The notes beneath the pieces were generated by a model, which saw only the letters and a list, made by a program, of their open reading frames with translations, was not told the origin of the DNA and searched no databases. Positions 1-64,000 of a DNA stretch of 64,000 nucleotides are shown here, one piece after another. Origin of the DNA: Rhyacophila brunnea (Eukaryota > Arthropoda > Insecta > Trichoptera > Rhyacophilidae); contig JAGYXB010001106.1 in the NCBI GenBank assembly GCA_022495005.1, positions 62,001 to 126,000 of the forward strand. Reading direction: 5' to 3'. The position numbers and the translations under genes are program-made. Each line of letters begins with the position of its first letter. Within the stretch, counting starts at the first letter, position 1.

Positions 1-36
1 GAGACCTTCAGCGCGTAAATCGCTTTTGTAGCACTA

Positions 37-285
37 TTACAGGGTGAACAAGTGACGTACTCTCTGGCGGCATCCGGAACATGTCTTTTCGTGATTAGTC
101 ACCGAAGGGTGCCGTGTCCGATCACGAGCTCGAGTTTTTGAAACGCGGTCGTACCAATGTATCCATAAAATTCGGCGGAGACATCGATTCTCAAAGCTTA
201 AAAGCCGAGACCTTTGAAGCTTGGTAAGATGCCATATTGTCTCGCAACCATATAGGAGCACAGGTAGAATGCACGCGTTGAACAA
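37..285 (-). pseudogene. Non-LTR retrotransposon (LINE) reverse transcriptase, C-terminal fragment
   Basis: The minus-strand frame begins LFNACILPVLLYGCET and continues with LSFENRCLRRIL and YDRVSK. This is the signature of the region just after the catalytic palm of insect LINE polymerases (usually LLYGCETW ... RCLRRILGIRW.DRVSN). The expected W after CET is pushed back by an extra I. The arginine-rich stretch that should follow (RRLRWLGHV type) is scrambled, which suggests a frameshift before the end. There is no start, endonuclease or catalytic FADD box, so this is a dead fragment of roughly 80 residues out of about 1000. The upstream part of the element is not recognisable between 286 and 590. 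Confidence 0.8.
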
Positions 286-590
286 ACATACCTAATATTA
301 TGCACGTACACGAGGATAGTATGCACGTGTAGGTATACAATCATTTTTCTCGTTATGCATTAACAATGATATGATTGCCTTGTCACGTCTTGGTTATATG
401 GTCGTATAAAGCTCTACTGAACTGAACATATTTTATGTGAAAATAAGTTACCATTCCACAGATTATATACATGTCAGTAAAAACAAATTAGATTAAATAA
501 AATCATTACATTATAAGTACAGAAAGTCAATGTTTTTCAAATCATTAATTATCAATCATTAGCAAACGATGGATACCTAGTTCGGTCTTA
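286..590. other. Intergenic AT-rich DNA, nothing recognised
   Basis: No coding frame, tRNA-like box, terminal repeat or copy elsewhere in the window was found here. Confidence 0.5.
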
Positions 591-594
591 TTAA

Positions 595-968
595 GAGCGT
601 ACTTCAGTGAAACGGAAAATAATTTTCAACAGTAGGTGAATTAATGTAAATTTCTCACTAGTCGCCAATCGGAGACTGACACGAGGTGTCCGCACGTCGA
701 TTTGTTTTGTCATAGCGTCGGATGAAAATATTCTTAAATCGTGTAAAGATGACTAAAAACTTTACGTATGTAGGTACTTAAAAAAGAAACATGTCAATGA
801 ATATACTATTATTATTACTTATTAGTTATATTACAATAAAAATAACATTAATGTACGCATGTTGGATTTTTATGACAAATTATATTTCGTTCGGCACGCG
901 TCATTTGCACAATCCGCGCATCGCCTAGCCACGATCTTTTTAGACCATGCCTCAACTGAGGTATAGCC
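595..968 (+). mobile_element. TTAA-flanked non-autonomous element, copy A
   Basis: This 374-bp element starts GAGCGTACTTCAGTG and ends GAGGTATAGCC. A TTAA lies directly outside each end (591-594 and 969-972). Copies at 12673-13053 (same orientation) and 37644-38024 (inverted) share the whole length, including the near-terminal block TAGACCATGCCT. TTAA duplication is typical of piggyBac-type and Kolobok DNA transposons. The two termini are not clear inverted repeats of each other, so the superfamily is not settled. No coding capacity. Confidence 0.7.
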
Positions 969-972
969 TTAA

Positions 973-1195
973 CAAAATATTGAATCTTTGTTGCAGGGTA
1001 TGTAAAATTAAGGACTGATAATACCTAGTTTATTTTATACAGATTATCTACCTATCACATATTTTAATTGTAGAAATTTAATCAATAATAATTGAAAAAA
1101 ATAGCACTAGAAATCAATATTGGCTTGTAATTGAGAAATACCGTCATAAATAACTATAATTAAAATTAAACTTTTTTTATACATACGGTGAACAT
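973..1195. other. AT-rich spacer, nothing recognised
   Basis: Short A+T-rich stretch between two mobile fragments; no feature seen. Confidence 0.4.
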
Positions 1196-1575
1196 TACAA
1201 ATTATAAATTTAAGACGTTCACAATATGACATTTAAAAACAAAGAAATAGTAAACAGTGTAAAGAAGAAATAAATATATGCAGTATCACAAAAACAGTAT
1301 GAAAAGTAAAGTAAAAGGCACAAAAATTATACAAATTATAAATTATAAAGCATGGAAGCCCACCGAATGAGCTAAGTGGACCCTGTTTTAAAAATATATA
1401 AAACAACGTCCACCTATACTCATCCTCACGTAGTTGGAATATATCAACATCCGAAGCGATTTGGTTGAAGAAAATCGTTGCCCATCCAATTGGCATCACC
1501 AATGACAGGTTAATTCTGCACCTTGGGAGAACAAACAATTCATGTTCCCGATTTCTAAGATTTCTAAGGGACACA
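1196..1575 (-). pseudogene. LINE 3' end: reverse transcriptase C-terminal remnant
   Basis: The minus-strand frame contains SLRNLRNREHELFVLPRC, then MPIGWATIFFNQIASD and VDIFQLREDEYRW. This resembles the extreme C-terminus of CR1/Jockey-type polymerases, where an R..F.PR...R.S..P..R....WN.L..DVD.F.L..F pattern closes the protein. The downstream A+T-rich trailer (1196-1340, with the block AAATTTAAGACGTTCACAA) recurs at 9602-9790. Diverged copies of the coding part recur at 10215-10290 and 60090-60250. Assignment rests on pattern only. It is a 5'-truncated dead copy. Confidence 0.5.
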
Positions 1576-1599
1576 TGTCAATACCACTTAGAATGGCAA

Positions 1600-2950
1600 A
1601 ATTCTCATTTACACCACATATATCAACCCAGATGATTTTTATTTACGCAACAAAATGTCAGTGTTATAAAATAAATAATGACGGGCCAAATGCATAGTCA
1701 AACTTAAGTGGCATTAGGCAACGCTTAATTTTACGCCGCCGAAATCAACCACTTTATTAAACTTTTATTAGATTAGTTAATGCTAACTTAACGTCGATTT
1801 CTCTGCATTTGATCATAATAATCGTGGCCATTTTACCAAATTATGTCGTAGCACAAAAAAGGACCGCAGGTGCGTAGAAACTCTCTTCACCTATGAATCT
1901 AAATCAACATGAAATTTAGTCACTCTCCTATTTATAATGTGTCTCACGTAAACACAATTAGCCTTGAATGATTGCCAAACAGAAAAAAATCAACACACAC
2001 GTTTTAAATGCAATAATTGAGACATAGAAATTATGATTCTGTGCAAAGAATATATAATTTGTTAATTGATTGCTCCTAGTTTCACAAGAAGTATGTATAT
2101 ATATTATATATATCTCTCTGTCTTTTGACATATAATTCCTTCTAACTTTGGACCCCAGTCCGCAAATCGAACGCAGAGGCAAGAGGTTTTAGTCACTGCT
2201 CCACAGAACAAACACATAAGAATTATAAAAAAATCTCCACAATTTGGCAATTTGCTGTGAAACTTTTATATAAAACATCACCCATAGTTTTTATAGAATA
2301 TGTAAAAAATAAGATGTCTTCATTATGCTAACGTTGCCCTCTTCTCAGTGAGGATTATTAGTCTTGTACAACACATAAAAAACCACTTCATAATTCTAAT
2401 ATTTACTTTTTTTGTAACGTAAATCGATCGATCACAAGCGTTTTCAATGTTTGCACATTTTTTTTTCTTTGATTATTATTCTGCACGTAAATATCATCGA
2501 TAAATAAAAGTATTAACCGACGACGGTGCAAAGTTACTGTGAAATAATGTGCAGGTATTTTTGTTTTTCCGTTGGTAAAGTTGTGAAAAACTTAATATTA
2601 TTAATGGTTCAGTTTGTTCTATCACAATTCTAACTCTATTGGGATATCATAATATAAAATTCGAATTCAAGTAAATTTAATTTTATACTGCAATCCTAGG
2701 AATAAAAATCAAGAAAACAATTTTGTTAATAAAGTTTCATACACACTAAGGGCCCGATGCATACAATGTCGACGTTATTTAAACCTAACCAAATATAAAC
2801 GGTATCCATAGATGACAGATAGCAAAACAATTATTAACACACGATGGTAAACGTATGAAAATTTTTATATTTGCGTAAATAATCAGTACATATAATAACA
2901 TTTTGGTACCGGTGTCTGTATTCTTCTTTGGCACTACAGTCCGGGTTGGA
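1600..2950. other. Long AT-rich stretch without recognised gene
   Basis: Only short unconvincing open frames were found (for example 1958-2182 minus). No tRNA-like boxes, terminal repeats or within-window copies were noticed. Confidence 0.4.
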
Positions 2951-2952
2951 AA

Positions 2953-3492
2953 ATGGTCACCACAAGCAGACTCATCCATTGTGGTCGGTCATTCGCTTTC
3001 TTTCTTCAGCTGACCACTCCTAGCACACGAAAGTCTCTTTGTAGGCCATCGAGCCACCAAAGTTGTGGTCTTCCCGTACTCCGTTTTTCTTCTGAAATCC
3101 TAGACGTAAGGCGCTTTGTCGGTGTTTATTCATCCATACAATACACGCAGTCCGCCTACGTCAGGCTTATCAAAGAGAACGTAGTTCTTATGACCAGCGT
3201 TGCAAATGTAGCGTTTTTCTTGCCAGATCTAGCATTTTTCGATAGGCATCTAGCTTGCAAAAAATGCATCTGGCTTGTTGCGTTTTTACTGGCGGTTTTT
3301 GATGACTCCAACAGCTTTAAATATTTTTTTTTTCTAAACGCCTTTATGGATACCTCGCATTTACTATCGAGGTTTCTTAAGGACTTTGGCACGCAAACTA
3401 CTCTACTTGATGCTAGTCAAATAAAAATTGTGCCGGCTGAGAGAATGTGCCTTATTGAAAACTATTCTTCTTCCCGCATTGGGTATTGCTAA
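2953..3492 (+). other. Uncharacterised 179-codon open frame, probably antisense to a decayed transposon
   Basis: This is the longest open frame in the window. It starts at ATG 2953 and ends TAA 3490-3492. The product would be rich in F, L and S with no signal peptide, clear membrane helix or motif I recognise. On the opposite strand at about 3225-3300 one frame reads KTQQARCIFCK followed by L..ARKTLH. That is loosely like a degenerate BED-type C-x2-C...H finger of hAT transposases. I therefore suspect the plus frame is a chance open frame across an old transposase fragment. Short blocks of the same composition (AGCGTTTTT...GCCA) recur at about 5135-5200. Not a confident gene. Confidence 0.25.
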
Positions 3493-3517
3493 TTTGAATT
3501 CGGCCAGGGCCTATGAA

Positions 3518-3563
3518 ACCGCCTTGCAAAAACCCTGGAAATTTTTTTGTAGCGCAAGGCGGT
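3518..3563. repeat. Perfect 10-bp inverted repeat (hairpin)
   Basis: ACCGCCTTGC at 3518-3527 pairs with GCAAGGCGGT at 3554-3563 across a 26-nt loop. It lies just after the end of the 179-codon frame. Function unknown; it may be the foot of an old transposon terminus. Confidence 0.4.
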
Positions 3564-4158
3564 GGTGATTCTGGTGAATATTTTGTCGTATTCATTGGGA
3601 ACTGAGGACTGCGATTTGTAGCCGAGTTTTTTCCCGTGGTAAAAGAAATGTCGCATATGACTGATATTACTGATATAGGTACTTATCCTATCTTATATGA
3701 TTGCAGTCACTGGATCTGAAAGGCATGAATCATCATTACATGTCACACATTTATTATTTTTATTCTTTTTATTACATCAATACAGAAATTAAAAAGTGCA
3801 TCTCTTCCGGCCTGATTTGCCATGGTCCCCGGAAGGTCTCGAATGTCCGCATCTGCCATCTGTAATAAAAGTTCAGGTTGTATGTTGAAAAAACGCTAGA
3901 TATTTAGTTTATTTTATTTCATGCGCATCCATTTTCTGACTATCAGACACTTAATGTAGATAGTTCGGTAACAATTTTATTGAGAAATAAAACACGATGA
4001 AACAGTTTCGTGCATTATTTAATGTTTTCGTATATTATTCCGAATCTCCGCGTATATACTCGTAATATAATATAAAATAATGATTTTACATTATTATTAA
4101 CCTAAAAGGTATGTTCTTTAATTCTCTATGTTTATCCTACAATACAGAAGCTCTTGTC

Positions 4159-4914
4159 TAGGGATTCCAATCCCGGGATCCCGAGCTATTTTCGATACCT
4201 ATGAATCCCGGGATTGATAAACATAATCCCGAAACTTTCGGGATTGATTTTTTTATCAATTTTTTATGGAAAATAAAATAAAAACGAAAATATAACAGAA
4301 AAAAATACTTTTAAAAACAAATAACTACATTAGAAATAAACTGAGTTTGAATGAAGTTTGATTTATACCCATGTGTACGTTGCCGATTCATTTTATTTTT
4401 TCACATAAATTAATCAAAATGAGAAAAATTGGAAAAAACAATGCTTAGCATTATTAACAAAGTAATTCCACCATGATCTCATACGTTTTACGGCATTTCA
4501 TATTTGGCTGACTAATAAGATTTATGAAGCGGAAAGGCCATACACCACGATTTGCTTTACTATTTTAAACCCATTCATTAACTCTTTACTATCAGAAACA
4601 GCAATCTCATATTAAATTCACAATATTATTTATATTATAATATTATTTAAATTACAATATTATTTACTCCATTAAACTTATGTATTTCCAAGATTGAACG
4701 TATACAATATTAACAATAAATGTCTTAAATAGTATAAATCATACTAGATTTATTTTTGACCGATTTTATCAATATTATTTGTAAATATAAAAATTTTATA
4801 TTAATAACAATGGAAAAAATGCCAATCCCGGGACCAGTCCCGGGATCCCGGGTTTGTCAAATTGTTATCCCGACATCCCGGGATCAGAATTTTGGCTCAG
4901 GATTGGATTCCCTA
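4159..4914 (+). mobile_element. hAT-type MITE with TAGGGATTCCAATCC termini
   Basis: The left end TAGGGATTCCAATCC is the inverse of the right end GGATTGGATTCCCTA. The flanks are CTCTTGTC (4151-4158) and CTCTTGTT (4915-4922), an 8-bp target duplication with one change. The body is 756 bp, with many CCCGGGATC blocks just inside both ends and an A+T-rich middle. No transposase frame. The termini and the 8-bp duplication are those of the hAT superfamily. Confidence 0.85.
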
Positions 4915-5919
4915 CTCTTGTTTTCAAACATGAAACGAAACTTGAACGCCGTTGACACAATATAGGTTTTTGTTGTCAATTTTGAAATATATTTCTGTTA
5001 AACACATGTTTTACACGTATCGATTTTTTTGGGTTTTTGCACTTTTTCTTTCGATACACGAAAGCAAAGGTATTGACTTCGTTCTTAGTAGAATAAGTCA
5101 ATTTACTTGAAATTTATTTTCACAAAATCTAGCGTTTTTTCCTGCCAAATAGCTTGTTTTCATACCCCGTCTGGCATGTTTTTGTCAACGACAGTTGGCA
5201 ACACTGCTTGTGACTATGACTGATTTTGATGGTCCACATGATACGAGTACATACATAATTTTATATAAAAATTTGCTTTTTTTGTTTGTATGAACTCATA
5301 AGTCAGTAGCAATCCCGGGACATAAAATTTAGCCCGGTATTACAATCTATAGTACCTACATAACACAGATGAGATCACACAACGGTCAGGGCAAATAAAT
5401 TAATAGGTATCCTGCCATTGTCCACTTGCACTTTCCCCTCTGATCTAATTTTAGCTCTCACCAATAATGCACCAAACGTTATATTATTATAAACGACATC
5501 ATTGGTCGTTTATTTTAACATAACAATATTAATTTTGGTACCTATATGTTTTTGTTATTGAAGTTATGTATTCAAAATGAATATTTAAATTTCGAACGTA
5601 GATAGCTTGGCAATTTCGCATTTCCTCTGCTGTTTCCTAACGAAGATTAATATTGTCATAACAACACAGAAGTTGCTGCTTAGTAATATTTTTGGATTAT
5701 TCTTTGATGTTAGAAACAAATACAGGAGGGGAGTACAAAATCAACTTACTTCATAATCTATACTGAGATGTTCATTTTAAACCACCCGTCATACTATCAA
5801 TCAAGGATAATAATGTCCTTTAGGAAACCGTATTAGTGAATAATGAGAAATACGATTGAAAATTATATACTTATATTATTAAATAATATATTAATTATTA
5901 TCGACTGAAGGGTATACAG

Positions 5920-6060
5920 CAGTGGCGAAGAGTAGATATAGGCTGTTAAGATCTTAGATTGTAGTCTTAGTTCAATAAAAACAAATACCTACGTAACAAA
6001 GTATAATGTGCACTATTTATAGCGGATATCAACAGTCTACCTCGCTACCCTTCACTACTG
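5920..6060 (+). mobile_element. hAT-like MITE family A (CAGTGGCGAA), short 141-bp deletion copy
   Basis: It begins CAGTGGCGAAGAGT and ends CTACCCTTCACTACTG, with GGCTGTTAAGATC inside the left arm and its inverse in the right. The centre is deleted compared with the longer copies at 29539-30470, 34558-35129, 40152-40672 and 50829-56911. Flanks GTATACAG/GTATCTAT match at 5 of 8 positions, a possible decayed 8-bp duplication. Confidence 0.7.
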
Positions 6061-6291
6061 GTATCTATATACCTAGCGACTTTTTACCACAATACTATTA
6101 CAAACTGTAGCTGGATTTAATGCACTAACAGACTAACACATGGTCAAAAACTATGTACCAACTAATAATTTCTCATCTCAATTCAACTTATCGTAAAGTG
6201 TCAAAATTAAATCCAAATAATATATGCAATATATATTTGTCTTTATTTATCTATATACCTGTCACTCTGTCTGTAACACATAAGCTATCTG

Positions 6292-6311
6292 TCTCTCTCT
6301 CTCTCTCTCTG
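6292..6311 (+). repeat. (CT)n microsatellite
   Basis: An uninterrupted CT tract ending at GAGCTC. Simple-sequence repeat only. Confidence 0.8.
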
Positions 6312-6430
6312 AGCTCGCGTCTTTGTTGCGTGATCGCGTAAATAGAATACCCACGTTGCATACGTATATAATACAGTTAAATAATAAATCTAAATAAATG
6401 TGTGAAATTCCCGTGGTATATTGTTAGTAT

Positions 6431-6655
6431 GCCCACGATGGCCGACCGGTTTAAGCGTCGGCGCGAATGCTGGGTCTGGCAAATACACATAATTGTTTTT
6501 CAATTTGTGTTTGGAGTCATACTATGGACCTAATACGTTGAGCAAGTGGCTAACATTGATTTCTCTAAAAACCTGTGAATATAATCCTCCACCCTGTGGA
6601 GGCCCAAATGATCCTGTTAGGATCGGACATGGTCAAAAGAAGAAGAAAAGAAGAA
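6431..6655 (+). mobile_element. tRNA-derived SINE, family S1
   Basis: The head has a Pol III A-box-like block (TGGCCGACCGGTTTAAGC), as in tRNAs with a long variable arm. The B box is decayed at GAATGCTGGG. The shared body follows (TTGTTTTTCAATTTGTG ... GTTGAGCAAGTGGCT ... CTCTGTGGAGG-like block ... TAGGATCGGACATGGTC). The copy ends in an AAG-rich tail. Other copies are at 11205-11440, 12296-12492, 28585-29170 (minus, split) and 43799-43905. Confidence 0.8.
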
Positions 6656-6984
6656 GATATTGTTATTAATTAGGTAAAGACAATAAGTTTCAATCAAAAT
6701 TTTCACCGTAAAATCCAAATTTTCCAGACATTTTCTCTTTCAGTTGTCACGTTTTGCTGCAGTGAGTATACACTTGACCGCGATGTGGTGTGGAGTTAAC
6801 GGATTTGAACAAAAGGAAGTAGAAAAGGGGAGTTTGTATTGCAATCGCATAGGTTCACCACAGTTTAGGCCGGATGACTTTTCCAAAAACCTTACAAACA
6901 ATTAATAAATACTATGAAACCAACTGTACTGTCAGACGTATTAATTCTAACTTTATCATAATTAGTTATGACTACGATATGTTA

Positions 6985-7545
6985 TGTCTATCGACCGAAC
7001 TTTATAGGTTCGTCTATCCAGCGGGTTTTAGGGCGTCCCAGTGAGTGTTTAGCGCCTCTTGGGTACCACTGTATGACGGAATTTGTCCAGCGGTTGTCCA
7101 CTCGCCGAGAGACATGTCCAGCCCATTGCTATGTCATCTGTTTAGCGACCTCGTACTTTTGTCTGCGTTCTTATTCATTGATTTCTTTTGTGATCCTTAC
7201 GCGTTATGCCACGTTGCGCTACTCAGGATACACAGGCATACGTGAGCGTTAGTAGCACACATTGGTTGAACACTTAACTCTTAGGACTCAATGGGAGGTC
7301 AATTTAAAGATACTATTCAGGCGCCCAAATGTACACCATGCCAGTTTGATTCTGCAAGAAATCTCGTCATACATACTACCCACCTACCGTCAGTAAATTG
7401 ACATTTTTTGTTGTCAAGGATAGATGTAGTTGTTGACCCGCTCGATTTGACGACCATTGATGAGGAGCGTTTCCTTTGTCTTCGAGATATTATCTTTAAA
7501 CCTGGTTTGCGGCTTTCATTTGCAAGCTTCTACATCTTGTTCTGA
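6985..7545 (-). pseudogene. RTE-type LINE reverse transcriptase, thumb and C-terminal fragment
   Basis: Minus-strand reading gives, in order: KTKETLLINGRQIERVNNYIYP, YDEISCRIKLAWCTFGRL, VRITKEINE, QWAGHVSRRVDNRWT and GAKHSLGRPKTRWID. This is the canonical order of the post-palm region of insect RTE polymerases (DYVYLGQ, EISRRI.LGW.AFGKL, TKV.DI..RI..LKWQWAGH.ARR.DNRW, GRP..RW.DD). Reading across it needs at least one frame change, and there are several in-frame stops (for example between EINE and ERRQ). The product is inactive. The plus-strand open frame here (6968-7252) is only its shadow. Confidence 0.9.
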
Positions 7546-7989
7546 CGGTCATCTTAATGACGCAATAATTCATATACCTACTACGTTTAGGTATCATTGG
7601 AGGAAGACATAAATATACCTATATAGTATAATACAAAGTAGGTACCTATGTTTGTTTCTTCCTTACAATTTTTAATTTAACCATTTACCTACCTATGTTT
7701 TGGATTCGATTTCAATTTGGTGTTCTTTTGTTTGACGTTTACTGTTATACTTAGTTACAATTATTAATATTGGAAAATGTAATTATTATTTTTAAGTAAG
7801 TTATTTATATGTTTGTCGATCAACGAAGAGGCGATGCCGGTACTTCAGCTAGTTTATATATAAAATTAAATATGTACAAATGTATCTACATTAAATAATT
7901 AATGTACTGAAAAAATAGTCGGTACATATCACCACAAACCACACTTCGAGAATTTAAATAAACCGCTGTATATAAACAAACCATGCATT

Positions 7990-8240
7990 GTAAACTGTTC
8001 CCAATTCCCCGTAATTAATTGAAAACATGCACACCCCGCAAACTTTCACTTAGGGAGCTTTTATGCTCTGGTTTGGGGTGGTTTCTCATGGGGACCGGAG
8101 GCAGAGCTTTGGTGATCGATACACCCTACCTAGTCCCACCCACCCTTGAGTTTTCACTACACAGCCTTTAGGGATGCTGTGTCGCTGTAGGACGATGAAC
8201 TTTCAGGGTGATGTTCGCAAGTAGGTGCATTTACACTTAT
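7990..8240. other. GC-richer block, possible 5' region of an unidentified retroelement
   Basis: About 250 bp has higher G+C than its surroundings (TTTGGGGTGGTTTC, GGGGACCGGAGGCAG, a short inverted pair around CACAGCCTTTAGGGATGCTGTG). No coding frame, and no second copy in the window. I cannot name it. Confidence 0.3.
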
Positions 8241-8614
8241 GACTGCGGGCTGTACATTGCACCTTTAGTAATTTAAATGGATTTAATATTACTTAAGTCC
8301 ATACCGATGGAGGTGTTTAAATTTTTTTATACATTATAACTACCTATAAGTTGTTATCTACTTCAAATAAATCTGCATATTATGATATAAGGAAGTAGCT
8401 GAGATAAAAAGGTATTTGGAACATTTTGTTGAATATGAGTTAGGTACTATTCTTATAGGGTTAATAATATTATGTTTATCCCTTAATTTTCGGCGTCCCA
8501 AAGTGCCATCGGTTAAAGTTACCTTTTACATTAATTACAACTTATATGTGGTTATGGCGTTAGTGAAAATTCATTTTGCTCATTTGTCAAGTTGCATAAT
8601 TGACTTTTGACCTC

Positions 8615-9029
8615 TTTTGCATGTAAGTTGTACGTAAAACATTTCACCGCGGTACAGTTCGCCGTGAGGTCTCTTATCGAAAAGAGATAACCGTAAACTA
8701 TACTGTCTTCTATTTTATTAAATTCAATATGAACATTAATTCAATTTCCGTAACTGATTTTGGCAAAATTGAAGAATGAAAACCTAACCTAACCTAACAA
8801 ATAATCCAGTATATCGGCTATTTTCAGAAAATATTTGCTCCAGGCTTCCTATAAAGTATAAACCGATAAGAACCGTGTTTTATTTAGATAAAGATTTTAT
8901 GTCAGTAGATACTTACTATACGATCCAAAGAGGTTAGACGGTCTTTAATATACGGCCATATATTTCCGATACAACATTTCACGGTGAAGTGTGATACGGC
9001 GAACTGCATACGTACAGGTTTCCGGACAC
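8615..9029 (+). mobile_element. Long-TIR element with telomere-repeat core, copy 1
   Basis: The left arm contains ATGTAAGTTGTACGTA and CAGTTCGCCGTG. The right arm carries the inverse (CGGCGAACTGCATACGTAC ... TTTCCGGACAC). The centre holds AACCTAACCTAACCTAAC (8781-8798), the insect telomere motif, next to AAATAATCCAGTATATCGG. Better preserved copies are at 38376-38770 and 57753-58150 (inverted). Target duplications are decayed here (TTTTGAC is shared near both ends). No coding capacity. Confidence 0.75.
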
Positions 9030-9369
9030 GATTTTGACTTGGCAACCTCGATATAACACATCCACGTAGTCTGAAGTGTTACAATTCTCTCACTCACCCT
9101 TAATTGAACAATATTACACAACTTCACATAGTTAATTATTTCTGATACACGTAGGTACTTTATATTCTTGACAATGTCTGTCATACAGACGAAATACGTG
9201 TTAAGAATAAAAAAATATTTTAACGTTTATATCTTATAAACGTCTTATAAACATAATACATAGTATATTATTCATAACGTAATAATGTTTTTTTGCCAAC
9301 CTATTTGACTCTTTTTTTCTTTACGTCTTATGCTCAATATTCACATTTCCATTTTTATTCCTGGGTGGA

Positions 9370-9560
9370 GCATATGAGTCTCCACGTCAGAGTTGGGGGT
9401 TATTTTAACAGATTTTTTTATGAGGAATGTAATGGTTGTTGGGTCCTCGCTCTGTATCAAACACATATTTATTGAAAAGGAGCAAATTTAATAATTTTTG
9501 ACAGACACGGGATTTGACATACGCTCACGGCTTCAGAGACAAGTGATCTATCAACTGCTT
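9370..9560 (-). mobile_element. SINE remnant with degenerate tRNA-like head
   Basis: On the minus strand, about 9487-9555 reads like a tRNA head: an A-box-like GTAAAGCAGTTGATAG and a decayed B box around GTCAAATCCCGTG. The neighbouring block (GAGGAATGTAATGG, GGGTCCTCGCTC) recurs in diverged form at 43490-43610. No acceptor-stem pairing, so it is not a tRNA gene. Confidence 0.45.
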
Positions 9561-9601
9561 TACCGTACGGAAAAAATTATAATATTATAATAGTAACTTT
9601 A

Positions 9602-10290
9602 TAAATTATAAATTTAAGACGTTCACAACGTGACATTTCAAAAAAAAAAACAAAGAAATAGTATTAAAACAGTATAAATAACAAAGAAATAGGTAGGTAT
9701 AATATGAAATATTGGATAAACAGTAAGTATAAAGAGTAAATAGGTACACAAAATATAAAGTAGAAACATGGAAGTACGCTGAGTGAGCTATGTAGGTACA
9801 TATACCTTATTGGTTGGGCCATTTATATTCCTACTCCCCTCCTAATCCCCAGTGTTATTGTCACCAGAGAATGTATGAGCAATTATGCGTCATGAGAGAT
9901 CGTGTTGCAAAGAGACATTCAGTTGCATCTCGATAGCGGGCGTGAGCGAGCTTCTAATAGCTTTCCGTCGCTTAAGTGATTGACTCAATATATACAGACT
10001 CTTTCAGAATCATTATCATTCACCCACCCTCATCACCCTCACATATAATCGCGCGACTGAAAATTGAAACCAGACCACGGGCCATCATACATCATCACAA
10101 AGGTCAGTGTCTGGCATTCTGTTCCATCGCCTCCACCTCTAGATCCGACCTCCTCATCTTCCCTAAAAATAATTACAGTCCACTTAAAAAGCTCAACCAC
10201 TTATTTTAAGTGTTTATAAAATAACGCCCACCCATACTCATCCTCACGTAGGTGGAATATATCAACACATCCGAAGCAATTTAGTTGAAC
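9602..10290 (-). repeat. Second copy of the LINE trailer at 1196-1575, split by about 400 bp of unrelated DNA
   Basis: 9602-9800 matches the trailer at 1190-1375 (AAATTTAAGACGTTCACAA, then GAGTGAGCTA). 10205-10290 matches 1395-1465 (CATACTCATCCTCACGTAG, GGAATATATCAACA). The 9804-10205 stretch between them is absent from the first copy and is presumably an insertion. It contains a TATATA tract, C-rich pyrimidine runs and no recognised terminal repeats. Confidence 0.5.
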
Positions 10291-11204
10291 AGAGTTGGTA
10301 TAGTAGGTACTTATAAGTGAGGCTTTTGATAATTGAAGGAGGTATTTCAAATACTAATCGATAAAGAATATGTCTAATAATAAAAATAATTATAGAAACC
10401 GTTTATACTAACATTTAACTATTTTTTCACATGGCTACGTAGATACATAGGTATAAGTATAAACTAATTTATTACTAGCAGAAAAAGAGGAATGCTAAAT
10501 AACATTATTTTCATTTTCAAACGAATCCAAATAAATTAAAATTTACATAACTAAGTAGTCATTAATAAGTATACATATTATAGTACCTAACAGTAAAACT
10601 GACAGGTACTATTTAAATATGTATTATCTTGTGTTAAAGGTACCTACCTCCATGTCATAGAAATCATCCCTTTATTTATAAGAAGGCTTATCTCCCTGCA
10701 AAACAATGACTCGCCCAAGAGTAATTTGAATCGTTTTCATTTGAGGGATGAAAACGTAAGGGTTCTTTTGTATAGTATATAACAAGGCTTCGTGCCCAGT
10801 GAATAAATATACAAGAAGTTAGGGTGAATTAAATCCCTCATTGTTGTCTGAAATAAAATAGCCCAAGAAGAGATAAATACATATTATCATGAAACCGTTT
10901 ATCCATGAATGTACGCAAATTTCTCTTATTTTAAATATTTTTCTCTGAATTATATAATGTGATAATTGTTATGGTTGGTAATGTCAGGTAAAAACAATCG
11001 GACCTCACTATAATATAGTAGGTCTGTAACGTTCTTAGCTTAAAGACAGATTATTTCAGTTTTCTTTTATTATTATTTTTTAATACTGTCACCATCATGA
11101 TAATCATGTGAGTTTTGTAAACCAGTACATTAATGTGATATGGATAGTTTGACATAAACATGCTAGGTTATATTTTATAATGTTCAAATTTCCCGACATT
11201 TGCA
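10291..11204. other. AT-rich stretch, nothing recognised
   Basis: No gene, tRNA-like head or terminal repeat was recognised. Confidence 0.4.
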
Positions 11205-11440
11205 CACAGCTGCGCGTCTTAAGCGTTGGCCTATTGCGTCGTGGGTCCCAGGGTCGAATCCTGGGTCTGACATGTACACATATTGTTTTTCAATTTGCGT
11301 ATTAGTCCGAGTATGAACCTAATAGGTTGAGCAAGTGGCTGTCATCAATTTCTCGTAAAAACAAAACCTGTCAATACAAACCTCCACTCTGTGGAGGTCC
11401 ATATGATCATATTAGGATCGGACATGGTCGAAAAAAAACC
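11205..11440 (+). mobile_element. tRNA-derived SINE, family S1 (best B box)
   Basis: The head CGTCTTAAGCGTTGG is followed by a near-consensus Pol III B box (GGGTCGAATCCTGGG). The S1 body follows (GTTGAGCAAGTGGCTGTC, CTCCACTCTGTGGAGGTCC with a small hairpin, TAGGATCGGACATGGTCG) and then an A-rich tail. It shows that S1 is tRNA-derived and that the CTCCAC/GTGGAG hairpin is part of its body. Confidence 0.8.
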
Positions 11441-12295
11441 TAGATGATTCGGGCGCCCTTTACCTTTTTTTGCAAACCTTTTTTTAGTGAATCACTTGAT
11501 TTTTACGCCTCTCGAGCCACGCGCACATCACACTCGCAGTGTGCATTAGCCCTAAGTTTACCATACTTTGAGAGTCTCGCCCATGGGCCTGACAAAATAC
11601 TGGATGTTTTAATGTAAAGACATACGATTTTGTGTTCTCCGGAGGCTGGGGTGGATATTTAATCATGTACTTGCACTAAAATTTATGTAAATTGCAGTAG
11701 TAAACCATATTATGTAGGTATGTACTGTTCCTGGATGTGTACCTAATCTTTGTATAAATTTAAAAAACACAGTGATTGCGCGAGAGCTTCTGTTTTACCT
11801 ACACAAAACCTCAAAGAGAAATATCGCTTCTCGGTCTTTCGACCCTGAGTTGAAAGTAACCTAAAGTAAATTGAATCAATACCTATTTAACAATTATTTA
11901 TTTATTAAATAAAATAAAATAGGTATATAATAATATTTTACTTATCCGTCATGACCGGTTTTGTCTGCTTTAATTGAATAGTCAATTGAGAATATTGATG
12001 CAGAGGAAGTAACAGACCCTGGTCGTTATTTTATTGTGTGGAATAAGTAATATAATATTGTATTTTATTTTAATGAATGCAGTAGGTATATTTTCACAAA
12101 TAACAATTACTAAATGTTGATTAATTAAAGTTATCCGTATTTATTGAAAAGTTAACTAACTAGTTTTAGCCTATGTGTGTCCTATTTAATTACGATGTTA
12201 ACTGGTGTTTTTACAATATTTTTTACTGAAGCGCTATGTAAATTTCGTTATTATTTATTTGGCATTCGGCTTTTGTATTTTCAATCAAAGTAAGT

Positions 12296-12492
12296 ACACG
12301 CGCGGATTAAGCGTCGACGGTCCCAGATTCGAATCCTGGGTCTGGTAAGTACACGTATTGTTTTTCACTAATAGGTTGATCAAGTGGCTGACATCCATTT
12401 CTCGTAAAAACAAAATCTGTTAATACAAACTTCCACTCTGTGGACGCCCATAATATTATGATCCTATTAGGATCGTACATGGTCGGAAATTT
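12296..12492 (+). mobile_element. tRNA-derived SINE, family S1
   Basis: The head GGATTAAGCGTCG and B box AGATTCGAATCCTGGG are clear. The body blocks GATCAAGTGGCTGACATCC and TTAGGATCGTACATGGTCGG are present. It is shorter than the copy at 11205 because of a deletion after TTGTTTTTCA. Confidence 0.75.
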
Positions 12493-12672
12493 ATTGTACC
12501 TTAATTCAAAAAGATTTTTTTCGAGTGGTTATATATTTCTCTGAGGTGTTTTCAAATTGTACGTTCAATAAAGAATGTTACATTCTTAAATCCTGTGAAT
12601 TATTCGTTGAGTAAAAAAATAGCTACTAAATCTGTCATACAATGTAATAGGTACATACATACAATGTGTTAA

Positions 12673-13053
12673 GAGCGTACATAAGTGAAACGGCAAATAA
12701 TTTTCAACAGTATGTGGAACGAAATTTCGCAGTCGTCGGCAATCGGAGACTGACGGTAGAGGTGTGAGCACGTCAATGTGTTTTGTGATGGCGTCGAAGG
12801 AATATAGGTATTCGTAAATCGTATAAAGATGACTAAAAACGTTCCGCATGTAAGAACTTGAAAAAGAAAACAATACGTCAATGAATATACTATTATTATT
12901 ACGAATATAATAATAATAAATAAACATAACATTAAAAGGACGCATGTTGAATTTTTATGACAAATTATATTTCGTTCGGCTCGCGTCATTTGCACAATCC
13001 GCGCATCGCCTAGTTATGATCTTTTTAGACCATGCCTTAGCTGAAGTATAGCC
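12673..13053 (+). mobile_element. TTAA-flanked non-autonomous element, copy B
   Basis: TTAA at 12669-12672 and 13054-13057 bracket a 381-bp copy of the element at 595-968: start GAGCGTACATAAGTG, end GAAGTATAGCC. The overlapping minus-strand frames of about 110 codons lie inside it. They are not conserved in copies A and C, so they are not genes. Confidence 0.75.
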
Positions 13054-13059
13054 TTAAAT

Positions 13060-13890
13060 TGAAAATCCATTTGGGCACCTCCTTAAATCTCCAACCTTGG
13101 TGAGGACCTTCATCTTATTTAATTGATCTCTGATGATGACACAAAGTGAGGTAAGTTTGTTTTAATGTCAGTCATCTGCATCTGTAGTATCGAAAGCTCA
13201 AAAAAAACTGCATTTTCGTTCAAGGATGTGGTGTAAACTGTATAACTATGCATAATAATTATATTGAATGTATAGCTATGTTAATATTGGTAGGGGGTGA
13301 AAATGAAATGTCTCATTATTAAAATCTGTATTGTACTGCATAATAATAACAAACCATAACCAACACAATGTAACGAACTATTTTTATTTTCGCGCCCTTT
13401 TACAATAATACCTGTGTTAATGACACCTAGCAGGATAATTTATAAGTTCTATAATAAACTATTGCTAAATTTTAAGAATGGTAAACAGATGTCGCTAGGT
13501 TTGAGAATCGCGACCGAAGAAACAGTTTTCCGGAAAACGGTGAAAGTAGGAAACTGCTTTTAAATTTCTTATTTCGGGATAGATGGCAGTAATTGCAATA
13601 ATTTTCAAAATATTTTTAATTTGAAACGAATTTACAAATAAATCAAAATTATAAAAAAAACATCTTTATCAATTTAATTTATAAATAAGTTCAGATACAC
13701 AGATCATTAACGAGTATAATATTCAAACGCAATCTGTTCTCTAGTAACAGGTTATTGTTAAAATTATATTTATTAGGTAGGTATTGGCAAATTATTTTAT
13801 TCAAGCACACTACTTCTCAATCGTTCCATCATGAATGAGAATCGTAACTCTTCTGAAATGTAGTAATATTTTCTACACCCACGCTACTTT
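13060..13890. other. AT-rich stretch, nothing recognised
   Basis: No gene or repeat copy was recognised. Confidence 0.4.
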
Positions 13891-13894
13891 ATAG

Positions 13895-14235
13895 CGCCCT
13901 TACACGTGCATGAATTTACCGGCAGCAATAGTGTGTATTTTAAACTATCGTGACAATAGCTGTTTACACGTGAAAGTGCTGACTGTCTCTCCAATCTCCA
14001 GTCGAAAAAATCGGTTAACCTTAAAATATGGCTCTCCGCGGTGTAGTTCGTTAGTTTGCCGGCAGTTTCGCCACTATCGTTGTGCTGCGCAGGCGCAGAT
14101 CGAAAAAATCCCAACTGTCGCATGAAAATTAAGAAGCTTCCGAACTTTTTTGATTCATGCATGCAATGTTGAAACTGCAGGATAATACACGTTTACACGT
14201 ACATGTTTTTGTTGTAGCCGTGTAAACGGAGTATT
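13895..14235 (+). mobile_element. Possible MITE with TTACACG/CGTGTAA ends
   Basis: CGCCCTTACACGTGCATGA near the left end is roughly mirrored by GCCGTGTAAACGGAGTA near the right. TTTACACGT blocks occur inside both flanks (about 13962 and 14190). The centre is GC-richer (TTGCCGGCAGTTTCGCC, TGCGCAGGCGCAG). No target duplication is clear. The overlapping open frames on both strands look incidental. Confidence 0.35.
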
Positions 14236-14707
14236 ACCTTTCTCGTAGCAGAGTTTCGACTACTAACACTTGTCAGCATTTTGACTTGTGCACTTCAGTG
14301 TGTTTATAGGCTTTAATTGGTTAGCTAATTTGTAGTTTAAAATCTTTATGGATTCTTAGAAATAAGATTTGTATCTAAGTTTATTAAAAGTTGCAATATA
14401 ATGATGACATTACCTTTAGACCTTGAAGAATTATTTATTTCTTAGAAATACACCACTTTATATAATTTTCTGAAACGTCACAAGTCAGAAAGCTTTGTTA
14501 TGCTGAAATAATAATAAACGAGATATCTGATCTCCTTGAAAAGTTTTGTCGCTGTTATCAACTTTCGCTGCGCCGTGATAATGGCAATAATCATTTAATC
14601 AGTGAGATGCGATTGCGAAACTGTTTTGTTTAAAATTACTTGATTTCAAATGGTCAATATGGCACCAATAAATAACTTGATTTATGAGTCAGATGCTGTC
14701 ATATGTT

Positions 14708-14950
14708 TCAGAGGGCCAACAAGTTTTTGAAGGTCTGCACCAAAAGGTTTTCTTCTTCTTCCAACTGATAGATTTCTTGACGACTTGGCTCCAGCACGCA
14801 GGACGTATCAGTGAAAACCCCGTAGCATTGTTGATTTGATCTGTCTACTTCTAGGGGTGGCAGGTTATATGAAAGTATGGTAAAGCAGGCATGGATGGTG
14901 AAAAAATATGGTGAGGCAGGCTGGTAATCAATTTGCGGCAAAATTTCCAC
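14708..14950 (-). other. Unrecognised 80-codon open frame of protein-like composition
   Basis: The minus frame includes PPLEVDRSNQQCYGVF and an acidic tail EIYQLEEEENLLVQTF. Composition is more protein-like than most short frames here, and a second overlapping minus frame continues upstream to 15072. No motif that I can name, and no copy in the window. It could be a decayed transposon or gene exon. Low confidence that it is real. Confidence 0.2.
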
Positions 14951-15079
14951 GTTAACATTATATTATATGGATACGTTATAATGACCAAAGTAAATCCTCC
15001 GTGATGCCCTGCATTTTTTTTTATCGCGTCGCTATTTCTCGTAAGTTGTCGGTTATTGTTGGCCTGCTTCATTCAGTTG

Positions 15080-15990
15080 TATGAGAAAGCCGATTCCTTG
15101 CCCCTCTTTTTATTTAATATCTCTATGGTCCACCTAGAGGGAGTACTTTCTTGTTCTCTCCGACCTTTGGACTGACCAAATACCACGGCTAAATGCAGAT
15201 TAACAGTTTTTTTTTAATTAGGTACCTACCTAATTTAAAAAATATGGCTAGAGTAAGTATACGTTTTATAAATTTGCAATTTTTTGACACTCTTATTAAT
15301 ACACTGATAGTACGCATATTTGCCTGATTACCTCGCATAAAATTAAATCAAATGATATTCTTGTATTAATATATTATGTACCTAGTAATAAATAAATAAA
15401 TAGATAATATATTATGTAGGTATGTAAAAATATATTTTTGGAATATATTAATACATCATTTTCATATTAGAGCCGGAGTGCAAAGTTATGAAGCATAATA
15501 CTTTACAATGCTAATCTTAGGCCATCCGCTCATGTGAATACTCAAAAAAGGCGAGACTGAAATTTCAGTAGATATCTAGCTAATGTATTTCAATGGCGGC
15601 TCGCTGACAGCAAGGCTGGAATCTCTTAGTTTCAAAACTTCCGCGACGGAAACCGAAGAAACGCGACATGCTAGTCTCCCAGTCTCTCAGTTTCCAGTCA
15701 CCTATAAAACAGTGGCACCAATATCAGTACATTCGATGAAAAATCATATTTTCTTTCCAAAATTGGTAGCACTGAACTAAACAAGGAATAACAAGTCAAG
15801 ACGTCAAATGTTAAAGATGGGCGAACCGATTTTTAATTCAAAATATGTGGCAGATGTGGAAAAATATTCCTGCCTGTATAATTACAGGCTGCCAGAATAT
15901 TCCCGTTAAAGGTTTTACGGAAAAAGCTTAGAATGAAGTAGGAAAGACAATGGGTTTGACAGTTTGAGGTTATGAGATTATTAGGTTTCA
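15080..15990. other. No recognised gene
   Basis: AT-rich DNA with a 65-codon open frame (15583-15780) that shows no motif. An inverted pair (CTGCCTGTATAATTACAGGCTG) lies near 15870. Confidence 0.35.
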
Positions 15991-15993
15991 GTA

Positions 15994-17014
15994 CCGAAAA
16001 ACCCCCTTACTTCGCCAAGTGTTCCTAACTTCACCTAAATCAATTAAACACTAGAAACTCATGTTTTTACTATCGCACCACTTTAAGCCACTTAAGGCTA
16101 ATTATAGATAATATTAGTCCTGTCACCACAAAATTTTCAAACCGCCATTATTTTCGCCGTGTTTGTGTTAGTACCGTTTTTTCGAGTCCGGTTTGAAGAG
16201 ATTTTTTCGGAATACCTCTGAACTTTTGCTTATTTCTACGACTCTTGTAGAGGTAGGTTCTTTATAGTTTTTATATAATATAGTGATATAGTCTGCTTGC
16301 CAAATGTAATGAGAGATTTCCGATATTTATAATAAAACATCAATTTTTTGAGTATGCAATGTCAGGCTATGTTTTGTGAACTACATGTTCCTACACTTCT
16401 CATGGCTTTAGGGTTGTCACAAAAAAATGCTTTTTTTTTTTTTTTTTAAATATATGTGTTCTTTTATTTTTATGGTTTTTAGACTAAAAACTATTCATCA
16501 CTTTGATTCACCAGTTAACAATTTTTCTCATATTTCCTTTATTAAAAATTTACTATCTAAATCAATACATAAAAATGATACTATAATGCTTTGGGCTTTG
16601 GCAACCCTAGCGTAAATTGGTAGTTTGTATGAAACTGTCATTGAAGTGATTCCTATCTTCGCCAACGTAGATATTTCTTTAAAATATGTCAAATTGTCTC
16701 TAGCATAAGACGTAAATTTACTTAACGTCATTTTTTAATAGATTTCGTGAGTATCTATAGACAATAATTTCGTACTGGACCTACTAAAACACATTGGACG
16801 AAGTTAGGGAATCGTGCCGTAACTTCGTCTATATAAAAAATAGTGATTTATTGTATTATTTAGTATGAAAAGGGTGTTATTTCAATATAAATAAAAATAA
16901 ACACTATCATTGTGCATTACATAAGGTCTATAAAACTTCATATTAGTGGATATTTTGGTGGCAAAACGACTTTCTGTTAAAAACCGGGCGAAGTTAGGGG
17001 AGGGGGTTTTACGG
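15994..17014 (+). mobile_element. TA-flanked MITE with CCGAAAAACCCCC termini
   Basis: The left end CCGAAAAACCCCCTTACTTC is the approximate inverse of the right end GAAGTTAGGGGAGGGGG-TTTTACGG. TA dinucleotides lie directly outside both ends (15992-15993, 17015-17016), as in Tc1/mariner-type insertion. The 1021-bp body has internal copies of the AACTTCG motif near 16795-16830, but no transposase. Confidence 0.6.
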
Positions 17015-17261
17015 TATCGCCGTGTGCGAAGCATCAGACACTGGCCAGTTTATGAGTTCCATCAGCAACCAGTTCGTCAGATTTTATTTTCTGCGTGAGC
17101 GGATGGCCTTACTCGCAATGAAAAAAAATTATATAACCTTTACAATTATCGCCACCAGCAGTTAATAGCACATGCGGGATTGCCTGAAAGGAGAACAAGA
17201 CCCTTCCAAAGTTTTAGAGCCATAAACAATGCTTATGTATAAAAGACATGTATGCTATTTT

Positions 17262-18170
17262 TAGGGCTTGCGCAGACAGGGAGCGGTCAGGCGGTCTGCG
17301 TTCCGCGTTCGGAGTTCAGCGTTCTTTGTACTGTACGGACTTCATACTGTATGGGCACACAGCCGGCGGTAACCGCGCCGGTCAATTGGAACGCTAGCGT
17401 TCTAGAGTTCTATTCCCGCAATTACAAAGAACTCCGTAACTCTCAACCGTTGCAATGTCTGGATCAGAAAAATGAATCGATATAAAGAAGATTGATACTT
17501 GATTTAAGTGACGCAAATTATATAAATCGTTTTTAATACTAACATATTGTTTTTAAATCAACACTTGATTGATTTACGTCCATAAATACTTGATAATTTG
17601 GCGAGATTTATAGTTTTCATAGTTCAATAATAGAATAAATTTGACATGTGAGGTTATGGGTAAAATTAAAAGGTTAGAATCGAAATTTCAAATATTATAG
17701 ATAGAGGTAGGTACACAAACAAATAAGTTTATATGTCACTTTATTTAAAATCATCGATATTAAGTTTTTAAATATCCGGTTTGATAAAATGCATTGATTA
17801 CAGCAGTAATTTTAGTACCTAGATTATATTTAGTTTACAAGTCAATGTCAAATGTAATCAAATTATATAATTCATCGAAGCTTTGTATTGAAATGCGAAA
17901 TTAAATAAAAATTTGAATGGAATTTGAGCAGTCAAACAACATAGAGCGAAACCACACGGGGGAGTGAGTACGCAACAGCGGTGCTTTCTCACTTCCACTC
18001 GCAGTCGGAATATAGCGGTCTCGCATTATGCAGCGCCTGTGTCACTACAACGTTTGTATACAAATGGAACGCATATTGTTGACCGCCACCTGTCTGCTGT
18101 CCCTGAACGCTAGCGGTCAACGGTCGGTTGAACATAGAACTCCGACCGCTCTCTGTCTGCGCAAGCCCTA
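17262..18170 (+). mobile_element. hAT-like element with TAGGGCTTGCGCAGACAG termini
   Basis: TAGGGCTTGCGCAGACAGGG and its inverse (CTGTCTGCGCAAGCCCTA) bound a 909-bp segment. Both subterminal regions are GC-rich (GAGCGGTC, CGGTCTGCG / CGACCGCTC) around an A+T-rich centre. The TAGGG...CCCTA ends suggest hAT, but the adjacent 8-mers do not match, so the superfamily is unproved. The 77-codon frame at its left end is TIR sequence. Confidence 0.65.
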
Positions 18171-18387
18171 AGTCTTACTTTCGAATGTCCTAACTACACT
18201 TTCTTATAAAAAAGAATAAAATAGGTGAACAATAAATAGTTGAGCATCGCCCTGTCAGACGTTCTGCGTAAAACACGGTCATTAGATTCGCCTAATGGTT
18301 TCGTGATTTGTAATTTGCCGACTGTGCGACGAGATAATAATCTCTGAGAATTATTTAAAGACTAGCGAATCGACGACACGGGGATAA

Positions 18388-18399
18388 CCCCCCCCCCCC
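18388..18399 (+). repeat. C12 homopolymer
   Basis: Twelve consecutive C in otherwise A+T-rich DNA; a simple repeat. Confidence 0.8.
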
Positions 18400-18583
18400 A
18401 TCTTCCTCACACCCCACGCTCTCGTTTGACAATATCGATTGACAGTTCGGATTTTTTTTCTTTTTTTTCGTGTTGCTTGACTTTTGACGTTGAATATTAT
18501 TTAGGTTATAGGGGTAGGTTTTATGACATTATTGTGTCATAGTAATTAATCAATATTTATTAAATTATTTTTTTACTCAAGAC

Positions 18584-18959
18584 TAGGGATTGCAATACCG
18601 AATGAAAATACCAATACAGGTATTTCGGTATTTCCTATTGAATACCGGTATTCTAAAAATAATTGGAAGAAATTATAATAATATTATATATAAATAAAAA
18701 TATATATCGTTAAAATATTAATACTTAACGGTATATGTCATTGCTGGCCACTAATGATAATGAAGGGCAACGGAGGTAAACCAGACATCGCGTAACCGTA
18801 CAAAAAAATACATTACATTAAGTTTGTTGTCTTAATTAATACATGTTGTTTCCACTTTGAATATCGAATATATCGGTATTGTCTGATTTTTAAAACCGGT
18901 ATTTCGGTATCGAAAAATACTGGGATACCAGTTTTGAAATACCGGTATTACAATCCCTC
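18584..18959 (+). mobile_element. hAT-type MITE family C (TAGGGATTGCAATACCG), copy 1
   Basis: The termini TAGGGATTGCAATACCG and CGGTATTACAATCCCTC are inverted. CTCAAGAC (18576-18583) and CTCAAGAG (18960-18967) form an 8-bp duplication with one change. Inside are several CCGGTATT blocks and the conserved core AAACCAGACATCGCGTAAC. Family copies are at 49872-50219 and 24134-24490. Confidence 0.85.
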
Positions 18960-18967
18960 CTCAAGAG

Positions 18968-19929
18968 TCTCAAGACCAGCAAATAAAGTATTACAATAAA
19001 AATTATCTATTTTTAATTAAAACTACTGCGATATTTTAGAAATTTTAACACCTACAGAAAATAAATGTGTCTATTAGAAATATAAATATGGATGCTTACC
19101 GAGCGGGACTCGAAAATGCATCTATAGCCAATGTGCTTTACCAATTAACTAATCTGTACCGCATCGATTACGCTGAAATTTACGTCCGAGTTATTATATC
19201 AAATTCCGTTAATATTGGCGACAATCTTTATTGTAACTTTTTTTGAGATACGAGAGATACGAGAGACATATATCTTGATTTCTACATGATTTGTAGTTGT
19301 TACACTTCCTAATAATTGTTTAACTATTTTAATTCAATAAATTTAAAGATAAATAAAATTTAAGAGTAGGTACAGCATTCGTCATTGAATTTCCGTAATA
19401 TTTCATGTACAATTTTTTACACAATACGTTGATTGTGTGTGAGCTTTATAATTATTTTTTTCTTTTATTAACAAGTTTAACACCTGCAAGACGATTTTTT
19501 CTACATTTCTAAAGAAAACCGGGTCAAAGTCGTATACTTTTCACCCCTCATAATCATGGAAACGTGTCTAATATTTCGCAGTTTTTCAATCATAATCATA
19601 ACCATTAAATAAGCATTTAATAATAATGAACACATAAATCTATGCACAAAGCGTGAACACAATGGCTATAAGACACAAAAGAAATAAATAAAGTCAAGGA
19701 TGTTATATTATGTATTCTGTGATAGGATAGTTTTGTGAAAGATAATCGATAAGTGACATTTCGTCCTTGCTAGGCTGATACCATTAATAAAAAAACCTAT
19801 GCAGTCACTGGGTTTTCGGCTTGGAGGGTGGGGGTGATTTTGACAAAACCTCATAGGCTGTGTTTGTGGGAGTAGGGTTGTGTTTGTTCGTAAATTAAAT
19901 TTGAAGAAATATTAGTGGATTATCATTTT
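18968..19929. other. AT-rich stretch, nothing recognised
   Basis: No gene found. A G-rich patch (GGCTTGGAGGGTGGGGG) at about 19820 stands out but has no partner. Confidence 0.35.
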
Positions 19930-19931
19930 TA

Positions 19932-20373
19932 CAACGTTTTTTTTAGCTCTTATTCTTATTTGTCCGGTGGTTGTTTGTCCGGTACAAATCTTGCAATCGA
20001 TTTTAACTAACTCCCCGACTAGCTACACATTTGAAACTTTTATAATATATCAGAACACAATGTCAATGTATTTTTTTAATACTTCTAGCCATATTTAAGT
20101 AGAATTGATTTCATTTTCAGTTAATTCTGTTTTGTATGAAAAGTTTTCTGAAGAAATCCGTAAAAAGTAAAACTATTATTGGTTGCTAAGTGGGTTCTAG
20201 CAACTAAATTATTAATATTAATATATACGTGCGTTACTATGGAAATTAATATGAAATGTCAAAATGATATTTCAGTATATTTATTCAGTATTTCTATCAG
20301 ACACAATTTTTTTTGATCGTTTAAGCTAGTCAAGTCAAGTTTATATGATTCAACAGAAAATTTAAAATCGTTG
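19932..20373 (+). mobile_element. TA-flanked MITE family (CAACGTTTTT), copy 1
   Basis: It begins CAACGTTTTTTTTAGCTC and ends AATCGTTG, flanked by TA on both sides. It shares ATTTGTCCGGTGGTTG, TTGGTTGCTAAGTGG and CGTGCGTTACTATGG blocks with inverted copies at 30606-31022 and 42639-43002. TIRs of this kind with a TA duplication suggest Tc1/mariner. No coding frame. Confidence 0.75.
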
Positions 20374-20379
20374 TATATA

Positions 20380-21380
20380 AAAAGTTCTTTTTATCTTGTA
20401 ATTATTATGTATTTATTTCAATGGATACATATTGACTGTTTCTATTATAAGGTTGGGTGAAAAACCAATCCACGTATGTACGAAAAAAACTTTTTTTTTG
20501 TTAATATTAGGAACTTTATGCTGATAGAATAATTTAGCAACATACGTCAATGTCAAATAATAGAAAAAAATATAAGTACAAGAAAAATGTCTTGAGTTGT
20601 TTCTACAATTAACAATTAATGGAGTCACCCAAATGGTCTTCTAAAATCTTTCAATAAATCTTTTTCACGTTTTGCAAAATGTACCCTATTATTTTAACCC
20701 TTAAATATATGATTATTTAATGTACCTACCTACATAATACTTTTCTAATCGACAACATTTAATGTTTAAAATTATTATAAATTAACAGTGGCACATGTCA
20801 ATAAAACTATAAAAAAATTGTCAGCACACTTTGTCCACTGTGAGAACTGCAAGTCTTTAAATAAAATTTCATTCATACAAAAAATATTAAGAATAATACA
20901 GATTGTTGCTGAAAGGCAACACAATGCAATAATATAATATGCACGAATAATTTAATCAATTGCGATTTACACAGTGCGGGATGCGAATGTCAGAAAGCCT
21001 ATTTTCATTTATTTTGTTCATCTGTCATCGAATTGTCATTGGAACTGGGCAGAAAATTCATAGGCATTTCAGGCTTAATATTTTGAAAAATGTAAAATTA
21101 TATACTTATGAGGTTTGGTTAACAAACATCGCTGATTATATTAATTATTCACTCTAGTATGTACGAGTATGTGTGATGTTTATATTATTATATCCAGAAT
21201 TTAAATTGATCAATAAAAATATAATTTAAAAATTTAATTTATTCTCATTTGTGAATCGGATACTGTGGATCTCTGATTAATTTTATGTTATCGTTTACAC
21301 CCTGCCGCCACACGAATGAATGATGGATAATTAAACATAAAATGGAATCGAAAAATAAAAATTAAAAATTACCAACCCTG
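20380..21380. other. AT-rich stretch, nothing recognised
   Basis: The short frames at 20413-20628 and 20960-21157 have no recognisable motif. Confidence 0.35.
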
Positions 21381-21384
21381 AAAT

Positions 21385-21530
21385 ATTGACGGCGCTTTTC
21401 CACGAGGGGGTTAGCAGCGTCGTAAAGGGGTGAGCCGCTTTTGGGCGGAGGCTCTGTAAGGCTGTATTGTCGGCACGCGAGATTTTTTAGGGAACCCGTG
21501 CGTGGAAGGTACGGGTCTCCACCACAGAAC
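21385..21530. other. GC-rich island with hairpin, unidentified
   Basis: A sharp G+C island in A+T-rich flanks, including GTGAGCCGCTTTTGGGCGG and ACCCGTGCGTGGAAGGTACGGGT-type pairing (ACCCGT with ACGGGT) near 21496-21516. There is no open frame, and no tRNA or rRNA motif that I recognise. Confidence 0.35.
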
Positions 21531-21825
21531 TACATTATTATCTACTGCTGCCTTTATTGAGTGGAGTAATACGAATTCCATAAGCCGGGGGGTGAATTTT
21601 TACTAAGTCGAATTGGACGCGCCTCGAATAAGGGAAAAATATCGAATATCACTCACTTAGTTCATTTTTCACCGTACTGTCTTAGAGCTGATTGTATTAA
21701 GTATATAAGTTTATTAGTGTGTACCAAATGTGATTTATTCATTAGCCATAATCAAAAGCCATTGCTATCTAGTAAAACAAAATAATTGAATATGCAATTT
21801 TAATAAGCGTGGTAAGACGTGGGTA

Positions 21826-21997
21826 CAGACCTACAAACTTATCTGAAGAATGGGATGGGGGAGCCACTGTCGAAAACCACCCAATCAAGACTCGTAACTG
21901 AACAAAATCTGACATTCGAATGACATTTTCAAAATGGCGTCCTATGGTAGTTCGTAGTTCCATTTTTCGCCATTCTACAGATAAGTTTGTAGGTCTG
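21826..21997 (+). mobile_element. TA-flanked hairpin MITE, 172 bp
   Basis: CAGACCTACAAACTTATCTG and its inverse CAGATAAGTTTGTAGGTCTG form terminal inverted repeats of about 28 bp with short mismatches. TA lies outside both ends (21824-21825 and 21998-21999), as for Tc1/mariner-type elements. The middle contains GGGATGGGGGAGCCACTG. The overlapping 64-codon frame is not a gene. Confidence 0.75.
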
Positions 21998-22160
21998 TAT
22001 ATCTGGGCTACCTGATGAAATTCTGTGATATTTTTACATTTGTAGAAAACATGTCTAGATAATCACCATTGTCTTTTCTACAAAGATAAATATATAATGT
22101 AAACAGACCTTTTACGAGGAAAGTTTTATTAGCTAGCCGCGCATCTATTCTATACACGAT

Positions 22161-22387
22161 GCTGCTATCGATCACTATCGAGGGTAGTTTATCATATTTA
22201 TGTGTCGAGGTATTGTAATTGTTCCAATAATTGGTATGTTTTAACAGCCCCTCTCTTGGCTATGCTAACTTTTAGAGCGAGATAGACAGTTTTCACAGTT
22301 TGGACGGCTAACTTATTGTAACAATAAATTATAATACCTCAAAACATAAGTATGATAAAATACCATCGATGGCCGCCGATAGCAGTC
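22161..22387. mobile_element. Hairpin MITE with TIRs of about 70 bp
   Basis: The left arm GCTGCTATCG ... TTATCATATTTATGTGTCGAGGTATT pairs with the right arm AATACCTCAAAACATAAG ... CGATAGCAGTC over about 70 bp with a few gaps. The loop is GC-richer (CCCCTCTCTTGGC). No target duplication was found. Confidence 0.6.
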
Positions 22388-22389
22388 TT

Positions 22390-23219
22390 GTTTATAGAAT
22401 AAATGTTCTGGTCCTATACTCTGGTTTAAATAAACGCATTTGGGGAGTAATAAACACGTATATTTTTGACCCGTCGGATAGTGGAGAAAAATTTGTATAT
22501 GTACTACTTGAATTTACTACGAATGTTGACAATAAAAAAAATGTAGGTATTAACTATTGTCATAATAATATGATTATACATAACATACTTAATTATTGTA
22601 AGTATGTATTGGTATACGTTCATTCACATTCCTATGTGCTTGATATTATTAATCCTCATACAAATTCAGACAGGATTTATCTTTTGTAATATAAATAATA
22701 TTAAATTCCTTTTTTTCAATTGTTACTTATATTGTAACATCACTATCCACATCATTCGTGATATCTTTGTATTTCAACATAAATAGTTATCTACTAGAAA
22801 ACTATTTTTGAGTAATTAAATTACATAATATATCAATATTAAGACATGGCAATTAATTTAAAATATTAATACTTGATAGAATTTGAATTTAAATTCTAAT
22901 GCATTTAATTTTTGTACTATTCCATTTTAGTCGTTTTGGCTTTGTGTGCTTATTTCTGGATTTGTTATATTAAAAAAATGAGCATGTAAGAATATGATTA
23001 ATATATTAATATCAAATTAGTTAACTCCATTAAATTCCCAATACGTTGCTATTGTTCCCAATATTGACGATTTTACACCTCTTGAATGTAGTATTTTTAT
23101 TGATTATTATTACTAATTATCGATTATTAGGTTTTTGTCGATTTATACGCTTGTTGAGTGTTTTGTAATGATAAGATAGGAGTTTTTTTACAAACACCTA
23201 TATTTTGTATTGTGATCCT
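22390..23219. other. AT-rich stretch with an unconvincing 106-codon frame
   Basis: The frame 22369-22689 (plus) starts inside the MITE arm and is rich in N, Y, I and V, as expected from A+T-rich DNA. I do not consider it a gene. Confidence 0.4.
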
Positions 23220-23422
23220 TGACTTAATAGGTAGGTGATAAAGTTGTTGCCTACTTTATTGTATTGATTTATTATATAAGTTAGAATTGTCTGTATTCGT
23301 TGTCAGTGTATATTTACCTTTTGGTCAGTGGACATACTGAATATGCCGAAAGGCGAAACCCGGGTCACAAAAAACGACTCAAATGGAATAGTAGAACACT
23401 TAAAGCCATTAGAATATAGTAA
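23220..23422 (+). repeat. Dispersed repeat family E with core-promoter geometry, copy 1
   Basis: It shares GCCTACTTTATTGTATTGAT, TATATAAG, CGTTGTCAGTGT, GGCGAAACCCGGGTC and AAAAAACGACTCAAATGG with copies at 36815-37015 and 46694-46861. TATATAA is followed about 31 nt later by TCAGT, the arthropod initiator motif. This spacing and the following conserved block suggest the U3/R part of an LTR or another transposon promoter. Confidence 0.5.
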
Positions 23423-23429
23423 TTTAAAT

Positions 23430-24130
23430 TTTAATATAATAAAAACATATATTGCAATACCAACGTTGCTAACTGTCGATTAAGTACATAGACGGGATGG
23501 TGTATCTCTCTATTTACATAATATTATGTGGGTACAATATGTGTACAACTACCTCAAAAAATATTTTCATATGTATAAGATATTTCCCAATGCATGTCTG
23601 TTGTTAACTGTCGTTTGATACATTTCTATTGATTTTACGTAGGCTCAAAATGTTGGTTTTGATGCAATGAAATGAGTGTTTGATCACATCACTGCACGTA
23701 ATGTTTTCATTTTGGTAAAAAAATGTCCTTCAAACTTTTCATGCGTATTTAACAAACAGCAGGGGACTCACATTGAGAGTTTAATTAATAATTTTATGTA
23801 TTGAAAGTATTTTAAATTAAATATAGAGATAGCAACATATAAACAATACAATTTATATTTCGTTATTGAATGATGATAACCTAATGATCTAAATATAGAA
23901 TGATGAATTTCATCCCTACCTGAAGTTTTATTACCCTTTAATTATTTAATGTACGAAGGGGTATCCAATCTGGTTATATTCGTCTCAGTTCTACGCGTTG
24001 TATTGTCATGTACTTTCCAATTACTATTTCTTCGATCCTTCGGGTCTATGACTGGATATGACTGAAGGGCTAGATCAATTAGTACGATTTATCAATCATA
24101 TCTTCTTAGCTTTTAGTTGTATGCAACAAC
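23430..24130. other. AT-rich stretch, nothing recognised
   Basis: No gene or repeat copy was recognised. Confidence 0.35.
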
Positions 24131-24133
24131 TAT

Positions 24134-24490
24134 TAAAGATTACAATACCGAATTAAAATATCTATACCGATATACCGGTATTAAGCAAATCAAAAAAAAT
24201 CTTTAATGACGCGCTAAGTGCTGTCATTATTTTCAAACCGAAGCCGAGAAAGTGTTTTTTTACATATTCACAATAAAAAAAAATTTCATCCAAAACCAAA
24301 TTCGAGAACTTTTCCACCCAAAATAATATTTATTTGGTGGATGTTTTGTTATTCTTTAATTTTTGTTAGAAAATTCAGTCATTTAAAAAATTTTTTTCAA
24401 TTTCTTTGCTTTCTTAATACCCAAAATACCGGTATTTCAATATCAATAAATACCGAGATTCCTTAATTAATACTGGTTTTGCAAACCCTA
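24134..24490 (+). mobile_element. hAT-type MITE family C, copy 3 (decayed)
   Basis: It begins TAAAGATTACAATACCG and ends GGTTTTGCAAACCCTA, a decayed version of the TAGGGATTGCAATACCG termini at 18584. Internal CCGGTATT blocks are present. No clear target duplication. The 82-codon frame inside is incidental. Confidence 0.6.
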
Positions 24491-24740
24491 GCTACGATTA
24501 AACTTTAAATTAAATTCTTGATATGGGTTTAATAATATACAGAAACAAATAACACACATATTTTTAATTATTTTTTAATAAATTTAAATAACTACTTTAT
24601 ATACCTATAGATATTTATTTATATATACACTTGATTTTTTTATTAAATGTCCCCGAGCGACCCAAATCAATTTCATACAGCCAATTAACCCAATTCAGTT
24701 ACCTTTCAAATATAGGTACTTCAAAAACGTGAGGTACCCT

Positions 24741-25000
24741 TTAATGACGGGCAAAAGCCTTAAATTTGAATGAACCCGCGAGTAGCTTCCCACTCAGCTG
24801 TTCGTCTGGCGTCCCGGCGCCCTGACCCGCTTCCCGTTGCCATGGCGACGTGCTGAAGCCTCCCGTAGACCGCATCGATCGGACGCCGCCGAAAGACACC
24901 TCTACGGAGACGTAGACACAGAGGGAAGACGCTAAACGTAGAAACGTAGAAGCGTAGCTAACCAAACTTTGAGACTCACAAGTGGTACGAGATACTAAAT
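24741..25000 (-). other. GC- and CpG-rich island with a 97-codon minus frame, unidentified
   Basis: About 220 bp is strongly GC-rich in A+T-rich DNA, with many CG dinucleotides (GGCGTCCCGGCGCCCTG, CGATCGGACGCCGCCG). A minus frame covers it (…FGGVRSMRSTGGFSTSPWQ… then TPDEQLSGKLLAGSF). The block ends in CGTAGAAACGTAGAAGCGTAG, a short direct repeat. It could be a host exon or CpG-rich promoter fragment, or part of a transposon. I know no family to name. No second copy in the window. Confidence 0.3.
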
Positions 25001-25139
25001 GTTCTTTCGTATATTTTAAGTATCCACTTAACATTTTATTAAACTACTCATATATTTATATATTTTTTTAAATATATAATTTCAAGCAAAGCTGTATTAT
25101 GTACATGGATTGGATACGTATAGATCATATTTAATAGTT

Positions 25140-25183
25140 CATATTTATTTTATAATACCTTTTTTAATATTATAAAATAAATA
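25140..25183. repeat. AT-rich hairpin
   Basis: CATATTTATTTTATAATA pairs with TATTATAAAATAAATATG around a short T-rich loop. A possible small foldback; otherwise unremarkable. Confidence 0.5.
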
Positions 25184-25429
25184 TGCAGTTAATAGATAAA
25201 AAATATTGCCTTTCGGTAATGAGCTAAACCCATCATAATTACAAAAAGTTTAAGCATTTTTAGTACTACACCATAGGCAGAGAACCACATAAGAGGGATA
25301 AATTTTCCAATTATATATTTTGTAAATAATGTTGTCATTATTTATTAAAATAAATCAGGACTATTTTTTGATTAATGCGTCAGTTTAATAGCATCTTCAT
25401 AATTTATCATTGGTACACACCAACGGTGT

Positions 25430-25560
25430 CAAAAATGGTGGACCGTCCGTCTGTGAACCCGTGGGTCATTGTTTCGATTCCGCAGCTGGCAAAATTACAT
25501 ACTTATTCTATTTTTCAATATACCTACATGTAATCCAGTTAAGGTAGGCTAGGTAGGTAG
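25430..25560 (+). mobile_element. SINE-like remnant with tRNA-like head
   Basis: AATGGTGGACCGTCCGTCTG (A-box-like) and GTTTCGATTCCG (B-box-like) are spaced as in a tRNA gene. The CTGGCAAAATTACATA trailer resembles the S1 trailer CTGGCAAATACACATA. Acceptor stems do not pair, so this is a SINE head and not a tRNA. Confidence 0.5.
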
Positions 25561-25812
25561 TATAAGGTTAGGCGAATCGCTAACAATCATTTTTTCTTGT
25601 CAAAATTGTTTTAATATAAGCTTTACTCGTGCGAAGCGTAGTTATGAGTGAAACTAGTGATTTATTTTATTTTATATTTAAAATATCTCCCATTTAATCT
25701 CTATCCAATCATTATGTGTTAGTACATAATCAATCATCTGTAGGTACTTATTGATTCAGTTGATAAAGTTACTAATTAGTTCATTGTTCTTATATTTTTG
25801 AAGCTTTATAAG

Positions 25813-26194
25813 TAAACGTTGTGATCGAGAAATCTCGTCTCGAAATTTCTCGAGAAATAATCAGAAAGGGCAATTTTTATTCTCGAGAAATTATTTTTTA
25901 ATTTTCAGAATTCTCATTTATCGAGATATCACCAATGAGATTCTCGAGAAATGGAGATATGGCACAGGCTTAGCTGTATATATATCTCGATTACATATGC
26001 CGAAAGAGCTAAAAAAAGCTCTCGACTGATTCTGAACGAAAATTGTCATATTTTCTTGTACAAAAAAACTTTTCCGGAAAAGCTTAAAAAAAACAGAATT
26101 TGTTAAATTTCTCGAGAATTCTCAAGAAATCAAACAACGATCACGAATTTTCGAGAAAATAAATATTATTGATTTCGAGAAATCACAAGCTCTA
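25813..26194 (+). mobile_element. hAT-like MITE rich in TCTCGAGAA
   Basis: TTTATAAG (25805-25812) and TGTATAAG (26195-26202) give an 8-bp duplication with one change. The ends TAAACGTTGTGAT and ATCACAAGCTCTA are imperfect inverts. The body contains repeated TCTCGAGAA/TTTCTCGAG blocks in both halves, so it can fold back. No transposase. Confidence 0.65.
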
Positions 26195-26199
26195 TGTAT

Positions 26200-26870
26200 A
26201 AGGTTAGTGTTTGGAATACTTTTATATTATTTCTTCTTATGAAAATTTAATTTTTTAAAGTATCAATTATTATAAATAGTTGGGTGACTAATTTAAATTG
26301 CTTATTATTATTAAATAACTATATTTTTAGTTCAAAAATTCAATTCATTTGACAATATCCGTTACAAGAGTTTCAAAATTATGGAGGAAATGAAAAACGT
26401 TCCCAAATTGATAATAGTTATTAAGCATATCGTTTACTTTCATTCATAAAATATTGAAAGCAGCCATTATGCTGGATCCGCCAACTCGACCACAAAAAAT
26501 GATTTATTGACACCGGACGGGCAATAGTTGGACCTCTATATTTTAGCGGATCGGGATCGAATTCAGGGTGTTCATCCAACTGGACGAAACCGATGCTAAT
26601 CGTTATTAAATTATATAGACCAACTACTTATTTTATTATATAATTTGTTTAAATATAATATTTTATTTAATAACTTTCTACCAAGAATTGACAGTTAACA
26701 ATATTACAATGACCGTGCCGTAATTTGTCGTAGGTTTTGGTTTCGAACGACGGATTTAGAAAATTCACACGTTGTTTTTCAACATTTAGTAGGTCCTACA
26801 TAAAAGGCTTATCAAATTGCGTTATTATTTACTTGTATTTGGTATGTAAACCTCTGTGCTGACAGCATGG
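26200..26870. other. No recognised gene
   Basis: A mostly A+T-rich stretch. A moderately GC-rich patch at 26470-26610 (ATGCTGGATCCGCCAACTCG, GGATCGGGATCGAATTC) is unidentified. Confidence 0.35.
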
Positions 26871-26874
26871 CCCC

Positions 26875-27350
26875 CACAAAGGGGGGCTGACAGGGCTCTA
26901 GCCTGGGGACCCGGGCTTAGGAGGGGCCCGGAGTAGCAGGTCAACCAATTAAGTGAGATAAACACACCGTAAATTTATAAGCTCTAATAGTAAAAAAAGT
27001 CTATAAGATGAATAGAAATTTATTTTATAATTACTTTTAGTGTGTTTCCTGATTAATAAAAATGACATGGCGAAGGGTCACATGTAACTTGGCTATCACA
27101 AAAAAGGGTCGCCATCAGTGCTTCATAATATGAGTGCCGATAATTCAAGCTGTTTTATTTAAAATACCAAAAAATCGCTAAAAAATACACGGAATAACCC
27201 TTTATTTTCATTATCACATTAAAAAATATAGGCAGTTCCGCGGAATATCATTTGGGAAACACTACTATATAGCATTAAACTCCCCTTAACCTTAGTGATA
27301 GGCCCGTCAAATATTGTGGCCTGGGGGCCCGCTTCAGGATGTGGGGGCTA
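26875..27350 (+). repeat. Two direct copies of a GGCCTGGGG-CCCG block
   Basis: TAGCCTGGGGACCCGGGCTTAGGAGG at about 26892 and GTGGCCTGGGGGCCCGC-TTCAGG at about 27319 are in the same orientation about 430 bp apart. They may be remnants of two insertions of one GC-rich-ended element. Nothing coding between them. Confidence 0.35.
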
Positions 27351-27540
27351 TGGGTGACAGTGCCGGAAGCCATGACGTTTTTAACCATAACCCATCATCC
27401 CTTCGATTCCGGCAACTGCAAAAAACACATTTTGATTGTGTATGATTCACAGCAAGGTCCATACCAAACAAAAATAACGTATCACATTTTAAAAATATAA
27501 TTAAACTTAGTTTTGACAACTAGTCACATTAAAATCTGGA

Positions 27541-28232
27541 ACTGTGGGGGGGACATGCTTAGCGTAGGTCAAAATGAAGCTTTTGTTCTATTTTCAAAGC
27601 ATGATCCTGGACATACCTTAAACGTTGTAGATAATCTATTTATATAATTTTGAAGCCTTATTATCCTTTATATTTATTTTAAACATTTGATGACTGCATA
27701 AAGTATTTTTATTACATAAAATAGTATTCTTTTAAACCTCTCGCTCTAATGTTTTAGAATATAGTCATATTTCAGTACATAAATGTGCAGTGGTGTTCAG
27801 ATTTTTTACATTTATTAATTTTTAAACGCATTTATAAAACCATCAGTATAATTTATATCGACATTATTATAGTGAAATATTTACGATAAAAAATTATATT
27901 GATAATCTCTGTGATCCCAAATTTGACAAGAATTAGGGCATTTTATTATTCAAAAAATGGGCAAGATTAACACATTTGAAGATAATTCTAAAGATACTCA
28001 TTATAAGCTATGTCGTTGACCATTCAAGTGTGATAAACATCTTATGAATAATGATTGCTTTATAATAATTATTGACCTAAGAATAAGGTGGTGTTTTTTT
28101 GGAATACGCCATTTCTTTTGGCATTCCCCAGTGGTTAAGCTACAACATACGGCCGTAGCCATAAATTGACAAACTATAATTGAAGTAGGGAGTAAAATGA
28201 TGTTAACGCGCGTGTTTGAACATGTACCCAAC
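27541..28232 (+). repeat. Dispersed repeat family F, copy 1
   Basis: About 690 bp is collinear with 35942-36616 (AACGTTGTAGATAATCTATT, ATTTGACAAGAATTAGG, ACGGCCGTAGCCATAAATTG, GCGCGTGTTTGAACAT). A 3' fragment also lies at 47945-48035. Ends resembling GGGACATG and CATGTACCC may be inverted termini but are weak. No coding frame. Class unknown. Confidence 0.6.
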
Positions 28233-28584
28233 CGAATTTTTTTTTAAACGGTACGTCCGCCCTTAACACAGGTAGACAAATTTTTGACAATTTGCGAAAG
28301 TATACAATATAAATTATTACATATTGGAAAATGTATACTAATAGTAATATTTAGGTTGCTGCATTGTAGAAGAACGTATTTAAAATCCAATGGTATAGCT
28401 GTATTGTGGCTAACATCCATTTCTCCTAAAATTAAAAAAAAACGCCCATATTATTATGATCTTATTAATATGAACATCGTAAAAAAAATGATTTTTTTTG
28501 CAATTTAATAATCCTAACTGATTCATTCACTTATAAATGGCGCAGTGGCTTATAAAAGGTATAAAAGACAGTATTCTTTATTTT

Positions 28585-29170
28585 AACCAAGTTCAATCCT
28601 AATAGGATCATATGAGCCTTCACATATAAATTCATAATTCACAAAAATTGTATTTTTACGAGAAACGGATGTTAGCCACTTGCTCAACCTATTATCAGTA
28701 ACTGACTCTCACACACTTTCGAGATAAATGACATAATGTGTTTTTTCTCAAACTTTAGTACTGCGAATTAATAAAAAACGGTGGTAATTTTTATTAGTAG
28801 GATGTTAAAATACAAACAAACTAATAATAAACAAGCAGTAACTGCAATAAATAGGTGCAATTACTGCCTTTTTGCTAAAAAATGTATTATTTTAGAAGAT
28901 GTCTATTTTTTCACTAAGGATTTTAACGGTATTTTAGTGATAATACTGATTTTACAGTGAACAGAATATATAGCTTTCGAAATTACCTATCGGATGGCAT
29001 TCATAACTCAGTTTCACAAATTTTGCGAGTTACTGCCTTCTTCCTTGGAAGGGCAGATTAGGTCAAGATTGAAAACCAATACGTCATGTATTCACTAGAC
29101 CCAGGATTCAAACCTGAAACTCACTACATTAAAAGCCGACGCGTAATCCGCTCGAACTTCGTGGGCGTAA
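28585..29170 (-). mobile_element. tRNA-derived SINE S1 (minus), split by an insertion of about 330 bp
   Basis: On the minus strand the head lies at 29170-29050 (GAGCGGATTACGCGTCGG, B box GGTTTGAATCCTGGG). The tail lies at 28697-28585 (GTTGAGCAAGTGGCTAACAT, CCTATTAGGATTGAAC). The 28698-29033 stretch between them starts CAGTAACT and ends AGTTACTG, possibly an inserted MITE, but I see no target duplication. A separate plus-strand S1 tail fragment is at about 28404-28475. Confidence 0.55.
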
Positions 29171-29538
29171 AAAGACAACATAGAAATACAGAAAAAAATC
29201 TGATTATACCAACACAAACTTACATTATTCGAGTTTCATTCCTTCGTCGTTATTGTCATTTATCATAAATTTGGAGAATTGCAGAATGTCCATCAGAGGA
29301 TGACTACAGGCTACATGTCCTAATGATATGCTCAGTGGTTTGGATTTATCCGAAATCACACAAAGTATATTGACCTAATATCTCCACAAGTTTAACATTC
29401 ATATAAACTAGCTCTTCTTCTAAAATCAAAAAAAGTTTTCTTGGTTTTAACCGGCATATGGGCGGAGAGATTATGTTACAGTAAAGCTGGAGTTTAGAGT
29501 TTTGCAAAAACTTCTTTATATTGTAATATAATATAGCC

Positions 29539-30470
29539 CAGTGGCAAAGGGTGGAGGTAAGCTGTTAAGATCCGACAAAATTAGTGCACACTAAACTTAG
29601 TCAGTTAAACGCATTTGTTTTTGAACATACATAATTTTGAAAAACACTTTCTGAGAAAATGAAAAAATCTTTTTTGAAAAAAGTAAGCCACCCCGGCAGG
29701 AAATCGAACCCTGCATCTCCCAGGTTTACGCCCCATCCGCGCATTACCTCTATACTACGCAGTGACATACTAATTGCGACAAATTTTAACTATTGGCCAC
29801 TTTTAATACCCACTCATCAGCGCTCTTCTAAATCAAGCTACAATGGCAATCGATTTTTGTTTATTAAATCAAAGTAGATACCTATTACTTCAATTACTAA
29901 CCGACGTCGTGGATTTCTCCAATATTTTTTATGATGTAACTTACTTGAACTTATAAGATTTAAGAATGTACTATTCTAATTATTGAACATACATAATTTT
30001 AAAAACACGTTCTGAGAAAATATATTATAACCAATAGAAAAAACAATCTTTTTTGAAAAAAGTGTTTTTATTGAACTAATACTATGTGTAGATATGTTTG
30101 TTAATTTTTAAAATTCAATTAAACCCTACATAATGCAAGCTATAGTAGATTATAGTAAAAAAAATATTCGTTTATCTACAAAATATCTATAATTATGCAA
30201 TTTTGTCGATTATGGCTTGGTATCGGCAGGTATTATTAATATATATTTTTAATTCAACGAAAACAAATATGTATGACTGAAAAAGTGTGCACTATTTTTG
30301 TCGGATCGCCCATAACATACCTAAATTATTATGGTTTGGTTTAGACATGGCTTAATTAAATTTTAAAAATTAACCATCATGCAAACTGTATTTCTTAGTT
30401 CGTATGACTGACAAAGTTTAGTGTGGACTATTTATGTAAAATCTTAACAGCATACCTCCCCTCGCCACTG
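29539..30470 (+). mobile_element. hAT-like MITE family A, copy with insertion
   Basis: The left arm CAGTGGCAAAGGGTGGAGG ... GTTAAGATCCGACA and right arm ATCTTAACAGCATACCTCCC ... TCGCCACTG are inverted. The 29625-30065 stretch belongs to a different repeat (S2) that is absent from the other family A copies, so it was probably inserted. TSD not evident. Confidence 0.65.
29625..30065 (-). repeat. Repeat S2 with internal tRNA-like promoter, followed by a partial second unit
   Basis: The block TTGAACATACATAATTTT followed by CTGAGAAAAT recurs at about 29625 and 29984, so this is one full unit of about 360 bp plus a partial tandem unit. On the minus strand at 29760-29690 a tRNA-like segment has box A GTAGTATAGAGGTAATGCG and box B GGGTTCGATTTCC. 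The same arrangement occurs at 33005-33495. Confidence 0.55.
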
Positions 30471-30605
30471 AGCAGCTATATAGTAGCTGTGTTTGATGGA
30501 ATAATATTAAATTTATGTTACCTATACTATGAGAGCAATTAATTAACAAACACGAATAGAATTTGTTTATATAATTAAAATAATTACAAGATAAAAAGAT
30601 ATATA

Positions 30606-31022
30606 CAACGTTTTTCAATTTTCTGTTGAATCATATAAACTTGGCTTGACTAGCTTAAACGATCAAAAAAAAAAATGTACTTGATAGAAATAATACTGAA
30701 ATTTCATTTTGACATGTCATATTGATTTCCATAATAACGCACGTATATATTAATAATTTAGTTGCTAGGACCCCAGACCTCTAGCAAACAATAATGGTGT
30801 CGAAATAACTTTTCATACAAAACAGAATTAACTGAAAATGAATTCAATTCTACTTAAAGATGGCTAAAAGTATTTTAAAAAATGCATTGGTATCGTGTTC
30901 TGACATATTCTAAAAGTTTCAAATGTCTAGCTAGTTGGGAAGCTACTTAAAAATCGATTTCAAGATTTGTACCGGACAAAGAACCACCGGACAAATAATA
31001 ATACGAGCTAAGAAAAACGTTG
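30606..31022 (-). mobile_element. TA-flanked MITE family (CAACGTTTTT), copy 2
   Basis: CAACGTTTTTCAATTTTC at the left and AGAAAAACGTTG at the right are inverted ends with TA outside both. The interior is the reverse complement of 19932-20373, including CACGTATATATTAATAA and ACCACCGGACAAAT. Confidence 0.75.
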
Positions 31023-31029
31023 TAAAATA

Positions 31030-31990
31030 CTGATCATCAATACGAAGTAAATATTATGATGAATAATTTTACAGGATGTCTTATTTTGAATTTTAGTTGA
31101 CAGAATATAAAATATAGGTAACGACACTAGATAAATTATATGATACATAATATCTACTCAAAATATTGAAAGAGAAATTATTATACTCAGAGAATTTAAC
31201 TCAATTAAATTTAGAGTTCATATTTGGCTACGCATTGCGTGTAAATGAAAGGGAGCTTGCTGTTTTGGCTTCTATTTAGAAGCCCTCCGCCTTAAGAATT
31301 TTGTCTTAGGAATTAATTTTGATAGCAGGATCTTGTCATTTCAAGGTTGAAACTAACAGTGAATTTGAAGGCATCATTTACTTAGCAAAAGCTTCGTCGA
31401 GGCGTGTAGTTTTCAAAGCTTTGTTTGCTACTCTCTAATGGCATAGATAAAAGATCAAAGTTTCATACATAAATAAGAGAATGAATGTTATGTTTACGTA
31501 GACAAAATAGTACATATTGTTTAGTTGTATTAAAACCATTTTCGAGCCTGAGGACGTGTGTAGACGTTAGATTAGTATCCACTTGATAGTAATAATAGGT
31601 TTATATACTAAACAATAATATAAACATGTTTACTTGAATTAATTATTACTGATAAAATTAAAACAATATATTATGCACGTCGATACAAAGCTAAATAAAT
31701 ACGTTAAAAAGTTAATTTAAGAAAAATGGAACTATATTTTTTAGTTAAAATAATCACTAAGTAATTTTGTTTCAGTTTATTATTAGCTACCTACACATTT
31801 CATGAAGTTTATTTAAAAATCAATACTATTCTCATTTGTTTAAAAAAAAATAATTAAGTTAGTAATCCATAAAATGAGATATTTAACGGATAAATTACAA
31901 TTTTAATAATGATCCACTATAGAATGGAGATTATGTTTGCAGATATTTACAAAAAAAAAATGATTATTAGCCATTTTTCCAATATTTGAA
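31030..31990. other. AT-rich stretch, nothing recognised
   Basis: An inverted pair around GGCTTCTATTTAGAAGCC (about 31267) is the only structure noticed. Confidence 0.35.
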
Positions 31991-31994
31991 TTTT

Positions 31995-32062
31995 GTCGGA
32001 TATGGGATTCGAACTCGCACCCATGGTTTTAGAGACGGGCACTCTTTAACCGAGGAGCACAG
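31995..32062 (-). mobile_element. SINE head, tRNA-like, minus strand
   Basis: The minus strand reads CTCGGTTAAAGAGTGCCCG then CGAGTTCGAATCCCATATCC, a good Pol III B box. A trailer of TTTGTCGG-type sequence lies outside. No paired acceptor stem, so it is a SINE remnant. Confidence 0.5.
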
Positions 32063-32214
32063 TTATTTAAAATGATGAAACTTATAAATCTGTATCACTT
32101 TTATTTCATTGTAATATGTATAATTATATATATTTTTTAAAAATTCACAAGCTAATTTTGCATGTTAAGTATGCCATACTGAAGTATGTATCATTTAATA
32201 TCATGCACTGAGCC

Positions 32215-32287
32215 TACGTTGCTACCTATAGAGCGTTTATCTCAGAAGCCGTGGGCTTGGGTTCGTATCCCACATTTTCTAAAGATA
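32215..32287 (+). mobile_element. SINE head, tRNA-like, plus strand
   Basis: CTATAGAGCGTTTATCTCAG and the B box GGGTTCGTATCCCAC have tRNA-like spacing. It faces away from the minus-strand head at 31995-32062, about 150 bp away. Confidence 0.5.
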
Positions 32288-32299
32288 AAATTTTGTGAG

Positions 32300-33000
32300 C
32301 ATGACTCATTAGAAAAATATAACGTCAGTACTATATAAAAAAAAATTTTACTTTTATGATATTAAATTTCTAAGTACCCAATTTGTAATTGGTTTACTTC
32401 GAAAGAATTTCTTAATGTTTATTATGTACATTATATACCTACCTTATACAATAATTATTGAAACAGAAGAATCTTCGTGATTATTTGACCTAAAACATGC
32501 AGTTAGTTGAATAGTTAAATAATAGTTGCTTAAAACTTATTTCCCAATGGAAAAATTGTATGCATTTAATCATTTTGGTATTGTATTTACTATTTAGTAG
32601 ATAATAGTAGTATATTAGCTTGAATTGTGCATATTGTAATTGACTTGACATCAAGAAGTCACGATTCATTTAGTTCAATAACGATCACGAATCTCTTAAG
32701 TAAACAATAAAATGCACTTAATGTCTTCATAAAAATACATAATGTCATGTTTATTCTTCAATAAAATTCAAACAGGTTGAACTACATTAATATAATATAG
32801 CATACATAAGACATTTTTGTTATTATGGTCAAAATGATAACTACCTATAAAACAAAATAATATTCTCTGGGTGGGAAGCAATGAATGCATTGTTTATAAA
32901 TAAAATGAAAATGAAGACATACTGTTGATAGGTAAATTTGATTCGGTTCTTACTGTTATTTGTGATGCATAAATAATGATGATCCATTAAACAAATATCT
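32300..33000. other. AT-rich stretch, nothing recognised
   Basis: No gene or repeat copy was recognised. Confidence 0.35.
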
Positions 33001-33004
33001 TATA

Positions 33005-33495
33005 TTTATAATAAGTATATAATTTTGAAAACTCTCCTGAGAAAATATATTATAACCAATAGGTGTTTTTTTTTGATAAAGTAAGACACCCTGCAGGAAT
33101 CGAACCTGCATCTCTCTGGTTTCGCACCCATGCACATATACCACTATGCTAAAAGCGCCATACTAAATTGCAACAAATTTTAACTTATGGCTCTTAATAT
33201 TCTATGAAGCACTTTCCAATTTGAGCTACTACTATTGGCAATCGGCTTTTGAATTTTTAATCAAAGTAGGTATCTATTACTTTAATTACTAACCAATGTC
33301 ACGGATCACTCCAAGATTTTTTGTTGTAACTTAGGTACTTGTACTTCCTAATAATTTATAATTAACTATTTTTTTATTCAACGAATAATTCACAAGATTT
33401 AAGAATTTAACTTTGTAATTATTGAACATACATAATTTTGAAAACACTTCTGAGAAAATATATTATAACCATCATAAAAAATCTTTTTTGAACAC
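33005..33495 (-). repeat. Repeat S2, best copy, with clean tRNA-like segment
   Basis: On the minus strand at about 33155-33090 the order is TAGCATAGTGGTATATG (A box), CATGGGTGCGAAACC, then GCAGGTTCGATTCCTGC, a perfect B box within a paired T-arm. The acceptor ends do not pair, so it is a pseudo-tRNA promoter. As at 29625-30065, a partial second unit begins at about 33424 (GAACATACATAATTTTG). More fragments lie at 46862-47410 and 58240-58320. Confidence 0.6.
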
Positions 33496-33499
33496 ATCC

Positions 33500-34550
33500 T
33501 TGAAGATAATCACCTGACAATTACCTTTAAGACGACGGTCTTTAAACGTAACAGCTCCGCATACTACTCAGGAGCCGCACATAAACATGGTATTTAGAAA
33601 GGATACAAACGAAGGAGAACATCATCATACCACCTAAGGTTCCTTCCAACGGAAGTCACTCCAAGCCATTTACATATCTTTATTGTTATTAGATAGATAG
33701 TACTTATATACTTATACTATATAAGTTAATATTAAATTGATCATCGATAATTTTTCATTTTTTCAATAGCTACCATATGTCAAGTATATTCATAAATTCA
33801 CCCAACATTTATAATACATTATGTAATATCGAATTAAATAGGACTCATAGTACGTAACTAAGTAGTTTTGTCATATGACGTTCGTGACAAACTAAAATAA
33901 ATCTGTGACAGTTCGTTCCTCCTCCCGCGCCGCTCCATTGTCATGTCGTTTTACTTTTCCCTTCGATCGAAAAGTTTTCGGAACGCCACTGTATTTTAGT
34001 ATGCTAATTATTTTGCATATTTCATCCTTACGGGCTTCGTAAAAGTTTTCTTTCGAAATACACATATAATGCATTTTCGGTGATCAATTTGCTGAGATCG
34101 CTTAAGCCTAAATTAAAGTCCGCTTAAAAGGTCAAAGATTCGACATAACTAAACATACTTATTATTACAATCACAATGAATAAAAAAGTCAAATAATACC
34201 TATTATATAATATAAGTATAGTTTGATTTTGTATTAGGCATGGCTGCCATTGACAATTATTGAACATGACCTAACAGAAAAAGATTTTCTTTTGTAAAGA
34301 TTGTATAAAAAAAATTGTAAGAAGTGTAATTTTATGACCGCCATCTTGGTATTTTATGGTAAATTTTATATTAAAAAATGCTATTCAGCACCGTAATTAC
34401 ACGTATAAACTGAAAAACTTAGTGTTTTATCGGTTTCTTATTGGAGAATATCAAGTTTAACTTAAGATTAGTATTCAGAACCATAAAATAATGTCAATAT
34501 TGAAAATTAATTAAATAATACGGTAATTATCTAAAATTGGCTCCTGGGTA
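33500..34550. other. No recognised gene; one GC-richer patch
   Basis: 33905-34000 contains CCTCCTCCCGCGCCGCTCC and CCCTTCGATCGAAAAG, GC-richer than the surroundings, with a 60-codon minus frame and no motif. The rest is A+T-rich. Confidence 0.3.
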
Positions 34551-34557
34551 AACGTTG

Positions 34558-35129
34558 AAGTGGCGAAAGTGGCAAAAGGTGGAGATAGGATGTTAAGATC
34601 CGCCATAAATAGTGCACATTAAACTTTGTTAGTCATACGTATTTGTTTTTATTGAACTACGACTACAATTTACGGATGGTGTTGGTTAGTTTTTAAAAAT
34701 CAACTATACCCTAGCTAAACCAAAACATAATAATTTTGGTATATTTTGTACAATCGACAAAATTGTGCACATTTTTTCATTCACATTTATTTGTTTTCGT
34801 TGAATTATGTTGTTGGTTATTTTTTTAAATTAATTAGGCCCTGCCTAAACCAAACTATTATAGATAAAAATATTATTCTAGCTATAAAATATCCAAAATG
34901 ATGTATGATTTAATGGTATATTATATTTATAGCCGAGTGTTTTTTTGACTATTATCTATATTGTGGTTTGGTTTCGCAGGGTTTAAATTAATTAAAAAAA
35001 AACTCACCAACACCATCTGTAAATTTTAGTCTTAGTACAATGAAAACAAATACCTACGTATGACTGACAAAGTTAAGTCTGCACTATTTATGGCGGATCT
35101 TAACAGTCTACCTCCACCTTTCGCCACTG
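34558..35129 (+). mobile_element. hAT-like MITE family A, full-length hairpin copy
   Basis: The left arm contains GTGGCGAAAGTGG, AGGATGTTAAGATCCGCC and ACGGATGGTGTTGGTTAG. The right arm carries their inverses, ending CTTTCGCCACTG. Arms of over 100 bp fold on each other. The copy supplies an uninterrupted reference for the insertion sites in the copy at 50829-56911. Target duplication is decayed. Confidence 0.75.
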
Positions 35130-35139
35130 ATGTCTATGC

Positions 35140-35940
35140 ATGATGATTTTATACAAAAGTGGACAATATGTTGGATTTCCCGAGCGAAAAATTATATTAT
35201 ATATACTTACTATTTTAATAATCAATTGAGGTGCACAACCAAAAAAATGTGCTTCCTAAAATTATTGAAACACTCTTTTTCTAATTACAACATGTTAGAA
35301 ACGAATTCAGACTGTTTTATAAAAAAAAAACATTTTTCCAATATATAAGTATTTGAAAAATAGGCGATAATAATTGAAGTGTTTGCAAGGTTTGCAAGGA
35401 AAAAAAGAACCCTACCTAGTACCTATCAAATGTATTCGTAACAAAATGGTAATTTCCGTCCGTTATGTTCTTTTATTTGGGTCAAAATTTGCACGCAACT
35501 GGTGAAGTGGCTTGACTCGAAATGTTGAATTAAATGAGACGGAGACAAAATTTTGGGTCAAATTTCGGAGATTTATTTGACTATCTTATCCTCGGCTCTA
35601 TATAATTTGAACATTTCTCTGCGGCTTTTCAAGTCAGTTTCTCTGTGGTCCTGGTCCATTGATAAATTGTGATTTTATTCATTAGGATTGTTATATTTTA
35701 TGCATATCTCCAGAGACTTTACAATAATTTTCTACTTCACTAGAATATATCATTTAATAGAGCAGAAAAAAAGATTTTTCACGTTTTTTCATAATAATAA
35801 ATAAATCAGTTTAATGATGTCATTACCTGATTTAAATTTTAAAGTCTTCAATTTAAATCACTTCAGATAGCATAGTACATAAGTTATTCGTATTAATTTT
35901 GTACTATTAATGTACACTTAGTTCGAAAGCTTTTTGGTTA
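35140..35940. other. AT-rich stretch, nothing recognised
   Basis: No gene or repeat copy was recognised. Confidence 0.35.
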
Positions 35941-35941
35941 A

Positions 35942-36616
35942 GGGGGGACATGCTCGGCGTAGGTCAAAATGGAGCTTTTATTGCATTTTCAAACCATGAT
36001 TCTGGACATTCCTTAAACGTTGTAGATAATCTATTTAAATAATTTTGAAGCCTTATTATCCTTTATATTTATTTTAAATATTTGATGACTGCATAAAGTA
36101 TTTTTATTACATAAAATAGTATTCTTTTAAACCTCTTGCTCTAATGTTTTAGAATATAATCATATTTCGGTACATGAATGTGCAGTGGTGTTAAGATTTT
36201 TTACATTTATTAATTTCTAAACGCATTTATAAAACCATCAGTATAATTTATGACGAGATAATTTTAGTAAAATATTTACGATAAAAAAGTATATTGATAA
36301 TCTCTGTGATCCCAAATTTGACAAGAATTAGGCATTTTATTATTCAAAAAATCGGCAAGATTGACACATTTGAAGATGATTCTAAAGATATTTATTATAA
36401 GCTATGTCTTTAACCATTCAAGTGTGATAAACATCTTCCGAATAATGATTACTTTATAATAATTATTGACCTAAGAATAAGGTAGTGTTTTTTTGAAATA
36501 CGCCATTTCTTTTGCCATTCCCCAATGGTTAAGCTACAACATACGGCCGTAGCCATAAATTGACAAACTATAATTGAAGTAGGGAGTAAAATGATATTGA
36601 CGCGCGTGTTTGAACA
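35942..36616 (+). repeat. Dispersed repeat family F, copy 2
   Basis: Collinear with 27541-28232 from GGGGGGACATGCTCGGCG through GCGCGTGTTTGAACAT, with scattered substitutions and small indels. Confidence 0.65.
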
Positions 36617-36617
36617 T

Positions 36618-36730
36618 AATGAATATTTAAAATAAATATAAAGGATAATAAGGCTTCAAAATTATGTAAATAGATTATCTACAACGTTTAAGGAATGTCC
36701 AGGATCATGGTTTGAAAATGCAATAAACAA
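36618..36730 (-). repeat. Inverted fragment of repeat family F
   Basis: About 110 bp matches the reverse complement of 35978-36090 (CTACAACGTTTAAGGAATG, CAGGATCATGGTTTG). It abuts the right end of copy 2, so the two can form a stem. Confidence 0.65.
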
Positions 36731-36814
36731 TTATGAATAGTGAATATAATATGAATATGAATAGTTGACACTTCAACTATTCATATTTTGTTTATTGTAT
36801 TTTTTGTAACCTTT

Positions 36815-37015
36815 GACTAGATAGGTAGGTAATGGAGTTTTTACCTACTTTATTGTATTGATTCATTATATAAGCTAGAGTAAAGAGAGTTCGTTGTCAG
36901 TGTGTCTTTACCTTTGGTGAGTGTACACGGCGCCCGAAGATGCCGAATGGCGAAACCCGGGTCGCAAAAAACGACTTAAATGGAATAGTATAGAGCTTGA
37001 ATCCATTAGAATTTA
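36815..37015 (+). repeat. Dispersed repeat family E, copy 2
   Basis: TATATAAGCTAG is followed by TTGTCAGTGTG with the same TATA-to-TCA distance (about 31 nt) as at 23220-23422. Then come GGCGAAACCCGGGTCGC and AACGACTTAAATGG. Confidence 0.5.
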
Positions 37016-37019
37016 AAAT

Positions 37020-37640
37020 GGTTATTGTTGCTTTTAAAAATTCCTTATTCATTTTAAATATTCATAACGAAATTTTTAGGCGCAACTGCATTATTAGCTA
37101 ATAAATGACGATGTTTCCATTGTACATAAAACTATAATATTATATAACGCGAAAATCAGTATAAGATTTAATAACTTCAAATAGTTGTAATAGCCAGTTA
37201 GGCTGGTTAGTGAATTTGAAACTGGCAAAAGCTTCCACAAGTCAAGCAATTTGGGGAAAACTTCGCATTGCACGTTAGATGGGTTTAAATCGATGATTCC
37301 AGTCGAACAAACTCGCCTAACTCCATCACTTATGCTCTAATACGTGGGAATTTAGGTGTGAAGTTCACGCATGTTACATCAAGTCGGATTTAGGATATCT
37401 CGGTAACTAAATTACTATTATAAAAATGTAATTAAGAAATCACTATTGTTTTTTGGCAGGGTAGTTTGTGAAAAGTGTATAATGAAATCAATATAATATA
37501 ATTTTTCAAATTGTTCTCCAATTGGCTAAGTACAGTAGATTATTACAAAATGATAGTATACATTATATTAAATACTATAAGATGTTCTTTTAAACAGATA
37601 GCTATTTCCATTATAACACCATTATCAAGACTACAAAAAA
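37020..37640. other. No recognised gene
   Basis: AT-rich; no repeat copy noticed. Confidence 0.35.
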
Positions 37641-37643
37641 AAC

Positions 37644-38024
37644 TACCTCAGCTGAGGCATGGTCTAAAAAGATCGTGACTAGGCGATGCGCGGATTGCGG
37701 GTCGCGGGTGCAAATATGACGCGAACCGAACGAAATATAATTTGTCATAAAAATACAACATGCGTCCTTTTTATGTTATGTTTATTATTATATTCGTAAT
37801 AACAATAGTATATTCATTGACATGTTTTCTTTTTCAAGTACATGCGGAACGTTTTTAAGTCATCTTTACACGATTTAAGAATATATTCATCCGACTCCAT
37901 CACAAAAGAAATTGACGTGCGAACAGGTTGACTATCCTCTCCGAATGGCAACGCGCCTCGACGCAGCCGAAATTTCGTTCCACATAGTGTTGAAAATTAT
38001 TTGCCGTTTAACTTATGTACGCTC
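37644..38024 (-). mobile_element. TTAA-flanked non-autonomous element, copy C (inverted)
   Basis: Reverse complement of 595-968. The end GTACGCTC abuts TTAA (38025-38028). The other end ACCTCAGCTGAGGCATGG is slightly truncated and its TTAA is lost. Confidence 0.7.
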
Positions 38025-38375
38025 TTAAGTATAAAACTCATAGAATGAGACGAATCAATAGTAAGAATAATACTTACTTGCTTGGAAACCGTATTAATTT
38101 AAAACAATTAATATGCTTCCCTACATAGTAAAATATATAGGTACTAAACTATTCAAGACTAATAACTAATTACAATATATAACAATTTTCATTTACGTCG
38201 ATTATTCTAAAAAATACAATTCGTCACCTCAATACTACAACTAGATAACTCGATTTTCACTGTTTTTGAGTTTAGGTTTTGAATATTATTTGACGTTTCC
38301 TTCTCTACAATATGATAAAACTTGGTAAACCTGAAGTTAATGGGAACTGTATTAGTTTTGTGTTTGAAATATTAG

Positions 38376-38770
38376 GGTTACATGTAAGTTGTACGTATGC
38401 AGTTCATCGTGGGACACTTATTCGTGCGCCACAGTACGTGAAAAATGAGTTCGTATAACATTTTATCAAATGACGAGTTCTTCGTTGAACATTTCACCGT
38501 CGAATACATTTGAACGTATCTTACAAAATGTGGCGATAGTTTGCAAATAGTACTGTTCCAATTAGATTAACCCTAACCTAACCTAACCTAGTAAAGACAT
38601 CTCATAAAATTCCCCACATATTGTAGCATTAGTACAAATATACTCTACGGTGAAATGTTCAACGAAGAACTCGTAATTTGAATAAATGTTACACGAACTC
38701 ATGTTTCACGTACTGCGGCGCACGAATAAGTGTCCTGCGGTGAACTATTTACGTACAAATTTCCGGATAC
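38376..38770 (+). mobile_element. Long-TIR element with telomere-repeat core, copy 2 (perfect 10-bp duplication)
   Basis: GAAATATTAG occurs at 38366-38375 and again at 38771-38780, a perfect 10-bp target duplication. Between them is a 395-bp element whose two arms of about 140 bp pair throughout (GGACACTTATTCGTGCGCC, GACGAGTTCTTCGTTG, ACATTTCACCGT). The loop holds CCCTAACCTAACCTAACC (38572-38590). The left end is GGTTACATG and the right end CCGGATAC. An 8-10 bp duplication with long TIRs fits Mutator-like elements best, but no transposase is present. Confidence 0.85.
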
Positions 38771-39059
38771 GAAATATTAGATAACTTTAAAAGCATAAAT
38801 GCATTAAATAAATAAAATAATATATCTACAATATTAAATTAGTTCATACAATTGAACATTATTTAATTGTTTCCAATTAGACAATGCACAATTTTCCATT
38901 TTAATTTTAAATACTTAATAATTTTAGCCTAGATTTAAGTTAATCTAGTAAAGTTTTAATTTTATTTTCCCAAAAATGACTAAATCAAAGTTATCTAGTT
39001 GTAATATTGAGGTAATTAATCTTTGCTATTATGTTGCTATTACGTGTATCATTAAAAGC

Positions 39060-39175
39060 CTCAAATAGAGATACGTACGTGGCAACGCAACGCACAGGAC
39101 CGAGAGAAGTAGAAGCAGCTTGAAAAGGCCTTCGTCCAGCAGTGGATAGATTCAGGCTGATGATGATGATGATTA
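39060..39175 (+). pseudogene. RTE-type LINE 3' end with (GAT)n tail
   Basis: The frame reads DREK, stop, KQLEKAFVQQWIDSG, stop, directly followed by ATGATGATGATGAT. This is the closing segment of an insect RTE polymerase and its microsatellite tail, the part usually left by 5' truncation. The stop replaces the W usually found after DR.K/R. Units of the satellite at 61680-64000 carry the same segment. Confidence 0.75.
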
Positions 39176-39179
39176 TGTA

Positions 39180-40150
39180 CATTTTTATTCACCAAATGAA
39201 GTTAAATAGTAAATACTTCAACGGTTAAATAAAATTACAATCGTAATAAATAATTTGACTGATTATTTATTGTGGTTAATAGAAAATATTATGCGATACC
39301 TTACATGATGTTAATACTGTAGGTACTTATATTAACACATATGACGTTGATACAATTGTAAAACAAATTGCGTCGTATCTATGGTTTCTCATCTCTTATG
39401 CTGTGGAATACTGAGCAAAATTAATTACCCTAATAATTAAAGGTTAATCTATTTACATAGTACCTTTAATACCTATTAAGTAGGTACCCGAATTAAACTA
39501 ACATAATGTCGTGATGTAATGACATGTCTTGAAATTATTATAAATTTAATTTTTATTCCATAATTTATAACATCTGTGTTTTATCATTTATTTTCATATT
39601 TTAAAATTTTGTATTTTTTATTTTCAGGTGAGTTCCGGTTTTTAAAAGAAAACAGTTTCTACAACAAAGTGTGTAAGTTCTTAAAATTTTATTGTTATAA
39701 AATATTTCTAAACATAGATGAATTAATTACCCTTATATTATTAGCAATCATATTTGAGTTACGATCAGGCAGGAACTTATTAATCAAGACGTAGTATATT
39801 AGGTATTTTTACAGGTACCTTCAATCACGTGTTTTGTAATTTAATAATGTCAAGGCCACATTGAAAGATCGATAATTGACGTTATGCTAGGATAAAACGA
39901 GTAATATGGTAAATAATTAAAAAAAATGGAATGAAAAGTTTTCACATCACCACATATATATATTATAATATGTAAGTGAAACAAGATTAATGCAGGTAAC
40001 TGCTTGTTGCGAAAAATCATGAACACTTCACTGATCACTATGCTATGGATATGTATAAAATTAATGTTGTTGTTATTTACATAGCAACGTAATGTTTGGT
40101 TGATTTTTTCTCCTTCAAACACTCAAAACTATTATTAAACATAATGTCAT
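39180..40150. other. AT-rich stretch, nothing recognised
   Basis: No gene recognised. The 72- and 90-codon frames here show only A+T-driven composition. Confidence 0.35.
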
Positions 40151-40151
40151 G

Positions 40152-40672
40152 CAGTGGCTAAGGGTGGACGTAGGCTGTTAAGATTCGAAATAAATAGTAC
40201 ACACTAAACTGTGCCAGTAAAACGTGTTTTTTTTTCATTGAACTAAGCCACAGTAAATAATAGTAAAAAATATGTATTTATCTATAAAGTAGCGAAAATT
40301 TGCTATTAAACCATACATCATTTTAGATATTTTATGGGTAGAAGAACATTTTTTATTTATTATAGTTTGTCATTGGCTGGTTTTAATGAATTTTAATAAA
40401 CTAACCAACATCATCTGTAATATGTAATCATAATTCAACGAAAACAAATACGTATGAATGAAAAGGTTTACACTATTTTTGTCAGATCGCCCATATCATA
40501 CCTAAACTATTATGGTTTGGTTGAGGCAAGGTTTAATTGAATTTTAAAACTAACCAGCACCATCTTCAAACTGTATTCTTAACTCAACGAAAACATATAA
40601 GTATGACTGACAATGTTTAGTATGCACTATTAATATCGGATCTTAACAGCCTACCTCCACCCTTCGCCAATG
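40152..40672 (+). mobile_element. hAT-like MITE family A
   Basis: CAGTGGCTAAGGGTGG ... GGCTGTTAAGATTCG at the left is inverted to GGATCTTAACAGCC ... CCACCCTTCGCCAATG at the right. It includes CTAACCAACATCATCTGT at about 40402, a paralogous empty version of the site where the palindrome entered the copy at 50829. Confidence 0.75.
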
Positions 40673-40679
40673 TAACAAT

Positions 40680-41500
40680 GAGATATTTTTGAGAATAATA
40701 TTTAAAACATAACAAATTTTACAATTGCATATTTAACATTGAAGTGATTTACTCAGTTTCGTTATCAATGAACTTGTACTACTTCAATCCACACCACCTC
40801 AATTATAGAAGTATGTATTTTGATAAAACTATATAATACTGTACCTACTTAAGCGTAAATTAATAATGTTTTATGATTTAAGAAAAAGTTAAATAAAACT
40901 GATAAATAATACCTACTTTAATTTGTTTTGTTGTGAGTTTGTATTGTAATTAAAATAATTAAATAACATAATATATTCATATTTTGTACCCATATTTTAT
41001 AAACAATAAAGAACACAAACTTGTGTTGAAAAATGAAGATAAAATCGCAAATTCACTTAAATATCATGTTGACTTTATTCAAATTGTTGCCATTATTTTA
41101 ATAAAAATGAAAAGTCAAAAAAAGAATTGATAATTAAAAAGGTCCCATCTCACTTTATTAATTTGAGCTAAAATGACTGGCTGAAAAAACACTTTGTTGG
41201 ATTAATACGTTTTAAATAACAATTAGCCCGGAAATTACGATGGCGAACGTTAGACAAAGAAAATGCAAAATTTTCATATTTAAAATTTTCATTGAGTAAC
41301 TTTGAGATAATTCGTGAAATGTGGAAACAACATTTTACAACTTATTTGATTATGCAATATCTATCTCGGCTATTACATTTTAAATAATCCATGAAGCTGC
41401 TGAACCCTATAATACCATTAATTATAAAATTGTACTATAATAATTTTGGTTCCGCATAAAATGTGAAATAGTACCTAAGTTGTACTCACACCAATCGATT
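40680..41500. other. AT-rich stretch, nothing recognised
   Basis: No gene or repeat copy was recognised. Confidence 0.35.
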
Positions 41501-41504
41501 GAAT

Positions 41505-41815
41505 TCAGATAGACTCCCCAATACACTACATTTTTAAAGAGAGTTTTGAATGTGTGAGTATCCTACGAAAATGAAACAAACATTATAGACGTGCAATAGT
41601 ATGTTTTTTTTAACATTCAAATACACCAATATTGAATGAGCGTCAGTGCATAAACCGAAAGCAGTAAGTTGTCAGAATGAAGGACAAGCTTAGAATGACG
41701 TATTCTTGATACGTGTTTAAGTTTATTCCATATTATTCCACACTCGATATCGGTTGCCTGTTACTCCACACCCGATAAGTATTTCAGTTCCCAATATTTA
41801 TGTGCTGCACTACTA
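41505..41815 (+). repeat. Dispersed repeat family G, copy 1
   Basis: Shares GAGTATCCTACGAAAATGAA-type, AATGAGCGTCAGTGC, ATGACGTATTCTT and GATATCGGTTGCCTG blocks with 59785-60030 in the same orientation. No frame; class unknown. At 59785 it is followed by LINE-like sequence, so it may be a LINE trailer. Confidence 0.5.
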
Positions 41816-41819
41816 ACAA

Positions 41820-42635
41820 TTATTGTATGCCAAATATGTCAAAAATAGAATAATTTTGATAGGTTTATTACAAAAATCTAAGTAGGTATTGGAATGTCGT
41901 ACTACCAGAATTTTTTTTTGAAGATTCGGTTCCATACTACACATTTTTGTTACCATAATACATATAGGTACGTTTGTATCATAAATAAATGAAAACTGTT
42001 TTGTTTTATTAAAGAATTTGAGAAAAGTATGACGAATTATTTACTTAGTGAAAAAAATTCAATTTCAAAGAATTTTTTTCCTGCATATTATATTCTTAGG
42101 CATTATTGATTATATACGTGGTCACCTACTTATATAATATTTTCGGATATCATACATTTGCAATCAAGAAATAAATATATATAAGTAGTATAATATACAT
42201 ACACAATATTATGATATTGCCCCATACTTTTCGCTTGGAAGAGCCATAAAGTTTTATTCGATACTTACATTACCTGAACATTGATTTTATATTATATTAT
42301 ATAGGCATCAATCTATTTATGATGCCGTCTTTTCGTATATACCGTAATGCCATCGCTAGACGATATTATATCGGTTCGATTTATCTACTTATATAATGTG
42401 CATTTATTTACATGAAATATAAATTCAAGATCTATTCACGAAAGCTGAACATCACCAATCAAATATGAACATATTTAATATTACATTATATCCGAAGACG
42501 TTTACGTCTCCACTCTTATGTATGAGCTGTAAAATCTGGTGTTTAGAGTCTTCTTGTTCTGGCTATTTTATAATATATTCGTACGTGTATTAAATATTAT
42601 ATTAAAATAATTACAAGATATAGAGAACTTTTTAT
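41820..42635. other. AT-rich stretch, nothing recognised
   Basis: No gene or repeat copy was recognised. Confidence 0.35.
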
Positions 42636-42638
42636 ATA

Positions 42639-43002
42639 CAACGTTTTTAGATTGTCTGTTGAATTATTATGCTCAATATGCTCAAACTTGTCCTTGATAT
42701 GAAGTAAATAAAAAACAAACAAATATAGAATACTGAAATGTCATTTTGATTTCCATAGTAACGCACGTATATATTAATAATTTAGTTGCTAGGACCATCC
42801 ACTTAGCAACCAATAATAGTGGATTGGATTACGGATTTCTTCCGAAATAACTTTTTATACAAAACAGAATTAACTGAAAATGAATTAAATTCTACTTAAA
42901 AATGGCTAAAAGTATTAAAAGAATGCATTGGCATCGTGTTCTGATATCTCTGATATCTGACAACCACCGGACAAATAAGAATATGAGCCAATAAAAACGT
43001 TG
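42639..43002 (-). mobile_element. TA-flanked MITE family (CAACGTTTTT), copy 3
   Basis: CAACGTTTTTAGATTG and AATAAAAACGTTG are inverted ends with TA outside both. The interior is the reverse complement of 19932-20373, with a deletion near the right end. Confidence 0.7.
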
Positions 43003-43009
43003 TAATATA

Positions 43010-43790
43010 CGTCTCTACCTACTGAAATCTTTCCTTATCTTGTTATCTAGCACTATAACAGTGAGAAAACCACCATGTAAGAATTGCAACTTGAGGGCTT
43101 GATGTATTAAATGATAATAAAAAAAATCAGGTAGACACTTTATTAAATTAAAGAGCACATACTATTATAATCAACTTAAATGTTGGAATTAGGTACACTA
43201 TTATAAAATACGTTATTGCAGACTGGTCATTGCTCGGGTGAAATCTGAGAGAACGACACCATGCACCTACCTATGTAAAAAGTGCTATTTTAAGATGAAG
43301 AAAAAACTAATTTTCTCTCTGCGTTAATTTTCACCTCTTTCTGATACTTATATTATTAAGTGACTAACACGACTTAATTATTATAATAATTATCACTTTG
43401 TAAAGAAGTAATTCACGATTTTCGCTCAAAATTAGACCACATAAACCTCCGTAGGGTGAAGATTATATTAACATATTTTTTTACGAGGAATCGTTGTCAG
43501 TCATTTTGCGCAACTGATTGGGTCCTAGCACTTTATCAAATAGACGTTGAGAAAACAATATGATTTTTGTTTGCTTTTGTTTGTCGACCGCTCTACCAAC
43601 TCGCCCCCCGTGGGTACCTATTGTCACTACACGCATTTAGTTCATATAATAAATATTATCAATTAGGTAAAAATAAGTAAGTACCTACCTACTTAAATTT
43701 GTATAGTTTATTTTCCAATAACACTAGTAAATGAGTGTTTAAATTGTTATATATTTAGATGAATGTATTTCAATACAGATACTGCATTTT
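43010..43790. other. No gene; weak SINE-like patch
   Basis: 43490-43610 resembles the SINE remnant at 9370-9560 (GGGTCCTAGCACTTTATCAAA, CGACCGCTCTACCAACTCG) in decayed form. Confidence 0.35.
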
Positions 43791-43798
43791 AAATTATA

Positions 43799-43905
43799 CA
43801 CCGACGATGGCCAAGCGGTTACGTAAAAAAAATCTCTTAATACAATCTTTACCCGATAGAAGCTCCTTATGATCTTCTTAGGATTGAACATGGTGATATA
43901 TATTT
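43799..43905 (+). mobile_element. SINE S1, internally deleted
   Basis: The head CGACGATGGCCAAGCGGTTACG joins directly to the tail (CTCCTTATGATCTTCTTAGG, GAACATGGTGA). Most of the body and the B box are gone. Confidence 0.65.
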
Positions 43906-44283
43906 AAGTAAGATTTGACGATAGGTCCTTGTAATGTATTTTTTATCCTTCACATTTCTCAAATTGAGCTATTTAAGTTACACCCTGTTCGAATTTCATT
44001 GCCCTCGCTGAAAACTCGTAGCTTAATACTAAAACCTAAAATAGGTTAGTTTCCGATTGATTCTGACTTAAACTACTAGTATGGAAGGAACCACATTGAC
44101 TTGTTTACAAACGAACGATAACAATTTTTATTACTAGACACTAAACAAAAATCTTTGTAAAAAAGGTCACGTACAATTTTTAGCAATCTTATTATAATAT
44201 GTTAAATTCTTCATAAGCCAACGATAATATAATAAATATAATATTTTTTTATACTTTCACATCATATGCATGACTCTGTACGG

Positions 44284-44333
44284 TTAGGTTAGGTTAGGTT
44301 ATGTTAGGTTAGGTTAGGTTAGGTTAGGTTAGT
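44284..44333 (+). repeat. Interstitial (TTAGG)n telomere-type array
   Basis: Ten consecutive GGTTA/TTAGG units with a single change (TTATG). It has no flanking long TIR, unlike the telomere-core elements at 8615, 38376 and 57753. Confidence 0.85.
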
Positions 44334-44339
44334 ATTAAA

Positions 44340-45420
44340 ATACAATACATAATATTGTATTTTAATACAAAGTATTCTTTAAAAAAAAACTCAAATCACC
44401 GATAAAAAGTAATAAATTAGTTTTTGTAACGGAAACACATTCGAAATTCGAATATCTTTCTGTAAACCGAGACACAGATCTGAAATGTTAAATTGTATAA
44501 AACATACATATAATCAAATACTAGCATTTTTCAATAGTTTACATTGGTAATAATATGTAACTATACGTATTTCTAAATAAGGTACTAATTTTCACTTATA
44601 ATAAATTAACAAATGCCACATAATATTCTCGTAGTGAAACTAAAGCGTGTCGGTATATTGTCAATCGTGTTTTTCAATCGTTTACTTTTGACTTATCAGT
44701 GAAAGCATCCATTATGCAGTGACTCGTTTTTTCAATCCTGATGAATAACAAACTAATATACATAATATTATCGACATATTATATATTATTGTATATGACA
44801 AAAAAGATAGTTATCAGTACATATTATTAAGTATGTTTGATTTTCTTAGTTTAATATTTTCATCATACGCTCATTGCTGAGGGTGACGATAATTGAAATT
44901 AAAAACTTTGCACAGTATCTCCTAGTGAGTAATCTTGCGCTAATCTGGTATCTTTATTGATTCCTTTCTCGGATTTCTAGTAAAAATTTTCTCGAAAAAT
45001 TAAAGAATGCGTATCATGAAAATATATGAAAGACCTTCTTTAAGGCCAAGCTCTTTCGTAGAGCAACCTACCATGACCACAATTTCACAAACCGATCGAC
45101 TATCTTGCTTGTCGCATTCTCAGACAGTCTAGGTTTCAAAATCGTAGAATATAATGGAAAATTCAATACATTGACATTTTTTTTGATAGTGTTTATATTG
45201 GTGTTGTTTTGTTCCATACTATGGTGAGATAACTTATGAGTCTTATGACATTCTTGAACATCTTAATTACTCGCATCGTATTATCATTTTTGCAGCCATA
45301 TAATTTTTATAGATGTGGCTGTATACCCATTCTCAAAATTATTTGAATTGACCGAGAGACAATTAATATCGTTATCAAACGAATGGGAAAAGACCAAGTG
45401 CGTTGTATTAAAACCACAGA
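44340..45420. other. AT-rich stretch, nothing recognised before the LINE fragment
   Basis: No gene or repeat copy was recognised. Confidence 0.35.
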
Positions 45421-45425
45421 ACTAC

Positions 45426-45620
45426 GGTACATTGTTCACATTACTTGTTATCCAAGAAAAGTTCAATGGTAAACGTAACAAAGAACGACGCCACATTTCG
45501 TGGTTTAAGAACCTCCGTGATTAGTACGACTGCAGTTCCACCAAACTGTTTCGAGTAGCAGATGGCACCACAAATATCATCCTGATTAAGGTTGACCTCT
45601 GTTAGGGGATGGGATGATGA
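45426..45620 (+). pseudogene. LINE reverse transcriptase, extreme C-terminus
   Basis: The frame reads IQEKFNGKRNKERRHISWFK, then NLRD, stop, YDCSSTKLFRVADGTTNI and ILIKVDL. This matches the closing pattern of insect LINE polymerases (IQGKI.GKRG.GRR.ISWL.NLR.WFG.S...LFRAA..K..I.....NL). A TAG stands where W is expected. The fragment is dead and 5'-truncated. Confidence 0.8.
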
Positions 45621-45819
45621 TGTATTCATTCAAGCGATTTGAACCATAGTATGTTGAAATAAAATTTAAATTCTGGACTAATAATTAACGCCCACAATTT
45701 ATTCATCTTAGCCATTTTACAAGAAAGTTTCTTTCTATTTCACAATGACTGTTACTCATTCACCCAACCAATAATACTTACAATTTGGATTCGAATATGC
45801 ATTGAAATAATTAAATAAT

Positions 45820-45905
45820 ACATAAATGTCAATTTGCCAGACGCGGGATTCGAAACTGCCCCACGACTTGCGGTTTCAGAAGTGGGTATTTCACCCTTCC
45901 ATTAC
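45820..45905 (-). mobile_element. SINE head, tRNA-like, minus strand
   Basis: The minus strand reads GGTGAAATACCCACTTCTG (A-box region) then GCAGTTTCGAATCCCGCGTC (B box), followed by TGGCAAATTGACA. Confidence 0.55.
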
Positions 45906-46084
45906 ATATTCCATTATCTAACTTAATGCATAGTTTATTAATAAAATACACGTAAAATACCTATATTAATTATTATCGTAGCAATAAACACATTAATGTA
46001 ATATGCTCTGAGAAATAAATAAACATGTATGTGGTTATATATGTACATATATATTATGTATACAATATATAAGTCTTAACCATT

Positions 46085-46375
46085 GCCACTAAAGCGACAA
46101 CCCGAGGCAATGTTGCGGATGTAAGGTAATGACCCTGGATATTTTATGTGTGGGCTGAGGAAGGTGGTCGTCTGTTGGTTGTAGGGAAGCCCTAGCGGAA
46201 CCATCGCGGCCTGGGCTGGAGGATTAGGCTCCCCACCTCATGATTGATGGATACGGTCAGGAATCACCAACTGCTACGCGCTATGTTAACATATCTGCGT
46301 TCACAGTTGGGAAAAAGGCTTTGATGTATATAGTGCTAAATTTAGCCGATTTGTGGATGGAGGAAAATAGTGGGT
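46085..46375. other. GC-richer block, possibly a retroelement 5' leader
   Basis: The block includes GGGCTGAGGAAGGTGGTCG, GGGAAGCCCTAGCGGAACC, GGCTGGAGGATTAGGCTCC and GGTCAGGAATCACCAACTGC. The composition differs from its flanks, as in LINE 5' leaders. No frame follows it, and there is no copy in the window. Identity not established. Confidence 0.3.
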
Positions 46376-46693
46376 GACAAGCTAGTACATACCTATCATA
46401 CTTAGGAGCCTGTATTCAGGCAAAATTAAATTTCATAATATAATTATTATGTTGAAGTAGAATATCTAATAAAAAAAACTATCTAGGGAGAGTACTTAAT
46501 CGAATTTGAATTTAATTTATTTAAGTTTTGTTGTACTATTAAATTTAAGTCGTTTTATGCGACCCGTGTAGTAATGACAATTTTATGTGCTTACTGAATT
46601 TATATTAATTAATAGTGAGTATTGAGTAGGTATCTAATGTATCTGCTACGGGTTTTTACAAATATACCAAAAAGTTTTTATACTTGATCCTTT

Positions 46694-46861
46694 ACACATA
46701 GTAGGTAAAAAGATGTTTACCTTATTTTATTGTATTAATTTATTATATAAACGAGAATTAATTCTATTTGTTGACAATGTTCATTCACCATTGATGAAAT
46801 GAGATGTCGCGAAAAACGACTCAAAAGGAATAGGTAGTACAAAACTTAAATCGATTAATAT
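46694..46861 (+). repeat. Dispersed repeat family E, copy 3 (diverged)
   Basis: TTATTGTATTAATTTATTATATAAAC and GTTGACAATGTTCATTCACC are followed by GCGAAAAACGACTCAAAAGG. The initiator TCAGT seen in copies 1 and 2 is changed here to ACAAT. Confidence 0.45.
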
Positions 46862-47410
46862 ACTATTTCGTTTATTCTACGAATAATTCACAAGATTTGA
46901 TATTCAATATCCATAATTTTAATACACCTCTATTTTTTTTTTAAATGTGATATAAAGCACATTGGCGCGGATTCAGTGCTTACAGATTCATGTCCCACCG
47001 GGCGCCATGTGTTTTCAAGTTTGTATATATCTTAGGTATTTTCAAATTATGTACGTTCAAAACTTATATCAATTATAATCTAATTAATTGATAAAGCAAC
47101 TTGTGTAAGTAAGTGCCTATCGTGAAATAGAGGGTACAATTATTCATTCTCACACGGCTTTCCAATACATACATAATTTGAAAACACTCGAAAAATATAA
47201 TCACTAGAAAAAAATCTTCTGTTTTAAAATACAAAAGTCGATTGCCAAAAAGTAAAATACTTTATAAGCGCTTCAGAAAGTAACGTAAAAACACTAGTTT
47301 ACTTTGTATCAATTAGTAGGTCAAGTATTTTCAAATTATCTATGTTCAATAAAACAATGTTACGTTCCTCAATCTCGCGAATTACTCGTTGAAAAAAAAA
47401 TAGTTTATTA
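46862..47410. repeat. Fragments of repeat S2 in both orientations
   Basis: 46862-46925 matches the S2 block TTATTCTACGAATAATTCAC. 47162-47240 matches the GAAAACACT...AAAAAATCTT block. 47340-47410 is the inverse GTTCAATAAAACAATGTTAC. A degraded tRNA-like patch lies at about 46960-47020. Confidence 0.45.
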
Positions 47411-47419
47411 GGAATTAAG

Positions 47420-49200
47420 TATGTTGTTTTTTCTCCCTGTAGATTTGGTCCTATATCTCATCTCAAAATGACCGAAGCGTTTTATATATCCGAACAATAT
47501 AATAATGTATTACGGAGGTTTCATAAGATGTGTGATTTTGTCAAATGTTCCTGGAATTATCGATTTTAGTTTTATTCTCCTAGGGAGTCGAAGAAAAAAA
47601 TAATATGATGACACAAATAACTGGACGAAATTTTACGGCTTTCCCTATAAACTTGTGGCTGTTGTTTTTGCTTTCAGATATAAGCCAAATGTCATTTCAG
47701 TCTCTGGAGATTTTCATATACGAAACTATGATGTACTTAGTTTTTTTCATAAAACTTTTTTTTTTAAATATCCTTAAAGATTTTTTTTATTAAAGCATTA
47801 TTTTTGTCATCGATGAGAATTTTAATGTCAGAAAATAATTATAAATTATTTTATGTTGTTATATAGTTTAATGAAGACCTTGGATATATATTATATTACT
47901 CCAAGCAAAGTTGAAATTTCTCAATGAAAAAATGTCACTACTACTATGACTAGCCATAAATCGACAAACGATAAATGAAATAGGGAGTAGGATCATGTTA
48001 TCGCGCGTGTTTGAACATGTACCTGACCGATGTCACAGTCTTCTTAGTACACAAATTTGTAGAAATAAGAAATTAACGTAGCTATATTTTGATCCATTTT
48101 TTTAAATTTAGAATCCTTTTTTTATATTAGAATAATGACATCGAAAATATTTGGATTCAATTTTGAATGTCAATTAACTCGAAACTAATTAAGTTATACT
48201 GGAGTAACGATATGTATTGGCTTTAATGCATTATGTGATTATTATGAGCTATAGTAGGTATATTGTAGGTTATTGGGACTCATGGCCTATTGTGCTGCTA
48301 AAAATAAAAATAAAATATAATAAAGTTTATTTCTTATAACCACCACTAACCTAGCAACTGAGTGATATATATATAATAGGTTTCATCTCTAGAATACAGA
48401 ATAAACTACTTTCTGCTATATCAATACATAGTAATTATATATAATATCGACATCCCATTCGGATATTTAGGCAAGAATCGGTTGATGGAGCTAGCTAGCG
48501 TTGACGATTGCAAAGTCCATTTCAAGGTGATTTTTAATGAAAATATTATCATATTGTTAATAAAAAAAGGATTAATCATGAGTGATATTACGAATCATAG
48601 TTTCAATTATTCAGTTTTAAAATATTGTTCACATCCGGTATACAAAATCATTATTTTTTAACATTCATCTCATCACAATAAGATATTTTTTACCCATGCG
48701 GTTAATCTATATAACAATTAGTCCAATATATAACGTTATACACAATATAATTCAAACAACATAATTATTTAGTTTTCTAAATGTCAATTTAGGATTAAAA
48801 TAACTAGTTACTTATCTGTAATACGATGTTATTTTCCACCTAAAAGCATTTTATTGGTAGGTAATAGAAAAAATAAAAGTAGGACTATTTATTTCACCAT
48901 AGAAATCAAGAAAAATACGATAAATATATTTGATTAAAAAAATATGAAAAGAACGTAATTTGTGTTCTCAGATGAACAAAAAATATGTGGAACATTTTTA
49001 TTGGATAAACAGAGTAATAAATTAAACTTTTTCGTAAATATTTTCTTAGGAATAATCCCTTTCGAGTTTTATCACGTTAGTGCTTTATCACTGGCGAGTA
49101 AAAATCAGAGGATTATGATATTATTTTTAAATATTAAACGGACGACTAAAATGACGGATATAATGAGGTCTTTTAATGCAAAGGGCTAATATAATATATA
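47420..49200. other. Long AT-rich stretch with one family F fragment
   Basis: 47945-48035 (GACTAGCCATAAATCGAC, GCGCGTGTTTGAACATGTACC) is the 3' end of repeat family F. Otherwise no gene found; the 62- and 75-codon frames show no motif. Confidence 0.45.
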
Positions 49201-49203
49201 TTA

Positions 49204-49221
49204 TATATATATATATATATA
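49204..49221 (+). repeat. (TA)n microsatellite
   Basis: An uninterrupted TA tract within a wider TA-rich run from about 49186. Confidence 0.8.
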
Positions 49222-49364
49222 CAATAATGCACGATCACAGTGTAGACATAAATGAAGATTTAAAACATTGGTCATCGGCGACATAAGTTTTTTTAAAAAA
49301 ATGTGTTATTTGGAATTTGTCTATAATAGTTAATTACTGAGGTCTTTCTTAAAGTGATTGAGCC

Positions 49365-49645
49365 GTAAACGTACCGCCTTCTCCAGGGCAATGTTGAACA
49401 ATATTCACGAAAGGGCATCACCTTGTCGAATACCATTTATAGTTTGTAGTGGGTCGGACAGGTCATCCTGTACTCTCATTCAATATTCAAAACTTTTCAT
49501 GGTAATCTGTACCATTGCAATGAGTTTTGGCGGTACCCCTAGCTCTTCCATGGTTCCATATTATCATAGCTTACTTCTATTTAATGAATCATAAAGAGCA
49601 TTGAAATCAATAAACAGGTGGTGTGCCTCAATATTGAACTTTTTT
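49365..49645 (-). pseudogene. LINE reverse transcriptase, catalytic-domain fragment
   Basis: The minus strand reads FNIEAHHLFIDFNALYDSLN, then MEELGVPPKLIAMVQITMKS, DLSDPLQTINGIRQGDALS and LFNIALEKAVR. The HHLFIDF...YDS block is polymerase motif A (with its catalytic D). GIRQGD is motif B, and LFN.ALE follows in insect LINEs. At least three stops (after SKL, after FEY and after ALS) and one shift kill the frame. Motif C (FADD) lies beyond the fragment. Confidence 0.9.
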
Positions 49646-49871
49646 TTTCTGGTAGTGAAAATATTCGGTCGGTTCACCAAATCCAATAAAATCCGGTTGA
49701 AAAAAACTATTACTTCAATTACTTAATACAATTTAATTTATGAAAGATGTTGTTACTACTATGACTTCGCAATGAAACTCTTTAATATAGGTACCAACTG
49801 GACAAAATGTTGCAGCATTTTACAACACACTGAACATTGATAAGATACTGTGATATATATAATATAGTATT

Positions 49872-50219
49872 TAGAAATTGCAATACCGAATGAAAATACC
49901 AATTCCGGTATTTCGCTATATCCTATTGAAAACCGGTATTCGTAAAATAATTGTAAAAAAAAAGAAGTATCTACTAATAAATAAAATATATGTAAAAAAA
50001 CTCTTTAAAATATTATTATTGTATAGGTATGTGTCATTGCCAAGGACGGCGAATGGCCACGGAAGTAAACCAGACATCGCGTAACCCGACAAAAATACAG
50101 TCCTGTTAAGCCTTTTATGTTAATTATTACATTTTGTTTTCACCAGTTTTTAAAACCGGTATTTCGGAATCGAAAAATACTGGGATACTGGTTTTGAAAT
50201 ACCGGTATTGCAATCCCTA
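49872..50219 (+). mobile_element. hAT-type MITE family C, copy 2
   Basis: TAGAAATTGCAATACCG and CGGTATTGCAATCCCTA are inverted termini. ATAGTATT (49864-49871) and ATAGCGTT (50220-50227) match at 6 of 8. The core AAACCAGACATCGCGTAAC is shared with 18584-18959. Confidence 0.8.
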
Positions 50220-50229
50220 ATAGCGTTAC

Positions 50230-50820
50230 ACAACAGTTTTCAGTAAGTATAATTTTTGTTGAACAACAGGTCTCATAGCATTGATAAAATCCACATTTTT
50301 TAGAATAATTGTAATAATTGTACAAAATATAAAATATAATGCTTTTATGTTGCGATGTTCCGGTGCTTGTTATTTCTTACAAATGTTTCGCTAGATTTCA
50401 AAATCAGCCAAGTCCATAATAGATGAATAGGAGAAAAACAGCTTTTTGTTTTCTCAAATACAGTCACAAGGGTGAAAGTTTATATTATTTTGAGTATAGA
50501 ATATTTAATATTAATAAATTCCATATTTTGATAATGCAGAAATTTTAGAAAGCAGTAGTTCTTCAGCAATTCACAAAAAAAGTCAAAAATAACTGAAGGT
50601 GGACTTGGCTGATTTTGAAATGTAACGACACAAATATGTCTTACTGGGAAGAATTGATAATATTGGATATTCACTTTTTAATAATGTGAACTGTTATATT
50701 ATTATTTTTGGTGGAAGAAAATTGTATTAATTAAAATAAAACAAAATGTATTGTATCTACTTACTCCACATAAGGTGTTATCATAACATTATATCTCTTC
50801 TCCTCCCTTAAGCTATGACG
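50230..50820. other. AT-rich stretch, nothing recognised
   Basis: No gene or repeat copy was recognised. Confidence 0.35.
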
Positions 50821-51156
50821 TCATATATCAGTGGCGAAGGATGGAGGTATTCAGGATCCTATATTAATAGTAGACACTAACTTTTGTTAATCATACGTAT
50901 TTGTTTTCATTGAACTAAATCTACAATTGCAGATAATGTTGGTTAGTTTTTAAAAGTCAATTAAACCTGCCTAAACCAAACCATAATAGTTTAGATATGT
51001 TATGGGCGATCCGACAAAAATAGTGCACACATTTTCAGTCATATTTATTTGTTTTCGTTGAATTAAGAATACATAATAATATTACAGGTGGTATTTTTTG
51101 TTAGTTTTTTTTAATTCATTAAGCCATGCCTAAACCAAACCTTAAGAGATAAAAAT

Positions 51157-51571
51157 CAGAGCGTTGGAGCGGAGCTCGGAGCAGGAGCATGAAGCACTGG
51201 AGCAATGGGATTTTACCAGGAGCACCGAAAATTTTAGTGCTCCACTGCTCCGGATGTTTTTTTTATTATTAAATTCTCGTCCTAAAATCCAATGATAATA
51301 GTATATTTTGACACTTTGAAAACTGGAATTATTTGAAATATAGCAACACTGCCGAGTAATAAATAACCTCACTTTTTTGACAAAAGAGGCAAATAATGAG
51401 AGACGATTTACTGTCGTTTTTTTTAATAGAATGATTAATAATGAGAATGACGATTATTTTAAAACTACTTATTTTTTTAACATTTGTATACATATAATAC
51501 TTATTATAACTTTTTACCCGGAGTGGAGCTGGAGTGGAGCAACTCAAAAAAGGGTCCGCTCCAACGCTCTG
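51157..51571 (+). mobile_element. hAT-type MITE family B (CAGAGCGTTGGAGCGGA), nested
   Basis: CAGAGCGTTGGAGCGGA and its inverse TCCGCTCCAACGCTCTG bound 415 bp. The flanks are ATAAAAAT (51149-51156) and ATAAAAAC (51572-51579), an 8-bp duplication with one change. The uninterrupted paralogue at about 34866 has a single such site (GATAAAAATATTATTC), confirming insertion. Internal GGAGC repeats are inverted between the halves. The overlapping open frames are not genes. Confidence 0.85.
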
Positions 51572-51725
51572 ATAAAAACTATTCTTCTATCTATAAAATA
51601 TCTAAAATTATGTATGATTTTAATGGCATAATTTTAGATATTTTATAGATAGACAACTATTTTTTTGACCTATGTATTATGGCTTGTTTTACGCAGAGTT
51701 TAACTATTTTTTAAAACTAACCAAC

Positions 51726-54179
51726 TGACACGAGCAGAAACGCCGACCTTCAGTTAGTGTTTGTGGCAGAGTATGGTTTAACGACATAACTATACAAATC
51801 TAGCCTTGTAGTCAATTCTACTTCTCAATAGCCATGCGACAACCTTACGACACGGTTCAGACAGGATATATAAGTCCCATGGTTCTAAACTATGGAAGAA
51901 TCAAGAATGAAATGGTCAAAAAGACCATGAACAGGTAACCACTAGCGTAATCGTTTAGTATTAGGAAGTAAAATGTATGTTGTTAACCTTTTTTTTGTAA
52001 ATGTAATAAAATTTTACGTAAAAAATTTTCGCCTCCGAAAAATCAAGAGTGCTCCAGTGTAATTGGAACGCTGTGACCACAGACCTCGAAATGTCACGTC
52101 GTGAAATATCAGCGCGATGTATTTTTTAATATAAATTTCCGGGAAATCTCCATTAAACTTAGAAAATAAGTTATGGAAGAGATTGTTTACGTAAAATTTG
52201 GCAAGTACATGCTTCAATAACTTTTATAGCAATAATGGAAATGTATGAAAATTGAAAAAGAAAAATTGAATATTTATAAATTTATATACTGTATAATTGT
52301 GAATAAAGAATTTTAATACTAATTTTATCAATACAAGATAGAAGCTAACTACCGTTATAAAAATACTGTAAACGCGTACCTATATTTATAGACGCGTAAT
52401 TATAATTATAGATTTTGTTAATGCTATAACTTACTGACTATAACGAATATTGCAAAAGTAACAATTGGAAAAACTTAAGATTCTGGCATAGATGGGTTTC
52501 TACCCATAAGCAATAATAAATCTTAATCGCATCCTAAGTAATAAAAGAATCAAATACTGCGACTAAAAATACAAATTGACGCGTGACCTTGAACCTTAAC
52601 TGAATTCTGTCCGACTAGAATTTACGGCCCAGCTGTGCTGGCTCGCGAGGTAAAAATAGATTCAAGGTTACATCCATATTACTATATAAAAGTCACTATG
52701 CAAGATTAAATAAGTTAGTAACTGTTCGTGTATAACATCTTGTTAGGATTAAGCATTTATATAATTATTTAAGTTGAAATGTTAAGTATAATATTATAGT
52801 ATTTTCTCGTAATAATATTCGTCCGAAAAGTAAATATCGAATGAGAAAGTTTCTGCGGCTCCAAACAGTTTTATTAAAACTTAGTAAAATTCTATTGGCC
52901 TAAAAAGGCCAAGAGTGGTGGAAAGGACTAGTACGTGGGTGTCAACCTTTCATTTTGAGATTTTAAATTTAAAGACTGCCATTCCCTTATTTAGTACCCG
53001 AATACCTATTCCGATACCTCGTTGGAAAGCTAGAAACTTTCCCCTTCGTTTGAACACGAAAAATCATATAAAATCAACTATTTTGCTTACGTCATCCTAA
53101 CTGCGCATTTAAGGGACATGTTCTAGAGGGTGCTTGAAACACCCCTATCGAGTCTTAATTTTGCGAAAATAAAGTAGAATAAATTTAACCCGACTAAATT
53201 AGAAGATATCTCTATTAGAAAGTTGCCAGGAACGGGAGATATACGTAAATTTATCCCGTGAGAGAAAGATATACATCTGCTATCCCTTACGGACTGTTTC
53301 CTGTTAAACCTCTATCCGGAGGGTATAAAAGGCGACCACTTTTCCCGTAAAATCATTAGTTTCTACACTCTTCACCAGCGATCTTCAGCAAGCAGCAGTC
53401 CTCACTGCAAGCTTGTGAGACATGGTTCTCAGTACATTCGCGATTCATACGTACCAGTAAGTCCCCTTCGACGGGCAAAACGTAGCGCGAATAACACGTA
53501 TCTGTCGGTAGTGCCGTCGGCCGCTAAAACGTAGCACGAATACCACGTATCTGCCGGTAGTGACGTACACGCGGAGTAATTTTATTTTTCATTACTCATC
53601 CTACGAGGTGACGTAATCGGATAAATTACGCGATCGGATTTGTTTTATAAAAACAAATTAATAAACTCAGTCTGTAATAATAAATTTTACAAATCTTTTC
53701 GGGATTATAAAATAAATTTTTGAAACTTTATTAAGTAAACATAATCATAAAATAAATTTTAGTAAACAAATTCATAAACATAAAAACAAATTTTAGTAAA
53801 TAAATTTGTAAACATTAAGCAAACCTTTTGTAAACAAGTTGTAAACACAAATAAATATTTGTAAACATACTGTGAACATAAATAAACTTTATAAACAACA
53901 ATGAAATAAATTCAATTCTTTTTATAAACCCAATACTATGTGACTAAAGAATAATTTATATTTTCTTACGGGAAAATATTTCATGAAATAAAAATATTCA
54001 AAGAATATTTGCGTATACATTCTCCGAGTTAGGTGTGACTTTTTGGAAACTTGTGAAAGATTTCGCAGAGATCCTATAGTGAACAAATAAATAGTTTACT
54101 GATACTTTAATGAGATTTAATTACGAGAACAATGACAGTTAACCTTATTGTGTGACCGTGAACTCTGGTACCTGGATAA
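51726..54179 (+). repeat. Inverted LTR copy lacking its last 138 bp
   Basis: Plus-strand copy of the same LTR from its TGACACG start to CTGGATAA, where it joins the inverted primer site directly. Includes TATAAAA at 53324, an A|GTAAGT splice-donor-like site at about 53459, and a tract of AATAAA/TTTGTAAACA motifs at 53700-53920. The 61-codon frame at 52915-53100 is mirrored at 55423-55608 only because the arms are copies. Confidence 0.7.
53324..53355 (+). promoter_or_regulatory. LTR core promoter: TATA box and initiator
   Basis: TATAAAA at 53324-53330 and TCATTAG with its A at 53355, 31 nt after the TATA start, the usual Pol II spacing in arthropods. It would drive transcription toward the palindrome centre. 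Confidence 0.6.
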
Positions 54180-54197
54180 CCCCAACGTGGGGCGCCA
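54180..54197 (-). other. Primer binding site, tRNA-Lys-like (18 nt)
   Basis: The minus strand reads TGGCGCCCCACGTTGGGG, beginning 3 nt after the LTR end. The known tRNA-Lys primer site is TGGCGCCCAACGTGGGGC, and 15 of 18 positions agree. Exactly 18 nt are present before the junction to the inverted LTR. That is the length copied from a tRNA primer up to its modified A58. Confidence 0.65.
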
Positions 54198-54200
54198 TAA

Positions 54201-56792
54201 TGACATGAGCCACGGCTAGCTCAATAATGCTACCGGGCCGTCCAGGAGCTAGTGATGAACTAGGAGAGGTGGATCTCCTTTGCAGTATCACAACTTTTGA
54301 ATTCCCGAATAAAACTCTCAGCTGGTGTGGTGCCGAATTTATCCAGGTACCAGAGTTCACGGTCACACAATAAGGTTAACTGTCATTGTTCCCGTAATTA
54401 AATCTCATTAAAGTATCAGTAAACTATTTATTTGTTCACTATAGGATCTCTGTGAAATCTTTCACAAATTCCCAAAAAGTCACACCTAATTCAGAGAATG
54501 TATACGCAGATATTCTTTGGATATTTTTAATTCATGAAATATTTTCCCATAAGAAAGAAAATATAATTTATTCTTTGGTCACACAGTATTAGGTTTATAA
54601 AAGAATAGAATTTATTTTATTGTTGTTTATAAAGTTTATTTATGTTCACAGCATGTTTACAAATATTTATTTGTGTTTACAAACTTGTTTACAAAAGGTT
54701 TGCTTAATGTTTACAAATTTATTTACTAAAATTTGTTTTTATGTTTACAAATTTATTTACCAAAACTTGTTTTATAATTATGTTTACTTAATAAAGTTTC
54801 AAAAATTTATTTTATAATCCCGAAAAGATTTGTAAAATTTATTATTACAGACTGAGTTTATTAATTTGTTTTTGTAAAACAAATCCGATCGCGTAATTTA
54901 TCCCGATTACGTCACCTCGTATGATGAGTAATGAAAAATAAAATTACTCCGCGAACGCGTCACTATCGACAGATACGTGGTATTCGAGCTACGTTTTAGC
55001 GGCCGACGTCACTACCGACAGATACGTGTTATTCGCGCTACGTTTTGCCCGTCGAAGGGGACTTACTGGTACGTATGAATCGCGAATGTACTGAGAACCA
55101 TGTCTCACAACTTTGCAGTGAGGACTGCTGCTTGCTGAAGATCGCTGGTGAAGAGTGTAGAAACTAATAATTTTACGGGAAAAGTGGTCGCCTTTTATAC
55201 CCTTCGGATAGAGGTTTAACAGGAAACAGTCCGTAAGGGATAGCAGATGTATATCTTTCTCTCACGGGATAAATTTACGTATATCTCCCGTTCCTGGCAA
55301 CTTTCTAATAGAGATATCTTCTAATTTAGTCGGGTTAAATTTACTCTACTTTATTTTCGCAAAATTAAGACTCAATAGGGGTGTTTCAAGCACCCTCTAG
55401 AACATGTCCCTTAAATGCGCAGTTAGAATGACGTAAGCAAAATAGTTGATTTTATATGATTTTTCGTGTTCAAACGAAGGGGAAAGTTTCTAGCTTTCCA
55501 ACGAGGTATCGGAATAGGTATTCGGGTACTAAATAAGGGAATGGCAGTCTTTAAATTTAAAATGTCAAAATGAAAGGTTGACACCCACGTACTAGTCCTT
55601 TCCACCACTCTTGGCCTTTTTAGGCCAATAGAATTTTACTAAGTTTTAATAAAACTGTTTGGAGCCGCAGAAACTTTCTCATTTGATATTTACTTTTCGG
55701 ACGAATATTATTACGAGAAAATACTATAATATTATACTTAACATTTCAACTTAAATATATAAATGCTTAATCCTAACAAGATGTTATACACGAGCGATTT
55801 ACTAACTTATTTAATCTTGCATAGTGACTTTTATATAGTAATATGGATGTAACCTTGAATCTATTTTTACCTCGCGAGCCAGCACAGCTGGGCCGTAAAT
55901 TCTAGTCGGACAGAATTCAGTTAAAGTTCAAGGTCACACGTAAATTTGTATTTTTAGTTACAGTATTTGATTCTTTTATTACTTAGGATGCGATTAAGAT
56001 TTATTATTGTTTATGGGTAGAAACCCATCTATACCAGAATCTTAAGTTTTTCCAATTGTTACTTTTACAATATTCGTTATAGTCAGTATGTTATAGCATT
56101 AACAAAATCTATAATTATAATTACGCGTCTATAAGTATAGGTACGCGTTTACAGTATTTTTATAACAGTAGTTAGCTTCTATCTTGTATTGATAAAATTA
56201 GTATAAAAATTCTTTATTCACAATTATACAGTATATAAATTTATAAATATTCAATTTTCTTTTCCAATTTTCATACACTTCCATTATTGCTATAAAAGTT
56301 ATTGAAGCATGTACTTGCTAAATTTTACGTAAACAATCTCTCCCATAACTTATTTCCTAAGTTTAATGGAGATTTCCCGGAAATTTATATTAAAAAATAC
56401 ATCGCGCCGATATTTCACGACGTGACATTTCGAGGTCTGTGGTCACAGCGTTCCAATTACACTGGAGCACTCTTGATTTTCGGAGGCGAAAATTTTTTAC
56501 GTAAAATTTTATTACATTTACAAAGAAAAGGTTAACAACATACATTTTACTTCCTAATACTAAACGATTACGCTAATGGTTACCTGTTCATGGTCTTTTT
56601 GACCATTTCATTCTTGATTCTTCCATAGTTTAGAACCATGAGACTTATATATCCTGTCTGAACCGTGTCGTGAGGTTGTCGCATGGCTATTGAGAAGTAG
56701 AATTGACTACAAGGCTAGATTTGTATAGTTATGTCGTTAAACCATACTCTGCCACAAACACTAACTGAAGGTCGGCGTTTTTGTTCGTGTCA
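54201..56792 (-). repeat. Complete long terminal repeat (2592 bp), minus strand
   Basis: Read on the minus strand it begins TGACACGAAC and ends CTCATGTCA, the TG...CA form with 5-bp inverted ends (TGACA/TGTCA) expected of an LTR. A TATAAAA box lies about 1.59 kb in, followed about 31 nt later by an initiator-like TTATTAG. Many AATAAA signals follow downstream. The primer site starts 3 nt past the end. The U3 would be about 1.6 kb and R-U5 about 1 kb, long but within the known range for LTRs. Confidence 0.7.
55168..55199 (-). promoter_or_regulatory. Mirror-image LTR core promoter
   Basis: Minus-strand TATAAAA starts at 55199 and TTATTAG has its A at 55168, the same spacing. The initiator C is changed to T relative to the left arm. 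The two promoters face each other. Confidence 0.55.
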
Positions 56793-56997
56793 TAACACTA
56801 TCTGCATATTGTACTATAAGTTCAATGAAAACAAATACCTATGACTGACAAAATTTAGTGTTAACTATTTATGTCGAATTTTAATAGTACTACTTCCACC
56901 CTTCGCCAATAATGAATTGACGAACCGTAATTTAATAACGATCAGAGAGCAGATCAAAACCGTTGCGCAGAGTAATTAAATTACATGGACTGATTAT

Positions 56998-57214
56998 TAA
57001 AATTTTGGTACTGTTCGGTTATCAGGAATACAGCGGAAAACACATTTTGAAAATACCCGATATACTGGATTATTTGTTAGTTTGGGTTAGTTTAGGTTAG
57101 GTTAGGTTAGGTTAGGTTTGGTTAGGTCAACCTAACAAATAATCCAGTTTATCGGCTATTTTCAAAATGTGTTTTCCGCTGAATTCCTGATAACCGAACA
57201 GTACCAAAATTTTA
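56998..57214. mobile_element. Hairpin element with TTAGG core
   Basis: The left arm (AAAATTTTGGTACTGTTCGG ... AAAACACATTTTGAAAATA ... CTGGATTATTTGTTAG) pairs with the right arm over about 88 bp. The loop is a run of GGTTA units (about 57083-57126). The inner stem (AAATAATCCAGT.TATCGGCTATTTTCA) is the sequence that flanks the telomere core in the elements at 8615 and 57753. Confidence 0.75.
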
Positions 57215-57752
57215 TATTGAAAATTTATAATATTTACAATATCGAAACGCTTGATTGAAATAACATTATAAAGACAAACAGTAAAATTAATGTTATTTCC
57301 AATAATCTACTTGAAAGTATTCGAGTTGTTATCCTACTTACTAGGGTTTAGTTTATATGGGGAAGTTATTGGTTTTGATAGTGTCTGTTTACCAACCCAT
57401 TAACCAGAAATATGATATTAAAAAATAATCCAATACCAGAGCGTTTCTATAGAAATAATACGGAGGGGAGAAACAACCTAACTATTAATAATCGTTAAGC
57501 AATATTTTAGGAGGAAGTAAAATTGTTAATGGTCGTATTCATAGCCCATATTGTCGGAAACTTTGGGTTAAGCCTCCTATATTAATTATATTTCATTGAT
57601 ATAATAATAATATATAATAACATTTACATCTGGTTATATAAAAACACATGTAGATGGAAAATTAATATTACAGGAGAAAAACAATTGGTCATTTTTTGTT
57701 ATTAGCATTTTTAAAAGTGGAAATATATTTAAAATTAAGTTAATATAATTAC

Positions 57753-58150
57753 GTGTCTAGAAATTTGTACGTATACAGTTCATCATATCTTCGCCGTGAA
57801 ATGTTGTATCGGAAATATATGGCAGTATATTAAAGACCGTCCAAACTCTTTGGGTCGTATAGTACTGACATAAAATTCATGTATAAATAAAACACGGTTC
57901 TTGCCGGTTTACACTTTACAGGAAGTCAGCAGCAAACACGTTTTGAAAATAGCCGATATACTGGATTATTTGTTAGGTTAAGTTAGGTTTTTATTCTTGA
58001 ATTATTCATCAAATCAGCTAAGAGAATTGAATTTATGTTCATATTGAATCTAATAAAATTGGTATAGTATACGGTCATCTCTTTCCGATAAGAAAGCTCA
58101 CGGCGAACTGTGACACGATGAAATGTTTCACGTAAAATTTACATTTAACC
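57753..58150 (-). mobile_element. Long-TIR element with telomere-repeat core, copy 3 (perfect 8-bp duplication)
   Basis: ATAATTAC at 57745-57752 and 58151-58158 is a perfect 8-bp target duplication. The ends are GTGTCTAG and TTTAACC. The core is TGTTAGGTTAAGTTAGG (57971-57987). The interior is inverted relative to 8615-9029 (AACACGGTTCTTGCCGG, GGCAGTATATTAAAGACCG). Confidence 0.85.
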
Positions 58151-58239
58151 ATAATTACAAAGATCATTTTATCTACCACGATGTATAGGCATCCTATCTA
58201 ATTGCGACAAATTTTGCTTTCTGAATTGAGTTACTATGT

Positions 58240-58450
58240 ATGTATGTTCAATAAAAAGAATGTTACATTCATAAATCCTGTGAATTATTCGTTGAATAAA
58301 AAAATAGTTTATTAACCTAATTACGTTTTGTAAAAATAGTGGGAGCTTTTTTGATATGGTACTGAATGTATTATTCTACCATTTAGCATAGGGTACAACG
58401 TTCGCCTCTGGTTCATTAGGTCACGTATTAGAATTCTACTCCTAAATTTA
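58240..58450 (+). repeat. Repeat S2 fragment and degraded tRNA-like head
   Basis: 58242-58318 matches the S2 block (GTTCAATAAAAAGAATGTTAC, GTGAATTATTCGTTG). 58383-58443 keeps a tRNA-like A-box region (TTTAGCATAGGGTACAACG) with a ruined B box (TTAGAATTCTACTCC). Confidence 0.45.
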
Positions 58451-58804
58451 ATTATCATATTATTTTATTAAATTAAAATGTATAATTTTATCCAGCGCAC
58501 GAAGCCAATATATTTGTTATATATTGTTTTAAATAGCTAATGAACAATCTAAATAAAAAGTCTATTAAAATATGTCCACTCTACATAATATGTTTCGTTT
58601 TAGAACGAACATAGTAATTTACTTATTATGTAATGGTTTTTTTCCACAGATGTTTAATTTAAATTAAATTCCCAACCAAAAAGTCCTGTGGAAACCAAGC
58701 TTTGTCAACACATAAATCCGCGACATATGAGCCAATCTCAAATATATTATTAAATTATTTTAATGTATATTTTCACAGGCCGTCAGCGGTATCAATTATA
58801 TCCA

Positions 58805-59290
58805 AAGGCTCATTTACACGAGTCACTGCGGATGGTCCCCTTCAGGGAATTGGATTCAGGCATTCACTTTTTGTTTACACGTGTCACCGAAAGTTAAATA
58901 CTCGATTCATTCCAAAATGGCGTCAAGTGAAATAGCGAACACAGAAATCACAGAAACAGCAACTAAGAACCACAAAACAATACTGTGTTTATTACAATCA
59001 GTATGTACTATCAAATAATATGATGTGGACTGCATTAACGGATCTATTTAACCGGTTTGTTTTCGATTATTCAAAATGACAGTTAGTACTCAGGGGTGCA
59101 TGCGTGGCGTGTGCGCATGCGCGGAATCGTCCGCAGTGACCAAAAAATGATCCAAATTAGAACAAGTTCAACTTCATTCACTTTTGATTCCGAATGATCA
59201 CTTTCTATGATTTGTTGATGAATGTGCGTTTACACGGGTCACTGTGGATGATTCCTCCGCAATGATCATCAAAAGTGAACCATTTAAACG
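58805..59290 (+). repeat. Segment with TTTACACG-GTCACTG-GGATG repeats, possible MITE
   Basis: CATTTACACGAGTCACTGCGG (about 58812) and CGTTTACACGGGTCACTGTGG (about 59228) are direct repeats. A third partial TTTACACGTGTCACCG lies at about 58874. The elements at 13895-14235 share the TTACACG motif. No target duplication found. Confidence 0.35.
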
Positions 59291-59784
59291 GGACTTTACT
59301 CGAAGAGAACGCTGACGGCGATTGTAATAATATTATGTATTACATGCATTTCCTTAACATACAATTTCACACGCTTCCTGTTACTACTTACTTATAATAA
59401 CGATTGCCTCAATTAATATTTATTATTTTTAATATGCATATCTTATGCAGTCAGCCAATACCCAATAAAGTGGTTGACCGAAATTCATGGGATATTCAGT
59501 GTCAGCATTATTGGATTGTAAGAGCTTCAATAAATACCTCATTACAATTGAATAGATATGTCACTCTATATCACAGTGCCTCGGGCTGAATATTTCACTC
59601 TGCTTTTATCTTATATTATTGTATTGTGTACGCATAACTGTCATTTCTGTACTCATATCATTGTACTTGTGTAAACCAGTAAATAAACACGCAATTTCAA
59701 TCCCAAAGTATTTAATTTAATTAAGCATTATTAATTAGTTTTAGTGACAGAACAGATTAATAAATAGAATTCCGAAAGGCTATA

Positions 59785-60030
59785 TGCAATACACTACATT
59801 TTGACGCAGGGTTTTGAATTTTTGAGTGTCCTACGAAAATGAACCACGCATTATGGAAGTGCAATAGTGTGTGTAATACACAAATATTAAATGAGCGTCC
59901 AATGCGTAAACCGAGAGCAGAGACAGTTGTCAGTATTCGACGTATGACGTATTCTTATGCACTCGAGATCGGTTGCCTGCTACTTCTTACCCGTTAGGTA
60001 TTTCAGTTTCCATTATTTCTGAGCTCCCTA
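59785..60030 (+). repeat. Dispersed repeat family G, copy 2
   Basis: Matches 41505-41815 (GAGTGTCCTACGAAAATGAA-type block, AATGAGCGTCCAATGCG, CGAGATCGGTTGCCTGC). Confidence 0.5.
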
Positions 60031-60089
60031 GTTTTAGTATTATGTGATCACAAGATTGAAGAATACAGTAAGAATAGTGAGGTGTCTAC

Positions 60090-60345
60090 CGATTGATTTA
60101 ATGGACCCTATTTTAAGAAACTATAAAAAAGTGTAAATCTAAATACACCGTAAGTAGAATATAGCGATATCCAAAGCAATATGGTTAAAAACAAGTGTTG
60201 TTATTCCAATTAGAAACATAAATATGAGGACAAACAGCTGGTTCATCTTTTTAAATATTAATGACACTAACGACGTTGATTATCAAGTATTTGGAGCATG
60301 TCATGCGCCATGATGTTTTCACTGGAAATAATAATGAGAGGAGTA
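60090..60345 (+). pseudogene. Decayed LINE fragments
   Basis: 60090-60250 is a diverged copy of the LINE C-terminal remnant at 1372-1540 (AATGGACCCTATTTTAA, GATATCCAAAGCAATATGG). 60283-60318 reads LIIKYLEHVMRHD on the plus strand, like the Y.GH.MRHD segment of insect LINE polymerases. Short and uncertain. Confidence 0.35.
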
Positions 60346-60369
60346 TTAATTCTGGACATAAGGAAATAT

Positions 60370-61670
60370 AAACCGCGAGAGTTAGATTAGAGTTAGCGAA
60401 TACTGATATATATATTATGCTAAGTAGGTTACTAGATATGTTATATACTTATATATACGTCAAGTATTATATTAAGAGTTTTAGCTTAATACTACGTGAC
60501 CGTTGCGCGTATGTTTTTTTCAGTTTCCGCATCTAGCAGATAGTTTATTTTCAAATATGAACTGAAGTCATCGTAAATTCATATCTAGCTGTCAAAAAAC
60601 GTGCACGTGTTTTATAAAAGTTGCCATACAATATAAAATAAAATATCTCCATAAAATTACATTCTAGCAATACTAGCAAAAGTTCTCCGTTATATTTTTA
60701 TTCATTCTGTTTTATTGATATTTACGATGGGAACTGTTTCAATATCGAATAGAAAATATATATACATCGAACTGTCGTTTTAAATTTGCTATTCTTTAAG
60801 TAAATGGGTGTGTTGGTACACGAGGGTTGAACGAGGCGAGTGGTGGTTATCAAAATATACTATCAATTATTATACTATAATGTTACAATGTTCACAACAT
60901 CGTATAATTGTTTAATACTCAGATATCACAATTACAAATGAAATTTTAATAATAAACCAAACAAAATATGAAGAAATAAAAATATTAATATAAACTAGCT
61001 GAGCCAGCTGGCTCTCGCCAGTCTGTCTCGCTAGGTCTTGCAGACAGCTTTTCATCATAGTGACTTGGTGTTGGATTTTAATATAATAATTGTAAAGTGT
61101 GTATAGACTGCGCCATAGTTTTCCCTTCGGGATGGATTTTCATTCGCGTCAGACAATTGAAAATTTATCTGATTTGTCAGTTTTACGATATGCATGTCGT
61201 CACTGCAAATACAAATTTGGAGTCACGTGCGTAGTCTATTCTGGAGTCTGGCCTTCTCAATATCATCTGACACCATTTCAGGCTGCTAAGCCTAGCAAAA
61301 CAGCTGGCAATCGCCGATCGCTACCACTGTCATTTTAATTTTAATACAATATATGTGTAGGTATGTGCATTTAAATATGATAAATAGTTATACATCTCAA
61401 TCGTGATTATCATACATAGCGATCCAATATAACGCGAATATTAATCTCTTTCGGGTCCCATTTACATAATAGAAAAAGGTTAGCAGCATAAAAAATAAAT
61501 TTAAACAATATTTTGTTTCATTGTCTATAAAAAATAAATGCTTGGAGCCACAGAATAATATTTTAAAATCATATTTTGTTTTAAAAATTAACCTTAAACA
61601 ATATAGTTTCCCGGTGCGGGACATTCATATCGAGACAAATGTTGATAAATAATGAAGTAATACATATTAT
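60370..61670. other. AT-rich stretch with an unconvincing 79-codon frame
   Basis: 61099-61338 (plus) is open, with RYACRHCKYKFGVTCVV, but matches no family I know. CCAGCTGGCTCTCGCC at about 61007 and CAGCTGGCAATCGCC at about 61301 are related direct copies, suggesting an old insertion edge. No host gene supported. Confidence 0.3.
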
Positions 61671-61679
61671 ATCTGATAA

Positions 61680-64000
61680 GAATAGAAATTTATAAGACCT
61701 AAAGATGTGGAATCAGCTTTAAAAGGCCTTCATTCAGCAGTGGATTGATACAGGTTGATGACGATAATGACGATATAAATGGGTAGGTATATAAAATCAC
61801 AAATTAAAAAAAATATTGCAGTTTATATGACCAAGAAGAGTAGAATTAGGTTGGGATAACCTTCATCCAGCAGTGGATTAATCTTGGTTGATGATGATAT
61901 TGACGATATTATGAATGGGAAAATATAATATCAGCAATTTTGATAAATATAGTAATTCATATGACCGACAGAAATTCAAACAACTTAGAGAGGCCTTCAT
62001 CCACCGGTGGATTGATTCAGGTTCATAATGATAATGGAAATATAAATAGATATAATATATTATCACCGATTTTGATAAATACAACAATTCAAATGACAGA
62101 AAGGAGTAGAATCAGGCATGGGAGGCCTTTATCCAGCAATAGATGGGTTCAGGTCAATGATGATAAGGACGATAGAAATAGGTATAATATAGTAGTAGAA
62201 TCAGGTTGCGGAACTCGTCATCCAGCAGTGAATTGATCCTGGTTGATGATGATGACGATATGAATATGTAGATAAATGTAATATCACCGATTTTGATAAA
62301 TACAGAAATTCATATCACAGAAAGGAGTAGAATCAGGCTAAGAAGGTCTTTAAGTAGTGGATTGGTTTAGGTCGATGATGATGATGATATGAATATGTAA
62401 ATAAATATAATATCACCGATTTTGATAAATACAGAAATTCATATGACAGAAAAGAGTAGAATCAGGCTAGCGAGGTCTTTATTAAGCAGTGGATTGTTTC
62501 AGGTCGATGATAATGATGATGATAATGATGATAATGACGATATGAATATGTAAATAAATATAATATCACCGATTTTGATAAATACAGCAATTCATATGAC
62601 AGAAAGGAGTAGAATCAAGCTAGGGAGGTCTTTATTAAGCAGTGGATTGGTTTAGGTCGATGATGATGATAATGATAAATGACCATATGAATATGTAGAT
62701 AAATATAATATCACCGATTTTTATAAATACAGCAATGCATATGACAGAAAGGAGTAGAATCAGGCTAAGGAGGTCTTTAAGTAGTGGATTGGTTCAGGTC
62801 AATGATGATGATGATGACGATATGAATATGTAAATAAATATAATATCACCGATTTTGATAAATACAGCAATGCATATGACAGAAAGGAGTAGAATCTGGC
62901 TAGGGAGGTCTTTATTTAGCAGTGGATTGGTTCAGGTCGATGATGATGATGATGATGACAATATGAATATGTAGATAAATATAATATCACCGATTTTGAT
63001 AAATACAGAAATTCATATGACAGAAAGGAGGAGAATTAGGCTAAAGGGGTCTTTATTAAGCAGTGGATTGGTTCAGGTATATGATAATGATGATGATGAT
63101 GATGACGATATGAATATGTAGAAAAATATAATATCTCCGATTTTGATAAATACAGCAATTCATATGACAGAAAGGAGTAGAATCAAGCTAGGGAGGTCTT
63201 TATTAAGCAGTGGATTGGTTCAAGTCGATGATGATGATGATGACGATATGAATATGTAGATAAATATAATATCACCGATTTTGATAAATACAGCAATGCA
63301 TATGACAGAAAGGAGTAGAATCAGGCTAAGGAGGTCTTTAAGTAGTGGATTGGTTCAGGTCAATGATGATGATGATGACGATATGAATATGTAAATAAAT
63401 ATAATATCACCGATTTTGATAAATACAGCAATGCATATGACAGAAAGGAGTAGAATCAGGCTAAGAGGTCTTTAAGTAGTGGATTGGTTCAGGTCAATGA
63501 TGATGATGATGACGATATGAATATGTAAATAAATATAATATCACCGATTTTGATAAATACAGAAATTCATATGACAGAAAGGAGTAGAATCTGGCTAGGG
63601 AGGTCTTTATTAAGCAGTGGATTGGTTCAGGTCGATGATGATGATGATGATGACAATATGAATATGTAGATAAATATAATATCACCGATTTTGATAAATA
63701 CAGAAATTCATATGACAGAAAGGAAGAGAATTAGGCTAAGGGGGTCTTTATTAAGCAGTGGATTGGTTCAGGTATATGATAATGATGATGATGATGATGA
63801 CGATATGAATGTGTAGATACATAATATCACAGATTTTGATAAATACATACATTCATATGACAAAAGGAGTAGAATCAGGCTAAGGAGGTCTTTATTAAAC
63901 AGTGGATGGATCCTGGTTGATGATGATGATGACGATATGAATATTTAAATAAATATAATATCACCGATTTTGATAAATACAGAAATTCATATGACAGAAA
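61680..64000 (+). repeat. Satellite of about 17 units (130-150 bp) built on an RTE LINE 3' end
   Basis: Units contain, in order: ATCACCGATTTTGATAAATA, CATATGACAGAAAGGAG, AGGTCTTTATTAAGCAGTGG, ATTGGTTCAGGTCGATGATG and a GAT microsatellite. The first unit reads AFIQQWIDTG then stop before the tail, the same closing peptide as the LINE end at 39060-39175. GCAGTGG positions recur at roughly 61738, 61871, 62001, 62134, 62226, 62355, 62486, 62639, 62781, 62920, 63061, 63209, 63341, 63476, 63615, 63757 and 63900. The array runs off the right edge. Open frames inside it are repeat artefacts. Confidence 0.9.

What the first reader, a model, noticed from the sequence alone, without database searches (positions are those of the whole stretch)
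51726..56792. A 5-kb near-perfect palindrome made of two inverted LTRs with both U3 ends outward
Seen: two arms of exactly 2454 bp (51726-54179, 54339-56792), inverted, with a 159-bp spacer; the outer ends are TGACACG/CGTGTCA. The spacer plus right arm is a complete LTR (TGACA...TGTCA), and the left arm is the same LTR minus its last 138 bp. Normal integration joins one U3 end and one U5 end to the target. Here both host junctions are U3 ends with a 4-bp duplication. Inference: integrase used two U3 ends of a palindromic cDNA. I know of no standard transposon class with this design.
Basis: partly seen in the sequence, partly recalled or inferred. Interest (0 to 1): 0.92.

Follow-up and report, generated by a model that had tools for sequence, protein, structure and literature searches.

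The report
LTR palindromes fused at primer-binding sites
A 5,067-bp insert flanked by a near-identical 4-bp target duplication is made of two different copies of one retrotransposon's LTR joined tail to tail at a fused primer-binding site, the 22-letter core expected of an untrimmed join occurs (up to two mismatches allowed) at 146 other places in this genome, and it likely arose when two half-finished DNA copies annealed to each other and integrase inserted both of their U3 ends.

Summary
The palindrome is real and is a single integrase-type insertion. Removing 51726-56792 plus 4 bp restores a dispersed repeat that six other segments of the window carry uninterrupted, giving a 4-bp target duplication (CAAC/TAAC, one base changed), the length seen in 24 of 39 fetched stretches with other copies of this LTR. 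Both host junctions are U3 ends. At 46 of 70 sites where the arms differ, both states occur in at least two other genomic copies, so two different family members were joined. The centre gives the mechanism. Ordinary copies have a tRNA-Lys1,2-type primer-binding site (PBS). The centre is what two such PBS ends yield when they anneal to each other (14-nt overlap) and prime each other, minus about 146 bp on one side. I noted this prediction before seeing the family's PBS, which then fitted. The full predicted 22-nt centre (up to 2 mismatches) occurs at 146 places (reversed control 0). Nine were read: six have related arms, three join unrelated LTR-like ends. Best reading: plus-strand strong-stop DNAs anneal PBS to PBS, giving LTR-only dimers with two U3 ends that integrase accepts. 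Outer ends of those 146 loci, and long reads, remain unchecked.

The parts
51722..51725 (.). left copy of the 4-bp target-site duplication, CAAC
   Evidence: empty-site comparison with six repeat segments
51726..54179 (+). left LTR, U3 outward, lacking its last 138 bp
   Evidence: 771 first-look candidates for this arm in the genome, 40 scored
53324..53330 (+). TATA box-like TATAAAA of left LTR (one of ten TATA-like words in the arm, chosen for its context; probable promoter)
   Evidence: function inferred
53457..53462 (+). 5' splice-donor-like GTAAGT
   Evidence: function inferred
54180..54180 (.). one unexplained base (C) at the trimmed junction
   Evidence: filler base inferred
54181..54193 (+). 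CCCAACGTGGGGC = nt 6-18 of the family's PBS in the left LTR's sense
   Evidence: exact match; native family PBS
54194..54197 (-). GCCA = complement of PBS nt 1-4 (TGGC) of the right LTR: the other half of the fused PBS
54198..54200 (-). TTA spacer between LTR end and PBS, as in ordinary 5' LTR copies
54201..56792 (-). right LTR, complete (2592 bp), U3 outward
   Evidence: 777 first-look candidates in the genome, 40 scored
55193..55199 (-). TATA box-like TATAAAA of right LTR
   Evidence: function inferred
56793..56796 (.). right copy of the 4-bp target-site duplication, TAAC (one base differs)
51571..51725 (+). left part of the dispersed repeat that was the target
   Evidence: joined flanks match 34863-35132 across the junction, E 1e-47
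56797..56914 (+). right part of the same target repeat

Best explanation
Two different copies of one LTR were joined tail to tail through a fused primer-binding site and sit in the chromosome as one insertion with a 4-bp target duplication and a U3 end at each junction, which likely happened because the 3' PBS ends of two plus-strand strong-stop DNAs annealed to each other, reverse transcriptase would then have copied each along the other into an LTR dimer with two U3 ends, and integrase likely inserted that dimer. Shown by sequence: single insertion with a 4-bp duplication (one base differs); U3 at both junctions; arms from two family members; PBS-derived centre; the full 22-nt centre, up to 2 mismatches, at 146 other places, nine of them read. 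Inferred: the plus-strand strong-stop stage (it is the step that leaves a U3-R-U5-PBS strand with a free PBS 3' end); that joining preceded integration; that about 146 bp (138 bp of U5, TTA, TGGCG) were later lost on one side of the centre with one base added, as near-perfect palindromes with short loops are fragile.
For: Empty site: six segments, best join with exactly 4 bp removed. Family duplication length is 4 bp in 24 of 39 fetched stretches, none of the 24 extending to 5. Ordinary 5' LTR copies read TGTCA-TTA-TGGCGCCCAACGT(G/A)GGGC-ATCTTC: 10 of 10 family loci other than the window (L067-L072, L074-L077; L070, L072, L075 are the same places as L049, L024, L027; that pattern search selects for similarity). 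The window instead reads TGGCGCCCCACGTTGGG|G: 15 of 18 to the Lys1,2 PBS, 17 of 18 to the predicted PBS:PBS product, a prediction noted before any family copy was seen (on). Two origins of the arms: 46 of 70 differing sites have both states in at least 2 of 40 other copies (45 of 70 with 35 copies). The predicted 22-nt centre TGGCGCCCMACGTKGGGCGCCA, up to 2 mismatches, at 146 places, reversed control 0; the 50 places listed have no mismatch, the other 96 were not listed. Of nine read, six have related arms (0 of 300 shuffles reach the score) and three have unrelated arms. Published precedents, passages seen: plus-strand strong-stop DNA copies 18 nt of the tRNA, and palindromic PBS sequences were proposed to fold or to pair (PMC5651808); RSV integrase performs concerted integration in vitro with donors that have a single, modified U3 end (PMC3579926); hairpins with loops under 9 nt are attacked by the Mre11 complex in yeast (PMC8053094).
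Against: One base of the duplication differs although the right arm has only 2 private changes, so the insertion may be young and the mismatch is then a low-probability event. Private changes are lopsided, left 16, right 2. PBS self-complementarity is not exceptional for its composition: 3206 of 20000 shuffles have as many pairs, 847 of 4000 as low an energy; the 18-mer's own predicted best DNA fold is in another register than the one the centre shows. 5 of the 8 PBS-bearing copies carry another PBS version (AAATGCGTGCGGC). In this family the window is the only copy with the inverted core among the 13 places. The right LTR end differs from the family's (GC in place of AGCCGGG), unexplained. 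Outer ends and duplications of the 146 other loci were not read. No raw reads seen.
Confidence: 0.78

Rival explanations
1. Two separate strong-stop molecules, each folded back into a hairpin at its own PBS and each with one U3 end, were inserted together by integrase as two donors; the cell then opened the hairpin tips and joined them.
For: Same centre letters expected; explains two source copies and the trimmed left side in one repair event; donors with a single U3 end integrate in concert in vitro (PMC3579926, passages).
Against: Needs a chromosome break bridged by repair; would give mostly trimmed, variable centres, whereas 146 places keep the 22-nt centre within 2 mismatches and the 50 listed are exact. 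How many trimmed centres exist was not searched.
Confidence: 0.1
2. Two ordinary cDNA ends were joined by non-homologous end joining, in the particle or the nucleus, before integration.
For: One extra base and no microhomology at 54179/54180 look like end joining (sequence).
Against: End joining would leave variable centres, not the same 14-nt PBS overlap at 146 places. The direct control, a blunt PBS-PBS join pattern, was sent but not answered.
Confidence: 0.06
3. Two normal inverted elements inserted near each other and everything between was deleted.
For: Inverted LTR pairs do exist, e.g. a truncated LTR facing L049's element on C892.
Against: The two outer flanks are the two halves of one target site with a 4-bp duplication; the centre is a PBS fusion, not a random break.
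Confidence: 0.02
4. A terminal-inverted-repeat or foldback DNA transposon (for instance a Ginger-like element with TG..CA ends and 4-bp duplication, features recalled) or a DIRS-like element.
For: Inserted as a unit with long inverted arms and TG..CA ends.
Against: Of 39 fetched stretches with other copies 24 are solo LTRs with 4-bp duplication, 8 continue into a PBS, 3 are preceded by a polypurine tract, 2 are truncated and 2 fit none; the one arm ORF tested has no Pfam match.
Confidence: 0.02
5. Assembly or library artefact.
For: No raw reads were available.
Against: Arms differ by 56 transitions, 13 transversions and 8 indel events, and 46 of 70 differing sites are known family variants on both sides; flanks form one target site with duplication.
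Confidence: 0.02

Closest known systems
Solo LTR
   Same: LTR sequence without body, 4-bp duplication, TG..CA ends
   Different: two LTRs in inverted orientation, U3 at both junctions, PBS retained at the centre, two source copies
Plus-strand strong-stop DNA and the second strand transfer of LTR retroelements (PMC5651808, passages and introduction seen)
   Same: molecule U3-R-U5-PBS with free PBS end, annealing through the PBS, strand displacement through the LTR
   Different: partner is another plus-strand PBS, not the minus-strand PBS; product is an LTR-only inverted dimer that integrates
2-LTR circle junctions (PMC1905944, passages seen)
   Same: LTR-LTR joins called palindromic
   Different: those are U5-U3 joins at LTR ends in circles; here U5 faces U5 through a fused PBS and the molecule is integrated
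DIRS-1 (PMC5633606, passages seen)
   Same: inverted LTRs
   Different: DIRS-1 has ORFs between inverted LTRs and a tyrosine recombinase; here there is no body and there is a target duplication
In vitro concerted integration by RSV integrase of donors with a single U3 end (PMC3579926, passages seen)
   Same: two U3 ends inserted together
   Different: in vitro, separate donors with a modified U3 end; here a chromosomal insertion

Membership tests
LTR of an LTR retrotransposon family | copies occur as solo LTRs with constant-length target duplication | tested here: met
   24 of 39 fetched stretches, each 4 bp, none of the 24 also matching at 5 bp
LTR of an LTR retrotransposon family | 5' copies followed by a tRNA primer-binding site, 3' copies preceded by a polypurine tract | tested here: met
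   8 of 39 with PBS, 3 of 39 preceded by GGGTGGGCATT
Ty3/gypsy superfamily | Gag, RT and integrase of Ty3/gypsy type in the body | tested here: inconclusive
   Retrotrans_gag at 25 bits (cut-off 24.1) in one body and 23.6, just below it, in another; Ty3_capsid below cut-off in both; no RT or integrase match in the 9 ORFs tested
Normal provirus integration | one U3 and one U5 end at the host junctions | tested here: not met
   U3 ends at both junctions
DIRS-like element | tyrosine recombinase body between inverted repeats (PMC5633606 passages), no target duplication (recalled) | tested here: not met
   no body in the 159-bp spacer; 4-bp duplication
Terminal-inverted-repeat / foldback DNA transposon | copies carry the same inverted termini | tested here: not met
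   none of 39 fetched stretches shows an inverted LTR partner within the roughly 0.8 kb fetched beyond U5; classes
Retroviral autointegration product | join at an LTR terminus, CA end (recalled) | tested here: not met
   join lies beyond the LTR end, in the PBS

The most novel reading that the evidence does not exclude
In this genome, plus-strand strong-stop DNAs of many LTR families, even unrelated ones, pair through the self-complementary tRNA-Lys PBS and become body-less tail-to-tail LTR dimers that integrase inserts by two U3 ends: a recurrent dead-end branch of reverse transcription that has left 146 or more palindromic insertions and could seed hairpin RNAs against the parent elements.
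Probability: 0.55. Interest if true: 0.88.

Novelty: new variant of a known kind. Interest (0 to 1): 0.8.

Why it matters
It identifies a side exit from the second strand transfer of reverse transcription and indicates that its product can enter chromosomes through two U3 ends, something known to me only from in vitro assays. The signature is a fixed 22-nt word, so any genome with Lys1,2-primed elements can be scanned for it. Joins between unrelated LTR-like ends (3 of 9 read) would mean that strong-stop DNAs of different elements meet. Such palindromes carry two facing promoters and could produce long hairpin RNA (inference), and they are a source of fragile inverted repeats.

Tried and rejected
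Viral-contig scans: searches found nothing; two searches gave 10 and 1 contigs whose flanks around the word do not resemble the LTR, and the one is GC-rich and full of ORFs. A genome-contig scan found nothing. A divergence change-point near the U3/R border (permutation p 0.006) was first read as a strand-transfer breakpoint; after one search showed that both halves of the arms carry shared family variants I no longer lean on it. Single-molecule self-priming was the first idea (exact 18-nt PBS end) and was dropped because the arms have two sources and the PBS letters did not fit. Mismatch CpG context was not informative. The palindrome at L073 is reliable only over about 430 bp per arm; I take the longer alignment as noise, and its duplication could not be found. 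L066 has the inverted core without a palindrome in 3 kb and stays unexplained. Taxonomy one search was a guess and gave nothing. Pfam on 8 window ORFs gave one match, below its cut-off. Paper searches for this structure; nothing in the listings, or in the passages I opened, described an integrated PBS-PBS LTR dimer; the listings were capped and the library lacks most subscription papers.
Full report
What is there. The window lies in a 1.087-Gb genome held as 2118 contigs (window = C122:62001-126000). The arms 51726-54179 and 54339-56792 are inverted, 2454 bp each, 96.6% identical by BLAST, with a 159-bp spacer. The right part is a complete 2592-bp LTR on the minus strand (56792 to 54201, TGACACG...TGTCA). 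The left LTR, on the plus strand, stops 138 bp short. A TATA-like word (one of ten in each arm, chosen for its context) and a splice-donor-like word point both LTRs inward, so both U3 ends face the host.

It is one insertion. Joining the flanks and dropping 4 bp gives a sequence that aligns across the junction to other segments of a dispersed repeat in the window: 34863-35132, 40508-40671, 50988-50832, 34732-34570, 40264-40483 and 30202-30063 (a weaker seventh, 34903-34771, overlaps the first on the other strand and was not used). Over these six, removing exactly 4 bp scores best (1037.5; 3 bp 1007.5; 5 bp 1008.5; none 992.5); the six had been found with the 4-bp-removed join, which may favour it slightly. 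The duplication is CAAC/TAAC. Of 39 fetched stretches with other copies of this LTR, 24 are solo LTRs with a 4-bp duplication and none of these matches at 5 bp; 8 run into a PBS, 3 follow a polypurine tract, 2 are truncated and 2 fit none of these classes. One ordinary solo LTR (L029) sits at the same place of another copy of that repeat with duplication GAAC. So the palindrome entered as ordinary copies do, but with U3 at both ends, which internal rearrangement of a normal element does not readily produce.

The arms have two sources. In an alignment with 40 other copies the arms differ at 70 sites; at 46 both states occur in at least two other copies, at 6 the rarer state occurs in one, 16 are private to the left arm and 2 to the right. 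Left and right differ by 2.86%, while other copies differ from each other by 3.83% on average (0.73-7.26). The sample was drawn by similarity to the arms and is not random; 777 and 771 first-look candidates existed and 40 were scored in each search; partial copies and L046 were left out of the first alignment.

The centre. Beyond the right LTR's end lie TTA and 18 nt, TGGCGCCCCACGTTGGGG, where the PBS belongs. The published Lys1,2 PBS is TGGCGCCCAACGTGGGGC (PMC8775094, passage); the match is 15 of 18. I proposed that two such PBS ends annealed over nt 5-18 (12 of 14 pairs) and primed each other (note); the product read from the right is TGGCGCCCCACGTTGGGC, 17 of 18. The family's own PBS was then found: TGGCGCCCAACGTGGGGC in L049, one base different in L024 and L027, an altered version in five other copies, and AACGT(G/A)GGGC in 10 of 10 family loci other than the window in the pattern search (three of the ten are L049, L024 and L027 again, and that search selects for similarity). 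None of these has the inverted core. The window therefore carries PBS nt 6-18 of the left molecule followed by the complement of nt 1-4 of the right one; the left LTR's last 138 bp, TTA and TGGCG are missing and one C is extra.

Recurrence. The full predicted centre, TGGCGCCCMACGTKGGGCGCCA with up to 2 mismatches, occurs at 146 places, with 0 for the reversed control; the 50 places listed have no mismatch, the other 96 were not listed. The window itself is not among them because its centre is trimmed. I read 120 bp on each side of nine: L073, met, and eight picked by hand across the list. In six the two sides are homologous (0 of 300 shuffles reach the score); in three (L088, L089, L090) they are not, so unrelated LTR-like ends face each other. 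L091 and L095 belong to one family. That the sides are LTRs rests on their ends (TGACAAT, TGACATT, TAACATT and the like) next to the PBS; full LTRs and outer junctions were not read.

Mechanism. Plus-strand strong-stop DNA is U3-R-U5 plus the 18 nt copied from the tRNA (PMC5651808, introduction and passages). After tRNA removal its PBS end normally pairs with the minus-strand PBS. Here two such ends likely paired with each other; extension with strand displacement would free a linear LTR dimer whose two ends are both genuine U3 ends. RSV integrase joins donors with a single, modified U3 end in concert in vitro (PMC3579926, passages). The central loop of such a dimer, AACGTG, is 6 nt; in yeast the Mre11 complex attacks hairpins with loops under 9 nt (PMC8053094, abstract and passages), which would explain the one-sided central loss. 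The order, dimer first and integration second, is inferred; the reverse order, with two hairpins, is the main rival.

Limits. Self-complementarity of the PBS is not unusual for its base composition. The element body is only partly described: a Gag-like ORF with a Ty3-type match near the cut-off and a second ORF without match. Host species is unknown; TTAGG-like repeats suggest an arthropod (recall). The genome tool answered only four times, so the blunt-join control, the U3-end map and the count of single PBS sites are missing.

Noticed in passing
window 61674-64000: Satellite-like tandem array, unit about 141 bp, at the window's right end.
   Followed up: no
window 33085-33158 (-): tRNA-like match in Rfam (34.5 bits) not called by ARAGORN, possibly a SINE or tRNA fossil.
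   Followed up: no
window 56998-57214 and 38386-38761: Short imperfect palindromes (83% and 78%), the first with GGTTAGG repeats at its tip, MITE-like.
   Followed up: no
L029 and window 51725/56797: An ordinary solo LTR and the palindrome of the same family lie at the same position of two copies of one dispersed repeat, hinting at target-site preference.
   Followed up: partly
L046 (C28:724423-731910): Three LTR copies in direct tandem, two of them starting at LTR position 618.
   Followed up: no
L026, L042, L048, L051, L056: Five PBS-bearing copies share an altered PBS (AAATGCGTGCGGC in place of AACGTGGGGC).
   Followed up: no
L066 (C1926:2809754): Inverted-core PBS word TGGCGCCCCACGTTGGGC after a TGTCA end, but no palindrome within 3 kb; maybe another trimmed dimer or a PBS variant.
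   Followed up: partly
window 54209-54210: Right LTR end reads GCCGTG-GC-TCATGTCA where the family copies read have GCCGTG-AGCCGGG-TCATGTCA.
   Followed up: partly
window 51726-54179: Left arm has 16 private changes against 2 in the right arm; its source may have been an old or unsampled copy.
   Followed up: partly
L059-L061: Bodies of this family show a Gag-like ORF and a 532-aa ORF without Pfam match but no RT or integrase match in the ORFs tested; possibly non-autonomous.
   Followed up: partly
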